In this document: positions 1-64,000 of the stretch, in pieces
Position numbering within the stretch: position 1 is the first letter of the stretch
Layout: each line of letters begins with the position of its first letter
DNA from: Rhodobacter sp. SY28-1
GTDB lineage: Bacteria > Pseudomonadota > Alphaproteobacteria > Rhodobacterales > Rhodobacteraceae
Reading direction: 5' to 3'
NCBI RefSeq assembly: GCF_005222785.1
Contig: NZ_STGH01000001.1
Location: forward strand, 620,001-684,000
DNA length: 64,000 bases
Made by a program: the position numbers and the translations under genes
Notes under the pieces: generated by a model
The model's database searches: none
Seen by the model: the letters and a program-made list of their open reading frames with translations, nothing else
What the model was told of the DNA's origin: nothing

Positions 1-1314
1 GTTCAGGGCCACGACCTGGAAGTGATGCCCGTGCAGGTGCATCGGATGGGCCATCATCGACATGTTGTGGAAGGTCAGCTGGACGCGCTCCCCGGTCCGC
101 GCGTCCACCGGACCGTGGGTGCCCCAGCTTTGCCCGTCGATGGTCCAGAGATAAGGCATCATCGACCCGCCCAGCAAAAGGGTGTCGGCGCGGTCCACCG
201 GCCGGTCCGCCAGCGGCACCAGCGCGCTGAACTGCGTCTCCTGGCTGAGGTCGCCGGAAAAGGCCGGATGCGCCGTGTCGGACGTCCCCGCAATCCGGTC
301 GATCGCTGCGCTTTTGGTGGCCAGGATGATCCCGGTCCGTTCCATCGCGCCTTCGCGAAGCGCGAGGACCGGAAAAGCCCCGCCCTCCGCCGGCAGATCC
401 AGCTCGATGTCCAGCCGCTGGCCCATGGCGAGGCCGAAGCGGCTGCCCGCGACCGGGTTGATCGGGTTGCCGTCGGTCGCCACCGCCCGTCCCTGTAGCG
501 CTCCGGTGTCGATCCAGAACACCGTCGCGGCCGAGCCGTTGATGATCCGCAACAGCACGCGACCACCTCTGTCGACGGCCACGACTTCGGGGTCGTCCAG
601 CGTGCGGGCGTTGGCGAGATAGGCGTCGAAGTTGAAGTCGTTGAGGTCCATCGCCCCCATCGACATGCCGTCCATCATGGACATGTCGTGGCCCATCCCA
701 CCCATGTCCATGCCGCCCATGTCCATTTCGCCCATGTCATGGCCCATCGCGCCCATGTCATGCGCCATGCCGCCCGTGCTACCAGTGATCTCGGCCAGCA
801 CCTCCTCGGCCGGGCGGAAGCTGAGGTCCTGGAGGAGGATCACCACCTCCTGCCGGTCGGCCGCCACATCCTCGGCCCGCCGCACGATAAGGGGCGCGGC
901 GAGAAGCTCCATCTCCTGCACCGGGATGTGGGAATGCATCCAGTGCGTGCCGGGGGTGGCGGCAAAGTCGAAGGACCGCCGTTCGCCCGCCGCAAGCGCC
1001 GGTTGCGGCATGTCTGGGACGCCATCCTGCGCGTTGGGCGGGATCTGGCCGTGCCAGTGCAGGATGGTGGGCGTGTCGAGTTCGTTGACCAGGTCCAGCC
1101 GGAACGCCTCATCCGGATTCAGGATCAGGCCGGTCGTGCCCTGGTCATTCAGGATGCCCTTCGCGCTGACGGCGCGGCCGCCGATGTCCAGCGTGCGGGT
1201 GGTGGCCCGCAACAGGCGGGGGGCGGTTTCGGCCCGCAGGCCGCGCGGAAGGAACAGGGGTGCGGCAAGGGCCGCGCTGGCGGCAAGGAAGCCGCGACGA
1301 GAGAGAGTGTGCAT
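1..1314 (-). CDS. multicopper oxidase (CopA/CueO-type), Tat-exported, 3' end outside window
   Basis: Periplasmic copper oxidase, expected to oxidise Cu(I) to Cu(II). The frame is open to the left edge, so the C-terminal cupredoxin domain and its last copper ligands are missing here. It starts with a twin-arginine signal (MHTLSRRGFLAA). The type-3/type-2 copper ligand motifs HWHGQ and HWMHSH lie about 70-120 residues in, and MAHPMHLHGHHFQ lies close to the window edge. Between cupredoxin domains (about residues 180-220) is a Met/His/Asp-rich insert with repeated HDMG and DMGGM units, a hallmark of copper-handling oxidases of this family. It is the last visible gene of a minus-strand run headed by a CopZ-like chaperone with a CueR-type operator. 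The family is secure; the exact subtype (CopA, CueO or PcoA) is not. Confidence 0.93.
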   Translation of the reverse strand, partial: MHTLSRRGFLAASAALAAPLFLPRGLRAETAPRLLRATTRTLDIGGRAVSAKGILNDQGTTGLILNPDEAFRLDLVNELDTPTILHWHGQIPPNAQDGVPDMPQPALAAGERRSFDFAATPGTHWMHSHIPVQEMELLAAPLIVRRAEDVAADRQEVVILLQDLSFRPAEEVLAEITGSTGGMAHDMGAMGHDMGEMDMGGMDMGGMGHDMSMMDGMSMGAMDLNDFNFDAYLANARTLDDPEVVAVDRGGRVLLRIINGSAATVFWIDTGALQGRAVATDGNPINPVAGSRFGLAMGQRLDIELDLPAEGGAFPVLALREGAMERTGIILATKSAAIDRIAGTSDTAHPAFSGDLSQETQFSALVPLADRPVDRADTLLLGGSMMPYLWTIDGQSWGTHGPVDARTGERVQLTFHNMSMMAHPMHLHGHHFQVVALN

Positions 1315-1368
1315 GTCAATGCTCCGAAAAGGCAGGCGCGTCCCGCGCCCGGGTCTGAAGGAAACGGT

Positions 1369-1680
1369 TCAGACCAGGCCTTTCGGCGGGCGTTCGGAGG
1401 GGTCAGGACGTTCACGATCGATCAACCGAGCCACGCGCAAGGGGGCAGGGCGGACGGTGACGAAGGGCGTGCTGACATCTTCGGGCGGGATCAGGATCGC
1501 AACGACGGCGCAGAGCTGCTTGCAGGCTTGCGCCGGGTGGCTTGAGGCAGGAATCTGATGGTCCGCCCCAAGCGTCGCATGCATCCCCACCGCCGCTGCC
1601 ATCGGGCAACCCGACTGCGCCTGGGCCATGGGCGCCAGCATCAGGGCCAGCGAGCAGATGAGGGCGAAAAAGCGCAGCAT
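1369..1680 (-). CDS. small exported hypothetical protein of the copper cluster
   Basis: About 103 residues. I start it at MLRFFALICSLALMLAPMAQA, a clear Sec signal peptide ending AQA, rather than at an upstream Met that would put charged sequence before the signal. The mature part has Cys in SGCPMAAA and in AQACKQLCAV, and a few His and Met residues, so metal binding or a disulfide is possible. It lies 54 bp upstream of the multicopper oxidase on the same strand and downstream of copZ, suggesting co-transcription and a periplasmic copper-related role. I do not recognise a named family. The function is inferred from position only. Confidence 0.6.
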   Translation of the reverse strand: MLRFFALICSLALMLAPMAQAQSGCPMAAAVGMHATLGADHQIPASSHPAQACKQLCAVVAILIPPEDVSTPFVTVRPAPLRVARLIDRERPDPSERPPKGLV

Positions 1681-1767
1681 CCGGTCCGTTCCATCTTTGC
1701 AACAAGAGTCGCAGCTTTCACCGCTGGCGGACATGATTAGGATCAAGCCCGCCAGCGCAGTTTCACG

Positions 1768-1959
1768 TCAGGCGGCGGCGAACCCGGCCTCGGCCAGCGC
1801 TTCACGCACGGTGACTTCTGGCAGCTTCGTGTCGACCGCGATTGTGCGGGCGGGCAGGTCCGGCTCGACCTTGGCCTCGGCATCGACCGAGCGGACTGCG
1901 GCGGTGACACTCCGGGCGCAGCCGCCGCAGTTCATGTTGGGGATGTGCAGGTTCAGCAT
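1768..1959 (-). CDS. copZ: heavy-metal-associated copper chaperone (CopZ-like), copy 1
   Basis: A 63-residue single HMA-domain protein that would carry Cu(I) in the cytoplasm to the P1B ATPases. It has the metal motif MNCGGCARSV near the N-terminus and the usual ferredoxin-like size. A longer frame exists upstream, but ATG at 1959 gives the standard HMA start MLNLHIPNMNC. A CueR-type operator lies about 45 bp upstream. It is paralogous to the protein encoded at 7867-8058: both have CGGCAR and end AEAG(F/Y)(A/T)AA. Variant GGC spacing is common in alphaproteobacterial CopZ. Confidence 0.88.
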   Translation of the reverse strand: MLNLHIPNMNCGGCARSVTAAVRSVDAEAKVEPDLPARTIAVDTKLPEVTVREALAEAGFAAA

Positions 1960-2002
1960 CGTCTGTCTCCTTGTGACCGGAGAGTCCGGTCCTTGTTGCC
2001 TC

Positions 2003-2033
2003 AAGATGGGGCTTCCCACCGTGGGAGGGTCAA
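2003..2033 (-). promoter_or_regulatory. CueR-type promoter/operator ahead of copZ1
   Basis: Reading the minus strand, a -35-like TTGACC is followed by a 19-bp spacer holding the dyad TCCCACGGTGGGA and then CATCTT as a -10. The long 19-bp spacing with a central dyad is the signature of MerR/CueR-activated promoters. It lies between copA1 and copZ1, so copZ1 and the genes after it can be transcribed separately. Confidence 0.75.
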
Positions 2034-2064
2034 GCCTCGCATCGAATTAATTCGCGCACGGGGG

Positions 2065-4362
2065 TCAAATTTCCGCGCGCCGCAGCCGCAGCGCATTCAG
2101 CACCACAGACAGGGACGAGGCGCTCATCGCGAAGGCGGCGAAGATCGGGCCGATCAGGATGCTGGTGAAAGGGTAGAGGAGGCCCGCCGCCACGGGCACT
2201 CCCGCCGCGTTGTAGATCAGTGCGAAGAACAGGTTCTGCCGAATGTTTCGCATCGTCGCCCGCGACAGCTTCCGCGCCCGGACTATCCCATCAAGGTTGC
2301 CCTTCACCAGCGTGAAGCCTGCACTTTCGATCGCCACATCCGCCCCGGTGCCCATCGCGATGCCTACGTCGGCCTGCGCCAGCGCCGGCGCGTCGTTGAC
2401 ACCATCCCCTGCCATCGCCACGCGATGCCCGGCCTCCTGCAGCTCGCGAATGATGCGGGCCTTGTCCTGCGGCAGCACGTCGGCACGGATTTCGTCGATT
2501 CCAAGGCGCGCGGCGACGGCCTGCGCCGTGCGGTCGTTGTCGCCGGTCGCCATGATGATCCGCAGGCCCTGCGCGTGCAGAGCCTTCAGCGCGGCTGGAG
2601 TGCTCTCCTTGACTGGGTCCGCCACGCTGACCAGCCCGGCCACCGCCCCGTCCAGCACGATGAACATCACCGTCTCGCCCTGATCACGGCGGGCATCGGC
2701 CTTGGCGACCAAAGCCTCGCCGCTGAGGTCCATGTCCTGCACCAGCCGCAGGTTGCCCAGCGCCACCGGCCGCCCGTAGACGACTCCCTTCACGCCCTTG
2801 CCGGTGATCGCCTCGAAATCGCTCGCCTCGACCATCTGCACGCCGCGTTCTTCGGCTCCGCGCACGATGGCTTCGGCCAGGGGATGCTCGGACCCACGCT
2901 CCAGAGAGGCGGCAAGGCGCAGCACCTCGGCCTCGTCGTGGCCTGGTTCGGGCAAGACCGCGATCAGGCGGGGCTTGCCCTCGGTCAGGGTGCCGGTCTT
3001 GTCGACGATCAGCGTGTCGATGGTCTCGAACCGTTCCAGCGCCTCGGCGTTTTTGATCAGCACCCCGACCTGCGCGCCGCGCCCGGTGGCGGTCATGATT
3101 GACATCGGCGTCGCGAGACCAAATGCACAGGGACAGGCGATGATAAGGACAGAGACAGCAGCGACCAGCCCGTAAGAGAGCGACGGTTCCGGCCCCCACG
3201 CCGCCCAGGCGAGAAACGCCAGAACGGCCACAGCCATGACTGCGGGCACGAACAGGCCCGCGACGTAGTCCGCGTATTTCTGGATCGGCGCCCGCGACCG
3301 TTGCGCCTTCGCGACCATCTCGACGATCTGGCTGAGCAGCGTGTCCGACCCCACCCGCGTCGCCCGGATGACCAGAGCGCCGGTGCCGTTTATCGTCGCG
3401 CCAGTCACCGGGTCATCAGTGACTTTCTCAACCGGAACCGGCTCGCCCGAGATCATGCTTTCGTCGACCGAGGACCGGCCTTCCAGCACCACACCGTCGA
3501 CCGGCACCTTCTCACCGGGCCGCACCCGCAGATGGTCGCCTACCTGCACTTTTTCCAATGGCAGTTCGGCCTCGGTCCCGTCGGGCCGGATCACCCGCGC
3601 GGTCTTGGCGGCCAAGTCCAGCAAAGCCCGGATCGCGAGGCCGGTGCCCTCGCGGGCCTGCAACTCCATCACCTGACCGACGAGGACTAGTGTGACGATA
3701 ACCGCCGCCGCCTCGAAGTAGAGGCCGACATGACCCATATCGTCCCGGAAGCCGTCGGGGAAGACATGGGGGGCAAAGACGCCCACCACGCTGAACCCCC
3801 AGGCGGCCAGGACGCCCATCGCGATCAGGCTGAACATGTTGAGCCGCCAGGTCATGAAGGACACCCAGCCCCGCACCAGGAAGGGCCAGCCGCAGTAGAG
3901 GACCACTGCAGTCCCCAAAGCCAATTCGATCCACATCGAAGGGCGTTCACCGTAGATGCCGCGCACCCAGCCAAGGCCCAGCATTGGCCCCATCGCCAGA
4001 ACAAGCAGAGGCACCGTAAACACGACCCCGACCCACATCCGCCGGGTGAAGTCCACCAGTTCCGGGTTTGGCCCCTCAACCAGCGCGCTGCTCACCTCGC
4101 GCTGCAACCCCATCCCGCAGATCGGACAAGAGCCGGGCTTGGCCTGACGCACCTCAGGATGCATCGGGCAGGTGTAGACCGGCCCGTGCCAGCCCTCGGG
4201 CACCGTGTCGAAACTGCTCTCCACGGGCTTCACAGCAACCGGCGGCTCATCCGCCGGGACCAGGGTCATCCCACAAATCGGACAGTTCCCCGGCCCGTGT
4301 TGGCGGACTTCCGGATGCATCGGGCAGGTGTAGATCCGGTGAGCATCGTGATCGTGGGTCAT
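2065..4362 (-). CDS. copper-translocating P1B-type ATPase with two N-terminal HMBD modules
   Basis: 765-residue inner-membrane metal pump. The N-terminus has no HMA fold. It has two copies of the short [19 protein letters not shown] module (about residues 11-37 and 63-88), as in CopB/SilP-like and mercury/copper resistance ATPases. The ion-path motif ACPCAFG is near residue 409, the phosphorylation motif DKTGTLTEG near 454, SEHPLAEA in the N-domain, and [10 protein letters not shown] near 652. It starts 22 bp after the cueR stop, so cueR and this gene probably form one transcript from the operator at 4871-4901. Cu(I) export fits the neighbours, but the HMBD type leaves Ag(I) or Cu(II) possible. 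Confidence 0.93.
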
Positions 4363-4384
4363 GGTGGTCTTCCTTTCTCAGGCG

Positions 4385-4840
4385 TCAGCGGACGCGATCG
4401 AAGGCCCGTGTCTTGCGCCGGTCGCGGGTCCTGGGCAGCGGAGCCACCGCCTCGGTGCTGCCCAACGTCGTCAGAATCGGGCAGTCCGGTCGGGTGTCGC
4501 CGTGGCAATGCGAGGCCAGGTGCAAAAGCGTGTCGGACATCTCCTTCAGCTCCTGCATCTTCTTCTCCAGCGCCGCGACATGGCCCAGTGCGATCTCCTT
4601 CACGCTGGCGGAGGCCCGGGTGCGGTCGCGCCAAAGGGTAAGAAGATCGTCGATCTGCTTGACCGTGAAGCCCAGGTCACGCGCGCGGCGGACAAAGCGC
4701 AGCGTCTGAAGGTCGTTGTCCGAGTAGACCCGGTAACCCGAAAGCGTCCGCGTGGCGGGGCGGATCAGGCCGGTTTCCTCATAATAGCGGATCATCTTGG
4801 CCGAGATTCCGGTGGCCTTCGCGATATCGCCGATGTTCAT
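4385..4840 (-). CDS. cueR: MerR-family copper-responsive regulator CueR
   Basis: 151 residues. The N-terminal MerR winged helix (MNIGDIAKATGISAKMIRYYEE) is followed by the FVRRARDLGFTVKQID region, a dimerisation coiled coil and a C-terminal metal loop with the pair CHGDTRPDC. That C-X7-C spacing is the CueR/CopR signature for a single +1 ion. Its own upstream region carries the most symmetric operator of the window (4871-4901), so autoregulation is likely, and copA1 follows directly. Four more matching operators lie within 6 kb. It is the obvious regulator of the copper genes. Confidence 0.93.
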   Translation of the reverse strand: MNIGDIAKATGISAKMIRYYEETGLIRPATRTLSGYRVYSDNDLQTLRFVRRARDLGFTVKQIDDLLTLWRDRTRASASVKEIALGHVAALEKKMQELKEMSDTLLHLASHCHGDTRPDCPILTTLGSTEAVAPLPRTRDRRKTRAFDRVR

Positions 4841-4870
4841 GACTCATCTCCCTTCTGGGTGACTACAAGA

Positions 4871-4901
4871 AGCCTGCGCCTTCCCATCGTTGGAAGGTCA
4901 A
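4871..4901 (-). promoter_or_regulatory. CueR-type promoter/operator ahead of cueR-copA1
   Basis: The minus strand reads TTGACC, then a 19-bp spacer starting TTCCAACGATGGGAAGG. Together with the end of the -35 this gives a perfect CCTTCC-N7-GGAAGG dyad, followed by a weak -10. It lies 31 bp upstream of the cueR ATG and inside the gap to the glutaredoxin gene. It is the clearest match in this window to the E. coli copA-type operator. Confidence 0.82.
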
Positions 4902-4921
4902 GCCCGAATTGGAGTTCGGCC

Positions 4922-5179
4922 TCAAAAGGCGTGATCAGCGGCCAGAAGCCGCCTAAGGCGCGGCAACTGCTCGGCGGCCGTGCCCCAGATTGCCTTGCCA
5001 TCGACCAAGGTGATCGGCGCGATCCGCAGGCCGGTCCGGCGACGCGCCTCTTCCGCGATGCGAGGGTTGGTCAGGTCACGCTCGACATAGTGGACTCCCT
5101 GGGCCGTCAGCCAGCGCTTCAGCGTGGCGCAGTCGGGGCAGGTGGGGGTGGTGTAGATCTCGACATGGGAATGGGACAT
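4922..5179 (-). CDS. glutaredoxin-like protein
   Basis: 85 residues with a thioredoxin fold: the redox motif TPTCPDCATLKRWL lies near the N-terminus and the cis-Pro segment is RIAPITLVDG, as in NrdH/GrxC-like glutaredoxins. It starts 11 bp after the stop of copA2 and is therefore almost certainly co-transcribed with it from the operator at 7751-7781. In copper loci such proteins plausibly reduce or buffer Cu-thiol adducts. That role is inferred from position. Confidence 0.88.
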   Translation of the reverse strand: MSHSHVEIYTTPTCPDCATLKRWLTAQGVHYVERDLTNPRIAEEARRRTGLRIAPITLVDGKAIWGTAAEQLPRLRRLLAADHAF

Positions 5180-5190
5180 CGGTGCCTCCT

Positions 5191-7713
5191 TTAGGACAGG
5201 GTTTGCGCGGATAGGGCCTCTCCCGGAGCTTGGCGCGCCGGGTTGGCAGGGGCGAAGCGCTTGAGCCGAAGCGCGTTGCCCAGCACGAAGACCGACGACA
5301 GCGCCATCGCGCCTGCGGCCAGCATCGGCGACAGAAGCGTGCCGTTCACGGGATACAACGTCCCCGCCGCAACCGGGATCAGGGCGGCATTGTAGGCGAA
5401 GGCCCAGAACAGGTTCTGCCGGATGTTACGCAGCGTGGCCCGCGACAGTCCGATGGCCTTTGGCACGCCGCCGAGGTCGCCGCCCATCAGCACCACATCG
5501 GCGCTTTCGATGGCGACATCGGTGCCAGTCCCGACGGCAAGGCCCACATCCGCCTCGGCCAGCGCCGGGGCGTCGTTGATCCCGTCGCCGACGAAAGCCA
5601 CCTTGCGGCCGCCCTCGCGCAGCGCCTTCAGCGCGGCGACCTTGCCCTCTGGCAGGACCTCGGCCACCACCTCGTCGATCCCCAATTCCCGTGCGATGGC
5701 CTCGGCCGTGCGCCGGTTGTCGCCGGTGATCATCGCGACCTTCAGGCCCAACTTGTGCAGCGCCGCGATGGCCGCAGGGGTCGTCGGCTTGATCGGATCG
5801 GCCACCGCGATCAGGCCGGCGACCTTACCGTCGATGGCGACGTAAAGCGGGGTCCGCGCGCGGCTTGCCAACACAGCCGCAGTCTGGGCAAAGTCGGCGG
5901 TCTTTAGTCCAAGCGAAGTCATGAACCTGTCGGCCCCCACCTCGACCCGCCGGTCGCCCACGCTGGCCCGGATGCCGTAGCCGGGGATCGCCTCGAAGGC
6001 GTCGGCCTCGGCCAGGATCAGCCCTTCACTCCGTGCCGCGTCGACGATGGCCGTGGCAACCGGATGCTCTGACCCCGCCTCGGCCGCCGCGACCAGCGCC
6101 AGCACGTCCGAGCGCGAGAAGCCGGGGGCGAGGATGAGGTCGGTGAGCAAGGGGCGGCCTTCGGTCAGCGTCCCGGTCTTGTCCAGCGCGACGACGTCCA
6201 CCGAGGTCAGGCTCTGCAAGGCCTCGCCGTTCCGGAACAGGACGCCCATCTCGGCCGCGCGGCCGGTGCCGACCATGATCGAGGTCGGCGTGGCCAGGCC
6301 CATCGCACAGGGGCAGGCGATGATCAGGACGGCGACGGCGTTGACCAGCGCGAAGGTGATCGCCGGGTCAGGCCCCCAGACCCACCAGACGCCGAAGGTC
6401 AGCGCGGCGGCCAGCATCACGGCAGGCACGAACCAGGCCGTGACCCTGTCGACCAGCGCCTGGATCGGCAGCTTCGCCCCTTGCGCGCTTTCGACCATGC
6501 GGATGATCTGCGACAGCATCATGTCGGCGCCGACCTTCTCGGCCCGGTAGGTGAAGCTGCCGGTCTTGTTGATCGTTCCGCCGGTGACGGGCGCGCCTTC
6601 GCCCTTCTGCACCGGCACTGGTTCACCCGAGATCATCGCCTCGTCCACGAACGACGACCCGGTTAGCACCGTGCCGTCCACCGGTACCCGGTCGCCGGGG
6701 CGGACCTGGACCACATCGCCCGGCTGCACCTCGTCCAGCGCGACATCGACGAACTCCGCCCCGCGCTGGACGCGGGCGGTCTTGGCCTGAAGGCCCATTA
6801 ACCGGCTGATCGCCTCGGAAGTGCGGCCCTTGGCCTTGGCCTCCAGGAAACGGCCCAGCAGGATCAGCGTGACGATGACGGCCGAGGCCTCGAAATAGAC
6901 GTTCGCCGTGCCCTGCGGCAGCAGCCCCGGCGCGAACGTCGCCACGACCGAATAGGCCCAGGCGGCGGTGGAGCCGAGGACGACCAGCGAGTTCATGTCG
7001 GGCGCCAGCCGCAGCAGCGCCGGAACGCCCTTGCGGTAGAAGCGCAGGCCGGGGCCGAACTGCACGATGGTTGCCAGCGCGAAATACAGCAGGTAAAGCG
7101 GCGTCCGCCCCACGCTCATCGCCAGCCAGTGGTGCAAGGCGGGGATCAGGTGGCTGCCCATCTCCAGCAGGAAGATCGGCAGCGTCAGCCCGCCTGCGAT
7201 CAGAAGGTCACGCTTCAGGCGGCCCTGCTCCTCCTCGCGCGCTGCGGCCTTGTCCGTGGCATCGATCTTCGCGGCCTGCGGCTCATACCCCGCCCCGCGG
7301 ATGGCGGCTTCGATGGCCCTGGCCATCGTTGGCGAGCCATCGGTGGCCTGCACCGTCGCCCGCTCGGTCGCAAGGTTGACCGAGGCCGACAGCACGCCCG
7401 GCACCGCGGCAATCGCCTTTTCCACCCGCAGCACGCAGGAGGCACAGGTCATGCCCTCGATCCCGACCTCCAGCGTCGCGGCCTCGACATCATAGCCGGT
7501 GCCCCGGATCGCAGCGACGACCGCCTCGCGCACCGGCGCGCCGTCGTAGCGGATATCGGCACGTTCCGTCGCCAGGTTGACCGAGGCCGAGGCCACTCCC
7601 GGAACCTTCGCAATAGCCTTCTCGACCCGGGCCACGCAGGACGCGCAGGTCATGCCGGTGATGCCGAGGCTGTCGTGGAGTGTCGGGGACGGGCTGTCGA
7701 TGACGTCCTTCAT
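5191..7713 (-). CDS. copA: Cu+-exporting P1B-ATPase CopA with two HMA domains
   Basis: 840-residue cytoplasm-to-periplasm Cu(I) pump. Two N-terminal HMA domains carry [14 protein letters not shown] (about residues 19-32) and [14 protein letters not shown] (about 85-98). The ion-path motif is [11 protein letters not shown] near 468, the phosphorylation site [11 protein letters not shown] near 509, SEHPVATAI follows, and the hinge [16 protein letters not shown] is near 712. The domain order is that of canonical CopA, distinct from the HMBD-type pump at 2065-4362. The gene has its own CueR-type operator about 40 bp upstream, and a glutaredoxin follows in the operon. Confidence 0.95.
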
Positions 7714-7750
7714 GGTGGGAATCCTTTCGATGCGAGATGCGTCGAATCAG

Positions 7751-7781
7751 GTTCTGGGGCTTCCAACGATGTCAGGGTCAA
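7751..7781 (-). promoter_or_regulatory. CueR-type promoter/operator ahead of copA-glutaredoxin
   Basis: The minus strand reads TTGACCCTGACATCGTTGGA, followed by a weak -10 (CAGAAC) at 19-bp spacing. The left arm of the dyad is degenerate (CTGACA) and the right arm TTGGAA is kept. Nearly the same 20-bp string occurs on the plus strand at 8168, ahead of the MFS gene. Confidence 0.7.
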
Positions 7782-7866
7782 GCGCCTTGTCGCGGCCCTG
7801 TCCAGGAAAGGAAACGGGCCGGGAAATGGTTCCCGGCCCACTCCGTCAGCTGCTTGTCCGTTGGGT

Positions 7867-8058
7867 TCAAGCGGCGGTGTAACCCGCCTCGGCCACAGCG
7901 GCCTTGATGGCTTCGGGCTTGGCCGAAGTCTCGATCCGCACGCTGCGGGCGGGGACATCGGTCACGACCTCGGCCGCCGGATCGACGGATTTGATCGCGG
8001 CGGTCACGCCCCGGGCGCAGCCGCCGCAGGTCATTCCGGGAAGGGTAAGTTCAAGCAT
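7867..8058 (-). CDS. copZ: heavy-metal-associated copper chaperone (CopZ-like), copy 2
   Basis: 63 residues, a single HMA domain (MLELTLPGMTCGGCARGV) ending VAEAGYTAA. It is a close paralogue of the protein at 1768-1959, sharing length, the CGGCAR motif and the C-terminal AEAG pattern. It has its own CueR-type operator (8102-8132) and is separated from copA by about 150 bp containing the copA operator, so it is a monocistronic member of the same regulon. It should supply Cu(I) to CopA or return it to CueR. Confidence 0.9.
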   Translation of the reverse strand: MLELTLPGMTCGGCARGVTAAIKSVDPAAEVVTDVPARSVRIETSAKPEAIKAAVAEAGYTAA

Positions 8059-8101
8059 GTTCAGGTCCTTTCATCACGTTCGGCAAAGGTGCCGTTGCGC
8101 C

Positions 8102-8132
8102 GAGATGGGGTTTTCCAGTGTTGGAAGGTCAA
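8102..8132 (-). promoter_or_regulatory. CueR-type promoter/operator ahead of copZ2
   Basis: The minus strand reads TTGACC, then TTCCAACACTGGAA (arms TTCCA and TGGAA), then CATCTC as -10 with 19-bp spacing. It lies back to back with the plus-strand operator at 8168, with about 35 bp between the two TTGACC elements. Confidence 0.75.
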
Positions 8133-8167
8133 CACCCCCACCCTGAAAAAAACTTCGGACCAGGTGC

Positions 8168-8198
8168 TTGACCCTGACAGCGTTGGAACCGCGACGAC
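8168..8198 (+). promoter_or_regulatory. CueR-like operator facing the MFS transporter gene
   Basis: The plus strand reads TTGACCCTGACAGCGTTGGA, differing from the copA operator at 7751-7781 by a single base over these 20 positions. No good -10 is visible at 19-20 bp spacing, so promoter strength is uncertain. The position, 57 bp before the MFS ATG at 8255, suggests the pump belongs to the copper/MerR regulon. Confidence 0.6.
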
Positions 8199-8254
8199 AG
8201 GGAGGACCGGGCGATTCGCCCCGGCACAACCCCTGTCTTCGAAGGACTAAAACC

Positions 8255-9655
8255 ATGACACCCTCACTCGATCCCAAGCGGTGGAAGGCGCTGGCGCTGC
8301 TTTGCGCCGCGCAGTTCATCGTGATCCTCGACACCTCGATCATCGGCGTGGCCCTGCCCGCCATCCAGGCTGACCTCGGCTTTACAGACGAGGGCCTGAG
8401 CTGGATCTTCAACGCCTATGTCATCGCCTTCGGCGGTCTCCTCCTTCTGGGCGGCAAGCTCGCCGACGTCTTCGGTGCGCGCCGTATCTTCCTGTGGGGC
8501 TACGCCATCCTGACCGGCGCCTCGGCCGTGGCTGGTCTAGCTGGCAGCCAGGAAGTGCTGCTGACGGGCCGCGCCCTGCAAGGCGTCGGCGCGGCCCTGA
8601 TCGCCCCCGCCGCGCTGACCATCCTGATGCGCCTTTTCGGCGGCCAACCTGCCGAGCTTGGCAAGGCCTTTGGCTTCTGGGGCGCATCGGCCGCCGCCGG
8701 TGGCACCGCGGGCGTCTTCCTGGGCGGCGTCATCACCGAATGGATGAGCTGGTCCTGGACCTTCCTCATCAACCTGCCGCTCGGCCTTGCCGTGCTGGCC
8801 GCCGGCCCCTCGATCCTGCGCGCCATTCCGGGCACCCGGGGCAAGATTGGCCTGATCGACTCCACCCTCGTGACCGGGGCCATCGTCGCGGCGGTCTATG
8901 CCATCGTGACGGGTGAGCATGTGGGCTGGTTCGTCCCGCAGACTCTGGGCCTTCTGGCCTTGGCGGCGGTCCTTCTTGTGGCTTTCCTCTGGCTGCAGGC
9001 CGCGTCGAAAAGCCCGCTCCTGCCGCTGCGCATCTTCCGCGCGCCGGGCTTGGCCGCGGGCAACCTCGTGATGGCGCTCCTTGGCGCGGCCTGGATCCCG
9101 CTGTGGTTCTTCCTGAACCTTTATCTGCAGACCGTGTTGAACCTGTCGGCCTTCGGCTCGGGCCTCGCGCTTCTGCCGATGACGCTGGTCATCATGGTGA
9201 TGATGGTCCGCCTGACCGGGCCGCTGATCGGCCGCTTCGGCATCAAGCCAGTGATGGTGACGGGCCTTCTGGCCCTGGCGCTGTCGCTTGCCCTCTTCGC
9301 AGGCCTGCCCGCTGACGGGACCTTCGCGGCGAACGTGCTGCCTCTGTCGCTGCTGGCCGCCATCGGCATGTCGCTGGCCTATATCCCGGTCACCATGACC
9401 GGCATGGGCGGCGCGGCGCCGCAGGACATGGGACTCGCCTCCGGCCTTATCAACACGACCTACCAGGTCGGCTCGGCCCTCGGCCTTGCCGTGATGGTCT
9501 CGCTCGCCGCCTCGATGCAGGGCGAACCGGACGCGATGCTCGCGGGCTACCAGACCGCCTTCATCGGTGCGGCCGTGGTCGCCGGAATGGCTTCCCTCGC
9601 CTCGCTGATCTTCGTGCGCGGTGGGGCCGCCGCTGCCGACGTTCCAGTCGGCTGA
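8255..9655 (+). CDS. MFS efflux transporter, DHA2 (EmrB/QacA) family, 14 TM type
   Basis: About 466 residues. I start at ATG 8255 (MTPSLDPKRWKAL); an upstream frame would overlap the operator. It has the DHA2 motifs FIVILDTSIIGVALP in TM1, LSWIFNAYVIAFGGLLLLGG with GGKLADVFGARRIF (motif A) and GRALQGVGAALIAPAAL in the TM4 region, and hydrophobic segments throughout. Such proteins export drugs or other toxic organics by proton antiport. The 5' region carries a CueR-like operator. It is not a known copper pump family, so it may export a metal chelate or copper-induced metabolite. That is inference. Confidence 0.9.
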   Translation: MTPSLDPKRWKALALLCAAQFIVILDTSIIGVALPAIQADLGFTDEGLSWIFNAYVIAFGGLLLLGGKLADVFGARRIFLWGYAILTGASAVAGLAGSQEVLLTGRALQGVGAALIAPAALTILMRLFGGQPAELGKAFGFWGASAAAGGTAGVFLGGVITEWMSWSWTFLINLPLGLAVLAAGPSILRAIPGTRGKIGLIDSTLVTGAIVAAVYAIVTGEHVGWFVPQTLGLLALAAVLLVAFLWLQAASKSPLLPLRIFRAPGLAAGNLVMALLGAAWIPLWFFLNLYLQTVLNLSAFGSGLALLPMTLVIMVMMVRLTGPLIGRFGIKPVMVTGLLALALSLALFAGLPADGTFAANVLPLSLLAAIGMSLAYIPVTMTGMGGAAPQDMGLASGLINTTYQVGSALGLAVMVSLAASMQGEPDAMLAGYQTAFIGAAVVAGMASLASLIFVRGGAAAADVPVG

Positions 9656-9743
9656 CGAACCACCTCCGCGCCCCTGCCAACCGGGGCGCGGAGCCACCCC
9701 TCCCAATTCAACAGACACCCCATCCGGTCGAAAGGACCCTGAA

Positions 9744-9938
9744 ATGCTGACCCATCTCGCCCGCGCCTGGCGCATCTATTCCCACGAAAAAGCCAGGGCC
9801 GCGCTCGCCCTGCGTCTCGGCCCGCACCTCGCCCGTGACATCGGCATCGACAGCCCGCATACCCCCGATACAGCTCACGATCGATCATCCGCCTTGCCCG
9901 CAGGACAGCCACCCATCATTCTCCATCCTGCAGTTTGA
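9744..9938 (+). CDS. DUF1127-like mini-protein
   Basis: 64 residues starting MLTHLARAWRIY at ATG 9744, preceded by AAAGGA. The core ALRLGPHLARDIGID matches the C-terminal half of DUF1127 mini-proteins (L.DHLLRDIG.). The tail after residue 40 is low-complexity Pro/His. It lies 19 bp before the LysR gene. A second protein with the same LGPHLARD(I/V)GID core is encoded at 11590-11742. DUF1127 proteins in alphaproteobacteria have been tied to RNA and phosphate/stress metabolism. Its role here is unknown. Confidence 0.6.
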   Translation: MLTHLARAWRIYSHEKARAALALRLGPHLARDIGIDSPHTPDTAHDRSSALPAGQPPIILHPAV

Positions 9939-9956
9939 CTAGGTCGGGACGGGAAG

Positions 9957-10862
9957 ATGGACAAGCTCTCGGTCATGCAGGCCTTCTGCCGCATCGTCGA
10001 TCGCGGCAGCTTCGCCCGTGCGGCCGAGGATCTGGGCGTCTCCTCCGCGCTCCTCAGCCGCGAGCTGCGGCTGCTGGAAGACAGCCTCGGCACCACGCTG
10101 ATCACCCGCACGACCCGCAGCATGTCGCTGACCCAGGCGGGACGGGTCTATTATGACGAGGCGAGGGGTATCCTCGACGCCGTCCACCGGGTCGAGGACA
10201 GGATCCGCGAAAGCGCCCGGGCGGTTGTGGGACACCTGCGGATCAATGCGCCCTCGTCCTTCGGGCAGTTGGTCATCGGTCCCATGCTCCCGGCCTTCTT
10301 CCGGCGCTACCCCGACCTGCGGGTCAGCCTGACGCTGGACGACCGGGTGGTCGACATGGTCGAGGGCGGCTTCGACCTAACCCTGCGCATCCGGTCCAGC
10401 CTCAAGGACTCCACGCTCCGCGCGCGCAAGATCGGCGGAGTCAAGGTCGGCATCTTCGCCTCCCCCGCCTATCTGGCCGAACGGGGCACACCCGCGACGC
10501 CTGACGACATCGCCGGGCATGACGTTGTCGGCTACCTTTTGTCGGAACATCTGACCAGCTGGGACCTTCGCGGCCCGGACGGGGCCTGCACCGTCGCCGT
10601 CGACCCCTGGGCGCGGGTCAGCAGCAGCTTCGTGCTGCGCGACCTCCTGATCGCCGGCTGCGGCCTTGGCACGCTGCCCGACTTCATCTCCCGCGCGCCC
10701 GAAGCCTCCGGCGCCCTCACTCGCGTCCTGCCCGGCTTCGAGCTCCCCCCGCGCGAGATCTGGGCGATTTCTGCGTCCAGTCCGTCCAAGGACCTGCGGA
10801 TCGCCGCCTTCCTCGACCATCTGGAACAGGCGCTGGCCGGGGAACTACCCTCTTCCTCGTAA
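9957..10862 (+). CDS. LysR-family transcriptional regulator (AaeR/PecT-like)
   Basis: 301 residues. The N-terminal winged HTH (MDKLSVMQAFCRIVDRGSFARAAEDLGVSS, followed by LSRELRLLEDSLGTTLITR) is typical, as is the substrate-binding half with HLRINAPSSFGQ, ILDAVHRVEDRIRE and LTLDDRVVDMVEGGFDLTLRI. The sequence style is that of LysR proteins paired with quinone or flavin oxidoreductases. It is co-directional with the WrbA-like gene 85 bp downstream, a likely target, and with the small gene before it. The effector is unknown. Confidence 0.93.
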   Translation: MDKLSVMQAFCRIVDRGSFARAAEDLGVSSALLSRELRLLEDSLGTTLITRTTRSMSLTQAGRVYYDEARGILDAVHRVEDRIRESARAVVGHLRINAPSSFGQLVIGPMLPAFFRRYPDLRVSLTLDDRVVDMVEGGFDLTLRIRSSLKDSTLRARKIGGVKVGIFASPAYLAERGTPATPDDIAGHDVVGYLLSEHLTSWDLRGPDGACTVAVDPWARVSSSFVLRDLLIAGCGLGTLPDFISRAPEASGALTRVLPGFELPPREIWAISASSPSKDLRIAAFLDHLEQALAGELPSSS

Positions 10863-10947
10863 AGACTGTCTTGCGCCGCAACCGATGTTTCCTGGCGCAG
10901 CCATGACTGATCTTCCGGGCAGAGAAACCCCTGCCCATGAGGATCAG

Positions 10948-11571
10948 ATGACCCGCATACTCGTGCTTTACTATTCCAGCTACGGCCATGTCCGCACCCT
11001 GGCCGATGCCGTGGCCGAAGGTGCCCGGACTGTCGCCGGAGCCACGGTCGACATCCGCCGCATTCCCGAAACGGTGCCGGAGGAGGTCCGGAAAAGCTCC
11101 GGCTTCGTCGACGACGACACCCCCGTTGCCACGCCCGCCGATCTGGCCAGTTACGACGGCATCCTTTTCGGCACGCCGACCCGCTTCGGCCTGATGGCCG
11201 GGCAGATGAAGCAGTTCATCGACCAGGCCGGAGGCCTCTGGATGCGGAACGCGCTGGTCGGGAAGGTGGCCGGAGTCTTCGTCTCGACCGGTTCGCAGCA
11301 TGGTGGGCATGAAGCGACGATGCTTTCCACCCAGATCGCGCTGCAGCACTTCGGTCTCTTGATCGCCGGGCTGCCCTACAGCTTTGCCGGACAGACCTCG
11401 GGCGACGGCATCATCGGTGGCGCTCCCTACGGTGCGGGGACCATCGCGGGGTCGGACGGCGGGTTCAGCCCCAACGCGACCGAGCTTGCGGGCGCCCGGT
11501 TCCTTGGCGCGCATGTCGCCGACATCGCCGCCCGTCTGACCGCCGGCACCGCTGCGCGGCTGGCCGCCTGA
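10948..11571 (+). CDS. wrbA: NAD(P)H:quinone oxidoreductase, WrbA family
   Basis: 207 residues from ATG 10948, with GAGGA just upstream. The flavodoxin-like fold starts MTRILVLYYSSYGHVRTLA (FMN phosphate loop), and GTPTRFGLMAGQMKQFIDQAGGLW, VSTGSQHGGHEAT and GAPYGAGTIAG are WrbA hallmarks. It would reduce quinones by two electrons with FMN, limiting redox cycling. A longer reading frame upstream overlaps LysR and is not needed. Copper stress and quinone toxicity are linked, so proximity to the copper genes is sensible but not proof of co-regulation. Confidence 0.93.
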   Translation: MTRILVLYYSSYGHVRTLADAVAEGARTVAGATVDIRRIPETVPEEVRKSSGFVDDDTPVATPADLASYDGILFGTPTRFGLMAGQMKQFIDQAGGLWMRNALVGKVAGVFVSTGSQHGGHEATMLSTQIALQHFGLLIAGLPYSFAGQTSGDGIIGGAPYGAGTIAGSDGGFSPNATELAGARFLGAHVADIAARLTAGTAARLAA

Positions 11572-11589
11572 TCGGAGGGGGAAAGCATC

Positions 11590-11742
11590 ATGCTAAGATC
11601 TATCGCCCGCTCCTGGCAGCAGCGCGCCTTGCAGGCTGAACTGACCAAACTGGCCAACCGGCTTGGTCCACATCTCGCCCGCGACGTTGGGATCGACGGG
11701 GCCTTAGCGCCCCGTGTCCTGCCGACCCTGCGCCCGGTTTGA
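11590..11742 (+). CDS. DUF1127-like mini-protein
   Basis: 50 residues (MLRSIARSWQQRALQAELTK...), 18 bp after wrbA, with GGAGGGGGAAAG upstream. The core LANRLGPHLARDVGIDG is nearly the same as in the protein at 9744-9938, so the two are recent paralogues flanking the LysR-wrbA pair. The protein is basic and helical with no signal peptide. It is likely co-transcribed with wrbA. Confidence 0.6.
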   Translation: MLRSIARSWQQRALQAELTKLANRLGPHLARDVGIDGALAPRVLPTLRPV

Positions 11743-11754
11743 CGCGAGTCAGCA

Positions 11755-12627
11755 ATGCCCCGCGCGCTCGACCTTGCCCTGACCGCCGTTGCCCCGATCA
11801 TATGGGGAAGCACCTACATCGTCACCACCGAATCCCTGCCGCCGGGGTATCCGCTGACGGTCGCGGCGCTCCGCGCTCTCCCGGCGGGGCTCCTGCTCCT
11901 TGCAATCACCCGGGTCTTCCCGCCGCGGGAATGGCTGGGCCGGATCCTTGTCCTGGGCGCGCTGAACTTCGCCATCTTCTGGGCCTTACTGTTCATCGCG
12001 GCCTACCGGCTTCCCGGAGGCGCGGCCGCGACGCTCGGGGCACTTCAGGCCCTGATGGTCATCGGTTTCTCCCGTTGGCTCCTCGGCACACCCATCGCCG
12101 CCATTGCCATCATCGCGGCGGTGCTGGGTGTCGGAGGCGTGGCACTCCTCCTTCTGGGTCCGGCATCGGGCTACGATCTCCTTGGTATCGTGGCGGCGCT
12201 GGCAGGCACGGTTTCTATGGCGGCAGGAACCGTCCTAAGTCGGAAGTGGCAACCGCCGGTCCCGATCCTGGCATTCACCGCATGGCAACTGACCGCAGGA
12301 GGGTTGCTACTGGTCCCGATCGCTCTGCTGATTGAGCCGCCCCTGCCGCCCTTGACGACGACCAACCTAGCTGGTCTGGCTTGGCTTGGTCTCGTGGGCG
12401 CTGCGGCGACATACTGGTTCTGGCTGCGTGGCGTCGTGCGCCTTGGGCCCGGCGTGACGGCGATGTTAGGGATGCTCAGTCCGGTCTCAGCGGTCGTGTT
12501 GGGGTGGATCTGGCTTGACCAGTATCTGACGGCGTCGCAGCTACTTGGGGCATTCCTTGTAATGTCGGGGATCGGGCTGGGCTATGCCTCTAACCGCTCG
12601 CAAAACTTGAAGCCGAGCTCTTCCTAA
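11755..12627 (+). CDS. EamA/RhaT-family (DMT) transporter
   Basis: 290 residues with ten hydrophobic segments in two EamA repeats. The first begins ALDLAVTAVAPIIWGSTYI-like sequence (residues about 4-20, reading LDLALTAVAPIIWGSTYIVT); the second includes GLAWLGLVGAAATYWFWLRG and ends VLGWIWLDQYLTASQLLGAFLVMSGI. The family exports metabolites or amino acids. It starts 12 bp after the DUF1127-like gene and is probably the last gene of the lysR-wrbA run. Substrate unknown. Confidence 0.9.
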   Translation: MPRALDLALTAVAPIIWGSTYIVTTESLPPGYPLTVAALRALPAGLLLLAITRVFPPREWLGRILVLGALNFAIFWALLFIAAYRLPGGAAATLGALQALMVIGFSRWLLGTPIAAIAIIAAVLGVGGVALLLLGPASGYDLLGIVAALAGTVSMAAGTVLSRKWQPPVPILAFTAWQLTAGGLLLVPIALLIEPPLPPLTTTNLAGLAWLGLVGAAATYWFWLRGVVRLGPGVTAMLGMLSPVSAVVLGWIWLDQYLTASQLLGAFLVMSGIGLGYASNRSQNLKPSSS

Positions 12628-12739
12628 CTAGGCTGCATTGACGGATGGACCCCAAGAAGTGCAGCGAGGGAAGGAGGTGCCGACGGTCCGCTAAGGGCCG
12701 AGAGCGACTGCAAAGACGCGATGTGCGGTCTTCACCCTC

Positions 12740-14986
12740 CTAAGTTGCAAACTCGAACAGCTGGTTCAGCGGCAGACTCCGCGCGCGGGTTCCGGTCAGG
12801 TCGTAGAGCGCATTTGCAAGAGCGGGCGCAGCTGGCGGAGTGCCGGGCTCCCCGACTCCGCCGATATGACCGAAGGCTCCATTGTTCTGCAGCACCTTGA
12901 CCTCGAACCCTGGTGTGGTGTGCATCCTGAGAGGCTCATAGTTGGTAAAGTTCTGCTCAACGACCGACTGGTCGGCGAAGGTGATGGCGCCCTGCACTGC
13001 GGCGGAAAGGCCGTAGACCACCGCGCCGGTCATCTGCGCCTCAATGATGCCCGGGTCCATGGCGAGGCCCGGGTCGCAGGCGATCCAGGCGCGGGTCAGC
13101 TTGATGCCGGCGGGGGTATCCTGCACCTCCAGCACCTGAGCGACGGGGGTGCCGAAAGAGTAGCAGTATGCGACGCCGCGCCCAAAGCCAGGGCGCTTCA
13201 GGCTGTCCCAGTCAGACATGTCCCGCACGGTTTCCAGAAGGGTTGCCGACGGCCCGTGGGTGTCACGCATAAGGTCCAGTCGAAAGGTCAGCGGGTCGGC
13301 CTTGGCCGCATGGGCCAGTTCGTCGATGAAGCTTTCCAGAAAGAAAGCGTTCATCGAGTTGCCAACCGACCGCCAAAAGCCAAGCGGCACTGTCAGGTCG
13401 GCAACATGGCCGTCGTAGCGGTAGTGCGGCAGACCGTAAGGCTGGTCAAACCCGCCTTCGACGGTCGCGCGATCGGGGCCGGGAGGCGCGAACCCGACCA
13501 GCCGCGACAGGGCATTCCGGCTTGCCGAGGGCGCCGCAGTCCGACCCCATAGTGCCGTGGCTTTGCCGTTCTCGACCCGCCCCGACAGCCGGGCGATGGC
13601 GGCAGGGCGATAGAAGTCCTGCGTCATGTCCTCTTCGCGGCTGTAGGTCAGCTTGACCGGAGTGTCCGGCATTGCGGCGGCGATGCGGGCTGCCAACACG
13701 GCCGGTACCGGATCGGTTCTACCTCCAAAACCTCCGCCCATCACTGGCGTGTGCAGCCTGACCTTGTCCGACCCGATCCGAAGGGAAGATGCGATGGCAT
13801 CCCGGGTCATGATCGGTGCTTGGTTGCCACACCAGACTTCGACTGCGCCATCGGGTTTGACCCAGGCAGTGGCGTTCAGCGGCTCCATCGAAGCATGAGC
13901 CAGGAAAGGGATGCGGTACTCGGCTTCTATTCTGTCGCCTTTGGCCAGTTCAGCCTCGACTTCGCCGTCATCGCGGAGCCGCGAGTCCGGCTCGGTCGCA
14001 AAGGCCGCCTCGATGCGGGTCATCATGGCAGCGGTGTCGACCAGATAATCCGCGTCGCCCCATTGAACATCTACCAACTGCGCCGCTTGCATTGCAGTCC
14101 AGGTATTGTTGGCAATGACCGCTATGCCGTTGCCAAGGCCGACCACTTGATCGACCCCCGGCATCGACAGCGCGGCGGCCGGGTCAAAGCTGGTCATGGC
14201 GCCGCCGCGCTTTGGGTTCATGCGAACCGTAGCAAATTTCATGCCGGGAAGCGTGATGTCGATCCCGAAGGTCTCGGTCCCGGTACACTTGCCCACCATG
14301 TCGAGGCGCGGCATTGTCTTGCCGATGTAGCGCCAGGTCGAAGGGTCGCGGAGCGGAACGTCCTCCGGCACCATTGTCGCGGCTTCTTCTGCCAGTTCGG
14401 CATAGGTGAAGGTCTGTTCGCCGATAACCTTTCCGCCTTCTGTTTTGAGTGTGTCAGGCAGGACGCCGAGCCGCTTGGCCGCAGCAGCCTTCAAGGCCTC
14501 TCGCGCACCGGCGCCTGCCAGGCGCATCTGCACGAAGCCACCAATCGCGCCCGTCGAGCCACCGGTCATCTGCAGCGAGAAGATCTTCGGCACGGCAGCC
14601 AGAATGGCGTTGTGAGAGTTTTCCCGAAGCGAGAGCTGGTAATCGGGCTCGTTCGACATCCGTTCAACAAAGCCTGCGTTGTAATAGGCCTGGGCGGGCG
14701 GCCCGTGCAAGACGCGGACCTGTTCCCAGTCGACGTCCAGTTCTTCCGCCACCAGTGCGGCCAGTGTGGTGGAAATCCCTTGCCCCATCTCGGCCCGCGG
14801 GGCGATGACGGTGATGCCGTCCGCGTTGATGATGACCCAAGGATTGAGCGGAGTGGAGCCAGGGGCAGGCGTTAGAGGATTGGCCGGGACTTCGGCGACC
14901 TTGTAGGCCCCGAAGGCCGCGCCACCGACAACGGCAGCACCCAGCACAATGAACGACCGACGGGTGATGGTTTTCCAGGATGCCAT
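12740..14986 (-). CDS. molybdopterin-binding large subunit, xanthine oxidase family (IorB/aldehyde dehydrogenase-like), Tat-exported
   Basis: 748 residues. The N-terminus WKTITRRSFIVLGAAVVGG is a twin-arginine signal, so the enzyme is periplasmic, as in isoquinoline 1-oxidoreductase-type beta subunits. Moco-binding stretches include MGGGFGGRTDPVPAVLAARIA, GRGVAYCYSFGTPVAQV and GGVGEPGTPPAAPALANALY; the last holds the catalytic Glu of the family (GEPG). It lies 1 bp after the stop of the 2Fe-2S subunit gene, so the two are translationally coupled. It would hydroxylate an N-heterocycle or oxidise an aldehyde. No cytochrome c subunit or XdhC-type maturase is adjacent. Confidence 0.93.
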   Translation of the reverse strand: MASWKTITRRSFIVLGAAVVGGAAFGAYKVAEVPANPLTPAPGSTPLNPWVIINADGITVIAPRAEMGQGISTTLAALVAEELDVDWEQVRVLHGPPAQAYYNAGFVERMSNEPDYQLSLRENSHNAILAAVPKIFSLQMTGGSTGAIGGFVQMRLAGAGAREALKAAAAKRLGVLPDTLKTEGGKVIGEQTFTYAELAEEAATMVPEDVPLRDPSTWRYIGKTMPRLDMVGKCTGTETFGIDITLPGMKFATVRMNPKRGGAMTSFDPAAALSMPGVDQVVGLGNGIAVIANNTWTAMQAAQLVDVQWGDADYLVDTAAMMTRIEAAFATEPDSRLRDDGEVEAELAKGDRIEAEYRIPFLAHASMEPLNATAWVKPDGAVEVWCGNQAPIMTRDAIASSLRIGSDKVRLHTPVMGGGFGGRTDPVPAVLAARIAAAMPDTPVKLTYSREEDMTQDFYRPAAIARLSGRVENGKATALWGRTAAPSASRNALSRLVGFAPPGPDRATVEGGFDQPYGLPHYRYDGHVADLTVPLGFWRSVGNSMNAFFLESFIDELAHAAKADPLTFRLDLMRDTHGPSATLLETVRDMSDWDSLKRPGFGRGVAYCYSFGTPVAQVLEVQDTPAGIKLTRAWIACDPGLAMDPGIIEAQMTGAVVYGLSAAVQGAITFADQSVVEQNFTNYEPLRMHTTPGFEVKVLQNNGAFGHIGGVGEPGTPPAAPALANALYDLTGTRARSLPLNQLFEFAT

Positions 14987-14987
14987 G

Positions 14988-15452
14988 TCAGCCCGCCTTC
15001 ATCATCGTTGCAGCCTCATGGATCGCGGCGCGGATACGGGGATAGGTGCCACAGCGGCAGAGGTTGCCCTGCATCGCATCATCGATGTCCTGGTCCGTCG
15101 GGTCCGGGATCTGAGCCAGCAACGATGCAGCCTGCATGATCTGACCGGACTGGCAGTAGCCGCACTGCGCGACCTGGTGCTTGACCCATGCCTCCTGCAG
15201 CGGGGCAAGGGCACCCGGCTGGCCAAGGCCTTCAATGGTGGTGATCTCGCCACCTGCATCGGCCAGCGGGACCTGGCATGACCGGACCGCTTCACCGTCA
15301 ATCAGCACGGTGCAGGCCCCACAGGCGGCGACGCCGCAACCGAACTTGGTGCCGGTCATCGCCAGACCGTCGCGCAGCGCCCACAGCAATGGAACATCGC
15401 CGGGAAGGTCAACCTGGCGCCGGGCGCCGTTTACCGAGAGGGTGAAGGACAT
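14988..15452 (-). CDS. 2Fe-2S small subunit of the molybdenum hydroxylase (IorA-like)
   Basis: 154 residues from ATG 15452, with GGAG about 10 nt upstream. A longer frame with a TTG start would run into the regulatory repeats. The plant-type [2Fe-2S] motif is [17 protein letters not shown], and the second cluster motif is [11 protein letters not shown] plus [16 protein letters not shown], all cysteines present. It has no signal peptide of its own and is presumably co-exported with the Tat-bearing large subunit downstream. Transcription would be controlled by the divergent TetR at 15547. Confidence 0.93.
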
Positions 15453-15470
15453 CAGGATCTCCGCTGTTTC

Positions 15471-15502
15471 TGACAATTTGGACTCAATATGTCAATTTGT
15501 CA
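15471..15502. promoter_or_regulatory. inverted repeat between iorA-like gene and tetR (putative TetR operator)
   Basis: TGACAA (15471-15476) and TTGTCA (15497-15502) form a 6-bp inverted pair. The string TGTCAATTTGTCAA in between repeats the TCAA half-site. The pair lies 19-50 bp upstream of the oxidoreductase ATG and 45 bp before tetR, the usual place for a TetR repressor site. Confidence 0.45.
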
Positions 15503-15546
15503 ATGGCCGGTTTGACGTCAGGTCGGGGGTCCCGTATCCTGTACGC

Positions 15547-16146
15547 ATGACCATGCAGGACGAGCCGCAGATCGACACGAAAGAAGCCGCGATCCTGCGC
15601 GCGGCCTTCGAATGCTTTGCGCGCTATGGGCTTCGGCGGACCTCGATGGCCGATATCGCGTCGGGTGCGGGCATGTCCCGCCCGGCGCTTTACCTGCACT
15701 ACGCAGGCAAGGAAGACATCTTCAACGCGCTGGTGCGCATCCATTTCGAGACCTCCGAAAAGGCCGTCGAACGGGTGCTTGCCAAGCCGGGCCCCGCAGC
15801 CGAGGTCCTGCTGGCCGCCTTCCATGCGATCGACGGCGAGGCCGTGGAAGCGATGCTCAACTCGCCCCACGCTGACGAGATCCTGTCGGCGAACGGTCCG
15901 TTTTCGCAGGCGGCCGTTGTGGAGGCGCACGCCCGGATCACGCGTCACATCGCGCGCTGGATCGAGATTGGCGTGTCAGAGGGGCGCTTCAGCCTGGACG
16001 GGCTGCACGCCACCGCCGACGAGTTTGCCGCAGCAGTGATGGCGACGAAATTCGGGATAAAATCCTTTGCAAAGGACTTTGCCGACTATCGCGCGGCCCA
16101 GGGTCGCGTTGCGGCGATCTTCGGAAAGGCTTTGTCGAGCAAGTAG
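15547..16146 (+). CDS. TetR/AcrR-family regulator
   Basis: 199 residues from ATG 15547 (MTMQDEPQIDTKEAAILRAA). The N-terminal HTH is ILRAAFECFARYGLRRTSMADIASGAGMSRPALYLHYAGKEDIF, typical of TetR; the C-terminal ligand domain is not diagnostic. It is divergent from the Mo-hydroxylase genes with only 94 bp between starts, so it most likely controls them and itself. Ligand unknown. Confidence 0.9.
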   Translation: MTMQDEPQIDTKEAAILRAAFECFARYGLRRTSMADIASGAGMSRPALYLHYAGKEDIFNALVRIHFETSEKAVERVLAKPGPAAEVLLAAFHAIDGEAVEAMLNSPHADEILSANGPFSQAAVVEAHARITRHIARWIEIGVSEGRFSLDGLHATADEFAAAVMATKFGIKSFAKDFADYRAAQGRVAAIFGKALSSK

Positions 16147-16385
16147 AGCGAGACTGGGTCCAGTGGCATAGTCAGAGGAATCTCCATGCACACTGCTTGA
16201 CGGCCCCTCAACTTCGACTGGGACCATAAGCTATTGTCTTCCAAGGCTAATGCCATGAAACCGAGCCGCGAAACTCAACAAACGAGCGACCATAAGCCTA
16301 CCAGGCGGGTTTCCTCTGACAAGCCCTTTCGCCCGCGGCAACCCGAGTCAGGCGCGCGAATGCTCGCGCCACGGGGCGTCTGACA
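16147..16385. other. intergenic, no gene seen
   Basis: 239 bp after tetR without a supported reading frame. It leads into the IS110 relic, and its right part may be undetectably decayed transposon DNA. Confidence 0.4.
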
Positions 16386-16730
16386 TAGACCGCACGGACC
16401 GCACGGGCGGACGCCGACGTGCTGGACCGCATGGGCCGGGCACTGGAACTGACCCCCACTCCGCCGGAAGATCCTGATCGCGCAAGGCTTTCCGCTCTCG
16501 TGGCGCGCCACGAAGAATCGGGCCGCTATCGCCCGCGATCTTTGGCTTGCCCGCGAGATCGGGGCCCTGACCGCGGTGCTTCCGGCTCATCACTAAGCGG
16601 TCGAGGAAACCATCGCCGCCCCGATCGAAACCCGCACCCTTTCGCCGCCGAAGTCCGCCGCCTGCGCTCGGTTCCTGGCATCGGACCGATGATGGCCGCC
16701 GTACTGATCGCCCGACTGTTCGCCCTATAG
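16386..16730 (+). pseudogene. IS110-family transposase relic, frameshifted and truncated
   Basis: Fragments of one transposase appear in different frames: ADVLDRMGRALELTPTPPED and LSALVARHEE, then (shifted) NRAAIARDLWLAREIGALTA, then EVRRLRSVPGIGPMMAAVLI, the conserved PGIG(P/V)..A segment of IS110 transposases. The N-terminal DEDD catalytic part and the C-terminal Ser part are gone, and a stop follows directly. At least two frameshifts mean it is dead. Confidence 0.75.
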
Positions 16731-16774
16731 GTTATGCAGTGAACGCCGGAAGAGACCCCCGGCGTCCTTAGAGT

Positions 16775-18211
16775 TCAAATCGCGATCGACTGTTCGACCT
16801 TCTTCACCTGGACCCGGGCCAGGCCGAGGTTCGCCTGGGTCTTGTCCAGCGCGACATAGAGGAAGACGGTGGGCGTCTTCTCCATCGGGCGGATCAGGTG
16901 GTACTGCTTGCCGAGCGTGATCAGGATATCCTCGATCTTGTCGTTCAGCCCCAGCATCTGGATCGCCCTGTTCTTGGCGCGCACGACCTCGGTGTTGGCG
17001 GCGCTGGCAGCGTCGAGATCGAACTTCCCGCCGCCGACAGCGGACATCATCATCCCGGATTCGCTGTCGACGAGGCAACCGCCGATGAAGCCGGTGATTT
17101 CGTTCAGTGCAGAGATATCGAGAGACATGGCTTTTCCTTCAAGGGTTGGAGTGGAAACAGAGGCCTTCCCCGGGTCGGGTGCAGCCTTCGGCTGGGCGGG
17201 CCGGGTCGGCCGGGCAGGCCGCTTGATGCCCAAGGCTCGGTCAATCAGTTTCACGTTCGATTCCTCTTGCCCGGTGAGTTGACGAATATCCTCCAACCAG
17301 TCTTCGGCGGTCTGGTACCGCTCTCCTGGGAACAGATGCATGGCCTTGTCGATGCTTTCCAGAAACCCCGCCGGATAGCCGACGAAGTTCCCGGCCAGCG
17401 GGATGACCGGATCGGGTCCATGCGCGGCGCGGGCGGCGATCCGGGTCTGGCTGTCGGCGGGGGCCTCGCCGGTGATGGCGTGATAGAGCGAGGCGCCGAG
17501 TGAGTAGATATCACTCCACCGGCCGACATTGCCGCCGGCGAAGTAAAGCTCGTGCGGGGAGTAGCCGTCCTTGACGATGGTCAGGGCGGATTTCGCTTCG
17601 TTGCCGGTGTCGGAAATCCAGCTGGCGGCGCCGAAGTCGATCAGGACCGGCTCACCTTCGGTGTTGATGAAGATGTTGTCGGGCGACACGTCGCGGTGCA
17701 GGATGTCGTTGTCATGGACATAGGCCAGGGCGGCGATCATCTTGATGGCGAGGGTCATGATCCAGGCTGGGGTGCGCAGGATCCGGTTGTCGTCGATGAT
17801 GTTCAGGAGGTCGTCGCCCTGGATGCGGTCCAGGACCATGTAGGCGGTGTCGTTCTCCTGGAAGACCTCGTGCACGCGGACGACATTGGGGTGGTGCAGG
17901 GTGGACAGGCTGCGGGCTTCCTTGAGGAAGCATTTCAGGATCTTCGCCATCTCGCGCTGGCAGCCTTCGCTGCGCGGCCGGACGGACTTGCGCAACCGGC
18001 GGCTATGCGCGCCCGAGAAGCACTCCTTGATGACGACATCCTTGCCGGTCTGGTCGGTGGCGAAGTAGGTGATCCCGAAGCCGCCACAGGTGATTGTGCT
18101 GTCTATCCGGTACTGATCGTGGAACAGGACCGAACCGGGGGGAAGCTCATCCGGGGAGGAGAAGCCAGCTTCGGTGTCTATCGTTTCGGCATACATGGCA
18201 CGAAGATCCAT
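16775..18211 (-). CDS. Ser/Thr protein kinase with C-terminal roadblock/LC7-like domain
   Basis: 478 residues from ATG 18211 (MDLRAMYAETIDTEAGF). The kinase core runs over about residues 30-300: Gly-rich loop TCGGFGITYFATD, ATP-binding Lys in VVIKECFSGAHS, catalytic loop LHRDVSPDNIF, metal site LIDFGAASW and APE-like region GYSPHELY. A Pro/Ala-rich linker (about 320-355) follows. The last ~117 residues begin MSLDISALNEITGFIGGCLV and end in LGLARVQVKKVEQSI, resembling roadblock/MglB-type domains; an internal ATG could also yield this domain alone. No phosphatase, FHA or secretion gene is adjacent. The kinase call is strong, the C-terminal domain is an inference from pattern. Confidence 0.88.
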   Translation of the reverse strand: MDLRAMYAETIDTEAGFSSPDELPPGSVLFHDQYRIDSTITCGGFGITYFATDQTGKDVVIKECFSGAHSRRLRKSVRPRSEGCQREMAKILKCFLKEARSLSTLHHPNVVRVHEVFQENDTAYMVLDRIQGDDLLNIIDDNRILRTPAWIMTLAIKMIAALAYVHDNDILHRDVSPDNIFINTEGEPVLIDFGAASWISDTGNEAKSALTIVKDGYSPHELYFAGGNVGRWSDIYSLGASLYHAITGEAPADSQTRIAARAAHGPDPVIPLAGNFVGYPAGFLESIDKAMHLFPGERYQTAEDWLEDIRQLTGQEESNVKLIDRALGIKRPARPTRPAQPKAAPDPGKASVSTPTLEGKAMSLDISALNEITGFIGGCLVDSESGMMMSAVGGGKFDLDAASAANTEVVRAKNRAIQMLGLNDKIEDILITLGKQYHLIRPMEKTPTVFLYVALDKTQANLGLARVQVKKVEQSIAI

Positions 18212-18280
18212 TGTCAGGCCGCAGTGACGGCGGAGTTGGGGGGAGTCCTTACCGCTGCACCACTCTACCCAAAGGTGCAT

Positions 18281-18849
18281 CCGGAAAGTGTCTGGAGTTG
18301 GGCGTTTCCCTCGACTCCGTGCTTAAGGAAAAGGCCGGATTGCCGGGGTCGTCGAAGGGTTGGCAGAAGCGGCAGCTCACGGAAACTGCCTTGATGATTG
18401 CAACCCAGGGTGGATATTGCACACGGTTGCAATACTGCAATGTTCTTTAGTGTCGGCCAGTTACAGGCTCGACTGCCAATTCTGTGCCGACCACAATCCC
18501 GGACAACCCGGCGAGAATGCCGGACTTTGGTCGCGGCGCTTTGTTAATGCCCAGTTAATTTTGGGTTAACGGTTTGGGCGTTATCGCGACATTGCGCCGC
18601 ACTTGCCGAAACGTAGGCGCGCTCTAACTGCAGCGATTCGCTGCATGAAACGAAATCCTCGGCCCCAGCGCCAAGGCAGGGTCATGCACGGAGCCAGGAA
18701 GCGGGGGCCTTGCAAACGGCCTCACCACCTGGACCGTCAGATGAGGTTCTGGCCCGCCCCTTGGATTCACAACCTCCCCAACCGCTCCGTCAGCAGCCGG
18801 TAGAACCCGTCCCGGTCCACGGAGCCCACGAACATTCATGGACAGGAGG
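18281..18849. other. long non-coding gap upstream of the kinase gene
   Basis: About 570 bp (plus 69 bp to the chosen kinase start) with no convincing gene. It holds the perfect 9-bp inverted repeat ATTGCAACC / GGTTGCAAT (18397-18405, 18425-18433), a TTAATTTTGGGTTAAC AT-rich patch near 18553, and short unsupported frames. Its right end borders an IS3 relic. Confidence 0.5.
18397..18433. promoter_or_regulatory. 9-bp perfect inverted repeat upstream of kinase gene
   Basis: ATTGCAACC and its exact complement GGTTGCAAT are separated by 19 nt, with a third related half-site ACTGCAAT next to it. It lies about 190 bp upstream of the kinase ATG on the minus strand. It could be a dimeric regulator site or a hairpin; no regulator can be named. 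Confidence 0.35.
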
Positions 18850-18986
18850 TTAAGCTAGCATAGCGCGGGCCTCGAACTCCATGGGGCTGAGGTAGCAAAG
18901 GTTTCAAATGCGCGCGTATTGTAGAAGCGCTCGATGAGTCGAACACGTCGGCACGGGCTTCGTCGCGGGTGCGGTAGACTTTGCGG
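18850..18986 (-). pseudogene. IS3-family transposase (orfB) C-terminal relic
   Basis: The minus strand encodes RKVYRTRDEARADVF, IERFYNTR and then, after frameshifts, CYLSPMEFEARAMLA and a stop. This is the well-known C-terminal end of IS3-type transposases (IERFYN.RRRHS.LGYLSP.EFE). Several frameshifts and loss of everything upstream show decay. The relic stops exactly where an IS6-like terminal sequence begins (18985). Confidence 0.8.
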
Positions 18987-19003
18987 GGGCATTGTCAGAA
19001 GAA
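18985..19003 (+). repeat. solo IS6-like terminal repeat
   Basis: GGGGGCATTGTCAGAAGAA matches 17 of 19 bases of the left end of the IS6-family element at 36393 (GGGGGTGTTGTCAGAAGAA). No transposase follows. It marks the break in the IS3 relic and is probably a leftover end. Confidence 0.5.
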
Positions 19004-19189
19004 ACTGATCTGCTAATCTCAAAGCCGGGAAATCTAGAGTCGGTCGCGTCAGACTGCTTAGCAAAGCTCAAGCAAGCTTGGGGTTTTGTCCAGCTGGCGG
19101 GTAAGGCGGGCGCAGGATGGCGCCCCTGGCACATTCCTCTGACCAAGCCCGAAATTCTCTTGTCCGTCTGCAATCCCACCGGAGCTTGA

Positions 19190-20743
19190 ATGTCGGCCTC
19201 AATTGAACATCTGCATCTGCAAGCGGAGATGACTCCGACGCCGATCGGCTCCAGCACTTTGCACCATCAGGCGGGGCTTCTGGTCGCGACCTCCGCTCCC
19301 AACGGTCCGAGCGGCGTCGCGCTTCTTGGAGCCTTTTTCGGGGGACACCGCCATGACTTCACGGTCTGGGTTCGCCTGGGAACTGCCGAAGTGCTACGGA
19401 TCGAGGTTCACGGTTCGATCAGCCGAATGAGCAAGGTCGTCGTTCATATCGCGCGCGACGGGACGATCCTGCTCCGGGGCGAAGAGGTTGATCGTCTGCA
19501 GGTTTGGTCCAAGAACGACGGGCTGCAGATCGAGCTGTCTTTTCTTGCCTATGTCTCGGCGGTCGACTGGATCTATCTTTTCGGCCGCGACACAACCGAT
19601 GCCGCCGGTCCGGTCCTGTCCTGTGCCGGGGCGAGCCTGCAGCCCGTGGCTGAGGCACGCCCTCACCCCGTCCGCCATCTTCCCCTGCGTCGGGTGGCCG
19701 ACGCGCATGCGATCTGCCAGTCTTTTGCCGTCCTCAACAACGTCTTCACGCTGACATTCGAAATCGTCAGGCCAGGCAGCCGTCTGGTCGGACTAGGCCT
19801 GACGACCGATCTTGAGGTCTTGCAGGCGCGCTGGTGGACCTGGGCGCTGCAGGATCTGCAACCGAGGCACGGAGAACTTGTCGCCAGCCGACCGGTCCAC
19901 CCCATCCCGTCGCCGGCCTTGATGGACGCGTTCGGACCGGGACATTCAGGCCTGGGCCACGCAATCTCGGGCGTCTATGCCGATTGGCATGAATTGGCCC
20001 GCCAGACAATTGCCGACGCGGATCGCCGGGCTAACCTGACGCTCCACGCCCGTTTCGACTGCGGGGCGGTGATCGATCTGCCCGTGACGGATATCCTAAC
20101 GAACCCCGAGGCTCTTCCGATCAGCCATATGCTGGTTGACCGATATTGCGCTGAACATCTAGCAACCTGTGGAGGCAAGCCTGTCTTTCTGGAGGTCGGC
20201 GCCAGGGGTCCGGCCAGTGCCCGGATGCGCCGCAAGGTCGAGGCGGGCTGGACCTATGTCGGGATGGATTATCTCGCCGATAACAACGTTGATATCGTGG
20301 GCGACGCGCACCGGCTGACCGACCTGATCGCACAGGGATCAATCGACATGGTCTATTCTTCCGAGGTCATGGAACATCTCTTATCCCCGTTGCGCTTTGT
20401 TCTTGAGGCAAATCGCGTCCTCAAGACGGGCGGGCTCTTCATCGCCCGGATGCCGACGATCTGGCCCCTGCATGCCGAGCCGTGGGATTACTGGCGGATT
20501 ACACGACATGGCTGGACATCGCTTCTGAATATCAACACCGGCTTTGAAATCCTGGACCGCTGCGAGGATGGTCACGCATCTGTCGTTCCACACCAGCCTG
20601 AAACAGGGTCAGGCGTCATGCACATGGCCTCGGCTCCGGCTCCCATGCTCACGATGGTCGTCGCCCGCAAGATTGCCGAGGTGCCTGTGGACACCAGCGG
20701 CTGGTCGCCCGGGCTGGCACTTGGCAGCTACGACCACGCTTAG
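19190..20743 (+). CDS. large protein with C-terminal SAM-dependent methyltransferase domain
   Basis: 517 residues. The C-terminal third is a class I methyltransferase: PVFLEVGARGPASARMRRKV as motif I (divergent Gly loop), then YVGMDYLADNNVDIVGDAHR, DMVYSSEVMEHLLSP and LKTGGLFIARMPTIWPLH as the usual post-motifs. The first ~300 residues are beta-rich and unassigned, reminiscent of the accessory domains of glycan-modifying proteins (for example WTWALQDLQPRHGELV). It is convergent with a glycosyltransferase gene 7 bp away. A role in surface-glycan methylation is inferred. Confidence 0.8.
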   Translation: MSASIEHLHLQAEMTPTPIGSSTLHHQAGLLVATSAPNGPSGVALLGAFFGGHRHDFTVWVRLGTAEVLRIEVHGSISRMSKVVVHIARDGTILLRGEEVDRLQVWSKNDGLQIELSFLAYVSAVDWIYLFGRDTTDAAGPVLSCAGASLQPVAEARPHPVRHLPLRRVADAHAICQSFAVLNNVFTLTFEIVRPGSRLVGLGLTTDLEVLQARWWTWALQDLQPRHGELVASRPVHPIPSPALMDAFGPGHSGLGHAISGVYADWHELARQTIADADRRANLTLHARFDCGAVIDLPVTDILTNPEALPISHMLVDRYCAEHLATCGGKPVFLEVGARGPASARMRRKVEAGWTYVGMDYLADNNVDIVGDAHRLTDLIAQGSIDMVYSSEVMEHLLSPLRFVLEANRVLKTGGLFIARMPTIWPLHAEPWDYWRITRHGWTSLLNINTGFEILDRCEDGHASVVPHQPETGSGVMHMASAPAPMLTMVVARKIAEVPVDTSGWSPGLALGSYDHA

Positions 20744-20750
20744 GTCCGCC

Positions 20751-23306
20751 TCAGCGACCCGTGCGCTGAAGCTGCAACGCCTCGACATGGAGACGGGCGA
20801 GCTCGGGATCACCGCCACAGGCCTGCAACTCGCGCAACCACATAGCCGCTGCTTGCCCCCGTGCATTTTTCCGGCAGAAATCACCTTTGAGGAACGGGAA
20901 CCCGCTGCGCAAGAGCTCGCGCCAGAGGTGGTGGGTCGGGTTGAAGGTCGGCCGAATGTCCAGATCGACACCCGACAGGTCCGAAAGCGGGAAAAGACAG
21001 AGAGAGCGCAGCCCCAGCAAGCCTTCGAACACCTGTCGCAGAAAGACCTCGTACTGGAAGATGGCATGTGTCTTGGTAGTCAAGTCGCGGATCGACGCCA
21101 TGAAGGATTGTACTGCAGGATGCCGCAACGCCTCGCCCTTAAGGCCCCAAAAGAAGCTTTGGAAGTGCCGCTCGGCAAACTCGGATTCGGTCAGGAAGAA
21201 CAGCGGAGCGGGGCTGGTCGCGACTCGTTCGACAACTGCTTCGAACGAGGCGAAGGGCCCAATTATGCTGTCGTTGGTGAACAGCAAGAGCTCGGCGTCC
21301 CACAGGCTGGGAAACCGCGTGAGCGCATCGCGCCACCCTCCGAAATCAAAGCCGGAATTGTCCCGCGCAATCACCACGGCCGCGAGGTCGAGGCAGTCCA
21401 CTGACGGCAGCAGGTCCGACCTACCGTTGACCACTAGGACGACCGCGAAACCCAACGCCTTAAGGCGCTGCAGGTAATGCCGCGTATAGGGTAGGATACG
21501 TCCGTCCGGCGCATAGGTCACGAAGACTGCGGCGCGACGCCCGGCAAACCTGACCCTGCGCCGCGCATGCGATGTCAGCCGGGCACGAGCAGAGACTTCG
21601 GTAGGTTCGCCGGGACAATGGGTCTCAATCGCCCGACAGCGACGGCGCACGAAGGCGACCTGGCGATTTCCTGCAGCCATGCATTCTGCTGAGAGGTAGC
21701 GGAGGGCCGAATGGCGCAGATAAAGCTTACGGCGCGCCTCTCGCGAAAGCTCGACCCGCCTCGGACCCGCGATGCTGCCGCCGCGCGCATGGCCAACATA
21801 GCAGTCGTCGGCGATCCGCAGATGAAACCCCGCGTCCAAGGCGCGCAAAGAGAGGTCTTGGAATTCCCCGTATCCAAAGGGAAAGAGGTCAAGATCGAGC
21901 CCGCCCAGCGCGTCATAGATGCGGCGATCGACAAGCACGCAAAAGCCGTGAATCAGCGCACTGTCCGGCGCGCCGAAGACCTTGACCATCGCCAGCCTGC
22001 TTTGCAGCAGGCTGATCATGTCCGTTGAAGGCATCGGCGTGTCGGTATAGTTCCCGTTGGCATCAAAGATATCGCCAAGGTTCTGCCAGCCTGCCGCATT
22101 GGACAGCGGCCCGACCATCGCGACACGCCCATCCGCAGGCATCGCAGCGTTCAGCCGGTCCAGCCATCCCGCGCTTACGACGCAATCGCTGTTCAGGGCT
22201 ACAAAGCGCTTTGTGCGGCTTGCGGACAATCCCCTTGCGAGTGCGCGCGCATAGCCGACCGTGCCTCCGGTCCGAATCACCCGCAGGTCAGCCCGTCCAC
22301 GAGCGGCGTCCTGCATCCAGCGCCGCGTCGCGGGAGAAGATCCATCGTCGACAAGGATGATCCTACCCAAAGCCGGGGTGCGGTGGTTGTCGAGGCTTCG
22401 CAGACAGGCCTGCAGATGCTCAAGTCCGTCGTGCACGGGGAGCACGACGTCAATGGGGTGTACGGGCGCATCATAGGCATCATCAGCGCGCAACCGTGTT
22501 GCCGGGACCGGCAAGCCTACCGCCGTCAGGAATTCTTCGGCACGGGCGGTCGGTGAAGCCTGCATGAAATCGGCGAAAATCTCCCGGAAACAGCGGAGCG
22601 GGGCAGCGCGCGTCGGAAATGCCTCGCACAGTTCCGCCGCAAGGATCAGGGCGGCCTCATAATCGCCCAAGGCACGATGGACCTCACATTCCAGTAGGGC
22701 CGCCTCAGCTGGATTTGCCTTAGCAGAGTAAAGCCAAGTCAGGTCAGCAATCGCTTCCGGGGCACGATCCAACTGAATAAGGGCAGAAGCCCGCACAAAT
22801 CGCAGATCAACCTGGTCTGGGTTTCGAGAGAGAAGCGCTTCAGCCTCGTTCAGCGCGAGCGATGGGCATTCGGCTGCCAGATAGGCAATTGCCAGCGAAA
22901 TCCTTGCCCCAGGAAGCTCTGGCGCAATCTCCAGCGCGCCGCGATAGCTGGCGATGGCGTCAATGATCTTATGCTGGCGGTATTGAGCCGTTCCGAGGCT
23001 GAGCAGCGAGTCTGCATCCTGCGGGTCCTGTGCCAGTGCATCTCGCCACCACCGTTCGGCGGCGGCCATGTCGCGACGCCTCATTGCCGCACTCGCGAGC
23101 GCGATGCTCAAGGAAGCGCTGGTCTGGCCAAGGCGGGCCGCCTTCATCAGGCTCCAATAGGCTAGGTCGGCATGGCCTTGGGACAGGTACGCCATGCCGC
23201 GATCGACTAGACGGGGCGCGATCACCTGAAGTGCAAGCTTCCATTTGACTGATCTTCGCGGGGAAACTGCGGCGAGAGCGGTCTTGCGGCTATGCTGTCG
23301 CACCAT
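20751..23306 (-). CDS. TPR - GT2 glycosyltransferase - rhamnan synthesis F-type fusion protein
   Basis: 851 residues in three parts. Residues about 35-245 are TPR-like helices (YLSQGHADLAYWSLMKAARL, AYLAAECPSLALNEAEALL). Residues about 285-500 are a GT-A fold: VVLPVHDGLEHLQACLRSL, ILVDDGSSPATRRW and FVALNSDCVVSAGWLDRL carry the nucleotide-sugar motifs. The last ~260 residues match RgpF-type proteins (AVFVTYAPDGRILPYTRHYL, NSGFDFGGWRDAL, LLLFTNDSIIGPF). The predicted job is assembly of rhamnose-rich or other surface polysaccharide at the cytoplasmic face. It lies between two methyltransferase genes. Confidence 0.9.
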   Translation of the reverse strand: MVRQHSRKTALAAVSPRRSVKWKLALQVIAPRLVDRGMAYLSQGHADLAYWSLMKAARLGQTSASLSIALASAAMRRRDMAAAERWWRDALAQDPQDADSLLSLGTAQYRQHKIIDAIASYRGALEIAPELPGARISLAIAYLAAECPSLALNEAEALLSRNPDQVDLRFVRASALIQLDRAPEAIADLTWLYSAKANPAEAALLECEVHRALGDYEAALILAAELCEAFPTRAAPLRCFREIFADFMQASPTARAEEFLTAVGLPVPATRLRADDAYDAPVHPIDVVLPVHDGLEHLQACLRSLDNHRTPALGRIILVDDGSSPATRRWMQDAARGRADLRVIRTGGTVGYARALARGLSASRTKRFVALNSDCVVSAGWLDRLNAAMPADGRVAMVGPLSNAAGWQNLGDIFDANGNYTDTPMPSTDMISLLQSRLAMVKVFGAPDSALIHGFCVLVDRRIYDALGGLDLDLFPFGYGEFQDLSLRALDAGFHLRIADDCYVGHARGGSIAGPRRVELSREARRKLYLRHSALRYLSAECMAAGNRQVAFVRRRCRAIETHCPGEPTEVSARARLTSHARRRVRFAGRRAAVFVTYAPDGRILPYTRHYLQRLKALGFAVVLVVNGRSDLLPSVDCLDLAAVVIARDNSGFDFGGWRDALTRFPSLWDAELLLFTNDSIIGPFASFEAVVERVATSPAPLFFLTESEFAERHFQSFFWGLKGEALRHPAVQSFMASIRDLTTKTHAIFQYEVFLRQVFEGLLGLRSLCLFPLSDLSGVDLDIRPTFNPTHHLWRELLRSGFPFLKGDFCRKNARGQAAAMWLRELQACGGDPELARLHVEALQLQRTGR

Positions 23307-23352
23307 CGTCCAGCAGTTCCTTCTAGCCCCCTATCCTGATCGAGGCCGGGGA

Positions 23353-23682
23353 TCAGCACACGCTGTCGATATCTGCCCAGCCGACAGAGAACTGCGGGCG
23401 TTCATTCAAGAAGTCATAGGTCAGCGTTGCTGCGCCTTCATCGAAGGTGTAGCCGATACCTGCATCCAGACCCCAATAGCCCTCAAAGAACCACGTCGCC
23501 CCGGCGGCGCCGACAACCTGATCTGGCTTGTCATTGGACAGGATCTTGCCGGTGACACCCCATGCGGGCTGTTCCCCGCCGCCGAAGTTCACCGAGATGC
23601 CGACCATCACGGTTGGGTCCGCAAATGCTGGACAAGACAAGAATAGCGTCAAGAGTGCGGTCGAACTAGCAAGCGATCTCAT
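23353..23682 (-). CDS. small exported protein, possibly beta-barrel-like
   Basis: 109 residues with a good Sec signal (MRSLASSTALLTLFLSCPAFA, cut after AFA). The mature part has alternating aromatic/Gly stretches (TVMVGISVNFGGGEQPAWG, GAAGATWFFEGYWGLDAGIG) and a C-terminal Cys. This resembles short outer-membrane or secreted beta proteins of Rhodobacterales, but I cannot name the family. It is downstream of an AT-rich promoter-like stretch and unlinked to the neighbouring glycan genes by strand spacing alone. Confidence 0.65.
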   Translation of the reverse strand: MRSLASSTALLTLFLSCPAFADPTVMVGISVNFGGGEQPAWGVTGKILSNDKPDQVVGAAGATWFFEGYWGLDAGIGYTFDEGAATLTYDFLNERPQFSVGWADIDSVC

Positions 23683-23822
23683 GGCGCCTCCGCTCTACTA
23701 CAACTTCACTTTGCCCTTCTCCAATATAGTAGTATTCGCCTCTTAGTTGTTTTTTGTCAATGCTCGCGGCTGCGAGATGGAACTCAATTGGATCGTCTCA
23801 TATATTGCGCGGCGTGGGGCAT

Positions 23823-25169
23823 TTATTGCGCGTCCCCCCCGCGCGCCCGGGCCAGGACGTCGGAAAGAACCTGTAACGACGATGACAGGTCCGCATGGTC
23901 GCCCATTTGAACGCTTGCCAGCAGGGAGGTAGTCATCGCCTCGGACAATGCGATGACGTACTGACGCTCCGCAAAGGGCAGGAAGCTTTGCGCCTCCTGA
24001 CCGAACTGCAGATCGACATCGGCGCGGCGCCGCAGGACAGTCAACGCGTCATCGACCATCCGCAGCTTTGTCCGCCGGTCGTTGTCGCGGTGTCCGACGA
24101 GAATCCCACCAAACAAGAGTACCGTGCCCAGCCAGGACGGGTAGCGCTCAAGCTCGGCCAGGGGTGTGCGGATCTCAAGTAGCCGCGCGATGTCAGCCTG
24201 CATCAGATTGAGTCCATAGGCCTCGCTCGCAAGCGCCAAAAGGCGGTTCCAAGCTGCTTCAGCAACATCGGCAAATCCGGTGTTCAACCCGTCCTTGAGC
24301 AGTCGCGCCAGCGCACCGCCGGCGATATGCGGATCCTTGTGCCGGGCATAGCGCTCCAAAAAGGCAAAATAGCGCGGCCAGTCCGTCCGACCGTAGGCAA
24401 CGGCGGGAAGTTCGGACCGGCTGGCCCATACGATCATCTGCCCGTCATGCGTCTCGATGCGGAAATGCAGGCCGCGACGGTTCAACATGTGCCGCATTGC
24501 CTGCTCAGACAGCATCGCATAGTGAAAGCCCGGCGATAGTGCAGCAATAAGGCGCGCACGATCGCTTGCTGGATCGATGGCTGTGGTCGACGGCGTGGTC
24601 AGAACAAGGACTGACCGCTGATCCAGCATTGAGACAAGATCCTCCATGAAACTTTCGGGGTCCGGGGTGTGTTCGATCACCTCGCTGGAGTAGACCACGG
24701 CAAACTGGCGGTCAGGCTCGCTATGGCGATAGGCGTCCAGCATCTGTGGACGGATATCCACCTCAAGCTTGGCGCGGCCAACCTCGCCGTAATACGAACT
24801 TTCCAGTCCTACCGCTGACCCGTGGTTGGAAGACCAGTAATCAACCACAAAGCCAAAGCCGCAGCCGACATCGATCAAATCGCCCTCTGGCACCGGGTCA
24901 AGTGCATTGAGTGGCGCGAGCATGGTGGTTATTCCGGCGCCAGCCTGGACGTAGTCCAGCCAGAAAGCCTCGCTGACGAAACTGTGGTAACCGATCACCG
25001 GATCTACACCGTCGAAGTAGTGAGAAAGGCAGGACAGACACTCGATCAGGCGATGCTCGCCCAAGTGACTGCTCACCGTCAGGATATGCTGGCCGCCGGT
25101 GGCCCCGCAGACGCGGCACGGACAGTCCGCGCGCACCTGGGGAGTGTCATGGAATGTGACTTCGATCAT
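23823..25169 (-). CDS. SAM-dependent methyltransferase with N-terminal Cys4 (zinc-ribbon-like) motif
   Basis: 448 residues. The N-terminus has paired cysteines CPCRVCGATGG and IECLSCLSHYFDG, as in sugar methyltransferases that carry a putative zinc-binding head. The methyltransferase core begins LIDVGCGFGFVVDYWSSNHG near residue 95, followed by AVVYSSEVIEHTPDPESFME and LVLTTPSTTAIDP. The last ~200 residues are helical and repeat-like, with no assignment. With the TPR-GT2-RgpF protein and the methyltransferase at 19190 it suggests a locus for decorating a surface glycan. Confidence 0.87.
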   Translation of the reverse strand: MIEVTFHDTPQVRADCPCRVCGATGGQHILTVSSHLGEHRLIECLSCLSHYFDGVDPVIGYHSFVSEAFWLDYVQAGAGITTMLAPLNALDPVPEGDLIDVGCGFGFVVDYWSSNHGSAVGLESSYYGEVGRAKLEVDIRPQMLDAYRHSEPDRQFAVVYSSEVIEHTPDPESFMEDLVSMLDQRSVLVLTTPSTTAIDPASDRARLIAALSPGFHYAMLSEQAMRHMLNRRGLHFRIETHDGQMIVWASRSELPAVAYGRTDWPRYFAFLERYARHKDPHIAGGALARLLKDGLNTGFADVAEAAWNRLLALASEAYGLNLMQADIARLLEIRTPLAELERYPSWLGTVLLFGGILVGHRDNDRRTKLRMVDDALTVLRRRADVDLQFGQEAQSFLPFAERQYVIALSEAMTTSLLASVQMGDHADLSSSLQVLSDVLARARGGDAQ

Positions 25170-25385
25170 CTCCTGGATCCATTCATGTGCCCGACCCGGT
25201 CATGTCGGTCGCAGCATCCGCACCGCTAAATTGCGCTCAGGGTGGCATCCCCAGGATCGTCAAGTTAGGTCACATGCCACGCCCTGTCCATTGTCGGTGA
25301 ATAGCGCTTAGGAACCCGGATCGCCCTCGGCGGGGACCTTGGCTGACCAATTGTATGATGCTCTGAGGAAACCGGCTTGCGAGTA

Positions 25386-25530
25386 TCAATCAGGTTCGGT
25401 GATGGCGGGATGCTGACCGGGGTAGCTCTTCTCCTTGTGCCGGATGCGTACGGTGTAGACCGGGTAAGTGAGGAGATAGTGCAACTGCCCTCGGGTGAAG
25501 GGAAACATGCCACGGGCAAGACCGGATCGT
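25386..25530 (-). pseudogene. serine-recombinase (large resolvase) relic
   Basis: The minus strand reads LARGMFPFTRGQLHYLL, TYPVYTVRIRHKEKSYPGQH and PAITEPD, then a stop. It resembles the recombinase zinc-ribbon-proximal stretch of large serine recombinases (FSRG.LY.LL.NPIY.G.I.HKG..YPG.H.AI). No start, catalytic domain or remaining C-terminus is present. It is a short fossil between a methyltransferase and the SRPBCC operon. Confidence 0.55.
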
Positions 25531-25544
25531 GTGATCTCGGACAG

Positions 25545-26012
25545 CTAGCCTTCATCTTCTGCGGTTGCGAAATGCATCTCGATCTGGCGCAACTGAAGTT
25601 TCCAGGCGTTGGCGGTTTGATCGACGTAATCTGCCCAGCGCTGATCCATGCTGTGCACCATCGTCGCGCGGCATCCCTTGGCCGTCGGATCAATGGAAAG
25701 AGTCACAACGGAATTGTTCTCTTCCTCTTCTTCGTCCGAGGTGAACCAAGTGAAGACGAGCTTTCGAGGCCGGTCTATTTCGCGGTAGTAGCCCCAGTTC
25801 ACCGCCTCGCCGTCCTCTCGCATGTCCGTGAAGGTGAACTTGCCCCCAATGCGCGGGTCTATTTCGATCCTGCGTACGTCAGTTGAGGGCATTCCGGGAA
25901 CGGGTTGCGCTGCCCACGACCGTACCCTGACCGGATCGAGCCACGCGTCGAATACACGCTCGGCGGGCACATTGAATTCGTGAACGGCTTTAGCTTCGAC
26001 CAGTTGGGGCAT
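25545..26012 (-). CDS. SRPBCC (AHSA1/START-like) domain protein
   Basis: 155 residues with the AHSA1 layout: EFNVPAERVFDAWLDPVRVRSW at the N-terminus, GGKFTFTDMRE and RKLVFTWFTSD in the middle, and the C-terminal helix DQRWADYVDQTANAWKLQLR. Such proteins bind hydrophobic ligands and often sit in operons with ArsR regulators, as here. It is the third gene of the arsR-SRPBCC-SRPBCC run, 30 bp after the second. Ligand unknown. Confidence 0.9.
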   Translation of the reverse strand: MPQLVEAKAVHEFNVPAERVFDAWLDPVRVRSWAAQPVPGMPSTDVRRIEIDPRIGGKFTFTDMREDGEAVNWGYYREIDRPRKLVFTWFTSDEEEEENNSVVTLSIDPTAKGCRATMVHSMDQRWADYVDQTANAWKLQLRQIEMHFATAEDEG

Positions 26013-26042
26013 GGGTCTTCTCCCTTGAGCTTTTCTGATGGA

Positions 26043-26582
26043 TCAGTCGTTCTTCGGCAGCCCCAGCCGGGCGGAATACAGCGCCTTCAGCTCTGGCGCT
26101 CCAGCCCGAATGGCACGCAGTCCCACGATGCGCCCCACTGGGCAGCTTTCCAAGAAGCGGTCCAGGACAGCGATGCAGACATGCCACCCGGCCGCAAAGC
26201 TGGAAAGGTGATCCGGCAATGTCGTCGTATGCCGCAAGATCAGGACAGTATTGGTGTCATCCGATTGCAGATCCCACGTCAACACGTCTTCCCCCCAGCG
26301 AAAGACAAGTAGTCGCGCAAAATCGGCTTCCAGGACCTCGCCGTCCAACAACCCGGTGTCGGCGCTGTCATCCGTCATCCGAAGACGTGCGGGGCCAAGG
26401 CTGTCCAGCGGTCGGTCCGATACGAAGGGCAGCCATTCCAACTGCTCGGAGGGTTCAACGAGGGCACGCCAGACCCGTTCAGGCCGATGGCACAGCGTCC
26501 TGGTGAAGATCAGCGTCGCAAGGCCGTTCCAAATCTCGCTTCGCACATCCGCCAGGGGACCCAGATCAAGCGCACCGCTCAT
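26043..26582 (-). CDS. SRPBCC domain protein
   Basis: 179 residues; LIFTRTLCHRPERVWRALVEPSEQLEWLPF is the typical first strand-helix of AHSA1-like proteins, and LTWDLQSDDTNTVLILRHTTT lies in the sheet. Its ATG overlaps the arsR stop by one base (shared A/T in TGATG), indicating translational coupling. Sequence similarity to the downstream SRPBCC protein is limited, so it is not a recent duplicate. Confidence 0.88.
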   Translation of the reverse strand: MSGALDLGPLADVRSEIWNGLATLIFTRTLCHRPERVWRALVEPSEQLEWLPFVSDRPLDSLGPARLRMTDDSADTGLLDGEVLEADFARLLVFRWGEDVLTWDLQSDDTNTVLILRHTTTLPDHLSSFAAGWHVCIAVLDRFLESCPVGRIVGLRAIRAGAPELKALYSARLGLPKND

Positions 26583-26896
26583 CAGTGATCACGCTTTCGG
26601 TCAAGATGGCGTTCGAGGGCATCCAGATGCCGGCTCCATAGCTCTCGATAAGGTTCAAGCCAGGCATCGATGGCTTTGATCCTGTCAAACTCAAGTTGAT
26701 AGATACGCCGTTGCGCGTCGGTACGGCTGCTGACGAAGCCCGCGTCTTTCAGCACTTTCAGGTGCTTGGAAACACTCGGTTGGGTCATCTGCAACTGGGC
26801 GGACAGGCTGTTTACGCTTGCCTCGCCCGTGCGAAGCCGGTCGAGAATGCTGCGGCGGGATGGCTCGGCCAGGATGGCAAAAGTGTCTTGCGGCAT
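26582..26896 (-). CDS. ArsR-family winged-helix regulator
   Basis: 104 residues from ATG 26896 (MPQDTFAILAEPSRRSILDR). The HTH is VNSLSAQLQMTQPSVSKHLKVLKDAGFVSSRTDAQRRIYQL, of the subgroup coupled to SRPBCC/AHSA1 proteins. No metal-binding CxC motif is seen, so it likely responds to an organic ligand or to the SRPBCC proteins. First gene of its operon; a palindrome just upstream (26920-26939) is the likely autoregulatory site. Confidence 0.92.
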   Translation of the reverse strand: MPQDTFAILAEPSRRSILDRLRTGEASVNSLSAQLQMTQPSVSKHLKVLKDAGFVSSRTDAQRRIYQLEFDRIKAIDAWLEPYRELWSRHLDALERHLDRKRDH

Positions 26897-26919
26897 GCGG
26901 GGAGTATGCCTTTTGCGGA

Positions 26920-26939
26920 ATATACGTGTCAAGGTATAT
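26920..26939. promoter_or_regulatory. palindrome ATATAC-N8-GTATAT (putative ArsR operator)
   Basis: A perfect 6-bp inverted pair 24 bp upstream of the arsR ATG in a locally AT-rich patch. Position and size fit an ArsR autorepressor site. Confidence 0.5.
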
Positions 26940-27001
26940 AAGAAACAGACGGATGCGGGCGCGCAAGTAGGGCCACTGCCTTCCAGAAGCCGGCACCGGA
27001 A

Positions 27002-27020
27002 GTTTGCGCATTTTTACAAT
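27002..27020 (+). promoter_or_regulatory. shared 19-bp upstream motif, copy 1
   Basis: GTTTGCGCATTTTTACAAT, 58 bp before the epoxide hydrolase ATG. An 18/19 copy lies 81 bp before the winged-helix gene at 32421. It has a TACAAT -10-like end. It is a shared promoter or regulator site. Confidence 0.55.
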
Positions 27021-27078
27021 CGTCCGGCCGCCGCCTTGCCTAGGTTGACTTCATCGCAATCCAGCATGGATCGACCAG

Positions 27079-28290
27079 ATGAACCGCCGTCAGTTCGCCA
27101 GCACACTCACCGCTTCAACCTTTCTTGGCGGTGTTTTCGCCCACACCACCTTCGCACAGGAGAAGACTGCCATGACCACGCCGACACCCTTCAAGATTGC
27201 CTTTCCCGCGGCGGACATCGAGGACCTCAAGGCGCGGCTTCGGTTGACACGCTGGCCGGACGAGCCTGTCGGGGCGGGCTGGATGATGGGCACCAACCTT
27301 GATTACATGCAGCGGCTGACCGACTATTGGCTGAACGGTTATGACTGGGGCAAGGCAGAGGCCGAGCTGAATGCCCTGCCGAACTACAAGGTGTCGATCG
27401 ACGGGATCGACATGCATTTCGTCCACAAACCTGCGGCCCGGAAGGATGCAACGCCGCTTCTGCTGCTGCACGGCTGGCCGGATTCCTTCTTCCGCTACCA
27501 CAAAGTCATCGACCGCCTGTCCGAGGATTTTAACGTCGTCGTCCCCTCAATTCCGGGCACGGGCTTTTCTGGCAAAACAGCGTTGCCGTTCGACACAGTT
27601 GCCGACCTTGCTGCAAAGCTGATGACCGAAGTTCTGGGCTATCCGAAGTTCATCGCCGCGGGGGGCGACATGGGATCGGTCATTGCCATGTCCCTGTCGC
27701 AGCGCAATCCCGACAAGCTTCTGGGCTATCATGTGACCGATGTCGGCTATCCCGACCACACCACCGACTTCGCGGCACTCAGCGGACCCGAGCAGGCATA
27801 CGCCGGAGCCTTGCAGCAATGGTTCTTCCAGCACGGTGCATTCAACATGGTGCAGTCCTCGAAACCGCAAAGCCTGGCCTTTGGCATGACCGACTCGCCT
27901 GTCGGGCTGGCCGCCTGGATCCTCAGCTTCATGGCGGGGATGGGCGTTGGTGACGAGGTTGATAGCCGCTTTGGCCGCGACGCGCTTTTGACCAACATCA
28001 TGATCTATTGGCTGACCGGCACCGCGGCGTCCTCCTTCCGGATCTACAATGTGAACGCCATGCAGCCACTGACAACCACTGGAACAGACACCAAGGTCCC
28101 GGTTGCCGTCGCGACCGAAGCGCCGATCCCCGGCATGGTTCGGATGCCGCGCGAATGGGCCGACCGGCAGACCGGCGGGAATGTCGTCCAGTTCCACGAC
28201 CTGGAGACCGCCGGTCACTTTGCCGCCTGGGAGGACCCCGCATTCTACGTTCAGGACCTCCGGGAATTTGCCGCACTGCTGAACGGCTGA
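27079..28290 (+). CDS. epoxide hydrolase-like alpha/beta hydrolase, Tat-exported
   Basis: 403 residues. MNRRQFASTLTASTFLGGVFA is a twin-arginine-type signal, and a second Met after AQEKTA could start a cytoplasmic form. An EHN domain (IEDLKARLRLTRWPDEPV) precedes the hydrolase fold: oxyanion motif LLLLHGWPDSFFRYH near residue 132, nucleophile elbow AAGGDMGSVIAMSLS near 196 with Asp as nucleophile, and catalytic His in ETAGHFAAWEDP. It would open epoxides of xenobiotics or terpenes. It begins a plus-strand run with PhzF and VOC genes and is preceded by the shared 19-bp motif. Confidence 0.9.
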   Translation: MNRRQFASTLTASTFLGGVFAHTTFAQEKTAMTTPTPFKIAFPAADIEDLKARLRLTRWPDEPVGAGWMMGTNLDYMQRLTDYWLNGYDWGKAEAELNALPNYKVSIDGIDMHFVHKPAARKDATPLLLLHGWPDSFFRYHKVIDRLSEDFNVVVPSIPGTGFSGKTALPFDTVADLAAKLMTEVLGYPKFIAAGGDMGSVIAMSLSQRNPDKLLGYHVTDVGYPDHTTDFAALSGPEQAYAGALQQWFFQHGAFNMVQSSKPQSLAFGMTDSPVGLAAWILSFMAGMGVGDEVDSRFGRDALLTNIMIYWLTGTAASSFRIYNVNAMQPLTTTGTDTKVPVAVATEAPIPGMVRMPREWADRQTGGNVVQFHDLETAGHFAAWEDPAFYVQDLREFAALLNG

Positions 28291-28392
28291 CCTGCCTTGC
28301 TTCTGGCCGGAGGACTGCCGTCCGACCGGCCAGTTTGCCACACAGGGCCGATGTACCTGGCTTTATCTACCTAAGGTCATATGGAGACTCGA

Positions 28393-29268
28393 ATGAGCGA
28401 CTATCCTTTTGCCCTTGTTGACGTCTTCGCCGAAGCGCCGCTGCAGGGAAATCCCCTTGCCGTGGTCGATGCGGCGACCGGTCTGGCGGACGAGGTGATG
28501 CAAAAGCTGGCGGCCGAGTTCAACCAGGCTGAAACCACGTTCATCTTTCCCAGCGACCGGGCGACGCGCAAACTGCGGTCCTTTACGGCCGCCGGATCCG
28601 AGGTCTTTGGCGCCGGGCACAACGCACTGGGCGCCTGGATCTGGCTTGGCGAAACCGGGCAGCTTGGCGCGCTGGACCGGCCGGTCATCTTCCATCAGGA
28701 AATCGGGGACCAAGTCCTGCCGATCCGCGTCTGGCGGCAGGACGGCCGCATCCACGGCGCGATGCGGCAGGCGCCCCTGACCCTTGGCCGGACAGTTGAC
28801 GATGTTACGGCCCTGGCAGCGGCGCTTGACCTTACGGCCGCCGATCTACTGCAGCATCCCGAGGCGCGGGTGGCCGACACCGGGGCGAACCATCTGATGG
28901 TCAGGGCGCACTCGCGCGATGTCGTCGACGCGGCACGGCCTGATGCGCGGGCGCTGCTGCCCTGCCTCCGCGACTGCGGGGCCGAGGGCTGCTATCTTTA
29001 CGCCTTCGACGAAGGTGCGCCCGAACTGGCCTACGCGCGGTTCTTCAACCCGACAGTGGGACTTTGGGAAGACGCTGCCACCGGCACGGCTGCCGGGCCC
29101 CTGTGCGCCTATCTGGACCATCACGGGATGCTTTCGACCAGGAAGCAGTTGGCGATCGAGCAGGGAAGGCTGATGGGTCGGCCAAGCATTTTGAGTGTCA
29201 CGATGGCTCCTGACGCAGAATTGAGTGGCTCTGGCGTCGTCGTAATGACGGGGCAACTTTCCCTGTGA
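28393..29268 (+). CDS. PhzF-family isomerase
   Basis: About 291 residues from ATG 28393; GGAG lies 7 nt upstream, better than the ATG at 28381. Motifs are VDVFAEAPLQGNPLAVV, the catalytic Glu in FNQAETTFIF, SFTAAGSEVFGAGHNALGA and DAATGTAAGPLCAYL, all of the PhzF/diaminopimelate-epimerase fold. The usual TP.EL.(F/L)CGHPT motif is altered to FTAAGSEVFGAGHNA, so activity may differ from textbook members. Substrate unknown. It sits between the epoxide hydrolase and a VOC protein. Confidence 0.9.
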   Translation: MSDYPFALVDVFAEAPLQGNPLAVVDAATGLADEVMQKLAAEFNQAETTFIFPSDRATRKLRSFTAAGSEVFGAGHNALGAWIWLGETGQLGALDRPVIFHQEIGDQVLPIRVWRQDGRIHGAMRQAPLTLGRTVDDVTALAAALDLTAADLLQHPEARVADTGANHLMVRAHSRDVVDAARPDARALLPCLRDCGAEGCYLYAFDEGAPELAYARFFNPTVGLWEDAATGTAAGPLCAYLDHHGMLSTRKQLAIEQGRLMGRPSILSVTMAPDAELSGSGVVVMTGQLSL

Positions 29269-29319
29269 TCCGGAAAGCAGATTGCCGTGAACCCCAAACG
29301 ATCAAGTGAGGAAGTTACC

Positions 29320-29691
29320 ATGCAGAAAGTCGTCGGCATCGGTGGCGTGTTCTTTCGCGCCAAAGACCCAAAGGCTCTGGCCGGATGGTACGAGGACGTC
29401 CTTGGCGTCGACATCAATGACCGAACCTGGGTGCAGGAGCGTGGCCAGACAGTCTTTGCACCGTTCAGGGTCGACACTGACTACTTTAGCCGCCCGGAGC
29501 AGCAGTGGATGCTCTGTTTCCGGGTGAATGATCTTGCCGCGATGCTTGAACAACTTCGTGCTGCAGGGATCACAGTTCACCAGCAGCCCGAATGGAACAG
29601 CGAGGTCGGTGAGTTCGCGCGCATCCATGATCCCGAAGGAAACCCGATCGAACTCTGGCAGCCGTCGGACTATTCGCTTGGTCTGATGTAA
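29320..29691 (+). CDS. VOC-family (glyoxalase/bleomycin resistance-like) protein
   Basis: 123 residues from ATG 29320 with GAGGAAG just upstream. One glyoxalase-like module pair: GIGGVFFRAKDPKALAGWYE, then FRVNDLAAMLEQLRAAGI and IHDPEGNPIELWQP, the last carrying the metal-ligand Glu. The family includes lyases, dioxygenases and binding proteins. It ends 13 bp before the convergent AraC-family gene. Confidence 0.9.
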   Translation: MQKVVGIGGVFFRAKDPKALAGWYEDVLGVDINDRTWVQERGQTVFAPFRVDTDYFSRPEQQWMLCFRVNDLAAMLEQLRAAGITVHQQPEWNSEVGEFARIHDPEGNPIELWQPSDYSLGLM

Positions 29692-29704
29692 TAACCTAAA
29701 CCCG

Positions 29705-30379
29705 TCAGATCCGGTGAACCGCTTCAAGGTCCGACGGAAGGCAGCCCATGATCTTCTTGATCGACTTGATCATGTGCGGCTGATCGGCATAGCCAAGCTC
29801 GGCCGCGACATCAGCGCCGGCACCACCGGCCTTCAGCCTACGCACGGCCTCCTGCGCCCGTCGGATCAGCCGGAAATCCGTTTGCGTTATGCCCGTCGTG
29901 CGCATGAAATTGTGCTGCACCGTCCGATCGGGCGCTGGATCAGCCGATCCTTCCAGCACCTTGGCCACCAGGTCGTTCGTCCTGAGCACGCGCTTCTTTT
30001 CCATTGCCGCGACAATGGCTTCGGCATTGTCGAAGGTCGGCAACGGAAGCATCAGCCCTTTGGCGTCGAACCCCCCGTCACGCACCGGAAGGAACCTTAT
30101 TTTCGCGCCGGTCGGAGGTGCGGGGTCGTCGGCAAAGTGGACATGACCGGCTAGGGCAATGGCCACCACCTCTTCCCCGGCCAGATGCGGCACGTCGACT
30201 GGTCTCGCCCTCTGGCCGACATTGACGACCCTTGGCGCGGCACCCGGCGTCAGTAGGAGGAACAGGCGCCAGCATCCGTCCGGCGTCGCCCGATAGACGC
30301 CGTCGTCGTGAAAGGAAAACCGCCAGACGCTGTCGATCCATGGATGCGAGGAGACGCGTCTATAGAAGTCAAAGGCCAT
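29705..30379 (-). CDS. AraC-type HTH regulator, paralogue 1
   Basis: 224 residues. The N-terminal sensor part has the pattern HPWIDSVWRF.....GVYRATPDGCW; the C-terminal HTH has TTGITQTDFRLIRRAQEAV and ELGYADQPHMIKSIKKIMG, the AraC second helix pattern. It is clearly homologous to the protein at 33520-34194 over its whole length, including the near-identical C-terminal end (MIKSIKKIMG.LPS.L..VH.I). Convergent to the epoxide hydrolase-PhzF-VOC genes, which it may regulate. Confidence 0.88.
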   Translation of the reverse strand: MAFDFYRRVSSHPWIDSVWRFSFHDDGVYRATPDGCWRLFLLLTPGAAPRVVNVGQRARPVDVPHLAGEEVVAIALAGHVHFADDPAPPTGAKIRFLPVRDGGFDAKGLMLPLPTFDNAEAIVAAMEKKRVLRTNDLVAKVLEGSADPAPDRTVQHNFMRTTGITQTDFRLIRRAQEAVRRLKAGGAGADVAAELGYADQPHMIKSIKKIMGCLPSDLEAVHRI

Positions 30380-30470
30380 AGCCGGAGGTTAGCGTTTTCC
30401 GTGACTTCCGGCAACCGGACGCCACTCATCGGTGTACGGAATACCGGATTCTCCGCGCAAGCGCGCAGGC

Positions 30471-31055
30471 CTAGCCCTGATTGCAGGTATAGCGCAGTAG
30501 GACCGTTTCGCTTTGCGGAAGCTGGCGCTGTTCAACCACGGCCAATCGGCCGGACGGCGGAGCCAGAAAGAGCCGCTCGCCTACGCCGAGCACAGTGTTG
30601 CCGACAAGAACGTGCAGTTCATCGACCAGACCATGACCAAGCAACGCGTTCATCAGACGACGACTTCCGTAGGCCACGACATCGCCGTCGGTTTCGGCTT
30701 TCAGGCTGCGGACACGGGCGTTGACCTCCGCGCCTCTGACGATCCGGGAATCGCCCCAGGGATCGGTCGGGCCAAGCGTCAACTGATTGCTGACCACGCT
30801 CTTGCGCGCCTTGGCAAGCCGACCGGCGATGTCCGCCAGCAAGGGATCGGGCGCGATTTCCTTCAGCACCTCCGGCCAGAAGGACCGCAGAATGTCAAAG
30901 GTCACGCGCCCGAACAGAAGCGCCCCCGCACCGCGCAGCAGGTCCAGATTGTGCTGGTCGAACTCTGCCCCCATGGGAAGTCCGTTCAGATCGCCCGCAG
31001 GACCCGCACAGAACCCGTCAAGCGACATGAGATTGCTGAATATAAGATTTGCCAT
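30471..31055 (-). CDS. dihydrofolate reductase-like (RibD C-terminal) protein
   Basis: 194 residues from ATG 31055 (MANLIFSNLMSLDGFCAGPAG). LMSLDGF, ALLFGRVTFDILRSFWPEV, KSVVSNQLTLGP and DGDVVAYGSRRLMNALLGHGLVDEL-type segments are those of the YyaP/RibD_C DHFR-like family. These proteins bind NADPH-like cofactors but mostly lack a proven reaction. It lies 109 bp downstream of the sigma factor gene on the same strand. Confidence 0.9.
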   Translation of the reverse strand: MANLIFSNLMSLDGFCAGPAGDLNGLPMGAEFDQHNLDLLRGAGALLFGRVTFDILRSFWPEVLKEIAPDPLLADIAGRLAKARKSVVSNQLTLGPTDPWGDSRIVRGAEVNARVRSLKAETDGDVVAYGSRRLMNALLGHGLVDELHVLVGNTVLGVGERLFLAPPSGRLAVVEQRQLPQSETVLLRYTCNQG

Positions 31056-31164
31056 AAGTTTCGCCTTTCCATCCAAGTTGCATCGTGACGCAGCCCTAGT
31101 TGGAGGCCCGTCATGAGGAATGAGACGAGCGCGCGCGGAAACTAATCGGACCCCGGCCAGGTTT

Positions 31165-32196
31165 TTAGAGGTTTTCTTCCGGAAGCCCGAAGCGGCGATG
31201 CAGCGCCGGATCAAGGAAGCTGTGCAGATGTACTATCCGGTCACCACGGAACTCTGTCAGCAGGATCGCCGCCATCTGGAACCGGTCTGCGCCTTGGGGC
31301 TTGAGGTAGCAGGCAAACCCCGCCCGTCCATTTGCGCGCAGTGGTTGAAGCCGCCAATCCGTAGCAAAGACACGCTCGCGGAAGAACAGCGCAACCTGGT
31401 CACGCCCACTGAACCAGGCCGGAAGCGGGGGCATGGTGAAGCGGGCATCCTCGGCAAGCAAGTTGACAAGCGCGTCGACGTCCCTGCGTTCCCAGGCCGA
31501 GACGAAGGCGTTCAGCAATTCTCCCTGCCGGTCGGGCGAAGGAAGCCGAGGCTCCGCTCGGTTCGGGTCGTGCGGAAGCCGTTGACGCACAGTGGCGCGC
31601 GCCCTTTGCAGGGCGCTCGTCACAGCGGGTACGGACAGTTCGAGTAGCCCGGCAGTTTCCGCTGCGGAAAACTCCAGCACATCGCGCAGCAGAAGAACCG
31701 CGCGCTGCGTGCCGGGCAGAAGCTGCAGCGCCGCCACAAAGGCCAGGGACACCGTTTGACGGCGCGCAAGATGATGGAACGGATCGCCTTCGTCTGAACC
31801 TTCATCGGAAAGGTCTTGATCCGGACAGGGCTCTACCCACACTCGCCCCGGGATCAGCTCGCCAAGATCGGCGGTCGACTGAAAAGCCGGGCCATAATCT
31901 GGGGACAAATGACGCCTGGGCCGTTTCGAAATCAGTCGCAGGCAGACATTGGTGCCGATCCGGTAGAGCCACGCCGCGAAAGAGCCGCGCCCATCATAGG
32001 TTGCAAGTCCGCGCCACGCGGCGAGCAAGGTTTCCTGAAGGGCGTCGTCAGCGTCATGGGGCGAGCCGAGCATCCGGTAGCAGTGGACGAAGATCCGGCG
32101 ACGATGCGGGGAAACCAGACTTTCGAACGCAAGCTGATCGCCCGCACGGGCCCTGCCGAGACGGTCTTGCTCGCATTGAACCGGGGGAGAAGTCAT
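31165..32196 (-). CDS. ECF-type sigma-70 factor with C-terminal SnoaL/NTF2-like domain
   Basis: 343 residues. Region 2 is FESLVSPHRRRIFVHCYRMLGSPHDADDALQETLLAAW; region 4 is LLPGTQRAVLLLRDVLEFSAAETAGLLELSVPAVTSALQRAR. After residue ~225 comes a SnoaL-like fold (LLNAFVSAWERRDVDALVNLLAEDARFTMPPLPAWFSG), as in SigJ/ECF41-like groups where this domain replaces a separate anti-sigma factor. No anti-sigma gene is adjacent, which fits. The divergent winged-helix gene starts 225 bp away and could be a target. Confidence 0.9.
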   Translation of the reverse strand: MTSPPVQCEQDRLGRARAGDQLAFESLVSPHRRRIFVHCYRMLGSPHDADDALQETLLAAWRGLATYDGRGSFAAWLYRIGTNVCLRLISKRPRRHLSPDYGPAFQSTADLGELIPGRVWVEPCPDQDLSDEGSDEGDPFHHLARRQTVSLAFVAALQLLPGTQRAVLLLRDVLEFSAAETAGLLELSVPAVTSALQRARATVRQRLPHDPNRAEPRLPSPDRQGELLNAFVSAWERRDVDALVNLLAEDARFTMPPLPAWFSGRDQVALFFRERVFATDWRLQPLRANGRAGFACYLKPQGADRFQMAAILLTEFRGDRIVHLHSFLDPALHRRFGLPEENL

Positions 32197-32320
32197 GCGT
32201 CCTCAACCGAAATCTGCGCGGGCTCGCGGCAATGCGCGCAAGTGACTGTCGCAAGCGTAGGGGGGCCAAGACCGCGGTTCAACCTTCGCTTTTTGCATGC
32301 CCGCGCCCTGCGCCGGTCAG

Positions 32321-32339
32321 GTTTGCGCATTTCTACAAT
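32321..32339 (+). promoter_or_regulatory. shared 19-bp upstream motif, copy 2
   Basis: GTTTGCGCATTTCTACAAT, one mismatch to 27002-27020. It lies 81 bp before the winged-helix gene, in the divergent region with the ECF sigma gene. Confidence 0.55.
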
Positions 32340-32420
32340 TTGCCTACGCGGCCAGAGACTGCTCTACTCCTCATTCCCTGCCGCATGTGGTCCACACCGC
32401 TGAAAGTAGCCCTGAGAAAC

Positions 32421-33494
32421 ATGAGTCACGACACCGCATTCCTTCGCTTCCAGCAGCAGCTTCTAACGGGGGCGCGCAGGAACTCAGTTTCCGACATCGT
32501 CGAATGGTTCGGCGCGATCCAGGCGCAGGATTTTGGCGCTGCCCTCTGGACCATCGGCCAACGCTCGGACAGCCTGACGTTTGCCGACGTCGAGCGCGCG
32601 ATTGCTGATCGGCAGATTGTCCGAACCTGGCCGCTGCGCGGAACCATCCACTTCGTGCCCGCAGCGGATTTGCGCTGGATGCTGGCGCTTACCGGCGCGC
32701 GTCAGAACGAACGATCCTGGTCCGTCTTGCGGGGTGTGGGTCTTGACCAGACGATCGTGGATCGCGGGAGGTCGATCCTCGAAGCGGCGCTGCGCGACGG
32801 GCCGCGGACCCGGCCCGAGATTTATGCAGCCTTCCAACGGTCGGGCCTTCCGACCGAGAAAGGCGCAGGCCTTCATGTCATCGGCTACTGGGCGCAGGCG
32901 GGCTTGATCTGCTTTGGCGCCCATCGCGGCAAACAGCCAACCTTTGTCCTGCTGGATGATTGGCTTGCAGATACAAACCATCACACGCCTGACCCGGACA
33001 CGGCGCTTCGAACCCTGGCCGCCCGCTATTTTCAAAGCCGAGGTCCAGCGACCGACCGAGATCTTGCTTGGTGGTCGGGTCTTCCCCTGACAGTTGCGCG
33101 CCGGGCGATCCGGCTTGCGGGCGATCTGCTGGAGGAGCGCAGGCTGAACGGGGGCTCACTTTGGCTGCACCTGTTCAACCCGCCACGGAAGTCGGTCGAT
33201 GGCACCCTGCTGCGGCTTCTGTCGCCGTTTGACGAAATCCTCGTCGCCTACAAGGATCGTTCCGCCTATGACCGCCATCCGGGCGTGCCGGACCCGGCTT
33301 TGACATTTTTCAGCCCGACAGTTCTTGCAAACGGTCGTCTTGTTGGAATCTGGAAGAAGGTGGTCGGTTCGAAATCCGCCCAGGTACACTTGGCTGTCTC
33401 TGCCGACGCGGGCAGACTGGATGCGCATCTGATCGAGCGTGAGCTGGGCCGTTTGTCGCATTTCTGGGGTAGGACTTTTGCGCTGGCACCGTGA
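32421..33494 (+). CDS. winged-helix DNA-binding domain protein (YcaQ/AlkX-like)
   Basis: 357 residues from ATG 32421 (MSHDTAFLRFQQQLLTG). The family pattern is clear: IVEWFGAIQAQDFGAALW, IVRTWPLRGTIHFVPAADLRWML, RGPATDRDLAWWSGL and LLSPFDEILVAYKDR near the end. Related proteins (AlkX/YcaQ group) act as DNA glycosylases on crosslinked or alkylated DNA; the QAQ(D/A) motif near residue 40 is present. This assignment to repair is from family knowledge, not tested. It is convergent with AraC paralogue 2, 25 bp away. Confidence 0.85.
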   Translation: MSHDTAFLRFQQQLLTGARRNSVSDIVEWFGAIQAQDFGAALWTIGQRSDSLTFADVERAIADRQIVRTWPLRGTIHFVPAADLRWMLALTGARQNERSWSVLRGVGLDQTIVDRGRSILEAALRDGPRTRPEIYAAFQRSGLPTEKGAGLHVIGYWAQAGLICFGAHRGKQPTFVLLDDWLADTNHHTPDPDTALRTLAARYFQSRGPATDRDLAWWSGLPLTVARRAIRLAGDLLEERRLNGGSLWLHLFNPPRKSVDGTLLRLLSPFDEILVAYKDRSAYDRHPGVPDPALTFFSPTVLANGRLVGIWKKVVGSKSAQVHLAVSADAGRLDAHLIERELGRLSHFWGRTFALAP

Positions 33495-33519
33495 TCGTCG
33501 AACGGTATTCAGTCCCGGT

Positions 33520-34194
33520 TCAGATCTTGTGGACTGACCCGAGGTTCGACGGCAAATGCCCCATGATCTTCTTGATCGACTTGATCATGTGCGACTGGTC
33601 AGTATAGCCGAGGTCAGCTGCGACATCCGCCGCGCTTTGGCCCGCTTTCAGATGCCTTACCGCCTCTTGCGCGCGGCGGATCAGCTGGAAATCCTTCTGC
33701 GTGATCCCGGTTGTCTTGCGGAAATGCTGCTGCACCGACCGTTTCGAGGCCGCCTTTGGCCTTTCACTGAACGCTTTCGCTACCACGTCATCGGACTTAA
33801 GCAGTCCCGCTGCGACCATCTTGTCGACCAGATCCTCTGCACCTGAAAAGCTCGGCAGGGGAAGCTGCACGCCGTCCAGCAGGAACCAACCGTCCTGCAC
33901 CTCCAGAAAGCGGATCGTTGCGCCGGTCCTAACCTCGGTGTCCGCCGCAAGGAACACATGCGCGGCAAAAGAAATGACGACGGAATGCTCGCCCGCGGAA
34001 TAGGGCACATCGACGGGCTCTGTCGCCTGTCCAGTAAGAAATACTGTCGGCGTTCCGTCGGGCGAGCAGGACAGGATCAGGTTCCAGGACCCGTCCGGCG
34101 TGGCCCGGTAAATGCCGTCGGTCAGGCAAACCGTCTGCCAGATGACGTCTATCCAAGGGTGCGCTGATGTCCGGTGCGTGTGTTTTTGGGTCAT
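33520..34194 (-). CDS. AraC-type HTH regulator, paralogue 2
   Basis: 224 residues, the same length as the protein at 29705-30379 and alignable throughout: HPWIDVIWQTVCLTDGIYRA at the N-terminus, KTTGITQKDFQLIRRAQEAV and DLGYTDQSHMIKSIKKIMGH at the C-terminal HTH. The sensor halves differ much more than the HTH halves, suggesting the same DNA site but different signals. Convergent to the winged-helix gene. Confidence 0.88.
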   Translation of the reverse strand: MTQKHTHRTSAHPWIDVIWQTVCLTDGIYRATPDGSWNLILSCSPDGTPTVFLTGQATEPVDVPYSAGEHSVVISFAAHVFLAADTEVRTGATIRFLEVQDGWFLLDGVQLPLPSFSGAEDLVDKMVAAGLLKSDDVVAKAFSERPKAASKRSVQQHFRKTTGITQKDFQLIRRAQEAVRHLKAGQSAADVAADLGYTDQSHMIKSIKKIMGHLPSNLGSVHKI

Positions 34195-34253
34195 GACAGA
34201 TACTGAATAGGACTCGGCTCAAGATAGCTGGTGCGCTGGTCACTGATCTCCTT

Positions 34254-34643
34254 TCAACTCGCCGAAGCGTACTGCGCCTGGCCACAGCCGAACGACCAAT
34301 TCTCCTTCTGGACTTCAACGAGACTGATCAAGACATCTTCCGGCCGAACTCCCGGATCGGCGGCCAAGCGCTCGGCAATCTTGGCGTAGAGGGCCTGCTT
34401 CTGCTCAAGAGTCCGCGTGTTGTTGGCTGTGATCTGAATCATGACCAGGTCACTGGATCGCTGGATGCCAAGATAGGCAGGGCCAAAGTCGAACTGATCT
34501 TCGCTGTGCTCCGATAGGGTCATGAACCTGTCGTCCTCCGGCACGTTGAAGGTTTCGCGCATCGCAAGATAGATCTGCTTCATCAAGGCGCTATGGTAGT
34601 CGGGCGATTTACCGGCCTTAAGAGAGATTCTGGTCATGGGCAT
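34254..34643 (-). CDS. tautomerase-superfamily protein
   Basis: 129 residues. The start MPMTRISLKAGKSPDYHSAL gives the Pro-2 expected as catalytic base after Met removal; the Met at codon 3 would lose it. EVQKENWSFGCGQAQYA at the C-terminus and VPEDDRFMTLSEHSEDQF fit tautomerase_2/MSAD-like members. Substrate unknown. Divergence from neighbours is unclear; it is upstream of AraC paralogue 2 on the same strand. Confidence 0.88.
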   Translation of the reverse strand: MPMTRISLKAGKSPDYHSALMKQIYLAMRETFNVPEDDRFMTLSEHSEDQFDFGPAYLGIQRSSDLVMIQITANNTRTLEQKQALYAKIAERLAADPGVRPEDVLISLVEVQKENWSFGCGQAQYASAS

Positions 34644-34705
34644 GGCGTGCTCCGTGGCGTTGAGTTGAAGGATTGTGGAAGAGGGTCTTCGCGGAAACCG
34701 GCCGA

Positions 34706-35647
34706 TCAGGGGCTTCTTCCTTCAGCTGCACGTCTAGTGCCGCCGAACTGGAACAAGGTGAGACCCAGAACAATCAGAAGCCCGGCGAACGCAAATCCTT
34801 CAGGCAAACGCTCTCCCAGCGCGAAGACTGCCACGGGGCTGCCAATGATCGCCGCAACCGAACCGATCTGGCTTAGATAAACAGGACCGGCGACGCGCTG
34901 CAGCTGGAACAATGCCAGATATTGCGCCACGAAGGTCACCAGGGCGATCAGAAGGACCACCAGCATCGTAGGCTGCGCCATAGCTGCCATCGCCGGGGCG
35001 CCCTCCATTAAGACGGCGAACGGCAGCGTCAGGCCGGCCCCGCAGATCAGCATTGCTCCAGCCAGTCGTCCGGCACTTGCGCCTTTTGGCCAGTATTTGG
35101 TCCTAAACACATTGCCCACCGCTAGGACGACTGGCATCGAGGAGGCGGTAAGGATCGCACCAAAGTCAGATGGCGCACCGATGCCCTTGCTGACAGCCAG
35201 GAATACGCCTCCGGCCAGGCCAACCGACAGTCCTCCCAGACGCAGGGTGTCAAACCTCTCCATTCGGAGAACCATCGAAATTAGCCAGGTGAGCATCGGC
35301 GGAAAGGCGAGGGCCAGTGCGATGAATGCTGCGCCAACCTTGTGGACGGTCAGATAGCCCAACGCACTCCCAAGCGCCATCAGGCCGCCAGCACCAAGAC
35401 TGTAGAAGGCGACGACAAGGATTCCGGTCTCGGCCGTACCGGTTCGGCGTGTCGAAAGTGTCAAAATCAGTCCTGACCCGCCCATCGCCAAGGCAAGATA
35501 GGTCAGCATAGGCGCACCTTGAGCCGCCGCGACTTTCGAAAGCAGGATCGAAACCGCAAGAAAAAACCCGACGATCAGTAGCAACGGCAAAGGCGCGGTT
35601 GTGAGCCTGCGGATGTGACTGGGAAGGATTGCTGCGGTGATAGCCAT
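34706..35647 (-). CDS. EamA/DMT-type membrane transporter
   Basis: 313 residues with about ten hydrophobic segments (LLLIVGFFLAVSILLSKVAA, GLMALGSALGYLTVHKVGAA, VYLSQIGSVAAIIGSPVAVF). The last EamA-type repeat ends LIVLGLTLFQFGGTRRAAEG. It lies 100 bp downstream of the MarR gene on the same strand, so an exporter under MarR control is plausible. Substrate unknown. Confidence 0.88.
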   Translation of the reverse strand: MAITAAILPSHIRRLTTAPLPLLLIVGFFLAVSILLSKVAAAQGAPMLTYLALAMGGSGLILTLSTRRTGTAETGILVVAFYSLGAGGLMALGSALGYLTVHKVGAAFIALALAFPPMLTWLISMVLRMERFDTLRLGGLSVGLAGGVFLAVSKGIGAPSDFGAILTASSMPVVLAVGNVFRTKYWPKGASAGRLAGAMLICGAGLTLPFAVLMEGAPAMAAMAQPTMLVVLLIALVTFVAQYLALFQLQRVAGPVYLSQIGSVAAIIGSPVAVFALGERLPEGFAFAGLLIVLGLTLFQFGGTRRAAEGRSP

Positions 35648-35746
35648 GTCGGTTCTCCTGGATTGGGGGAAAGACCGACCGTTCCGTGGCGAAGATCGCC
35701 TCGGCGTGCCGGCTGTGTTAAGGGGCCTTTAAGGTCGCTGGCGCCG

Positions 35747-36298
35747 TCAGGCTGGCGGGTCGGAGCTGTCGCCATGGATCGGCACAGCGAAACCGAGTTT
35801 CCGCAAAAGGCCGGTCAGAACGTGCCGCTCTTCCGGCGTGAGTGCCGTCAGCCAGCTGCTTTCGAGTTGCATGTCCTCTGCAAACGCCGCCGTTGTGACC
35901 TTCTTGCCCTCGTCTGTAAGTTCGACGATCAGGCTCCGCCGGTCTTCGGCAGAGGGTATCCGTCTGATCAGACCAGCCGCCTCCAGCCGTTTCAGCCGAT
36001 GGGTCAACCCGCCCGAAGAAACCATGAGCGAGGTATAAAGGACTGTTGGCGACAGGCGGTAAGGTGGACCACTGCGCTGCAAAGTTGCCAAGACATCAAA
36101 CTCTCCGCGCTCAAGTCCGTAGCGGGCGAACAACGCTTCCATGTGGGGGGCCATGCGAGTCGCGATCCGGTTGATACGACCGAAAATGGCCATGCCGGCC
36201 GTGTCAACTTCGGGCGACTCCTTCGCACGTTGGGCGATGAAACGGTCAACATCGTCTTCCTGGTCGGGCAAGTTTGGTTTCGTGCCAGTCATGGCCAT
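35747..36298 (-). CDS. MarR-family regulator
   Basis: 183 residues: a long N-terminal helix, then ALFARYGLERGEFDVLATLQRSG, the HTH region SPTVLYTSLMVSSGGLTHRLKRLEAAGLIRR and the wing AEDRRSLIVELTDEGKKV. All are textbook MarR. Two strong palindromic boxes lie just upstream of its ATG (36309-36353), so it almost certainly represses itself and probably the DMT gene that follows. Confidence 0.93.
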   Translation of the reverse strand: MAMTGTKPNLPDQEDDVDRFIAQRAKESPEVDTAGMAIFGRINRIATRMAPHMEALFARYGLERGEFDVLATLQRSGPPYRLSPTVLYTSLMVSSGGLTHRLKRLEAAGLIRRIPSAEDRRSLIVELTDEGKKVTTAAFAEDMQLESSWLTALTPEERHVLTGLLRKLGFAVPIHGDSSDPPA

Positions 36299-36308
36299 AG
36301 CTCCGAAC

Positions 36309-36353
36309 TATCTTGATGCAAAGATAGTCTGGATTTATCTTTGCGTCAAGATA
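36309..36353. promoter_or_regulatory. double MarR operator
   Basis: Box 1 TATCTTGATGCAAAGATA (36309-36326) and box 2 TATCTTTGCGTCAAGATA (36336-36353) are separated by 9 bp. Each box has TATCTT/AAGATA arms, and box 2 is the reverse complement of box 1 with one mismatch, making a nested palindrome. It starts 11 bp upstream of the marR ATG. Confidence 0.8.
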
Positions 36354-36392
36354 CATTCCGACGGCCGCGCAGAAGTCCTTACTTTGGGCAGG

Positions 36393-37218
36393 GGGGGTGT
36401 TGTCAGAAGAACTTCGCTTGCGACGGGTTAGTGCACCCGGCTAGCCGTTCGGGATGACCAAACGTTCCCCATTCCGGTACTTCAAAACGAGCCCCGAGAT
36501 CATTCGCTTGGCGGTGATGCTCTACATCCGCTTCCCGTTGTCGTTGCGCAACGTGGAGGATCTTTTGCACGAGCGTGGCATCTAGATCAGCCACGAAACG
36601 GTCCGGAATTGGTGGAACAAGTTCGGCCCGATGTTTGCCGCCGAGATCAGGGGAAAGCGTGTCGAGGCTATGCGCGCCCATCGCCACTGGCAGTGGCACT
36701 TGGACGAGGTCTACGTGAAGAACAACGGAGTGACACACTACCTCTGGCGCGCTGTCGATCATGAAGTCGAGGTGCTGGAAAGCGTCGTCACCAAGACACG
36801 AGATCGCAAGGCAGCCCTTAAGTTTCTGAAGAAAGCGATGAAACGGCATGGAAGTCCGGAGGCGATCGTGACGGATCGGCTTCGGTCCAACGGCGCTGCT
36901 CTGAAGGACCTGGGGCGCGGGGATGACCGCGAGATGGGGCGCTGGCTCAACAACCGAGCGGAGAACTCTCACCTTCCGTTCCGACGACGCGAGCGTGCGA
37001 TGTTGCGGTTCCGGCGCATGCATACGCTACAGAAGTTCGCTTCAGTTCATGCTTCGGTCCACAACCACTTTCCGATGGAGCGCCACCTCCAGAGCCGCAA
37101 CACCTACAAGCAAACCCGCGCCGCTGCTCTCGCTGAGTGGCGCGGCCTTCTCGTTGCCTGATTGAACGCTGGGGTTGGGGTAACGGAGACTGGTTCTCAT
37201 TCGTCTGACAGCACCCCC
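36393..37218 (+). mobile_element. IS6-family insertion sequence (about 826 bp)
   Basis: Terminal inverted repeats GGGGGTGTTGTCAGAAGAA (36393-36411) and, complemented, GGGGGTGCTGTCAGACGAA (37200-37218) match at 17 of 19 positions. They enclose one IS6-type DDE transposase frame, and the length is normal for the family. Flanking 8-mers (TGGGCAGG and GCAAGAGT) do not match, so no target duplication is seen; this suggests one flank has been lost or rearranged. Confidence 0.8.
36454..37161 (+). pseudogene. IS6-family transposase interrupted by one amber codon
   Basis: From ATG 36454 the frame reads MTKRSPFRYFKTSPEIIRLA to HERGI, then TAG at codon 44 (36583-36585), then ISHETVRNWWNKFGPMF onward to the natural stop. 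The DDE residues are present in WHLDEVYVK, IVTDRLRS and NRAENSHLPFRRRER. Length (235 codons) is normal. The single in-frame stop is the only lesion seen, so it is either freshly dead or translated by readthrough or internal start. A shorter product from an internal ATG at 36631 would still hold the DDE core. Confidence 0.82.
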
Positions 37219-37358
37219 GCAAGAGTTCCGGATCCACCGGCGCCAAGTATCGTCATCTGGAGAACCCGGAAGTTACCTGGTCGGGACGCGGGCGGAAGCC
37301 TGGCTGGTTCACCGCGGCGATCGAAGCGGGGAAGGCTCCAGAGTCGATGGCGGTCTGA
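37219..37358 (+). pseudogene. H-NS-family (HvrA/Spb-like) C-terminal remnant
   Basis: Directly after the right IS6 end the plus strand encodes KSSGSTGAKYRHLENPEVTW, SGRGRKPGWFTAAIEAGK and APESMAV, then a stop. This is the DNA-binding C-terminal domain of alphaproteobacterial H-NS-like proteins (KYR.PE.P..TWSGRGR.P.W). The N-terminal coiled coil is missing and not found on the other side of the IS, so insertion plus deletion removed it. Confidence 0.78.
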
Positions 37359-37449
37359 CGGCGGCCGTGGCGCGACGGCATATGCATTTTGCGGGTGATG
37401 GCGATTCTGCGCTTGTCACGGACGACCGATATGGGCGGTAAGCTGCCCT

Positions 37450-38511
37450 TCAAGAGGTGGAGCTAGCACTCCAACTCACTTTCGTTTTCGATGGAAGAGC
37501 CTGCCGAAATCGCTGCCGATACTGCAGGGGCGAAATTGCTGTGGAACGCTTGAAGAGCTTCCTGAACGATGCCGGCTCAACATACCCTGCTTCCTCTGCG
37601 ATCTGATCGATCGGATCGTCCGTCGACTCGAGCATTTGCTTCGATTCTTCAATGCGTAGCGATTGTACGTATTCCAGCGGAGAGTAGCCCGTCGCGGCCA
37701 GGAACCTTCGCTTGAACGTCCGTGCCGCCAGACCGGACGCCATGGTCATGCCCGCAACCGGGTTGGGCGATGCGTAGTTCTCGGCAACCCAGACTTGTGC
37801 CAAAGCAACCGCGGCGTCGTCGTGTTGCGGCGGACGCACCCGCGCTGCGAAGGGAGCTTGACCGTTGCTGCGGTCCCCAAAGAGAAACAGCTTGGCAGTG
37901 CGCCGGGCTTCGTCCTCTCCGCAAAACCGAGCCACGATGTAAAGCACGAGGTCTGTCCACGACGCGTTGCCGCCCGACGTGACCAGACGGTGCTCCGCCC
38001 CGGACGAGACCAGAACACGTTCCGGTCGCAGGCGCACAGCGGGGTATCGCCGGCGGATCTGGTCGGTTGCGGCCCAATGGCAGGTCGCCTCCTCTCCATC
38101 CAGAAGTCCAGCTTCTGCGAGGAGCAAGGATCCGGTGCAGACCGAGCAGATCAGTGCGCCCTGAGCGTGCTGCTGCCGAAGCCATGCTGCGACCTCGGGC
38201 CAGCGTCCGCGGGTTTCCTCGTCCCGACCTATGGCGAGGTCAGCCACAATGACGATGTCGGCGCGACGGGCCTCGGCAAAAGACAGATCCGGCGTAATCG
38301 GCAGGCCAGCGGAGTTGCGGAAGGATTCGCGACTGGCCGCGACGATCCGCGGCTTGAACCGCCGTGGACCAGGCGGCCATCCGGTCAGCATTTCCCAGCC
38401 GGAACCGACGTAAGTCAGGACTTCGTAAAGCCCGTGCAGGACACCGGTCGCAGTCTCGGGCATAGCGACGAGGCAGACGGAAATCGTTGTCGGTGCATAG
38501 GGCGTGGGCAT
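37450..38511 (-). CDS. GlxA-family regulator (DJ-1/PfpI domain plus AraC HTH)
   Basis: About 353 residues from ATG 38511; ATG 38529 is an alternative and neither has a strong ribosome-binding site. The N-terminal amidotransferase-like domain has ICSVCTGSLLLAEAGLLDG (elbow Cys) and ATCHWAATDQIRRRYP. The C-terminal AraC HTH has MASGLAARTFKRRFLAATGY and AEEAGYVEPASFRKLFKRST. It is divergent from the DUF1127-Tat protein-MATE run, its likely target. Ligand unknown. Confidence 0.9.
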   Translation of the reverse strand: MPTPYAPTTISVCLVAMPETATGVLHGLYEVLTYVGSGWEMLTGWPPGPRRFKPRIVAASRESFRNSAGLPITPDLSFAEARRADIVIVADLAIGRDEETRGRWPEVAAWLRQQHAQGALICSVCTGSLLLAEAGLLDGEEATCHWAATDQIRRRYPAVRLRPERVLVSSGAEHRLVTSGGNASWTDLVLYIVARFCGEDEARRTAKLFLFGDRSNGQAPFAARVRPPQHDDAAVALAQVWVAENYASPNPVAGMTMASGLAARTFKRRFLAATGYSPLEYVQSLRIEESKQMLESTDDPIDQIAEEAGYVEPASFRKLFKRSTAISPLQYRQRFRQALPSKTKVSWSASSTS

Positions 38512-38632
38512 TTTCAAGGCTTGGCACATTTGGACCGTTTCTGTCGAGTCCGCGCCTCACGGTCACCGATGACGATATGCGATCAGACCGCCGGATGGCC
38601 ACTTCGGCCCCTTCACTCGAAAGGTTTGAGCA

Positions 38633-38842
38633 ATGACTGACATCACCATCTCATATCGCGCCGAGCGCCGTCTCGCAAAGCGCCTTCGCCTCTGGCTTGC
38701 TTCGCTGGGGCCATGCCGCACGCCGACGGCAAACCTCGACACTCTGTCCGATCACATGTTGCGCGATATCGGCGCCGAGCGCGACCCGCTTGACCAGATG
38801 TCCATCCGGACCCTCCACGACGCTATGCGCTTCTCTGGCTAG
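38633..38842 (+). CDS. DUF1127 mini-protein
   Basis: 69 residues. The core LDTLSDHMLRDIGAERDP is the textbook DUF1127 motif, preceded by a basic amphipathic segment (RRLAKRLRLWLASLG). It is 11 bp before the Tat-protein gene and likely co-transcribed with it and the MATE gene. One of four DUF1127-type mini-proteins in this window, each next to a regulator. Confidence 0.8.
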   Translation: MTDITISYRAERRLAKRLRLWLASLGPCRTPTANLDTLSDHMLRDIGAERDPLDQMSIRTLHDAMRFSG

Positions 38843-38853
38843 CGGGAATAGCC

Positions 38854-40248
38854 ATGACGTTCCGTATCACCCGCCGCCGGCTCTTTGGCAGCACGCTGGC
38901 CGCGTCCGGCGCTGTTCTGACCGGCCTTGGCTTCGCCCAGGGCCAGACCCTCACCAAGAAAGGCAAAATCATGCTTGATAGCTATTCCTCCGTCTCTCGC
39001 GGCCTTGTCGAAGCTGCAACCTTTCCCCTAATCGAAGCGATCCATGGCCGCAGGTCGCGCCGCTTTTCGAAGGGGGCGAGCATTCCGAACGGCCCTCTCG
39101 CCTACACCTCGACCGAAGAACCCCAAGCGCTGGATCCGACCGAGCAGATGCTGCTGATCTCGACCGTTGCCGGGAACACGGGCTGGGTGAATCTCTTTGC
39201 TCATCACCCGAATTACGCGGGCAAACTGCCGAACTACACCACGGCGGCCGGCGGACGAAGTTTCCCGTCCTCTGCCGGGTTCAACACCACCGAGTTCTTC
39301 TTCACCGATGACACGGGCGTCTACTTCCTGCCGACCCGCGACATGGTGCCGGTGGCGACCGATGGCAGCCTGGACCTCAAGGACTGGACCGAGGAACACC
39401 GGAAGCGGATCGTGAAGCTGGCCGACGGCAGACTGAACATCCCTGCCGCCATGCCCTACATGGAGGGTCACAACACCTGGTGTGCCAATGTGCCAGGCTC
39501 GACTCTGATCTGGCCGGTGGCGGATGTGGCACAGCACGTGATCCTGCTGCTGCTGTATCTGATCCAGAACGGGACCGGCATCTACGACGACGTGAACGGT
39601 CGCCAGATCCCTGGGCTGGAGAAGTTCTCGCACCGGCTGAACATGTCCGTCGCCTATCCGATGACCTTCCTGGAACAGGTGGCCATGACGGACGTGGCGA
39701 CCGAAACGGGGACGGCCTGCTACGCTGGTGCGTTGATGCTGCAGGCACTGGGGCTCGGCGGGTGGATGTACACCGGGATCAATCCCTTCGTCGTCCTGGG
39801 CGCAAGCGGTGATCCTGCGGTTCCGGGGCTGGGCTTCCAGTTCCAGATGCGGGAGGGCAATCCATTACCCTACGTGACCGGTCTCCCGGGCGTGTTCGAG
39901 GCCCATGTCCCGCCGCACCACACCGATATGCGCGCCGCAGTCGAGGCGGTGGTAGCGCGGAAATTCGGCAAGGGCGGACCGTTCGACCCAGACCAAGTCG
40001 GCCAGTACCGCAAAACCGAAACCGTGCGGGGGTCGGCGGCCCCGATCGATGCCGAGGCGGTCGAGATCGCCACGATCATGGCCGACTACGTGTTCTCGAC
40101 CTTCGGTCGCTTCCCGGCCACGGCCCCTGCGGTGTTCATCAACACCTATCTGCAGGCCCATCGGCTGGACACCAGGTTCTACGACACGCATTTCGCCCCG
40201 GGCGCATATCTGCGCACCCATGCCGATCACGACCGCAACTGGGGCTGA
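38854..40248 (+). CDS. Tat-exported protein of unclear family, nitroreductase-like features
   Basis: 464 residues. MTFRITRRRLFGSTLAASGA is a twin-arginine signal. After it, IEAIHGRRSRRFSKGASIP and LDPTEQMLLISTVAGNTGWV resemble the start of nitroreductase/SagB-type FMN proteins (RRS.R.F...L...E..LL...A). A middle region has repeated aromatic/Asn motifs and CANVPGSTLIWPVADVAQHV; the last third has HVPPHHTDMRAAVEAVVARK. I cannot name the family and no cofactor residues are secure. Located between a DUF1127 mini-gene and MATE; an oxidoreductase role is a guess. Confidence 0.65.
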   Translation: MTFRITRRRLFGSTLAASGAVLTGLGFAQGQTLTKKGKIMLDSYSSVSRGLVEAATFPLIEAIHGRRSRRFSKGASIPNGPLAYTSTEEPQALDPTEQMLLISTVAGNTGWVNLFAHHPNYAGKLPNYTTAAGGRSFPSSAGFNTTEFFFTDDTGVYFLPTRDMVPVATDGSLDLKDWTEEHRKRIVKLADGRLNIPAAMPYMEGHNTWCANVPGSTLIWPVADVAQHVILLLLYLIQNGTGIYDDVNGRQIPGLEKFSHRLNMSVAYPMTFLEQVAMTDVATETGTACYAGALMLQALGLGGWMYTGINPFVVLGASGDPAVPGLGFQFQMREGNPLPYVTGLPGVFEAHVPPHHTDMRAAVEAVVARKFGKGGPFDPDQVGQYRKTETVRGSAAPIDAEAVEIATIMADYVFSTFGRFPATAPAVFINTYLQAHRLDTRFYDTHFAPGAYLRTHADHDRNWG

Positions 40249-40260
40249 TGCCCTGTCGCC

Positions 40261-40280
40261 GACGCGGGCTTGCCCGCGTC
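40261..40280 (+). terminator. hairpin between Tat-protein gene and MATE gene
   Basis: GACGCGGGCTTGCCCGCGTC is a perfect hairpin (7-9 bp stem), followed by a T/C-rich tract CTCTTTCTC. A weak intrinsic terminator or attenuator. The MATE ATG lies 27 bp further. Confidence 0.55.
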
Positions 40281-40306
40281 GGCCTCTTTCTCATGAGACC
40301 AATGCC

Positions 40307-41686
40307 ATGTCCTTCGCCGATCCCTCCACCCGGACGCCGGGCCTTTTGCACGCGCGACTTCGCCTTCTCCTGGCCGAGCCGATTGCTCTGCTGCGGCTGG
40401 CGGTCCCGCTCATGCTCATCGCCCTGGTGAACATGGGGATGAGCATCACCGACACTCTGATGGTATCCGCAAGTTTCGGCGCAGAAGCCTTGGCGGCTGT
40501 GGCTGTGGGCAGCGACTTCCAGTCGATCCTGTTCTACCTAGGGGCAGGCACCATTGGAGGCCTTGCCCCGCTTTACGCGGCTGCCGTTGCCCAGTCCGAC
40601 CACTGGAAACAGGCCCGGCTGGAACGGACTGGTCAGGCGATCGTCCTCCTGCTGGCTATGGTCCTGGTGCCGATATTGTGGTCCAGTCCCGAGTGGCTGG
40701 CCCTTATCGGACTTGACCAGGCCCTTCTCGAAGCGGGCCAAGGCTACACGCGTACGATGGCGCTGACATTGGTGCCACTGCTGGGCGTGGCCCTTTACCG
40801 AACCATCCTGACTGCGGCGCAGCGGCCCCGGGTCTTTCTGGCCGTCACCGCAGCCATGCTCCCCTTGAACGCGGTCGGCAACCAGTTGCTCATGCACGGC
40901 TTTGGACCAATTCCCGCTGTCGGCCCAACCGGGGCCGGTTTGTCCTCACTCATCGTCGCCTCCACAAGCCTTCTGGTCCTGGTGCTGGTCTCGCGCCGCA
41001 AGGCTCGCGGGAAAAGGCCTCCGCGCATCGGATGGGCCGACATTTATCCCGTGCTTCGGATCGGCCTGCCCATCGGTGTGGCGATGCTCGCGGAACTGGG
41101 GGTCTTTCTTGGAGCCACACTTTATGCTGCCACCTTGGGCCCGGCGGAGGTGGCGGCCCATACACTGACTCTGCGTGTTGCAGGAGTTGCTTACGCTGTC
41201 CCAGCAGCGCTTCTGCAGGCTGCCACGGTGCGAATGGCGTTGGCAGAGGCGGCTCGTGATACACAGCGCTCCGGTCGCGTGACAACCGGAGCTTTTGGCC
41301 TTTCTGTCGTGTTTGGCACGATTCTACTCTGTGTCCTGGCCGCCGGAGCGTCTCCACTAGCGTCGGCTGTTTTCGAACCAACCGCCACCGGAGCTACTGC
41401 AGCAAGCCTTGCCGCCACCTTGTTGCTCATCCTCGCAGCGATGGAGTTCATCGCGAACCCCGGAACGGCTGCAACGGGGATTCTGCGGGGACAGAAGGAT
41501 ACGCGAGTACCAATGATCCTGACGCTTGTCGGCTACTGGCTGATTGGAGCTCCGCTGGGGCTTTGGCTGAGCGATGCACGGAACATGGGTGTGACCGGTG
41601 TCTGGTTCGGACTACTCATGGGAACATTGGTCACGAGCGCCGCGACAATTATTCGGCAATTCCTGTGCAGGAAAGCCAGTGCATAG
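40307..41686 (+). CDS. MATE-family multidrug/sodium antiporter (NorM-like)
   Basis: 459 residues from ATG 40307 (MSFADPSTRTPGLLHARLRL). Twelve hydrophobic segments; MATE landmarks include LAVPLMLIALVNMGMSITDT in TM1, AAVAVGSDFQSILFYLGAGT, LYRTILTAAQRPRVFLAVTA and GILRGQKDTRVPMILTLVGY. It should export cationic drugs with Na+ or H+. Likely in one unit with the DUF1127 and Tat-protein genes and opposite to GlxA. Confidence 0.93.
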   Translation: MSFADPSTRTPGLLHARLRLLLAEPIALLRLAVPLMLIALVNMGMSITDTLMVSASFGAEALAAVAVGSDFQSILFYLGAGTIGGLAPLYAAAVAQSDHWKQARLERTGQAIVLLLAMVLVPILWSSPEWLALIGLDQALLEAGQGYTRTMALTLVPLLGVALYRTILTAAQRPRVFLAVTAAMLPLNAVGNQLLMHGFGPIPAVGPTGAGLSSLIVASTSLLVLVLVSRRKARGKRPPRIGWADIYPVLRIGLPIGVAMLAELGVFLGATLYAATLGPAEVAAHTLTLRVAGVAYAVPAALLQAATVRMALAEAARDTQRSGRVTTGAFGLSVVFGTILLCVLAAGASPLASAVFEPTATGATAASLAATLLLILAAMEFIANPGTAATGILRGQKDTRVPMILTLVGYWLIGAPLGLWLSDARNMGVTGVWFGLLMGTLVTSAATIIRQFLCRKASA

Positions 41687-41944
41687 GTTAGGCAATCAAT
41701 ATGCCCGCGACGCCAAAGAGCCATGAGCAAGCACGTCAAGTTCAAGGCGCAATGCGGACTCTGCATGGTCAGGGACATCTTGTGAATTAACCGGATGCAG
41801 AGATCGAGCGCGGTTCCGTGATGAGCGCGTTGGCCGTTCAGAAGACGGGTGACATAGCAAACATGGGAAAGGAACGCATGCGCACATCGGCGCGGATGCT
41901 GCCACAGAAAGTCAGAGCTCGAGTACTGGAACGACTGCTCCGAT
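41687..41944. other. gap between MATE and convergent tetR, no gene supported
   Basis: 258 bp. A short plus-strand frame around 41862 (MGKERMRTSARML...) matches nothing I know and lacks a ribosome-binding site. No hairpin terminator was obvious. Confidence 0.4.
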
Positions 41945-42571
41945 TCAATTCAGACCTGGCTGGAACAGAAGCTTGATGTATGATCGCAGCACCATAACCT
42001 GCTGACCCATCACCCGCTGGTCCTTGAGCATCTTGGCCAGGACGACGGCGCCCTGCAGGACGCCTGCACACATGTCGGCCACGGTGTCGAGGTCGACCGC
42101 ATCGCGTGGCGGATACCGTTCGGCAACATCGTCTAGCATTGATCGAAAGTGGCGCCGCCACGCAAGCACAAGATCGCGCATTCGTGCTGCGACCTGCCGG
42201 CTGATCTGGTTTTCCTGGTAGGCCATCGACGCAGCGACACAACCGGATCGCTCTGGTGTAACGCCATCCAGAAGCTCGGCGTAAAGCTTCAGCATGATCA
42301 ATAGCCGCTGAAGGGGGTCGTCGCTAAGCTGTTTTGCCCGTTCAGCGAATGCGGACAACTCGCTGAGATCGGTCTCGATGTATCGTTCCAGCATCGCGAG
42401 CGCCAATTCGTTCTTGTCCCGGAAATGGTAGAAGAACCCGGATTTAGTGATACCCACCTCGGCGATCAGTTCTTCGATCGATGTGGCGCTGAAGCCCTTG
42501 TCCAGAACCGCGCGCTCTGCCGTCTCCAGCAGGCGTTCGCGCGTCGCCTCGCCTTTCCGCAACGATCCCAT
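41945..42571 (-). CDS. TetR-family regulator
   Basis: 208 residues. The HTH is RERLLETAERAVLDKGFSATSIEELIAEVGITKSGFFYHFRDKNELA; the C-terminal domain has LRSYIKLLFQPGLN at its end and LKLYAELLDGVTPERSGCV, typical of the TetR_C_11/LmrA-type group. It is divergent from the DUF1127 mini-gene and the homocysteine methyltransferase-like operon about 300 bp away. Confidence 0.9.
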   Translation of the reverse strand: MGSLRKGEATRERLLETAERAVLDKGFSATSIEELIAEVGITKSGFFYHFRDKNELALAMLERYIETDLSELSAFAERAKQLSDDPLQRLLIMLKLYAELLDGVTPERSGCVAASMAYQENQISRQVAARMRDLVLAWRRHFRSMLDDVAERYPPRDAVDLDTVADMCAGVLQGAVVLAKMLKDQRVMGQQVMVLRSYIKLLFQPGLN

Positions 42572-42866
42572 GGGTCCTCGCTACTGTACCGCAAGTGCAG
42601 TTTCAAGCGGCTTGTCCATTGCCCCGCACAGACAGATTCCAACCAAATACTTGATTACAAAATATAATTTTCTGTTCTTGGGAACTGTACCACGCGGCTT
42701 CTAGCACAGATGCCGCGGCCAGGAGCATAACCGCGCCGTCGACCGACAAAGACTACATCGGTTCGATGACCTGAAAAAGACCGCACAGCCATGCCCTCTC
42801 GGAACCCCATCCGGGCCGCAACTGAGGAGCCGGTTCAGCAAAGACAGAGAGAACGGAAGGAAGATC

Positions 42867-43031
42867 ATGAGACTCTTGAGACGACTGGAGACGCTTGTCG
42901 AAAGACGCAGAGCGATGCGTGCCCTGGATGAGCTTGATGCCCACATCCTTCGTGACATCGGCTTCGAAGAGCGCCCCCGATGGGACGTGATCAACCGCAT
43001 GCTTCGTGACCAGAGACGCAATCGCGCCTGA
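42867..43031 (+). CDS. DUF1127 mini-protein
   Basis: 54 residues: MRLLRRLETLVERRRAMRAL then LDELDAHILRDIGFEERPRW, the DUF1127 core with Arg-rich flanks. GGAAGG precedes the ATG. It is the first gene of the plus-strand run with the homocysteine methyltransferase-like gene and two others, opposite a TetR. Confidence 0.78.
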   Translation: MRLLRRLETLVERRRAMRALDELDAHILRDIGFEERPRWDVINRMLRDQRRNRA

Positions 43032-43130
43032 CAGCGACCGCTGAAGGACCCGGAAAACCCCAACTGGCGACGTGATCCCGCAGGACTGGCCCTGCCGGGC
43101 CAAGCCACTGCTTACCTAAAGGACCTGAAG

Positions 43131-44075
43131 ATGACCGTGACCCCACTCCACCAACTTGTCGACTCGAACAGGGTCTTCCTCGCCGATGGCGGGCTTGAGA
43201 CCTGCATGATCTACCATGAGGGCCTCGATCTGCCGCACTTCGCCTCGTTCGTCCTGTTGGAAAGCGCCGAGGGCCGCGCGGCGCTGGAACGCTACTTCGT
43301 CCGCTACTTCGCCCTGGCGAAGGCGGCAAACACCGGCTTTGTGCTGGACACCGCGACCTGGCGTGCGAACATGGGTTGGGCACCGGCGCTTGGCCGGAAC
43401 GAGGCTGCGCTACGCGCTGCAAACCGCCTGGCGGTGGACTTTGCGAATGAACTGCGGAAAGCCCACGCGACGGCGGACTTCCCGATCGTCGTCAACGGGG
43501 CCGTGGGGCCCTCTGCCGACGGATACCGTGTGGACACCGCCCTGACCGCCGACGCGGCCGAGGCGATCCACCGGCCGCAGGTCGAGGCCCTCGCCGATGC
43601 AGGTGCCGACATGGTCAGCGCAGTCACAATGACCCACGTTGGCGAAGCCGTGGGCATTGCCCGTGCAGCCATGAAGGCCGGTGTGCCACACGCCCTTTCC
43701 TTTACGGTGGAAACGGATGGCAAACTGCCGTCGGGGCAGCCCCTGCACGACGCCTTGGCCGAGACCGAGGCGGCCACAGGCGGAAGTGCGCTCTTCTACA
43801 TGGTAAACTGCGCACACCCGACCCATTTCGCGCGCGAACTCAGCGGTCCGCTGCATAACAGGATCGGTGGCATCCGCGCCAATGCGTCCCGGCTAAGCCA
43901 TGCGGAACTGGACGTTGCGACCGAACTGGATGACGGCGATGCCATCGAGTTCGGGCACTTCTACGGCGCCTTCGGACGTTACCTGCCGAACCTGCGACTG
44001 GTTGGAGGCTGCTGCGGATCTGACCACCGCCATGTTGGCGAAGCCTGCCGGCATCTTGTTCCCACAGCGGCCTGA
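43131..44075 (+). CDS. homocysteine S-methyltransferase-family protein
   Basis: 314 residues. The TIM-barrel landmarks are VFLADGGLETCMIYHEGLDL at the N-terminus and the zinc-ligand cysteines in YMVNCAHPTHF and LVGGCCGSDHRHVGEACRHL near the C-terminus. It would move a methyl group from S-methylmethionine or a similar donor to homocysteine or another thiol. In MetH-type proteins the same fold is only one domain; here it stands alone. Followed 39 bp later by a secreted TPR protein. Confidence 0.9.
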   Translation: MTVTPLHQLVDSNRVFLADGGLETCMIYHEGLDLPHFASFVLLESAEGRAALERYFVRYFALAKAANTGFVLDTATWRANMGWAPALGRNEAALRAANRLAVDFANELRKAHATADFPIVVNGAVGPSADGYRVDTALTADAAEAIHRPQVEALADAGADMVSAVTMTHVGEAVGIARAAMKAGVPHALSFTVETDGKLPSGQPLHDALAETEAATGGSALFYMVNCAHPTHFARELSGPLHNRIGGIRANASRLSHAELDVATELDDGDAIEFGHFYGAFGRYLPNLRLVGGCCGSDHRHVGEACRHLVPTAA

Positions 44076-44114
44076 CTGGCCGCACATCCCTCACCTTCAA
44101 TCGGAGACAGACCC

Positions 44115-45827
44115 ATGAAAAATCCTTTCAGCAATCCGCTTGCCCTCCTGCTGGCTGCATCGGCCTTGACGGCACCCGCATTTGCGCACGACGACCGCAA
44201 GACCGAGCTTTTCAAGCCCGGTGTCATCCACGCAGAGGCCGGCTCACCAACCAGCAGCGGGGCACCGGTCATGGTGCCGGGCCTTGGGGACTATGCCTTC
44301 CAAATTAGGACTGACGACCCAATGGCACAGGCCTGGTTCGCGCAGGGTCTTGGCCATCTCTGGGGCTTCAACCACGCCGAGGCCGTGCGCGCCTTCCGCG
44401 CGGGACAGGCGGCCGACCCGAACTGCGCCATGTGCTGGTGGGGCGAGGCCTATGCCCTTGGCCCGAACCTGAATGACGGCATGCATGACGAGGCCATCGG
44501 CCCGGCCTTCGCCGCCGCGACGAAAGCGGCCGAACTTGCCCGGACCCCCAAGGAAGTCGCACTTACGAAGGCGATCTTGGCGAGGTACGCAATGGACGGG
44601 GGCGATCGGAACTCGTTGAATGCAGCTTTCGCCAAGGCGATGCAGGGCGTCGCAGCTGAGTTCCCCGACGATGCCAATGTCCTGGCGTTGACGGCCGACG
44701 CCCTTATGAACACACAGCCCTGGGACTACTGGGAGGCCGGCGGCATGACACCCAAGGGCAACGGAGCGGCGATCCTTGCCACGCTGGAAGCCGCGATGTC
44801 AGTCAATCCCGACCACCCAGGCGCGCTCCATCTCTACCTCCACGCGGTTGAGGCCTCGGCGGACCCTGGCCAGGGCGAGGCCGCTGCAGACCGGCTTGCA
44901 GCGATCAACTCGACGGCTGGTCACCTGACGCATATGCCAGCCCATATCTACAACCGCATCGGGCGCTACGCAGATTCGATCACGGTGAACAAGGCTGCGA
45001 TCGCGAATGACGAGGCGTTCCTGGCACGCGCCGGCGATGCGGCCAGCCCGCTCTATCGCTTTGGCTACTACCCGCACAATGTCCACTTCCTGCTGGTCGG
45101 TGCACAGAACGCAGGGTTGAAGGACGAAGCGCTGGCGGCGGCTGACAAGCTTGCCTCTATCACCTCCGACGAGGTCTCGGCCCAACTTGCATGGGTGCAG
45201 GCGATCCGGACCGCGCCTTATTCGGCGCATGCCCAGTTCAGCAGCGCGGACGAGGTGCTTGCTCTCGCTCGGCCATCCGATGAATTCCCCTTCGTTCTTG
45301 GCTTCTGGCACTATGCTCGGGGATCCGTGCTGGCCCAGGCCGGTCGTGCCGCTGAAGCGCAGGCCGAGGCGGGCGCCATTGCCGATCTCGTATCTGCTGG
45401 AGGCTTCGATGGTCTCGAAGCGCAGTACCTGCCGGCCCGAGATGTGCTGACAATCGCAAAGCTGATGGTCGAGGCGCGGATCGCCCAGCAGGCAGAGGAC
45501 TGGGATAGCGCTGTGTCGCTGCTTGAGACAGCGGCAGAGCTGGAGGCGACCATCCCCTATATGGAGCCGGTCTACTGGCCGACGCCGGTGTCCCGGACGC
45601 TTGGTGCCGTACTGCTACAGTCCGGAAATCCATCAAAGGCCGCCGAAGCGTTCAAGGCTGCGCTCGCCCAAGCCCCGCGCGACGGGTGGGCGCTCTGGGG
45701 CCTAATGCAGGTTGAAGAAGCGCTGGGAAAGGAACCCGTTTACGCAGAAGGCAACCTCAACGCGCGCGCGGCCTTCGAGCAAGCGTGGCTTGGGGACAAA
45801 GCCTGGCTTGACTTGGGCCGTCTCTGA
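44115..45827 (+). CDS. exported TPR protein with conserved Cys pair
   Basis: 570 residues. A clear Sec signal (LALLLAASALTAPAFA, cut after AFA) precedes HDDRKTELF. TPR-like helices run through the mature protein: AEAVRAFRAGQAADPNCAMC, YADSITVNKAAIANDEAFLA, AAEAFKAALAQAPRDGWALW. The motif NCAMCWWGEAYALGPNLND plus MTPKGNGAAIL recurs in this periplasmic TPR family; the two Cys could form a disulfide or bind metal. Function unknown. It is between a methyltransferase-like gene and an alpha/beta hydrolase on the same strand. Confidence 0.85.
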   Translation: MKNPFSNPLALLLAASALTAPAFAHDDRKTELFKPGVIHAEAGSPTSSGAPVMVPGLGDYAFQIRTDDPMAQAWFAQGLGHLWGFNHAEAVRAFRAGQAADPNCAMCWWGEAYALGPNLNDGMHDEAIGPAFAAATKAAELARTPKEVALTKAILARYAMDGGDRNSLNAAFAKAMQGVAAEFPDDANVLALTADALMNTQPWDYWEAGGMTPKGNGAAILATLEAAMSVNPDHPGALHLYLHAVEASADPGQGEAAADRLAAINSTAGHLTHMPAHIYNRIGRYADSITVNKAAIANDEAFLARAGDAASPLYRFGYYPHNVHFLLVGAQNAGLKDEALAAADKLASITSDEVSAQLAWVQAIRTAPYSAHAQFSSADEVLALARPSDEFPFVLGFWHYARGSVLAQAGRAAEAQAEAGAIADLVSAGGFDGLEAQYLPARDVLTIAKLMVEARIAQQAEDWDSAVSLLETAAELEATIPYMEPVYWPTPVSRTLGAVLLQSGNPSKAAEAFKAALAQAPRDGWALWGLMQVEEALGKEPVYAEGNLNARAAFEQAWLGDKAWLDLGRL

Positions 45828-45949
45828 CAGCGCGGATGCGGTCCGGAGCCAGAAGGCCCCGGCCGCATCATGCCACCCTTCACGAAACTCAACAATTCCA
45901 TGGCTTTAATCTGTTCGCCGCCTGCCATGGCTTTACAAGGAGATTGAAT

Positions 45950-46780
45950 ATGGAACTAAGAACCAAGCGGATTCTGGTGTCTCCGGGACTGGCACTTGAT
46001 GTCGTCGAGACTGGCAATCCGATGGGCCATCCCGTCATCTTTCTTCCGGGCCTTTCAGACAGCTGGCCCTCTTACCTGCCGCTGATGGCCGAAATGCGAA
46101 AAGACCGGCGGCTCATCGCAATCTCGCCAAGGGGCCACGGCGACAGCGGGAAGCCAACGGCGCCATACGATCTTGCCGACCTTGCGCGGGACGTGATTTC
46201 AGTGATGCGGGCTCTTGAAGTTGCATCGGCGGACATCGTCGGGCACAGCTTGGGCACGACGGTGGCGCAGAAGCTGGTGGAACTCGCTCCATCGCGGGTC
46301 ACCTCGCTTGTCCTGATCGGTGCATTCGTCCGGATCGGGTCCAACCCCGCGGTGATTGACTTGCACGACAACGCAATCGCGAAGCTGATCGATCCGGTCG
46401 ACCCTGTTTTCGTGAAAGAGTTCCAGGAAAGCGCCGTTGGACCCGACACGCCACGTGAAACGATCGATAGGGCGATTGCCGAAAGCATGAAGCTGACTGC
46501 ACGAGATTGGCAGATGGCCCTCGGCGCATCGATGGTGGCCGACCTTGCATTGGCCATGATCGGATATCGTGGCCCTGTGCTAATCCTGCATGGCGAACTG
46601 GATGACTTCTGCATCGCGGATGAGCAAGCTGACCTGGCAAGGGGAAGCAACAGGAGGCTGGTCAGCAACGCGCACTGGGGTCATTCACCGCATTGGGAGC
46701 ACCCCGCGCTCGTCGGTCGGCTGATCGAGCAATTCGTTTCGGAAAAGCAAGCCGTCGGCCTGCTCCCCGCTGACCCCTGA
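45950..46780 (+). CDS. alpha/beta hydrolase
   Basis: 276 residues from ATG 45950, with AAGGAGA 7 nt upstream; the longer frame is not needed. PVIFLPGLSDSWPSYLPLM holds the oxyanion strand, ADIVGHSLGTTVAQKLVELA the Ser nucleophile elbow (GHSLG), VLILHGELDDFCI the acid region, and ahead of the C-terminus NAHWGHSPHWEHP the catalytic His. Substrate unknown. Last gene of the run that starts at 42867. Confidence 0.9.
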   Translation: MELRTKRILVSPGLALDVVETGNPMGHPVIFLPGLSDSWPSYLPLMAEMRKDRRLIAISPRGHGDSGKPTAPYDLADLARDVISVMRALEVASADIVGHSLGTTVAQKLVELAPSRVTSLVLIGAFVRIGSNPAVIDLHDNAIAKLIDPVDPVFVKEFQESAVGPDTPRETIDRAIAESMKLTARDWQMALGASMVADLALAMIGYRGPVLILHGELDDFCIADEQADLARGSNRRLVSNAHWGHSPHWEHPALVGRLIEQFVSEKQAVGLLPADP

Positions 46781-46962
46781 GGTCTCGCATCAGGCCGGCT
46801 CAGCCATCCGGACCTGACCTGCCTGCCTCCAGGGCTGTATTGGAAAGCCTGTTCATGTACCAAATGAACGGACCACCCGAGCGGGGCAGGCTGCAAATTT
46901 ATGCACATCAAGGGTCCTGAGATGGCTTTACTTGTTCGGCAGGTAAGGGCCGAAACCGCTCC

Positions 46963-47910
46963 TCACGCGCCGCCCATCTGACCTCTGTCCACCACCGCAA
47001 GCAGAGACGCGACAATGCTTCTCAGCCAGATCAGACCGCGTGAGCCGGAATTCCGACGGTGCCACGCCTGGTGCATCTCTTCCTTGGGGAGGTCGAATGG
47101 CAGCTGAAACATGTCCAGCCCCGCTGAAGGGGCCACGCGCTCGGCCAGTTGCCGTGGGATGATGCCGATCATGTCTGTCGCGGCTACTGCCTGCCAGACA
47201 GGCGTGAAGCTGGGCGCCCGCATGGCCGTCTTTCGAACGAACCCATTGTTTTCCATGAACCGCTCATGTGCCTCGGGTTCATCATCTGTGACACGGAAAA
47301 CCGCATGACGCAGAGCGCAGAAAAGCGCGATGGGCATCGGATCACCCGCCCGAAGGCCGTGACGCTGGACCTCGGGATGCCCGCGACGGGCAATCACCCG
47401 ATAATCCGGCTCAAACAGGAACTCGGACTCCAACCCTGGTGACAAAACGTGCGCTGGGACAAACAGGAGATCAACGCGGCCGTCACGTAGATCGTCGATC
47501 GCAGTCCGTCCGATCGCGTCTGAATAGCGCAGTGTGATGCCGGGGGCGTCGCGCTCAAGAAGCGCCATCAGATCGGGCAGCAGTACCTGTGTAAAAAAAT
47601 CTGGGGCGGCCAGTCGAAACGTGTCCGTCGCGGTCTGCGGATCAAAGATAGGACGCGCCAGAACCGCCGTCGCATCCTCGAGAAGGGCGCGCACCGGCGC
47701 CCTCAGGGTCAGCGCAAACTCTGTCAGCTGCAAACCCTGGCCGTCGCGGATCAGCAGCGGATCGCCAAAGGCCGCACGGAGCCGCCCAAGCGCGGCCGAG
47801 ACCGCAGGCTGCGACAATCCGATCCTCTGACCCGCGCGCACGGTGGACTGCTCGCGCAGCAGGGCATCAAGCACCTTCAGGAGGTTGAGGTCAAAGCTGG
47901 ATAAATTCAT
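46963..47910 (-). CDS. LysR-family regulator (NodD/NahR-like)
   Basis: 315 residues from ATG 47910 (MNLSSFDLNLLKVLDALLRE), the typical NodD-type opening FDLNLLK(V/A)LDAL; the longer upstream frame is antisense to the cupin gene and was rejected. The HTH is QSTVRAGQRIGLSQPAVSAALGRLRAAFGDPLL. The effector domain has RVIARRGHP and VAATDMIGIIPRQLAERVA. Divergent from the cupin-membrane protein pair, 111 bp away, which it probably regulates. Confidence 0.92.
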   Translation of the reverse strand: MNLSSFDLNLLKVLDALLREQSTVRAGQRIGLSQPAVSAALGRLRAAFGDPLLIRDGQGLQLTEFALTLRAPVRALLEDATAVLARPIFDPQTATDTFRLAAPDFFTQVLLPDLMALLERDAPGITLRYSDAIGRTAIDDLRDGRVDLLFVPAHVLSPGLESEFLFEPDYRVIARRGHPEVQRHGLRAGDPMPIALFCALRHAVFRVTDDEPEAHERFMENNGFVRKTAMRAPSFTPVWQAVAATDMIGIIPRQLAERVAPSAGLDMFQLPFDLPKEEMHQAWHRRNSGSRGLIWLRSIVASLLAVVDRGQMGGA

Positions 47911-48021
47911 GGAACAAATTCCTATCATACAAACTATCAGTTTAACATATGGCCGCGCTCCCTCCATAGACGCGCTCACCGCAGACATCCGGGTCCATCC
48001 GGCATCAGAGGGAGAGAAGAG

Positions 48022-48474
48022 ATGACAACGTCTGACGAAGTTCACAAATGGAACGACACAACATATCGCACGATCCTGGCGGCGGCCGACACGGGCGGTG
48101 CCATTTCCATCATCTACGGCGAGGCCGGCCCCTTCAACGGTCCACCGACCCATATCCACAGACACGAAGACGAGATCATCTTTGTCCTGAAAGGCGAGGT
48201 GGAATTCGAGACTGGCGATGCGCGGTTCACGCGCGGCCCCCTTGGCCTTGCCTTTCTGCCGCGTGGGCAGATGCACAGCTTTCGGACGGGTCCGGACGGC
48301 GCGTGTTGCCTGACCATCCTGACACCCGGCGGCTTCGAAGGCTTCTTTGCCGAGGCGGCGCGTGCTGATCTCCGCTTGCCGCAGGATATCGCCAAGGTGG
48401 CCGCCCTTGCGCGCCAATATGGATCGGACCTTGTCGGTCCCGGTCTGGCGCATAGGATGGCCCAAGATGCGTGA
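48022..48474 (+). CDS. cupin-domain protein
   Basis: 150 residues. GPFNGPPTHIHRHEDEIIFVLKGEVEF carries the first cupin motif with His/His/Glu metal ligands, and the second motif is LAFLPRGQMHSFRTG. Single-domain cupins of this type are dioxygenase-like or ligand-binding. The stop overlaps the start of the next gene by 8 bp. LysR-type control from the divergent gene is likely. Confidence 0.9.
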   Translation: MTTSDEVHKWNDTTYRTILAAADTGGAISIIYGEAGPFNGPPTHIHRHEDEIIFVLKGEVEFETGDARFTRGPLGLAFLPRGQMHSFRTGPDGACCLTILTPGGFEGFFAEAARADLRLPQDIAKVAALARQYGSDLVGPGLAHRMAQDA

Positions 48475-48844
48475 TCCCGCTTTCCTGTTCTTCTCCGCGG
48501 CCGCAGTTTGCGCCACCGGCGGCATGGTGTGGGGCATCCAGATGGCCATCAGCGGTGATCATCTTTTGGCCTCTGCTCATGCCCACCTCAATCTGGTGGG
48601 ATGGGTCACCCTCGCCTTGATTGGCATTTACTATCGGCTTACGCCTGCGGCGAACGAAACTCGTCTCGCGAAGGTCCATGCTGGCTGTGCACTCCTTGGC
48701 GTCAGCGTGATGGTTCCAGGCATCGCAATCGTCATTCAGGGCGGAACTCCCGCAATCGCAGCTTGCGGGGCGTTCTTGTCTTTTGCGTCGATGCTGATTC
48801 TTATCATAGCGATCCTTCGGCATGGACTGGGGGCTAGGCACTGA
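48467..48844 (+). CDS. small membrane protein resembling a heme-copper oxidase helix pair
   Basis: 125 residues from ATG 48467, overlapping the cupin stop by 8 bp. Four hydrophobic helices: FLFFSAAAVCATGGMVWGIQ, LLASAHAHLNLVGWVTLALI, CALLGVSVMVPGIAIVIQGG and FLSFASMLILIIAILRHGLG. SAHAHLNLVGWVTL with paired His is the pattern of cbb3/NorB-related subunit I helices (AHAHL...GW), but the protein is far too short to be an oxidase. Function unknown. Confidence 0.8.
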   Translation: MRDPAFLFFSAAAVCATGGMVWGIQMAISGDHLLASAHAHLNLVGWVTLALIGIYYRLTPAANETRLAKVHAGCALLGVSVMVPGIAIVIQGGTPAIAACGAFLSFASMLILIIAILRHGLGARH

Positions 48845-48939
48845 CGAAGAAATCGACTGTGAGTGCCGCTGCGGGAAGTTGCGTTCTAGCGGCACCTCAG
48901 ATTGTCGAGAGGCGCAGTGCGAAAGGACTGTCGCTGAAA

Positions 48940-49001
48940 GTCTGCTATGGGCCGCGAACTGACCTTAAGTTTAAAGGGGTCCACCGTCTGCTATGGGCCG
49001 C
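48940..49001 (+). repeat. 16-bp direct repeat in the gap before the DUF2235 gene
   Basis: GTCTGCTATGGGCCGC occurs at 48940-48955 and 48986-49001, 46 bp apart. The gap between the two genes is about 200 bp. Possibly relics of an inserted repeat; nothing else supports a function. Confidence 0.5.
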
Positions 49002-49045
49002 CCCTGCCTCCTAGGTTGCTCCAACAGTTTGACCTCGGCCCCGTT

Positions 49046-50467
49046 CTACTCTTCGTAGTAACGCTTCAAATCACTCCGCCCTTTTAGCTGCGCCGGCCGG
49101 TAGGGTTTGACGGCGGCGCACTGGGCTACAGCATTCGCTCGCATGCGCTCGTGGACCGAGGCGTGGAGAGGAAAATCGTCGCCAACCTCTCGGATACCTT
49201 TCTTCCAGCCGATGCGAAACGGCCCAACTTCAACCATTGCGTCTTCGCGGTGCTGCAGGCCACATGGGTCAGGCGCGCGGTTTAGGAAGTTTTCGTTGAT
49301 TCTGATCGAAGGAACACACTCCTTGAGCTCGTCTACCATCCAATCGAGCGCAATGTCGCTCAGGCGTGACTCGGCCTCCGGATAGCTACCGCCGATGTCG
49401 CTGTGGCACCCCGGAAACCAGACTTGCTTGAGCCACTTCGGCTCACGATCTTTGGTCTCGATCGCTGCCGCCTTGGACGCCCATCCTACTCTGGGAAAGT
49501 CGGCACGGTCTTCGTCGATCGCCATAGCATGCCGGGCGTGTTGGACGTCGGGATCAAGCCACTGGTCGTAGTTGCGCTTGTTCCAGGCGGCAAAGTGCCC
49601 TGTTTTGAGGATCTGGGCCCAATCGCCAGGGCGCCGGAGCTTGAGACTGCGATCCGGATCTTCCGAGAAGAACTTGAAATTATCGAGCAACAGTGAGCCG
49701 AGTTGCCAGGCGAGAGCGCCAAAGAGCAGTCCAACCAGGACGGAAAAGATCCACGACCAACCAAGCGCTATGCTGGCGACAAATGCAGTACCGACTGCGA
49801 AGGTGCCCCCCCATACCAGCGTGCGGACGTCGGCGGTGCGTAACGATGCTACCGTATCGAAGACGCCTATGAAGGTCGGCTGAACGTTGCCTTGATTGTC
49901 CTTACCCTCCAGAGGAAAGCTAGAATACTTTCTACGAAACCGGCGGCCAAGCTCCTCGCGGTGCTCAAAGTACGGGTTCTGTGTCCGCGGCTTTCCCGCG
50001 CCGTGGTTGTAGACAAACTTCACCGCGTCTTTGGCGATCTTGCGCAGACCGGGTCCATAACGAGGAACCGGCGAACCATCGGGCATCCGTGTCGGGATGC
50101 CGCAGAGGTTCATGACATTCGCAAGTGCTCTGACAGTGTAGGCTCCTCGCGAGAACCCAAACAGCAGCACACGGTCACCGGGTTCATAGTGCGCGATGAT
50201 CTGTTCATAGCATTCAATGATGTTGTGATCGATTCCGGTGCCGACTGCACTTTCCAGGATCGGCTTGATGCGACCGAAGAATCCGCCGCTTTCGCCCGTT
50301 CCCAGACCAGGGTCGTAAAATGCGACTTGCTCCTTCGGGCGAATGGGAGAATCTGGGCCTGGGCGCATGGCCCGGTACATCTTGTAAACGTTCGAAAGCC
50401 GCTGGTCCGGCCTCGCACCGCCCATCTGGCCCGTTGCATCCGAAAAGATGCAGATATTCTTGACCAC
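49046..50467 (-). CDS. DUF2235 (alpha/beta hydrolase, phospholipase-like) protein
   Basis: 473 residues. The N-terminus NICIFSDATGQ and YDPGLGTGESGGFFG, then the nucleophile elbow LLFGFSRGAYTVRALAN near residue 104 (GxSxG), FIGVFDTVASL and WFPGCHSDIGGSYPEAESRL, are DUF2235/Tle1-like landmarks. Two hydrophobic segments near residues 215-255 (WGGTFAVGTAFVASIALGW) suggest membrane contact. Relatives are type VI secretion lipases, but no VgrG, PAAR or immunity gene is adjacent. It lies at the left edge of a decayed mobile region. Confidence 0.88.
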   Translation of the reverse strand: MVKNICIFSDATGQMGGARPDQRLSNVYKMYRAMRPGPDSPIRPKEQVAFYDPGLGTGESGGFFGRIKPILESAVGTGIDHNIIECYEQIIAHYEPGDRVLLFGFSRGAYTVRALANVMNLCGIPTRMPDGSPVPRYGPGLRKIAKDAVKFVYNHGAGKPRTQNPYFEHREELGRRFRRKYSSFPLEGKDNQGNVQPTFIGVFDTVASLRTADVRTLVWGGTFAVGTAFVASIALGWSWIFSVLVGLLFGALAWQLGSLLLDNFKFFSEDPDRSLKLRRPGDWAQILKTGHFAAWNKRNYDQWLDPDVQHARHAMAIDEDRADFPRVGWASKAAAIETKDREPKWLKQVWFPGCHSDIGGSYPEAESRLSDIALDWMVDELKECVPSIRINENFLNRAPDPCGLQHREDAMVEVGPFRIGWKKGIREVGDDFPLHASVHERMRANAVAQCAAVKPYRPAQLKGRSDLKRYYEE

Positions 50468-50800
50468 CTGTCGCCCTGTCGATGAAAATCATGTATCGGC
50501 TGCAAACCCCAAGAGCTCGGCGATCCTCTCTGACGTAGGGGATCTCAGTGAGTGGATTGCGCATGAGTCGGGAGAACATAGAACATGGTAGAAGCACATT
50601 TGTCCACCTGATTTGGTAGCCAATCGACAGGTATGCTCAATATCTTCGGCACGATACGGAAAATGCGACTATTCCGTGTGGAGGTTAACCTCCGGCGGAT
50701 CGATCCATCTGACCTCCCCAATACTTCTTAAATGAGTTGCCGATGTCGGCCGGCGCAGAAGGCCGCTTTAGGTAGCCCTAGCCGTCGGGTCAACAACATT
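50468..50800. other. gap, no gene supported
   Basis: 333 bp between the DUF2235 gene and an integrase scrap. By eye the GC content is lower than in the core regions. No reading frame with a recognisable product. Confidence 0.4.
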
Positions 50801-50887
50801 GGGGAAGGTGCCTACCGACGCTGAGATATGGACGAGAAGCGGCGTGTGATGATTGCAGAGTGGGCTGAGCTCCTATGCCTTCAGTAG
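50801..50887 (+). pseudogene. tyrosine-recombinase C-terminal scrap
   Basis: The frame reads GEGAYRR, TGA, then DMDEKRRVMIAEWAELLCLQ and a stop. This is the extreme C-terminus of P4-type integrases (..GAYRR(S/T)D..(E/K)RR..M..WA), with a stop codon exactly where Ser or Thr usually sits. The integrase at 53473 ends AYRRTDFLDLRRVVMERWAV, the same pattern. Everything upstream is missing. Confidence 0.65.
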
Positions 50888-51353
50888 CAAGGAGAAGAAG
50901 TTTAACCTCAGATTGAAGGCTTCTGCAGTTTGGTGGGAAGACGTGACCAAATTGGCTGAAGTGAATCTTTGCGACATGCAAACTGACGTCAACTCAGGCC
51001 CTTTGCGCGTCAGAATGAAGATGCCATCAAACTGCGAATTGGCTTTAGCTTACAAAGTGAAAGTTCGGCGAGTTCAGCGGAACGCACTGCTTCAAAGTTT
51101 GATAGGGAAGTGACCTTCTGTTTTCGCTGTGCCCCTTCGTAAGGTAAATCTAGTTTGCAATGACGTCTCAATCAAGCTCACCGATGCGTCCGTGGCTCGC
51201 TGGTTGAGGCGTGCCGCGATCGGACTTCAGAATGGCGTCATGTCGTTCCTATGCTGGTGTTTACTTAGTCAGCGGTCGACCAGTCACCTGCCAACGTTTC
51301 GATAACAAAGCGACGTCGGGTGCCAAAGCTGCACAGCAGCAGATATTTGCTGT
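50888..51353. other. gap of about 465 bp with no supported gene
   Basis: Contains a short frame (50853-51113) with no recognisable motif and no ribosome-binding site. It runs into the IS21 relic and may contain further decayed IS DNA. Confidence 0.4.
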
Positions 51354-51990
51354 TCATGCAGCTGGTTCGGAATGCCCAACCCAATTTCCACCCGAGAGAG
51401 GGCGAGCATGCGCAATAATGGTCCGAGTGGCGCGGACTCCGAGGATTGTTCCAGCATAGTTGTATCCCTCTCCGAGGCCGCCCATCAGCGCCATGATCTT
51501 GGCAGCACCGATGAACTCGCATTTGTGCAGCTGGCGAATCGTGGCTTCGTTGATCTCGCCGGCGGTGCAGTCGAAGCCGGAAAAGTCCCAGTATGACGGG
51601 AAGAGTGCTGCGTTTATGTGATAAGCGATGGAACGCACTTCGTGTTCGGCCAACTCTGCCTTCGAGGATCCGTAATCAATGCCAATGGGCATCGAACAGC
51701 AATCTCGTCGGCCTGAAGAAGAAAGGCCTGCACCACGAAGTACCGATTTTGCGCCAGCGTTATACACGCGGCCTGAAGGTTGGTGTGTTGAGCGCCCAAA
51801 GCCGCGTGGCCTTCGCTCCAGTCGAACTGGAAGGCTTCATCAGGTCGAAACGCGAGCCGCACGAAGGTTCCGCGCCCTTCGGACTGCCGCTCTCGGTGGC
51901 GATCAGCCATCCACTCACGGCCAAAGGCTGCCACTCGGCCATACTTACTGACGCGCCAGCGACAAAGTCACCGAGTTCACCTCTACGGCA
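51354..51990 (-). pseudogene. IS21-family relic with istA joined to istB
   Basis: On the minus strand, KYGRVAAFGREWMADRHRER and FVRLAFRPDEAFQFDWSEGH are the IstA transposase stretch around its first catalytic Asp (F.P..A.QFDWS). In another frame the sequence then reads ELAEHEVRSIAYHINAALFP, AGEINEATIRQLHKCEFI and ALMGGLGEGYNYAGTILGV, the N-terminal half of IstB including its Walker A region, which is damaged (GGLGEG for GG.GTGK). About 1 kb of istA is missing between them. Dead relic. Confidence 0.75.
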
Positions 51991-52024
51991 TCCTGTTAGG
52001 ATGTTAGCGCACTACCACCCATCA

Positions 52025-52255
52025 GCACTACATCGCTCCCGGCAAACCCATGATTTACCGATTCATCAGAGCATCAACGGTCGACTTCGTGACAAGTTCG
52101 TGGATGGACTGCTGTTTTCGACACTGAACGACGCCTGCATACTGATCGCCACGTGGAAGGAGGTTTACAACCGCCACAGACCCCATTCGGCCCTCGGAAA
52201 CAGCCCGCCGACAGAATTGGCCATGAACTTGAGGCTGGAATTGCTGGCCGTCTAG
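52025..52255 (+). pseudogene. IS3-family transposase C-terminal relic
   Basis: HYIAPGKPM in one frame, then after a frameshift SINGRLRDKFVDGLLFSTLN and WKEVYNRHRPHSALGNSPPT, with the C-terminal DDE Glu region and RPHS.LG.(S/L)PP. This is the IS2/IS51-group end. It is on the opposite strand to, and adjoins, the IS21 relic. Confidence 0.75.
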
Positions 52256-52507
52256 CCCCAGAAGTTAACCCTAGGATTGTCCCCGAATCCGGAGGGAAGA
52301 CGGGGCTTACGACATGTCCCCGCAGCGAGACGAACTAGTCCCGCTCCAGCCGCTTCATGAACATGCACGCCCATTGGCGATCCCACAAGGTCGGTTTGAT
52401 CAAGCCGCCACGACCCTCGCTGGACACGAAGAGATGCCAAGCGAAGTGGTTCTGCTTCCGCAGTGCTTAAGCTTTACCTCCCTGGCTGGCGTATAAGGAT
52501 GTCCCCA

Positions 52508-53107
52508 TTATAGCGACGGTCGCACATGCGGTTGGGCTGAGAACGTCGCCAGTTTGAAGATAGGAAGTATCGGTTTCGCCGTGCATGGCGAAGTTTCTTC
52601 ACCTTTTTGATGATGGGATCGTCTGAAGTTTGAAGACGGGATTCTGCGCCCGTTCTTACCTGAACGATTGTTCTTGGGATGCTTAGCCACCGGAAACTCC
52701 TTGCCCTTGCGCCACTGTCGAAACACTTCGCGGCCGCTTCCACGAGGCTTTCCCGGCAATTCAATCTCGGTCACCTCGTATGAAGGACCACGAGCGTCAC
52801 CTTCAATGCCCAGCACGCCCATCTCTGTCACAACCAGAAAACCCTTCGCCTGAAGCTCATGGAATGCATGCATGGCCGTGTTCACCGACACACCTATGGC
52901 CTTCGCTGCCTGTCGATAGCTGAACCGGATGTGCCCGTTGTTATTGGAATTCGGTCCGCGCCACTCCAGTTTGACGAAGGGGTAAAGGGCCTGTGCCGAC
53001 GTTGTCAGGGCCGCCCACGCTGGGGTTTGCAGTGTGGCGCGATACATTTTCGTGAAGTGGTCCAAGGGCTTGTTTCGCCCAGTCTTGTTTACTTTGTGTC
53101 CGGCCAT
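52508..53107 (-). CDS. winged-helix DNA-binding protein of a mobile element
   Basis: 199 residues: RATLQTPAWAALTTSAQALY, then SYRQAAKAIGVSVNTAMHAFHELQAKGFLVVTEMG, a winged-helix HTH as in plasmid/phage replication or regulation proteins, and a basic Lys/Arg-rich tail. Its ATG overlaps the stop of the AlpA-like gene by one base, so the two are coupled. The exact role (replication initiation or repression) is not determinable. Confidence 0.7.
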   Translation of the reverse strand: MAGHKVNKTGRNKPLDHFTKMYRATLQTPAWAALTTSAQALYPFVKLEWRGPNSNNNGHIRFSYRQAAKAIGVSVNTAMHAFHELQAKGFLVVTEMGVLGIEGDARGPSYEVTEIELPGKPRGSGREVFRQWRKGKEFPVAKHPKNNRSGKNGRRIPSSNFRRSHHQKGEETSPCTAKPILPIFKLATFSAQPHVRPSL

Positions 53108-53298
53108 CAGACCGTCCTCCGGGCCTTGGCCTGTTCAATGGCAGCCAGGACCTCCGATTCGGGCCACCTGGAGAGGCCGCCAAGTTTCACCGGTTTTGGG
53201 ATGGTGCCATCGGCAACGCGACGCCAGAAGGTCGCTACACTCATCTGAAGAATTGATGCGCTTTCACGGACGGTCAAAAGCGGATCTATGACTTTCAT
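53107..53298 (-). CDS. AlpA/excisionase-like HTH protein
   Basis: 63 residues from ATG 53298, with GAGG 8-11 nt upstream; two upstream ATGs lack one. MKVIDPLLTVRESASILQMS, VATFWRRVADGTIPKPVKLG and SRWPESEVLAAIEQAKARR form the MerR-like HTH plus wing of AlpA/Xis proteins (F.RW...(E/V)..AI). It is next to a truncated integrase, so an excisionase or element regulator is likely. Confidence 0.85.
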   Translation of the reverse strand: MKVIDPLLTVRESASILQMSVATFWRRVADGTIPKPVKLGGLSRWPESEVLAAIEQAKARRTV

Positions 53299-53472
53299 TG
53301 GTTCGCCTCGCATCATGTTGACATGAATTGAGGCTACGGATTACCAGCGCATCTACGGAAGCTGGACTACCGCATATCGCCGACGATTAGCGCGGTTCAT
53401 CCGCTTAAACGATTGACTTTGCTAATCTTTGTCTGTGGTCAGGTAGTGCGCGGTCTTCGAAGCAGCACTTGC

Positions 53473-54513
53473 TCACGCCGGCACCCTTCCAAATGCGGTA
53501 CCGTTCTGCCTTGTGACATGCACCGCCCAGCGCTCCATCACGACACGTCGCAGATCCAGGAAGTCGGTGCGGCGATAGGCGCGCTCGACCGAGCCTCCGA
53601 CGGTGTGGCCAAGACACGTCTCCGCAACGTCGTGCGGGGTTTCGGTAGTTTCGGCAATCCAGTCGCGAAGGCCTGATCTAAACCCGTGCGGGCGGGCGTC
53701 CAGCTTGGCGCGTTCCATAAGGCGCGACATTGTGGCGTCTGAGATCACGCCCTTGCGAACGCTTGGGAACATAAAGCCGTCGCGGGCGTGTCGACGTGCA
53801 TTCTTCACCACTTCTTGTGCCTCATTCGACAGAGGAACCCGGAAATCTGCCGTTCTATCCTTGCGACCCTTCATCGCTTCGCCCGGGATCGTCCAGACGT
53901 CGCCTTCTATCTGATCTTCCTTCAAGAACCGAATCGGACCCGACCGAACCCCAGTCAGGATCAGAAGCCGCAGAGCAAGGTGCGTGACGCTGCCTTCGGA
54001 AAGACTGGCATAGAAGGTGGGCACATCACGCCACGCCATCGCGGGCACGTTCTGGGCCTTGTGGCGCTGCTTGCCCAGAAGGGCTCGGGCTTTCTCCGTC
54101 GCTTGCAAGTCAACTTCCAAGCCCAGCGCCGCCGCGTGGGTCATGCAGATGCCCAGCCGGTTCATCGCCTTGCGCGCTGTCTCGGCTTTCGTATGCCAGA
54201 TCGGGGCAAGCACATCGCGAATGTCGTTCTGATCAATGTCCGAATCCGGCACCTTGCCCAGCTTGGGAAGGATGTGCAGCTCAAACGGGCTAAACCAGCG
54301 GCCCGCTACCCCATCGCCCTTCAATTCGGCCTTTCGGCTTTCGAAGGCGTCCGTCGCAATGTCCTTAAAGAGGTGCAGGTTGCGCGCGGCTTCCTTGCGT
54401 TCTCTGATCCTTTCTTTGATCGGGTCCTTCTCTGCACGAACCAAGGCCCGCGCCCGGTCCGCACTTTCGCGGGCTTCCTTGAGGGAAACCTCGCCGGCCG
54501 ATCCCAAGCCCAT
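53473..54513 (-). CDS. tyrosine recombinase (phage/P4-type integrase), 5'-truncated
   Basis: The catalytic domain is complete: Arg in LTGVRSGPIRFL, Lys region MKGRKDRTADFRVPLS, H-x-x-R in RPHGFRSGLRDW, His in LGHTVG and Tyr in VERAYRRTDF. The core-binding domain (FSPFELHILPKLGKVPDSDI, ARKAMNRLGICMTHAAALG) is present. The reading frame runs on to 54798, but integrase-like sequence only begins at about 54546 (RQVTVHGRRREMGLG); upstream it is the trcR terminator and coding region in another frame. The normal N-terminal ~60-70 residues are thus lost. I start it at the internal ATG 54513. Probably inactive. Confidence 0.8.
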   Translation of the reverse strand: MGLGSAGEVSLKEARESADRARALVRAEKDPIKERIRERKEAARNLHLFKDIATDAFESRKAELKGDGVAGRWFSPFELHILPKLGKVPDSDIDQNDIRDVLAPIWHTKAETARKAMNRLGICMTHAAALGLEVDLQATEKARALLGKQRHKAQNVPAMAWRDVPTFYASLSEGSVTHLALRLLILTGVRSGPIRFLKEDQIEGDVWTIPGEAMKGRKDRTADFRVPLSNEAQEVVKNARRHARDGFMFPSVRKGVISDATMSRLMERAKLDARPHGFRSGLRDWIAETTETPHDVAETCLGHTVGGSVERAYRRTDFLDLRRVVMERWAVHVTRQNGTAFGRVPA

Positions 54514-54569
54514 TTCACGCCGCCGCCCGTGAACCGTGACCTGTCTGAGCCCCTGATCGGCGCGCAACG

Positions 54570-54596
54570 AAAAACCCGGCCGCAGGGCGACCGGGT
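54570..54596 (-). terminator. intrinsic terminator of trcR
   Basis: On the minus strand the stem CCCGGTCGC / GCGGCCGGG (one G-T wobble) with a 3-nt loop is followed by TTTTT. It sits 27 bp after the trcR stop and is the last unquestioned host DNA before the integrase. Confidence 0.85.
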
Positions 54597-54622
54597 TCCG
54601 GACTTGCGCGATGCCTGCCGGA

Positions 54623-55384
54623 TCAGCGGCGGCGGGTGTCTTCGTCTTCGTCCTCGTCGTCGTGGCTGCCGCCGGGGAGGTTGAAGAAGCTGTCGGCATC
54701 CGAGAAGTCGGAGGCCGGGCTTTCGTCCTTTTCCTCGTCGCCGAAGACTTCCAGGCCGGAGAGCGAGGAGGGCATCCGCGCCTCGGGTGCCATGCCAAGC
54801 GACTGTTCGGTCGACACCAGCTTGCGGCGTTCGTCGTCGGACATCACGGTGCCCTCGGCGGCCTTCTTTCGGGCGGCGGCCTGCACGGCGGCGTCCAGTT
54901 CGGACTGCTTGCAGAGGCCGAGTGCCACCGGGTCGATGGGCTGGATCTGGCCGATGTTCCAGTGGGTGCGTTCACGGATCGACTGGATTGTCGGCTTCGT
55001 GGTGCCCACGAGTTTGCCGATCGCACCGTCGGACAGTTCGGGATGGAACTTCACCAGCCATAGGATCGCGGCCGGGCGGTCCTGACGCTTGGACAGGGGG
55101 GTGTAGCGCGGTCCGCGGCGCTTTTCCTCGCCCACGGCTGCGGCGTTGAATTTCAGCTTCATCCGGTACAGCGGGTCGGCCTGTGCGCGGGTGATCTCGA
55201 TCGGGTCGAGCTGGTTGTTGGCCACGGGATCAAAGCCCTTGACCCCGGTCGCCACGTCACCGTCGGCGATCCCCTGCACTTCCAGTTCATGCATGCCGCA
55301 GAAATCCGCGATCTGCGCGAAGCTGAGCGTCGTGTTGTCCACCAGCCAGACGGCAGTGGCCTTGGCCATAAGCGGTTTCGACAT
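54623..55384 (-). CDS. trcR: cell-cycle transcriptional regulator TrcR (DUF1013)
   Basis: 253 residues. MAKATAVWLVDNTTLSFAQIADFCGMHELEVQGIADG is the DUF1013/TrcR N-terminus; GPRYTPLSKRQDRPAAILWLVKFHPELSDGAIGKLVGTTKPTIQ-type sequence (residues about 93-135) is the HTH part; IQSIRERTHWNIGQIQPIDP follows. The C-terminus is acidic and low-complexity (HDDEDEDEDTRRR). In alphaproteobacteria TrcR binds RNA polymerase and CtrA-regulated promoters. It has a strong own terminator; the mobile island ends right after it. Confidence 0.9.
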   Translation of the reverse strand: MSKPLMAKATAVWLVDNTTLSFAQIADFCGMHELEVQGIADGDVATGVKGFDPVANNQLDPIEITRAQADPLYRMKLKFNAAAVGEEKRRGPRYTPLSKRQDRPAAILWLVKFHPELSDGAIGKLVGTTKPTIQSIRERTHWNIGQIQPIDPVALGLCKQSELDAAVQAAARKKAAEGTVMSDDERRKLVSTEQSLGMAPEARMPSSLSGLEVFGDEEKDESPASDFSDADSFFNLPGGSHDDEDEDEDTRRR

Positions 55385-55509
55385 CGGATCTCTCCTTTAC
55401 AAACCTTCCCCGGGCCGGGAAAACGGCGGCGGGCCTGGCCCGCGAGTTCCACGTTTTCAGGGAATTCACGCGACCGTATAGGGCCGAAACGCAAGAAGGG
55501 AAAGTGGAA

Positions 55510-56148
55510 ATGCGCCTGTTCCTGCTGGCTGTCGCGGCTTTGTGCTGGGCGAGCACTGCAAGGGCCGAGGGCGAGCGGGCGGGTGATTTCGATTACTACG
55601 TGCTGTCCCTGTCCTGGTCAGCGGCCTGGTGTGCGCTGGAGGGCGATGATCGCGACGATCCGCAATGCGATGCCGGGCGAGGGCTGACCTTCGTGCTGCA
55701 CGGGCTGTGGCCGCAGTATGAGGACGGCTGGCCGTCTTGGTGCCGCACGGGCGAGCGCGATCCGACTCGCGGCGAGACGGCGGCGATGGCCGATATCATG
55801 GGCGGGGCGGGCACGGCCTTCTACCAGTGGAAGAAGCACGGACGCTGTTCGGGCCTGTCCGCGCCCGCCTTCTTCCGGACGGCCCGTGAGGCCTATGGCC
55901 GGGTCGCGATCCCCGAACTGTTCGAGGAGGTCTCGCGTCCCCTGTCCCTGTCGGCCGGCGTGATCGAGGAGGCGTTCCTTGAGGCGAATCCTGGCCTTGC
56001 GCGGGATCAGATCACGATCACCTGCAAGGATGGTCTGATCCAGGAGGCCCGCGTCTGCCTGACGACGGACCTGCAGTTCCGGCGCTGCGGTGATGATGTC
56101 ATCCGCGATTGCCGCCTGAAGGATGCCGTGCTGGAACCAGTGCGATGA
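55510..56148 (+). CDS. ribonuclease T2-family protein, exported
   Basis: 212 residues from ATG 55510; a GTG two codons earlier is an alternative. A Sec signal (RLFLLAVAALCWASTARA) comes first. Catalytic motifs CAS I (FVLHGLWPQYEDGWPSWC) and CAS II (FYQWKKHGRCSGLS) with both His are intact, as are the usual cysteines. It cuts RNA in the periplasm or outside. Divergent from trcR with 126 bp between starts. Confidence 0.93.
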   Translation: MRLFLLAVAALCWASTARAEGERAGDFDYYVLSLSWSAAWCALEGDDRDDPQCDAGRGLTFVLHGLWPQYEDGWPSWCRTGERDPTRGETAAMADIMGGAGTAFYQWKKHGRCSGLSAPAFFRTAREAYGRVAIPELFEEVSRPLSLSAGVIEEAFLEANPGLARDQITITCKDGLIQEARVCLTTDLQFRRCGDDVIRDCRLKDAVLEPVR

Positions 56149-56392
56149 ACGGGATTGGGGGCGGGATCGGCAATCTGAAAAGCAACTGTTGAGGGGAAGT
56201 TTGGGGAAAACTGCTTTATCAAATCATCGGTGCCCTTGGCGTCTGGGGAAGCGCCTGAGGCCTGAGTTGTGGATCGAAACATCCGATCCCGCCTGAGATT
56301 GGTTTACCAAACGTCACTTTGACGTGCGCGTGAAGAAAGCGTCAAAGCCCCCTCAATGGCAGTGAGGTAAGGAAATCCCTACGAACCGGCGC
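56149..56392. other. intergenic gap, no gene seen
   Basis: 244 bp between RNase T2 and the convergent quinone oxidoreductase. No clear hairpin with a T-run; no tRNA-like fold found by eye. Confidence 0.4.
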
Positions 56393-57385
56393 TCAGGGAT
56401 CAACCCGCAGCACGATCTTGCCGACGTGGCCCCCGGATTCCAGCCGCCAGTGCGCTGCAGCCGCCTGCGACAGTTCGTGTTCGCTGTCCATCACCACCCG
56501 GACCGCGCCGCGTTCGATCATCGGCCAGACCTCGGCCTCGACCGCCTTGGCGATTCGGGACTTGGCCAGGTCGGATTGCGGGCGCAGCGTCGATCCGGTC
56601 AGCACCAGACGGCGGGTCATCATCTCGGCCAGGTTCAGCGTCACCTTGGCCCCCTGCAGGAAGGCGATCTGCACCAGTCGCCCGCCATCGGCCAGCGACT
56701 TGATGTTCCGCTCGATATAGGGGCCGCCCACCATGTCGAGGACCAGGTTTGCCCCGCCTGCATCCTTCATCACCGACACGAAATCCTCGGTCCGGTAGTT
56801 GATGGCGACCTCGGCCCCCAGCGACCGGCAGACCTCGCACTTCTCGTCCGATCCGGCCGTGGCGAAAACCCGTGCCCCCAGCGCATGGGCGATCTGGATC
56901 GCTGTCGTGCCGATGCCGCTGGTGCCGCCGTGGACCAGGAACCGTTCCCCCGCCCGCAACCCGCCGCGCATGACCACGTTGGACCAGACGGTAAAGCAGG
57001 TTTCAGGCAGGCAGGCGGCTTCCTTCAGCGAGAGGCCCTTCGGGATCGGCAGGGCATGGGCTTCGGGTGTCGCGACATATTCCGCATAGCCCCCGCCGGG
57101 CAGCAGGGCGCAGACCTGATCGCCGATCTGCCAGCGCGTGACGCCTGGCCCGACCTCGACCACGGTTCCAGAACATTCCAGCCCCGGCAGCGGCGAGGCC
57201 GAGGGTGGGGGCGCATAGGCCCCGGCCCTTTGCAGGGCGTCGGGGCGGTTCACCCCGGCAAAGGCCACACGGATGATGATCTGGCCGTGGCCCGGAACCG
57301 GCACCGGGACCGACACCGGCATCAGCACGTCGGGACCACCGGGGGTCGAGATTTCAATCGCAAGCATGCTGTCGGACAGGGTCAT
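56393..57385 (-). CDS. NAD(P)H-quinone oxidoreductase, zinc-free MDR type (PIG3-like)
   Basis: 330 residues. GHGQIIIRVAFAGVNRPDAL is the N-terminal GroES-like part, LPGLECSGTVVEVGPGVTRW and FLVHGGTSGIGTTAIQIAHALG (NADPH-binding AxxGxxG-like) and DFVSVMKDAGGANLVLDMVGG are characteristic. The Cys zinc ligands of alcohol dehydrogenases are missing, fitting quinone reductases. It ends the minus-strand pair with COQ9, 9 bp apart, so a link to ubiquinone metabolism is likely. Confidence 0.92.
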   Translation of the reverse strand: MTLSDSMLAIEISTPGGPDVLMPVSVPVPVPGHGQIIIRVAFAGVNRPDALQRAGAYAPPPSASPLPGLECSGTVVEVGPGVTRWQIGDQVCALLPGGGYAEYVATPEAHALPIPKGLSLKEAACLPETCFTVWSNVVMRGGLRAGERFLVHGGTSGIGTTAIQIAHALGARVFATAGSDEKCEVCRSLGAEVAINYRTEDFVSVMKDAGGANLVLDMVGGPYIERNIKSLADGGRLVQIAFLQGAKVTLNLAEMMTRRLVLTGSTLRPQSDLAKSRIAKAVEAEVWPMIERGAVRVVMDSEHELSQAAAAHWRLESGGHVGKIVLRVDP

Positions 57386-57394
57386 CGGAGCGTC

Positions 57395-58069
57395 TCAACC
57401 TTGATGGTGGCCGGGCAGGTCATCTGGCCTTTTTGGAGCGCGAATGCTTGCGAAAAGCTTTCCGGGGCCTGCCAGGATCGCCTTGCCCAACGGATTTTCC
57501 CGGAACGAGGCTTTCAGCTTCTCGACCTGCATCACCTGGTCGATGCGCCGGTCGAGAAAATCCCAGGTTGCCTGATGGCCCGACGAATCATCCCCCAGCC
57601 AGAACAGGACCGTCGCGCCATAGACCGCCGACAGGGTCGCGCGCTTGGTGTACCAGTTCAGGTCGTCCGAGCTGTCGCCAAGCGCGGTCCAGATCGCATC
57701 CGCCGTGCCCCAGACCGCCTTGGCGCCGTCGGCCGCGTGGTGGGGCAGGGAGAACAGCGTGCTGCCCCGGCGCACCAGTTCGCGGTCGGCCAGCTCCAGC
57801 CTGATCCGGACCGCCCGGGCGATCCGGTCGCGGAAGCGCAAGCTGGAAAGGTCGGTCTGGCCCAGCTGTTCCACCATCTGGGCATCGCCGCGCCGGTGGT
57901 AGGCCAGGGCGAGGTCCACGCCACCGCGCGGGAACAGCGACCGCGCCAGTCCCGGGGCAATCCCCGCATCGGTCGCGGCTGCGGCCAGGGTCCGGTCCGA
58001 CCAGCCGTCAAAGGGCACATGCCCAAGGGCTGCATCCAAGAGCTGCGCCTTCAGGGGGTCTTCGGCCAT
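57395..58069 (-). CDS. COQ9-family protein
   Basis: 224 residues from ATG 58069 (MAEDPLKAQLLDAALGHVPF); the longer frame adds no conserved sequence. FDGWSDRTLAAAATDAGIAP, TALGDSSDDLNWYTKRATL and GATVLFWLGDDSSGHQATWDFLDRRIDQVM-type segments are hallmarks of COQ9 (TetR-like fold, lipid binding; assists COQ7 in ubiquinone hydroxylation). Co-oriented with the quinone oxidoreductase gene and divergent from rpsU. Confidence 0.93.
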   Translation of the reverse strand: MAEDPLKAQLLDAALGHVPFDGWSDRTLAAAATDAGIAPGLARSLFPRGGVDLALAYHRRGDAQMVEQLGQTDLSSLRFRDRIARAVRIRLELADRELVRRGSTLFSLPHHAADGAKAVWGTADAIWTALGDSSDDLNWYTKRATLSAVYGATVLFWLGDDSSGHQATWDFLDRRIDQVMQVEKLKASFRENPLGKAILAGPGKLFASIRAPKRPDDLPGHHQG

Positions 58070-58175
58070 TTTCCTCACTCCTGTCCCGCGGTGGACAAGC
58101 CACCCTGTGTTTGATATAGGCCGCGCTGCCTGCACACATAGTGCAACTCTAGCTTAGGAAGGTGGTGACAACCAC

Positions 58176-58382
58176 ATGCAGGTCAGCGTCCGCGACAACA
58201 ACGTCGAACAGGCTCTCCGTGCTCTGAAGAAGAAACTTCAGCGTGAAGGGGTGTTTCGGGAAATGAAGCTCAAGCAGCATTTCGAGAAGCCCTCCGTCAA
58301 GAAGGCACGCGAACAGGCCGAAGCGGTCCGCCGTGCAAGGAAACTTGCCCGGAAGAAGCTTCAGCGCGAAGGCGGTCTTTAG
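58176..58382 (+). CDS. rpsU: 30S ribosomal protein S21
   Basis: 68 residues: [40 protein letters not shown] and [20 protein letters not shown], the S21 family without variation. GGAAGGTGGTGAC lies upstream. Single gene with its own terminator. Basic, component of the small ribosomal subunit near the mRNA 3' end region. Confidence 0.97.
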
Positions 58383-58420
58383 GACGTCAGCGACACTGGG
58401 GAAGTGATTCCCGCCCGATC

Positions 58421-58449
58421 AACCCCCGTCCGCGAGGCCGGGGGTTTTT
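58421..58449 (+). terminator. intrinsic terminator of rpsU
   Basis: Stem ACCCCCG / CGGGGGT with a 10-nt loop, followed by TTTTTC, 39 bp after the rpsU stop. Confidence 0.85.
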
Positions 58450-58624
58450 CAATGCCTTCCTGGCGTCGGTGGCCAGGGGTCTGCGGGCCGATCCGCAACC
58501 CCGGATTGTGTGGCAAAATCGTGTCGGCGCAGTGGTGCAACTTGGGCGGGTATCAACAGATTATTTCCAAATCGTGCCACATTTAGTTGTTTGCCGCTGA
58601 GGTCCGCCGACGTAGCTCTGATGC

Positions 58625-59215
58625 ATGATCGAGCTTCGCAAACATCCCCGCCAGAACCGCTCTCGTGCCAAGGTCGAGGGCATCCTTGCCGCCGCTGCCG
58701 ACATCGTTTCGGGTCGAGGGCTAGAGGCGGTCACCACCAACGCCGTTGCGGCGCGGGCGGGGATCTCGATCGGGTCGCTGTACCAGTATTTCCCGGGCAA
58801 GGCGGCGCTGCTGGCGGCGTTGGTCCGGGACGAACGGGCGAACCTGCTGGAGGCGGTGGAGCGGATCGTCTGTTCCGATGCCGCGCACAGCTTGTCGAAC
58901 CTGGTCGACGAACTGATCGAGGCGACCGTCGCGCATTACCTGGCGCGGCCCGCGCTGTCGCGCACGCTGAACCTGGCGCGGACCCAACTGCCGCCCGACC
59001 CGGAAGCGGCCGAATTTTCGGCGCGTATCACCGTGCTGATCGCCGCGCGGCTGGATGAGCTGGAGATTCCGCGCCCCGAAACGACGGCTCAGGACATCCT
59101 GGCGATCCTGCACGGCATGATCGATGCCGCCAGCGAAGCGCAGGAGGGCGACCGCTCGGCTTTGGCCGACCGCACTCGCCGCGCGGTGATGGGCTACCTG
59201 CAGGTCGCGGCCTAG
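58625..59215 (+). CDS. TetR-family regulator
   Basis: 196 residues. HTH: ILAAAADIVSGRGLEAVTTNAVAARAGISIGSLYQYFPGKAALL, of the AcrR/BetI-like style. The stop TAG shares the four bases CTAG (59212-59215) with the stop of the convergent lrp-type gene. Ligand and target unknown; no efflux pump lies next to it. Confidence 0.92.
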   Translation: MIELRKHPRQNRSRAKVEGILAAAADIVSGRGLEAVTTNAVAARAGISIGSLYQYFPGKAALLAALVRDERANLLEAVERIVCSDAAHSLSNLVDELIEATVAHYLARPALSRTLNLARTQLPPDPEAAEFSARITVLIAARLDELEIPRPETTAQDILAILHGMIDAASEAQEGDRSALADRTRRAVMGYLQVAA

Positions 59216-59676
59216 ACCGCCAGCGCGGTTGTTTTCACCACGGTCCGCAGCGCGAAGCTGGACTGCATCTGCCGCACACCCGGCAGGCGCGACAGGAACT
59301 GGCGGTGGATGCGGGCGAAATCCTCGGTGTCTTCGGCCATCAGCTTCAGCAGGTAATCCGCCGTTCCCGCCATCAGGTGGCATTCCAGCAGGTCGGGGAC
59401 CTTTGCCACCTCTTTTTCGAAGGCATCCAGCAGGTCTTCGGCCTGGCTTTGCAGGGTGATCTCGACAAACACCGTCGTCATCCGCCCCATGCGCCGGGCA
59501 TCCAGGAGGGCGACGTATCCGGCGATGTACTTCTCTTCCTCAAGCCGCTGGACCCGGCGGTGACAGGCCGAAGGGGAGAGGTTCACCGCCTCGGACAGTT
59601 CGGCGTTGGTGATCCGGCCATTCTTCTGCAACACGGTGAGGATGCGGCGGTCAGTCGCGTCAAGGTCTGGGGTCAT
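59212..59676 (-). CDS. Lrp/AsnC-family regulator, probably of ald
   Basis: 154 residues. HTH DRRILTVLQKNGRITNAELSEAVNLSPSACHRRVQRLEEEKYI, then the RAM domain with VFVEITLQSQAEDLLDAFEK and VPDLLECHLMAGTADYLLKL. Divergent from alanine dehydrogenase, 140 bp between starts; in many proteobacteria this regulator activates ald with alanine. The 7-bp pair AGATTCT / AGAATCT (59680-59686, 59711-59717) lies in the gap and could be its site. Confidence 0.93.
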   Translation of the reverse strand: MTPDLDATDRRILTVLQKNGRITNAELSEAVNLSPSACHRRVQRLEEEKYIAGYVALLDARRMGRMTTVFVEITLQSQAEDLLDAFEKEVAKVPDLLECHLMAGTADYLLKLMAEDTEDFARIHRQFLSRLPGVRQMQSSFALRTVVKTTALAV

Positions 59677-59816
59677 GGAAGATTCTGTGCTGAATGGTCG
59701 GTTTATGCGAAGAATCTACGCGGGATGCAGCGATGCGCCAACCAGAATTCAAAGCATCGCCACAGATTCGGATCACGATTGATCCCACATGGACCAGGTC
59801 CCACAGGGAGGAAATC

Positions 59817-60935
59817 ATGAAGATCGGATGTCCGAAAGAAATCAAGCCGCAAGAGTTCCGCGTGGGCATGACCCCGGACGCTGCGCGTGAGGCAGTGAAC
59901 GGCGGCCATGAGGTGCTGATCGAGACCAAGGCGGGTCTGGGAGCAGGCTTTGCCGATGCCGACTATGTGGCCGCAGGGGCCAGGATCGTCGACACGGCGG
60001 AAGAGGTCTTCGCCAAGGCCGACATGATCGTGAAGGTCAAGGAACCGCAGGCGGTGGAACGCAAGCGTCTGCGCGAGGGGCAGGTCCTGTTCACCTACCT
60101 GCACCTCGCCCCCGATCCGGAGCAGACCAAAGACCTGCTGGCCAGCGGCGCGACCTGCATCGCATATGAGACGGTGACCGATGACCGGGGCGGCCTGCCC
60201 CTGCTGGCCCCGATGTCCGAAGTCGCTGGGCGTCTGGCGCCGCAAGTTGGCGCTTGGACCTTGCAGAAGGCCAATGGCGGGCGCGGCGTGCTGCTGGGCG
60301 GCGTGCCGGGTGTCTCCCCGGCCAAGGTGCTGGTTATCGGCGGCGGGGTCGTCGGCACCCATGCCGCCAAGGTTGCGGCCGGGATGGGCGCGGATGTCAC
60401 CGTGCTGGACCGGTCGATCAACCGGTTGCGCTACCTGGACGATGTCTTCGGGGGGCAGTTCAAGAATGCCTATGCCAGCGCGGGCAATACCATCACGCTC
60501 GCCCGCGAAGCCGACCTGATTATCGGTGCGGTGCTGATCCCCGGCGCTGCAGCGCCGAAGCTGATCTCGAAGGCGCAGTTGAAGGAGTTGAAACCCGGCG
60601 CGGCGCTGGTGGATGTGGCCATCGACCAGGGCGGCTGCTTCGAGACCTCGCGCGCGACCACGCATCAGGACCCGATCTACGAGGTCGACGGGATCATGCA
60701 TTACTGCGTGGCGAACATGCCCGGAGCGGTGGCGCGGACCTCGACCCAGGCTCTTGGCAACGCGACGATGCCCTTCATGCTGGCTCTGGCGAACAAGGGC
60801 TGGAAGAAGGCCTGCGCCGACGACAGGCATCTGCTGAACGGGCTGAACGTCCACGCGGGCAAGCTGACCTATGACGCGGTCGGCACCGCTTTGGGGCTGC
60901 CGGTGATTTCTGCAGCCGAGGCGCTGAAAATCTGA
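59817..60935 (+). CDS. ald: alanine dehydrogenase
   Basis: 372 residues from ATG 59817 with GGAGGA upstream; the longer frame is not used. MKIGCPKEIKPQEFRVGMTP opens the family; YLHLAPDPEQTKDLLASG carries the active-site His region, KVLVIGGGVVGTHAAKVAAGMGADVTVLD the NAD-binding GxGxxG, and MPGAVARTSTQALGNATMPF the conserved C-terminal part. It converts L-alanine to pyruvate and ammonia with NAD+. Length is typical. Confidence 0.96.
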   Translation: MKIGCPKEIKPQEFRVGMTPDAAREAVNGGHEVLIETKAGLGAGFADADYVAAGARIVDTAEEVFAKADMIVKVKEPQAVERKRLREGQVLFTYLHLAPDPEQTKDLLASGATCIAYETVTDDRGGLPLLAPMSEVAGRLAPQVGAWTLQKANGGRGVLLGGVPGVSPAKVLVIGGGVVGTHAAKVAAGMGADVTVLDRSINRLRYLDDVFGGQFKNAYASAGNTITLAREADLIIGAVLIPGAAAPKLISKAQLKELKPGAALVDVAIDQGGCFETSRATTHQDPIYEVDGIMHYCVANMPGAVARTSTQALGNATMPFMLALANKGWKKACADDRHLLNGLNVHAGKLTYDAVGTALGLPVISAAEALKI

Positions 60936-60997
60936 TCTGCATCACGGCGGAATTGCCACCCTGCCGCGTATATGGGGCACCAGACAACAGGTGCCCC

Positions 60998-61606
60998 ATG
61001 ACATTTCTCGGCTACAAACCCTCGACCCTGATCCTTTGGGTCGTCCTCTCCCTGCCCATGCTGGCCATGATCGGACCGCTTCTGGGCGATGATCCGCAGG
61101 CCTTCCACCGGCTGCTGCATCCGACCGGAGAATGGTCCGCCCGGTTCATGATCATCGGCATGATGGCCTCGGGCCTGATGCTTTTGTTCAAGGGGCGCCA
61201 GTGGCCGCGCTGGCTGGTGCATCACCGCCGCGACATCGAGGTGGCGGCCTTTGTCTATGCCGCGCTTCACACCTTCGTCTACATCACCGACCGGGGCACG
61301 CTGGACCGCATCGTCGAGGCGCTGCCCCACACCGAGATCTGGACCGGCTGGCTTGCCATGCTGATCTTCGTGCCGCTGGCAGTGACCTCGAACAACGCCG
61401 CTCAGCGCTGGCTGCATGCGGGCTGGAAGACACTGCAGCGCCTGTCCTATCCCGCCGCTGTCCTCGTCCTGGTCCACTGGGCGGCGCTGCACAACTGGGG
61501 CAGCTGGCCCCCGGCTGCGGTGCACTTTGGCCCCTTGATCGGTCTTTGGGCCTATCGTTTGTGGTACTGGTACCTGCGTCCGCGCGCGCCAATGGCCACA
61601 GCCTGA
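60998..61606 (+). CDS. ferric-reductase-like transmembrane protein (MsrQ/YedZ-like)
   Basis: 202 residues with about six hydrophobic segments (LILWVVLSLPMLAMIGPLLG, FMIIGMMASGLMLLFKGRQW). His residues in VHHRRDIEVAAFVYAALHTFVYI and LVLVHWAALHNW are spaced as the heme ligands of MsrQ/FRD-type proteins. No msrP gene is adjacent, so the electron acceptor is open. A hairpin follows at 61615. Confidence 0.87.
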   Translation: MTFLGYKPSTLILWVVLSLPMLAMIGPLLGDDPQAFHRLLHPTGEWSARFMIIGMMASGLMLLFKGRQWPRWLVHHRRDIEVAAFVYAALHTFVYITDRGTLDRIVEALPHTEIWTGWLAMLIFVPLAVTSNNAAQRWLHAGWKTLQRLSYPAAVLVLVHWAALHNWGSWPPAAVHFGPLIGLWAYRLWYWYLRPRAPMATA

Positions 61607-61614
61607 AATGGAAC

Positions 61615-61640
61615 GACCCGCCAGATTGCCTTGGCGGGTC
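61615..61640. terminator. hairpin between convergent genes
   Basis: GACCCGCCA / TGGCGGGTC form a 9-bp perfect stem with an 8-nt loop between the ferric-reductase-like gene and mscL. There is no good T-run on either strand, so it may serve both weakly. Confidence 0.55.
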
Positions 61641-61663
61641 GCCTTGTCGTGACGGCCTTGGCC

Positions 61664-62044
61664 TCAGACGCGCGGGCGCGCCTTCAGTTCGGCGACGATT
61701 TCCTTCAGCAGGTCGTTGTCCGACGGGCCGGCCGGCGGCGCGGGCTCTTCGACCTTCTTCGGCATCATCCGGTTGACGCCCTTGACGATCAGAAAGACCA
61801 CCCATGCCACGATCACGAACTTGATGATCGCGGTGATGAAGTTTCCATACATGAACTGGGCATCACCAAGGCCAACGCTTAGCCCGCTGAAGTCGACACC
61901 GCCCACGATCAGGCCGATCAGCGGGTTGATCAGGTCATCGACCAACGATGTGACGATGGCCGTGAACGCGGCGCCGATAACCACACCCACAGCAAGATCG
62001 AGCACGTTGCCGCGCGCGATGAAAGTCTTGAATTCGTTAAACAT
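61664..62044 (-). CDS. mscL: large-conductance mechanosensitive channel
   Basis: 126 residues from ATG 62044 ([20 protein letters not shown]). TM1 is [30 protein letters not shown]2 [25 protein letters not shown], and the C-terminal helix [13 protein letters not shown]. It is the standard MscL pentamer subunit that opens on membrane stretch. Confidence 0.96.
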
Positions 62045-62217
62045 TTCACGGTTCCCTTCTGTCCGCCTGCCCCTTGGCGGCAGGTATCTGATGACGAGGG
62101 CTCTTTGGCCCGCGGGGACTATGACACAACTCTGCCACATTCTTAACGGGGAAAATTTGGAAGCCTGCGACTATCCTGGGTTGCCGGCGCAACGGGTGAC
62201 AGGTGCGGCTGTTGGCG

Positions 62218-63162
62218 TCAGTCCCGCGGGGCTGCGGCGCGGCGCAATCGGTCGTTGATCGCGCGGCCAAGGCCGGTTTCGGGGATCGGGGCAAAGGCGA
62301 TTCGGCCACCCGGTCCAGCCAGCCGGTCGGCATCGCGCAGGGTCTGGAACAGCCGCGCGGCGGCCTCGACCAGATCGCCGGTTTCGGAAAGGGTCAGTGC
62401 GCCCTTGACCGGGCCGAAGCCGACCAGAACCTCGTCACCCTGCGCGTGGGTTGCGTTCAGCCGCACCCCGGCCTCGGGGGCGTAGTGCGAGGCAAGCTGC
62501 CCGGGCGCATTGGGCCTGTCGGCTGCGCCACCGATGGCCAGGCTTGCGCCAAGCGCAGCCTCCAGCGCCTCGACTGGCAAGCCGCCGGGGCGCAGAAGGA
62601 TCGGATCCGGGTCGGCCAGGATAATCGTCGATTCCAACCCCACGGCGCAGGGCCCGCCGTCGAGGACCGCCGCAATCCTGCCGGACAGGCCGTCCAGGAC
62701 ATGCTCGGCCCGCGTCGGGGACACCCGGCCCGAGGGATTGGCCGAGGGCGCGGCAACCGGGCCACCAAAGGCGCGCAGCAGTCTTTGGGCCAAGGGATGG
62801 GTAGGCACCCGGATTGCGACTGTGGGCAGGCCAGCGGACACCAAAGGGGAAATCCCGGCATCGGCGCGTAGCGGCAGGACAAGGGTCAGCGGGCCGGGCC
62901 AGAAGGCGGCGGCAAGGTCGCGCGCCTGGGGGCCGATCTGGGCAATCGCCTCGGCGGCGGCAAGGTCGGGCAGATGTACGATCAGGGGGTTGAAGCTGGG
63001 GCGTCCCTTGGCCGCGAAGATGCCCGCGACAGCCCGGTCCGACCGCGCGTCGCCGCCAAGGCCGTAGACCGTTTCGGTCGGGAAGGCGACCAGTTCGCCC
63101 TGGCGCAGCAGGTCCGCGGCACGCGCGATGCCCGCATCATCCGGGGAAAGCAGAAGGGTCAT
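62218..63162 (-). CDS. L-threonylcarbamoyladenylate synthase (TsaC/Sua5 type)
   Basis: 314 residues, long Sua5-type form. LVAFPTETVYGLGGDARSDRAVAGIFAAKGRPSFNPLIVHL is the catalytic N-terminal part with the KGRP motif; FWPGPLTLVLPLR, AAPSANPSGRVSPTRAEHVL and STIILADPDPILLRPGGLPV follow; the last ~100 residues are the Sua5 domain (GQLASHYAPEAGVRLN). It makes the carbamoyl-AMP for tRNA t6A. Confidence 0.94.
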   Translation of the reverse strand: MTLLLSPDDAGIARAADLLRQGELVAFPTETVYGLGGDARSDRAVAGIFAAKGRPSFNPLIVHLPDLAAAEAIAQIGPQARDLAAAFWPGPLTLVLPLRADAGISPLVSAGLPTVAIRVPTHPLAQRLLRAFGGPVAAPSANPSGRVSPTRAEHVLDGLSGRIAAVLDGGPCAVGLESTIILADPDPILLRPGGLPVEALEAALGASLAIGGAADRPNAPGQLASHYAPEAGVRLNATHAQGDEVLVGFGPVKGALTLSETGDLVEAAARLFQTLRDADRLAGPGGRIAFAPIPETGLGRAINDRLRRAAAPRD

Positions 63163-63275
63163 GGGCTTCTGACGCAGCGTCCAGCTTGAAGGGCTATGCG
63201 AAACGAATAGCGTTGGTCCGGGCCTCCCTTACGGCAGGGCCCCGGTTTTGCCAAGGCTTACCACGGGAGAGGTCC

Positions 63276-64000
63276 ATGCCCTATCGCGCTCCGGTCAAGG
63301 ATATCAGGTTCATCCTGGATCACGTCGTGGGCTTTGCGGATGTCTTGGCCACGCCGCGCTTTACCGGAACAACGCCGGACCTTGCCGAGGCGATCCTTTC
63401 GGAAGCGGGACGGATTTCAACGGATGTGCTGGCCCCGCTGAACCGGGCGGGCGATCTATCCCCGGCGCGGCTGGAGAACGGGGCGGTGGTTTCTTCGCCC
63501 GGCTTTGCCGAGGGCTACCGCGCGATTGCCGAGGGCGGCTGGGTCGGCATGGCGGCCAGCCCCGACCATGGCGGGATGGGGCTGCCGATTGCGCTGGCAC
63601 TGTCCGTGGACGAAATGATGTCGGGGGCCTGCCTGGGGTTGCAGCTGAAGCCGCTGTTGTCCAAAGGGCAGATCGAGGCGCTGGAGCATCATGGGTCGGA
63701 GGAGCTTAAGGCGCTGTATCTGCCGAAGCTGACCTCGGGCGAGTGGTCGGGGACGATGAACCTGACCGAGCCGCATGCCGGGACGGATGTTGGCGCTCTG
63801 CGGTCGAAGGCGGTGCCGAACGGCGACGGGACCTATGCGGTTTCGGGTCAGAAGATATTCATCACCTGGGGGGACAGTGACCTGACGTCGAACGTCTGCC
63901 ATCTGGTGCTGGCGCGGCTGCCGGACGGGGTGCCGGGGACCAAGGGGATCAGCCTGTTCATGGTGCCAAAGTTCATCCCCGACGCGGCGGGCAATCCCGG
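63276..64000 (+). CDS. acyl-CoA dehydrogenase, 3' end outside window
   Basis: First ~241 residues of a frame open to the right edge, starting MPYRAPVKDIRFILDHVVGF (the N-terminus of FadE/AidB-like long forms), with GGGAGAGG before the ATG. WVGMAASPDHGGMGLPIALA, SGEWSGTMNLTEPHAGTDVG and YAVSGQKIFITWGDSDLTSN are FAD/acyl-CoA binding landmarks of the family (the MNLTEPHAGTD segment is diagnostic). Probably an enzyme of fatty-acid beta-oxidation; its catalytic Glu lies beyond the window. Confidence 0.93.
   Translation, partial: MPYRAPVKDIRFILDHVVGFADVLATPRFTGTTPDLAEAILSEAGRISTDVLAPLNRAGDLSPARLENGAVVSSPGFAEGYRAIAEGGWVGMAASPDHGGMGLPIALALSVDEMMSGACLGLQLKPLLSKGQIEALEHHGSEELKALYLPKLTSGEWSGTMNLTEPHAGTDVGALRSKAVPNGDGTYAVSGQKIFITWGDSDLTSNVCHLVLARLPDGVPGTKGISLFMVPKFIPDAAGNP

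Follow-up and report, generated by a model that had tools for sequence, protein, structure and literature searches.

Genes and regulators of the two units

The window, i.e., the whole stretch of 64,000 nucleotides analyzed here, contains two units, each with a 19-base candidate operator upstream of one or more plus-strand genes and a convergent gene for an AraC/XylS regulator behind them (Table 1). The convergent AraC gene behind each unit and the equal length of the two encoded proteins had been predicted earlier and were recovered with exact coordinates.

Table 1. Coordinates of the genes and candidate sites in the two units of the window
Feature	Position	Strand	Remarks
Operator copy 1 (candidate)	27002..27020	+	GTTTGCGCATTTTTACAAT; 58 nt to ATG of epoxide hydrolase
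-10-like hexamer TAGGTT	27041..27046	+	20 nt downstream of operator copy 1
Epoxide hydrolase	27079..28290	+	EHN family, 403 aa; PF06441 2.7e-37; PDB 5f4z 3.8e-74
PhzF-family isomerase	28393..29268	+	PF02567 4.3e-47; TIGR00654 above cut-off; start picked by eye
VOC/glyoxalase-like protein	29320..29691	+	PF18029 1.5e-10; start picked by eye
AraC1, AraC/XylS regulator	29705..30379	-	Convergent with epoxide hydrolase-PhzF-VOC; HTH_18 3.4e-12; 224 aa
Operator copy 2 (candidate)	32321..32339	+	GTTTGCGCATTTCTACAAT; 81 nt to ATG of AlkZ-like gene
AlkZ-like DNA glycosylase family protein	32421..33494	+	357 aa; Q-A-Q; PF06224 2.3e-57
AraC2, AraC/XylS regulator	33520..34194	-	Convergent with AlkZ-like gene; HTH_18 6.3e-15; 224 aa

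The hydrolase combines an EHN domain with an alpha/beta hydrolase fold carrying GGD and GH motifs, and matches the EHN (microsomal-type) epoxide hydrolases of PDB 5f4z and 4i19 over its full length; its nucleophile (GGD) and histidine (GHFAA) regions align with those of 5f4z. Unlike 5f4z and 4i19, the window enzyme is encoded in an operon with PhzF and VOC genes, is linked to an AraC gene and has an N-terminus (MNRRQF) that, judged by eye, resembles a Tat leader.

While the first plus-strand unit (epoxide hydrolase-PhzF-VOC) stood as originally predicted, the winged-helix protein of the second unit, which had been read as YcaQ/AlkX-like, was reassigned. This protein covers the whole of profile PF06224 (positions 1-329 of 329; 195.6 bits, cut-off 25.9) and matches AlkZ (PDB 5uuj, 5.5e-21), with its QAQ aligned to the QAQ of AlkZ. 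Excerpts of PMC7367128 and PMC9040887 describe (Q/H)xQ as the catalytic motif that defines the AlkZ clade, and QxD is given there as the YcaQ motif (PMC7367128 or PMC9040887). A YcaQ/AlkX identity was ruled out, as the window protein carries Q-A-Q instead of QxD, and its sequence identifies it as AlkZ-like, i.e., a putative glycosylase. In the same excerpts, AlkZ is a self-resistance DNA glycosylase linked to epoxide-bearing genotoxins (PMC7367128, PMC9040887). The window protein shares the HTH_42 family and the QxQ motif with the AlkZ of azinomycin producers described there (PMC7367128, PMC9040887); unlike that AlkZ, its gene has a candidate operator of the hydrolase type upstream and an AraC gene convergent to it.

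A search of the genome with AraC1 found AraC1 and AraC2 as the only family matches at E <= 1. Known AraC/XylS activators include those of the AraC, XylS and MarA type, and the window proteins share with them the C-terminal double HTH (HTH_18 above cut-off; PF12833 scores of 46.9 and 55.7 bits, cut-off 33.6). On the other hand, the window proteins differ from these activators in being short, in having no confident N-terminal family and in pairing with a single site and a convergent target. A model of the N-terminal domain built from three sequences (mean pLDDT 71.7) was beta-rich; compared with the PDB it gave weak matches, none at E <= 0.001, with cupins among the first 50, and DUF6597 was found weakly, below its cut-off, in AraC2 and in its orthologue in locus L065 (see below).

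AraC1 and AraC2 are 54% identical overall. Identity rises from 48% (67/140) in residues 1-140 to 73% (54/74) in residues 151-224, 82% (40/49) in residues 164-212 and 88% (21/24) in residues 189-212. The earlier claim that the HTH ends are nearly identical while the sensor halves differ thus stands in that the HTH ends are the more alike, whereas "nearly identical" is accurate only around the second HTH (HTH2), whose helices are almost equal; the first HTH (HTH1) differs at several positions (QHNFMR in AraC1 vs QQHFRK in AraC2).

Occurrence of the motif in its own and other genomes

The motif GTTTGCGCATTT(T/C)TACAAT was predicted at exactly the two positions where we found it, and these are its only copies in the whole genome (4,281,633 bases) at <= 3 mismatches; both (2/2) adjoin an AraC gene. 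A reversed control pattern gave no match across the same genome at this threshold, and the two matches in the window compare with none in each of 100 shuffles. When a matrix was derived from 13 foreign sites, nine of them from closely related genomes, copy 1 (35.0 bits) and copy 2 (23.5 bits) took first and second rank in the window; the next best window score was 11.4 bits and the best among 20 random windows was 14.5 bits.

A scan with the motif alone returned at least 119 stretches, one of which, L065 from Mesorhizobium sp. CA8, encodes a protein related to the window AraCs; the other 118 showed, among the matches listed, no relative of these AraCs at E <= 1e-3. L065 has the same layout as the window, i.e., site, hydrolase and convergent AraC, and all 19 bases of its site agree with those of the site before the window hydrolase. 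Within the genus of Mesorhizobium sp. CA8, a close AraC orthologue was found in 10 of 146 genomes, in all 10 cases with the site before a hydrolase, and the exact degenerate pattern occurred in 10 of 144 genomes, the same 10 that encode the close AraC; the 134 genomes without this AraC had no exact match. In a second genus, three of four close AraCs had the site ahead of a hydrolase, and the fourth (L207) ends at a contig edge before that stretch. One locus, L181, combines site, hydrolase, AlkZ-like gene and convergent AraC in a single unit. Since site and AraC belong to one cassette, their co-occurrence within a genus partly reflects common descent.

One-mismatch matches without an AraC numbered three, in 2 of 144 genomes of the CA8 genus, where the reversed control also gave three, and eight, in 6 of 31 other genomes of the window's own genus, where the control gave none. 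Among more distant AraCs (31-38% identical), a hydrolase lies within 5 kb, adjoining the AraC gene, in 15 of 15 loci; a site-like match upstream of the AraC gene, overlapping a -35-like TTGCGC, was present at p <= 0.005 in three of these and at p <= 0.025 in two more, and absent in 10. Genome-wide occurrence without AraC neighbors, which would have spoken against the original prediction, was not found in the window's own genome or, for the exact pattern, in the 144 genomes of the CA8 genus, and these comparisons support the motif as a candidate operator tied to this AraC subfamily.

Promoter layout and relationships of the cassette parts

In all 14 hydrolase promoters compared (that of the window and 13 foreign ones), a TANNYT box follows the site at a distance of 19-20 nt, as compared to a chance frequency of 0.3% of window positions; this spacing fits an AraC-type activator. 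As the site ends about 20 nt before TANNYT, it reaches into the -35 region, where class II activators of the AraC type sit; with TANNYT taken as -12 to -7, the site would end at about -33, which fits class II activation as at AraC I2. Known AraC/XylS activators likewise use an asymmetric site of about 17 bp just upstream of, and overlapping, the -35; for the window we infer this placement from TANNYT. A second half-site, sought up to 120 bp upstream in 15 promoters, was not seen (best matrix score <= 2.2 bits in each). The AlkZ promoter of the window has no TANNYT at 15-24 nt from the site (TGCTCT at 20), and its operator copy deviates from the foreign consensus (TCTACAATT); this promoter may thus be weak or different.

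This layout also bears on two other readings of the site. As TACAAT resembles a -10 hexamer, the motif could be a core-promoter element only, with no role for AraC; conservation, however, spans the whole TTTGCGYANNTTTACAATC block, a second -10-like box is conserved downstream, and exact matches were missing from the 134 CA8-genus genomes without a close AraC, which makes this reading very improbable. Repression, with AraC released by an electrophile from a site overlapping the -35 region, we consider unlikely. It would agree with L212, L213 and L182, distant loci where the site-like matches upstream of AraC itself are framed by -35-like and -10-like boxes. Against it, the close group shows (by eye) no good -35 hexamer at the usual spacing to TANNYT, as in activator-dependent promoters, and the position of the site end fits class II activation.

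In the tree analysis, AraC2 grouped with 14 foreign AraCs (support 99/93) and AraC1 fell outside; the tree program warned that AraC1 has a long branch, so that its placement may be unsure, and it discarded row L183_EH, in which too few columns were filled. AraC2 shares 73-79% identity with AraCs that accompany this kind of site in two other genera and is 54-56% identical to AraC1, for which no orthologue was found in the genomes searched. The window hydrolase is 70-77% identical to, and groups with, foreign hydrolases partnered by AraC2-type regulators. These data, together with the unlike flanks of the two window sites, rule out duplication in place, and the duplicated cassette of the original prediction was not borne out, as the two AraCs are not each other's closest relatives. 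For the two operator copies, which differ at just 1 of 19 bases, an origin by chance or recent DNA duplication has next to no probability, given the shuffles without a match, the flanks, and a split of AraC1 from AraC2 that, in the tree, predates that of AraC2 from the foreign AraCs. Sequence comparison thus establishes a re-pairing of cassette parts, with a hydrolase of the AraC2-linked kind beside the diverged AraC1, and AraC2 beside the AlkZ-like gene. Searches of plasmids gave eight records for AraC1, all below 60% identity, no match for AraC2 at 1e-20 and no near DNA match for a 9.3-kb stretch.

AraC2-type proteins accompany the site in other genomes, and the case for AraC1 consists of its position and its HTH2: its gene ends 13 bp behind the hydrolase operon, convergently, where AraC2-type proteins lie elsewhere, and its HTH2 helix does not differ from that of the orthologues accompanying the site. 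Both points argue against the alternative that only AraC2 reads the site and controls both window promoters, one in trans, with AraC1 decaying or acting on another site (e.g., upstream of ECF and RibD_C genes). We regard this alternative as doubtful, yet with some weight, as the window hydrolase falls into the clade whose members elsewhere have AraC2-type partners, the long-branched AraC1 departs from the AraC2 type in HTH1, and L065, in whose genome the sole AraC of the family is AraC2-like, carries the identical site.

A possible chemical-stress regulon

Taken as a whole, we read the locus as a small, laterally acquired chemical-stress regulon run by an AraC/XylS-type regulator, with a probability of about two in three. 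The site, its conservation and its specificity are established at the sequence level; binding, activation, inducer, substrate and cross-talk of the two AraCs we infer. An AraC2-type regulator would bind the asymmetric site of about 17-18 bp, TTTGCGYANNTTTACAATC, with one HTH per half. Its N-terminal domain would sense a small molecule and thereby switch on the convergent neighbor, i.e., the epoxide hydrolase (here with PhzF and VOC) and the AlkZ-like DNA glycosylase. An electrophilic, probably epoxide-bearing compound would be destroyed, and DNA alkylated by it would likely be repaired; the genome would hold two such cassettes, with their parts re-paired. The joint presence of hydrolase, AlkZ-like gene and AraC in L181 suggests such a combination of epoxide or alkylator detoxification and DNA repair.

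In the Ada adaptive response, an AraC-type DNA-binding domain controls the repair of DNA alkylation, and the window would share such a domain over alkylation repair if our reading is right. The similarity is at the HTH level only (AraC2 vs the Ada model, 21.8 bits, cut-off 345); a methyltransferase domain was not found.

A more far-reaching version, which we put forward tentatively and at well below even odds, is that two AraC sensors with different ligands share one operator, TTTGCGCATTT(T/C)TACAAT, and jointly switch on hydrolysis (epoxide hydrolase, PhzF, VOC) and lesion removal by AlkZ. This would be an inducible defense against a DNA-alkylating epoxide toxin that the host need not make itself, with its modules (operator, sensor, hydrolase and glycosylase) swapped among bacteria.

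Literature searches on epoxide hydrolases with AraC-family regulators gave, at the level of the listings, nothing on such a regulon; no paper was found on AlkZ-like proteins with epoxide hydrolase, and none of the matches listed for TTTGCGCA with AraC was on topic by title. The excerpts mentioned above treat AlkZ-clade enzymes chiefly in the context of antibiotic producers (PMC7367128, PMC9040887). For an AraC subfamily linked to epoxide hydrolases, our data provide a concrete candidate operator sequence, and they tie an AlkZ-clade DNA glycosylase to this hydrolase-linked regulon. With an operator common to both units, it can be tested directly whether two diverged sensors act on a single set of promoters, and a reporter built on this operator could aid the search for the inducing compound. 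A unit of regulator, hydrolase and AlkZ suggests how bacteria beyond these producers could respond to such compounds.

Co-occurrence of the site and the regulator

The original prediction placed a 19-bp motif before two plus-strand units, each followed by a convergent AraC gene, and this 19-mer was found at both positions, with no further match in the window or in the 4.28-Mb genome (≤3 mismatches). A looser pattern (TTGCGYANNTYTACAAT; ≤1 mismatch) returned the same two sites in this genome, both exact; the 31 other genomes of the genus contained no exact match, and one-mismatch matches numbered 8 in 6 of these genomes (reversed control 0). When the genome was searched with the first regulator, AraC1, only AraC1 and the second regulator, AraC2, were matched (E ≤ 1). 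The window also encodes another AraC regulator, one carrying a DJ-1/PfpI domain, which was absent among these matches.

Features of the cassette region (window coordinates)
Feature	Position	Strand
ArsR-family gene	26582-26896	-
Imperfect inverted repeat ATATACGTGTCAAGGTATAT	26920-26939	
First site	27002-27020	+
EHN epoxide hydrolase	27079-28290	+
AraC1	29705-30379	-
RibD_C reductase-like and ECF sigma factor genes	30471-32196	-
Second site	32321-32339	+
AlkZ-like gene	32421-33494	+
AraC2	33520-34194	-
IS240-type DDE transposase domain (PF13610)	36631-37161	
AraC regulator with DJ-1/PfpI domain	37450-38529	

A motif-first scan of genome_contigs for TTTGCGCATTTNTACAA gave at least 119 stretches, and tblastn of both AraC proteins against all 119 stretches listed found a relative in one, from Mesorhizobium sp. 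CA8 (L065). There, 77 nt separate the site from the ATG of an epoxide hydrolase gene whose product shares 77% identity with the window hydrolase, and the convergent AraC behind this gene, the sole match in that genome (E ≤ 1e-10), shows 78% identity to AraC2 and 56% to AraC1. Searching the genus of this strain with AraC gave matches in 11 of 146 genomes (E ≤ 1e-20), 10 close and 1 distant (G765); all ten close loci (L065, L136-L144) carry the site ahead of the hydrolase, differing from GTTTGCGCATTTNTACAAT at 0-4 positions. Exact matches to TTGCGYANWTTTACAATC occurred once each in 10 of 144 genomes of this genus, exactly the ten carriers of a close AraC, and in none of the remaining 134. One-mismatch matches were observed in two genomes without the AraC (two in G691, one in G814; reversed control 3). 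As one of the G691 matches (L185, approx. position 3140) runs straight into an internal hydrolase piece (VPSIPGTAFSGRTAL), this locus is apparently a decayed cassette. Since site and AraC are parts of one cassette, their co-occurrence is partly a matter of common descent.

Among other genera, a 394-genome sample of the family of genome G672 gave 10 matches (E ≤ 1e-20), only G672 being close, and a 397-genome sample of the order gave 6 (E ≤ 1e-25), three close (G672, G744 and G1544) and three distant. The genus of G1544 had AraC matches in 22 of 67 genomes, 4 of them close; the site was present in all three close loci with upstream DNA (exact to TTGCGYANNTTTACAAT in L205, 1 mismatch in L206, 3 mismatches in L181), while the fourth (L207) ends at a contig end. 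L181 is the most telling of these loci, as the site is followed by a hydrolase, an AlkZ-like gene 29 nt later and a convergent AraC2-type gene (29%, 63% and 74% identical to their window counterparts, respectively); by eye, this hydrolase has a Tat-like leader.

Matrix ranking and promoter geometry

We built a weight matrix on the 13 foreign sites described above (L065, L136-L144, L181, L205 and L206), every one upstream of a hydrolase. On both strands of the 64 kb, the window sites ranked first (35.0 bits) and second (23.5 bits), as compared to 11.4 bits for the next best position and 14.5 bits for the best among 20 Markov windows. As the matrix thus finds the second site, which has flanks unlike those of the first and a downstream gene that is no hydrolase, the conserved block is better read as an operator than as the inheritance of a single promoter from a common ancestor; this ranking is the strongest argument for that reading. 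TANNYT begins 19 nt (L065) or 20 nt (all others) past the site core in all 14 hydrolase promoters (13 foreign and that of the window; nine of these belong to close relatives), whereas by chance it would be seen at about 0.3% of the positions in the window. In the window, the promoter of the AlkZ-like gene lacks TANNYT and has TGCTCT at 20 nt. A search of the 120 bp upstream found no second site in the 15 promoters. Should TANNYT represent the -10 box, the site core would lie at approx. -49 to -33, where class II activators of the AraC type have their site. The inverted repeat upstream of the ArsR-family gene, which precedes two AHSA1-like genes, may serve as the operator of this ArsR, oriented divergently to the hydrolase promoter.

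At 15 distant loci with AraCs 31-38% identical (L172-L176, and L182, L183 and L208-L215, the latter representing 10 of the 18 distant matches in the genus of G1544), the hydrolase always adjoins AraC, on the same strand in 12 and convergently in 3 (L183, L208, L215); these three have no site before the hydrolase within 4 mismatches. Upstream of AraC, the matrix gave P ≤ 0.005 at 3 of the 15 loci and P ≤ 0.025 at another 2; the remaining 10 had no hit. In three AraC-hydrolase operons (L212, L213, L182) a site-like element, flanked by a -35-like box and a CAGAYT box, lies 56-60 nt ahead of the AraC start and may serve autoregulation. At six loci more distant still (L145, L177-L180, L184) no hydrolase was matched, and a RibD_C reductase gene lies near AraC in five (L145, L177-L180). 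Between the window cassettes, two genes, one RibD_C reductase-like and the other for a TIGR02960-type ECF sigma factor with a SnoaL domain, are possibly co-transcribed with AraC1.

Kinship and origin of the cassettes

Identity between AraC1 and AraC2 climbs from 48% (residues 1-140) to 73% (151-224) and 88% (189-212). In a tree of 37 AraCs, AraC2 grouped with 14 foreign AraCs (support 99/93) and AraC1, flagged by the program as a long branch, fell outside; the 16 together had 100/100 support. Identities agreed with the tree (AraC1-AraC2, 54-56%; AraC2 against the foreign close group, 73-79%), and the window hydrolase grouped with 12 foreign hydrolases paired with AraC2-type regulators (100/100). 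As AraC2 and the hydrolase group with foreign relatives and AraC1 lies outside, the proposed duplication of the cassette in place is wrong, and these groupings indicate that partners were exchanged between cassettes.

A two-row AraC profile matched this genome only in the genus (1 of 32 genomes; limit 1e-15) and in overlapping samples of the family (1 of 394; 1e-20) and order (1 of 390; 1e-15); as at most 7 candidates per genome were scored in the latter two, a few misses are possible. This confinement, together with the kinship of the parts with foreign ones, suggests that the AraC cassettes were gained laterally. The IS240-type transposase frame (176 aa, N-terminal end apparently short) lies 2.4 kb from AraC2, which fits a laterally assembled region.

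Sensing, DNA reading and function

In AraC-family regulators, each HTH reads one half of the site. In aligned C-termini, the second HTH of AraC1 (DQPHMIKSIKKIMG) is the same as in several foreign AraC2-type proteins; the first differs (TVQHNFMRTTG in AraC1 vs SVQQHF[KR][KNR]TTG as a rule). For the sensor domain, DUF6597 matched AraC2 weakly (18.9 bits, cut-off 27); an AlphaFold2 model from three sequences has a beta-rich N-terminus (mean pLDDT 71.7), with cupins among its weak PDB matches and none at E ≤ 0.001.

The window hydrolase has matches to EHN and to epoxide hydrolases of solved structure, and the AlkZ-like protein matches PF06224 across the whole profile as well as AlkZ (5uuj), with QAQ aligned to QAQ. 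Two papers give QxQ (or HxQ) as the signature of AlkZ-like proteins and QxD as that of YcaQ-like ones, and the clusters in which they place AlkZ homologues include ones for epoxide-bearing genotoxins (PMC7367128, PMC9040887). These family matches and the link described in those papers suggest that the cassettes may serve detoxification and repair. Overall, the sequence comparisons indicate a real, specific pairing of a predicted operator with its regulator, and a small predicted regulon that is new but belongs to a known type, in which one site may, as originally predicted, be read by two sensors, AraC1 and AraC2.
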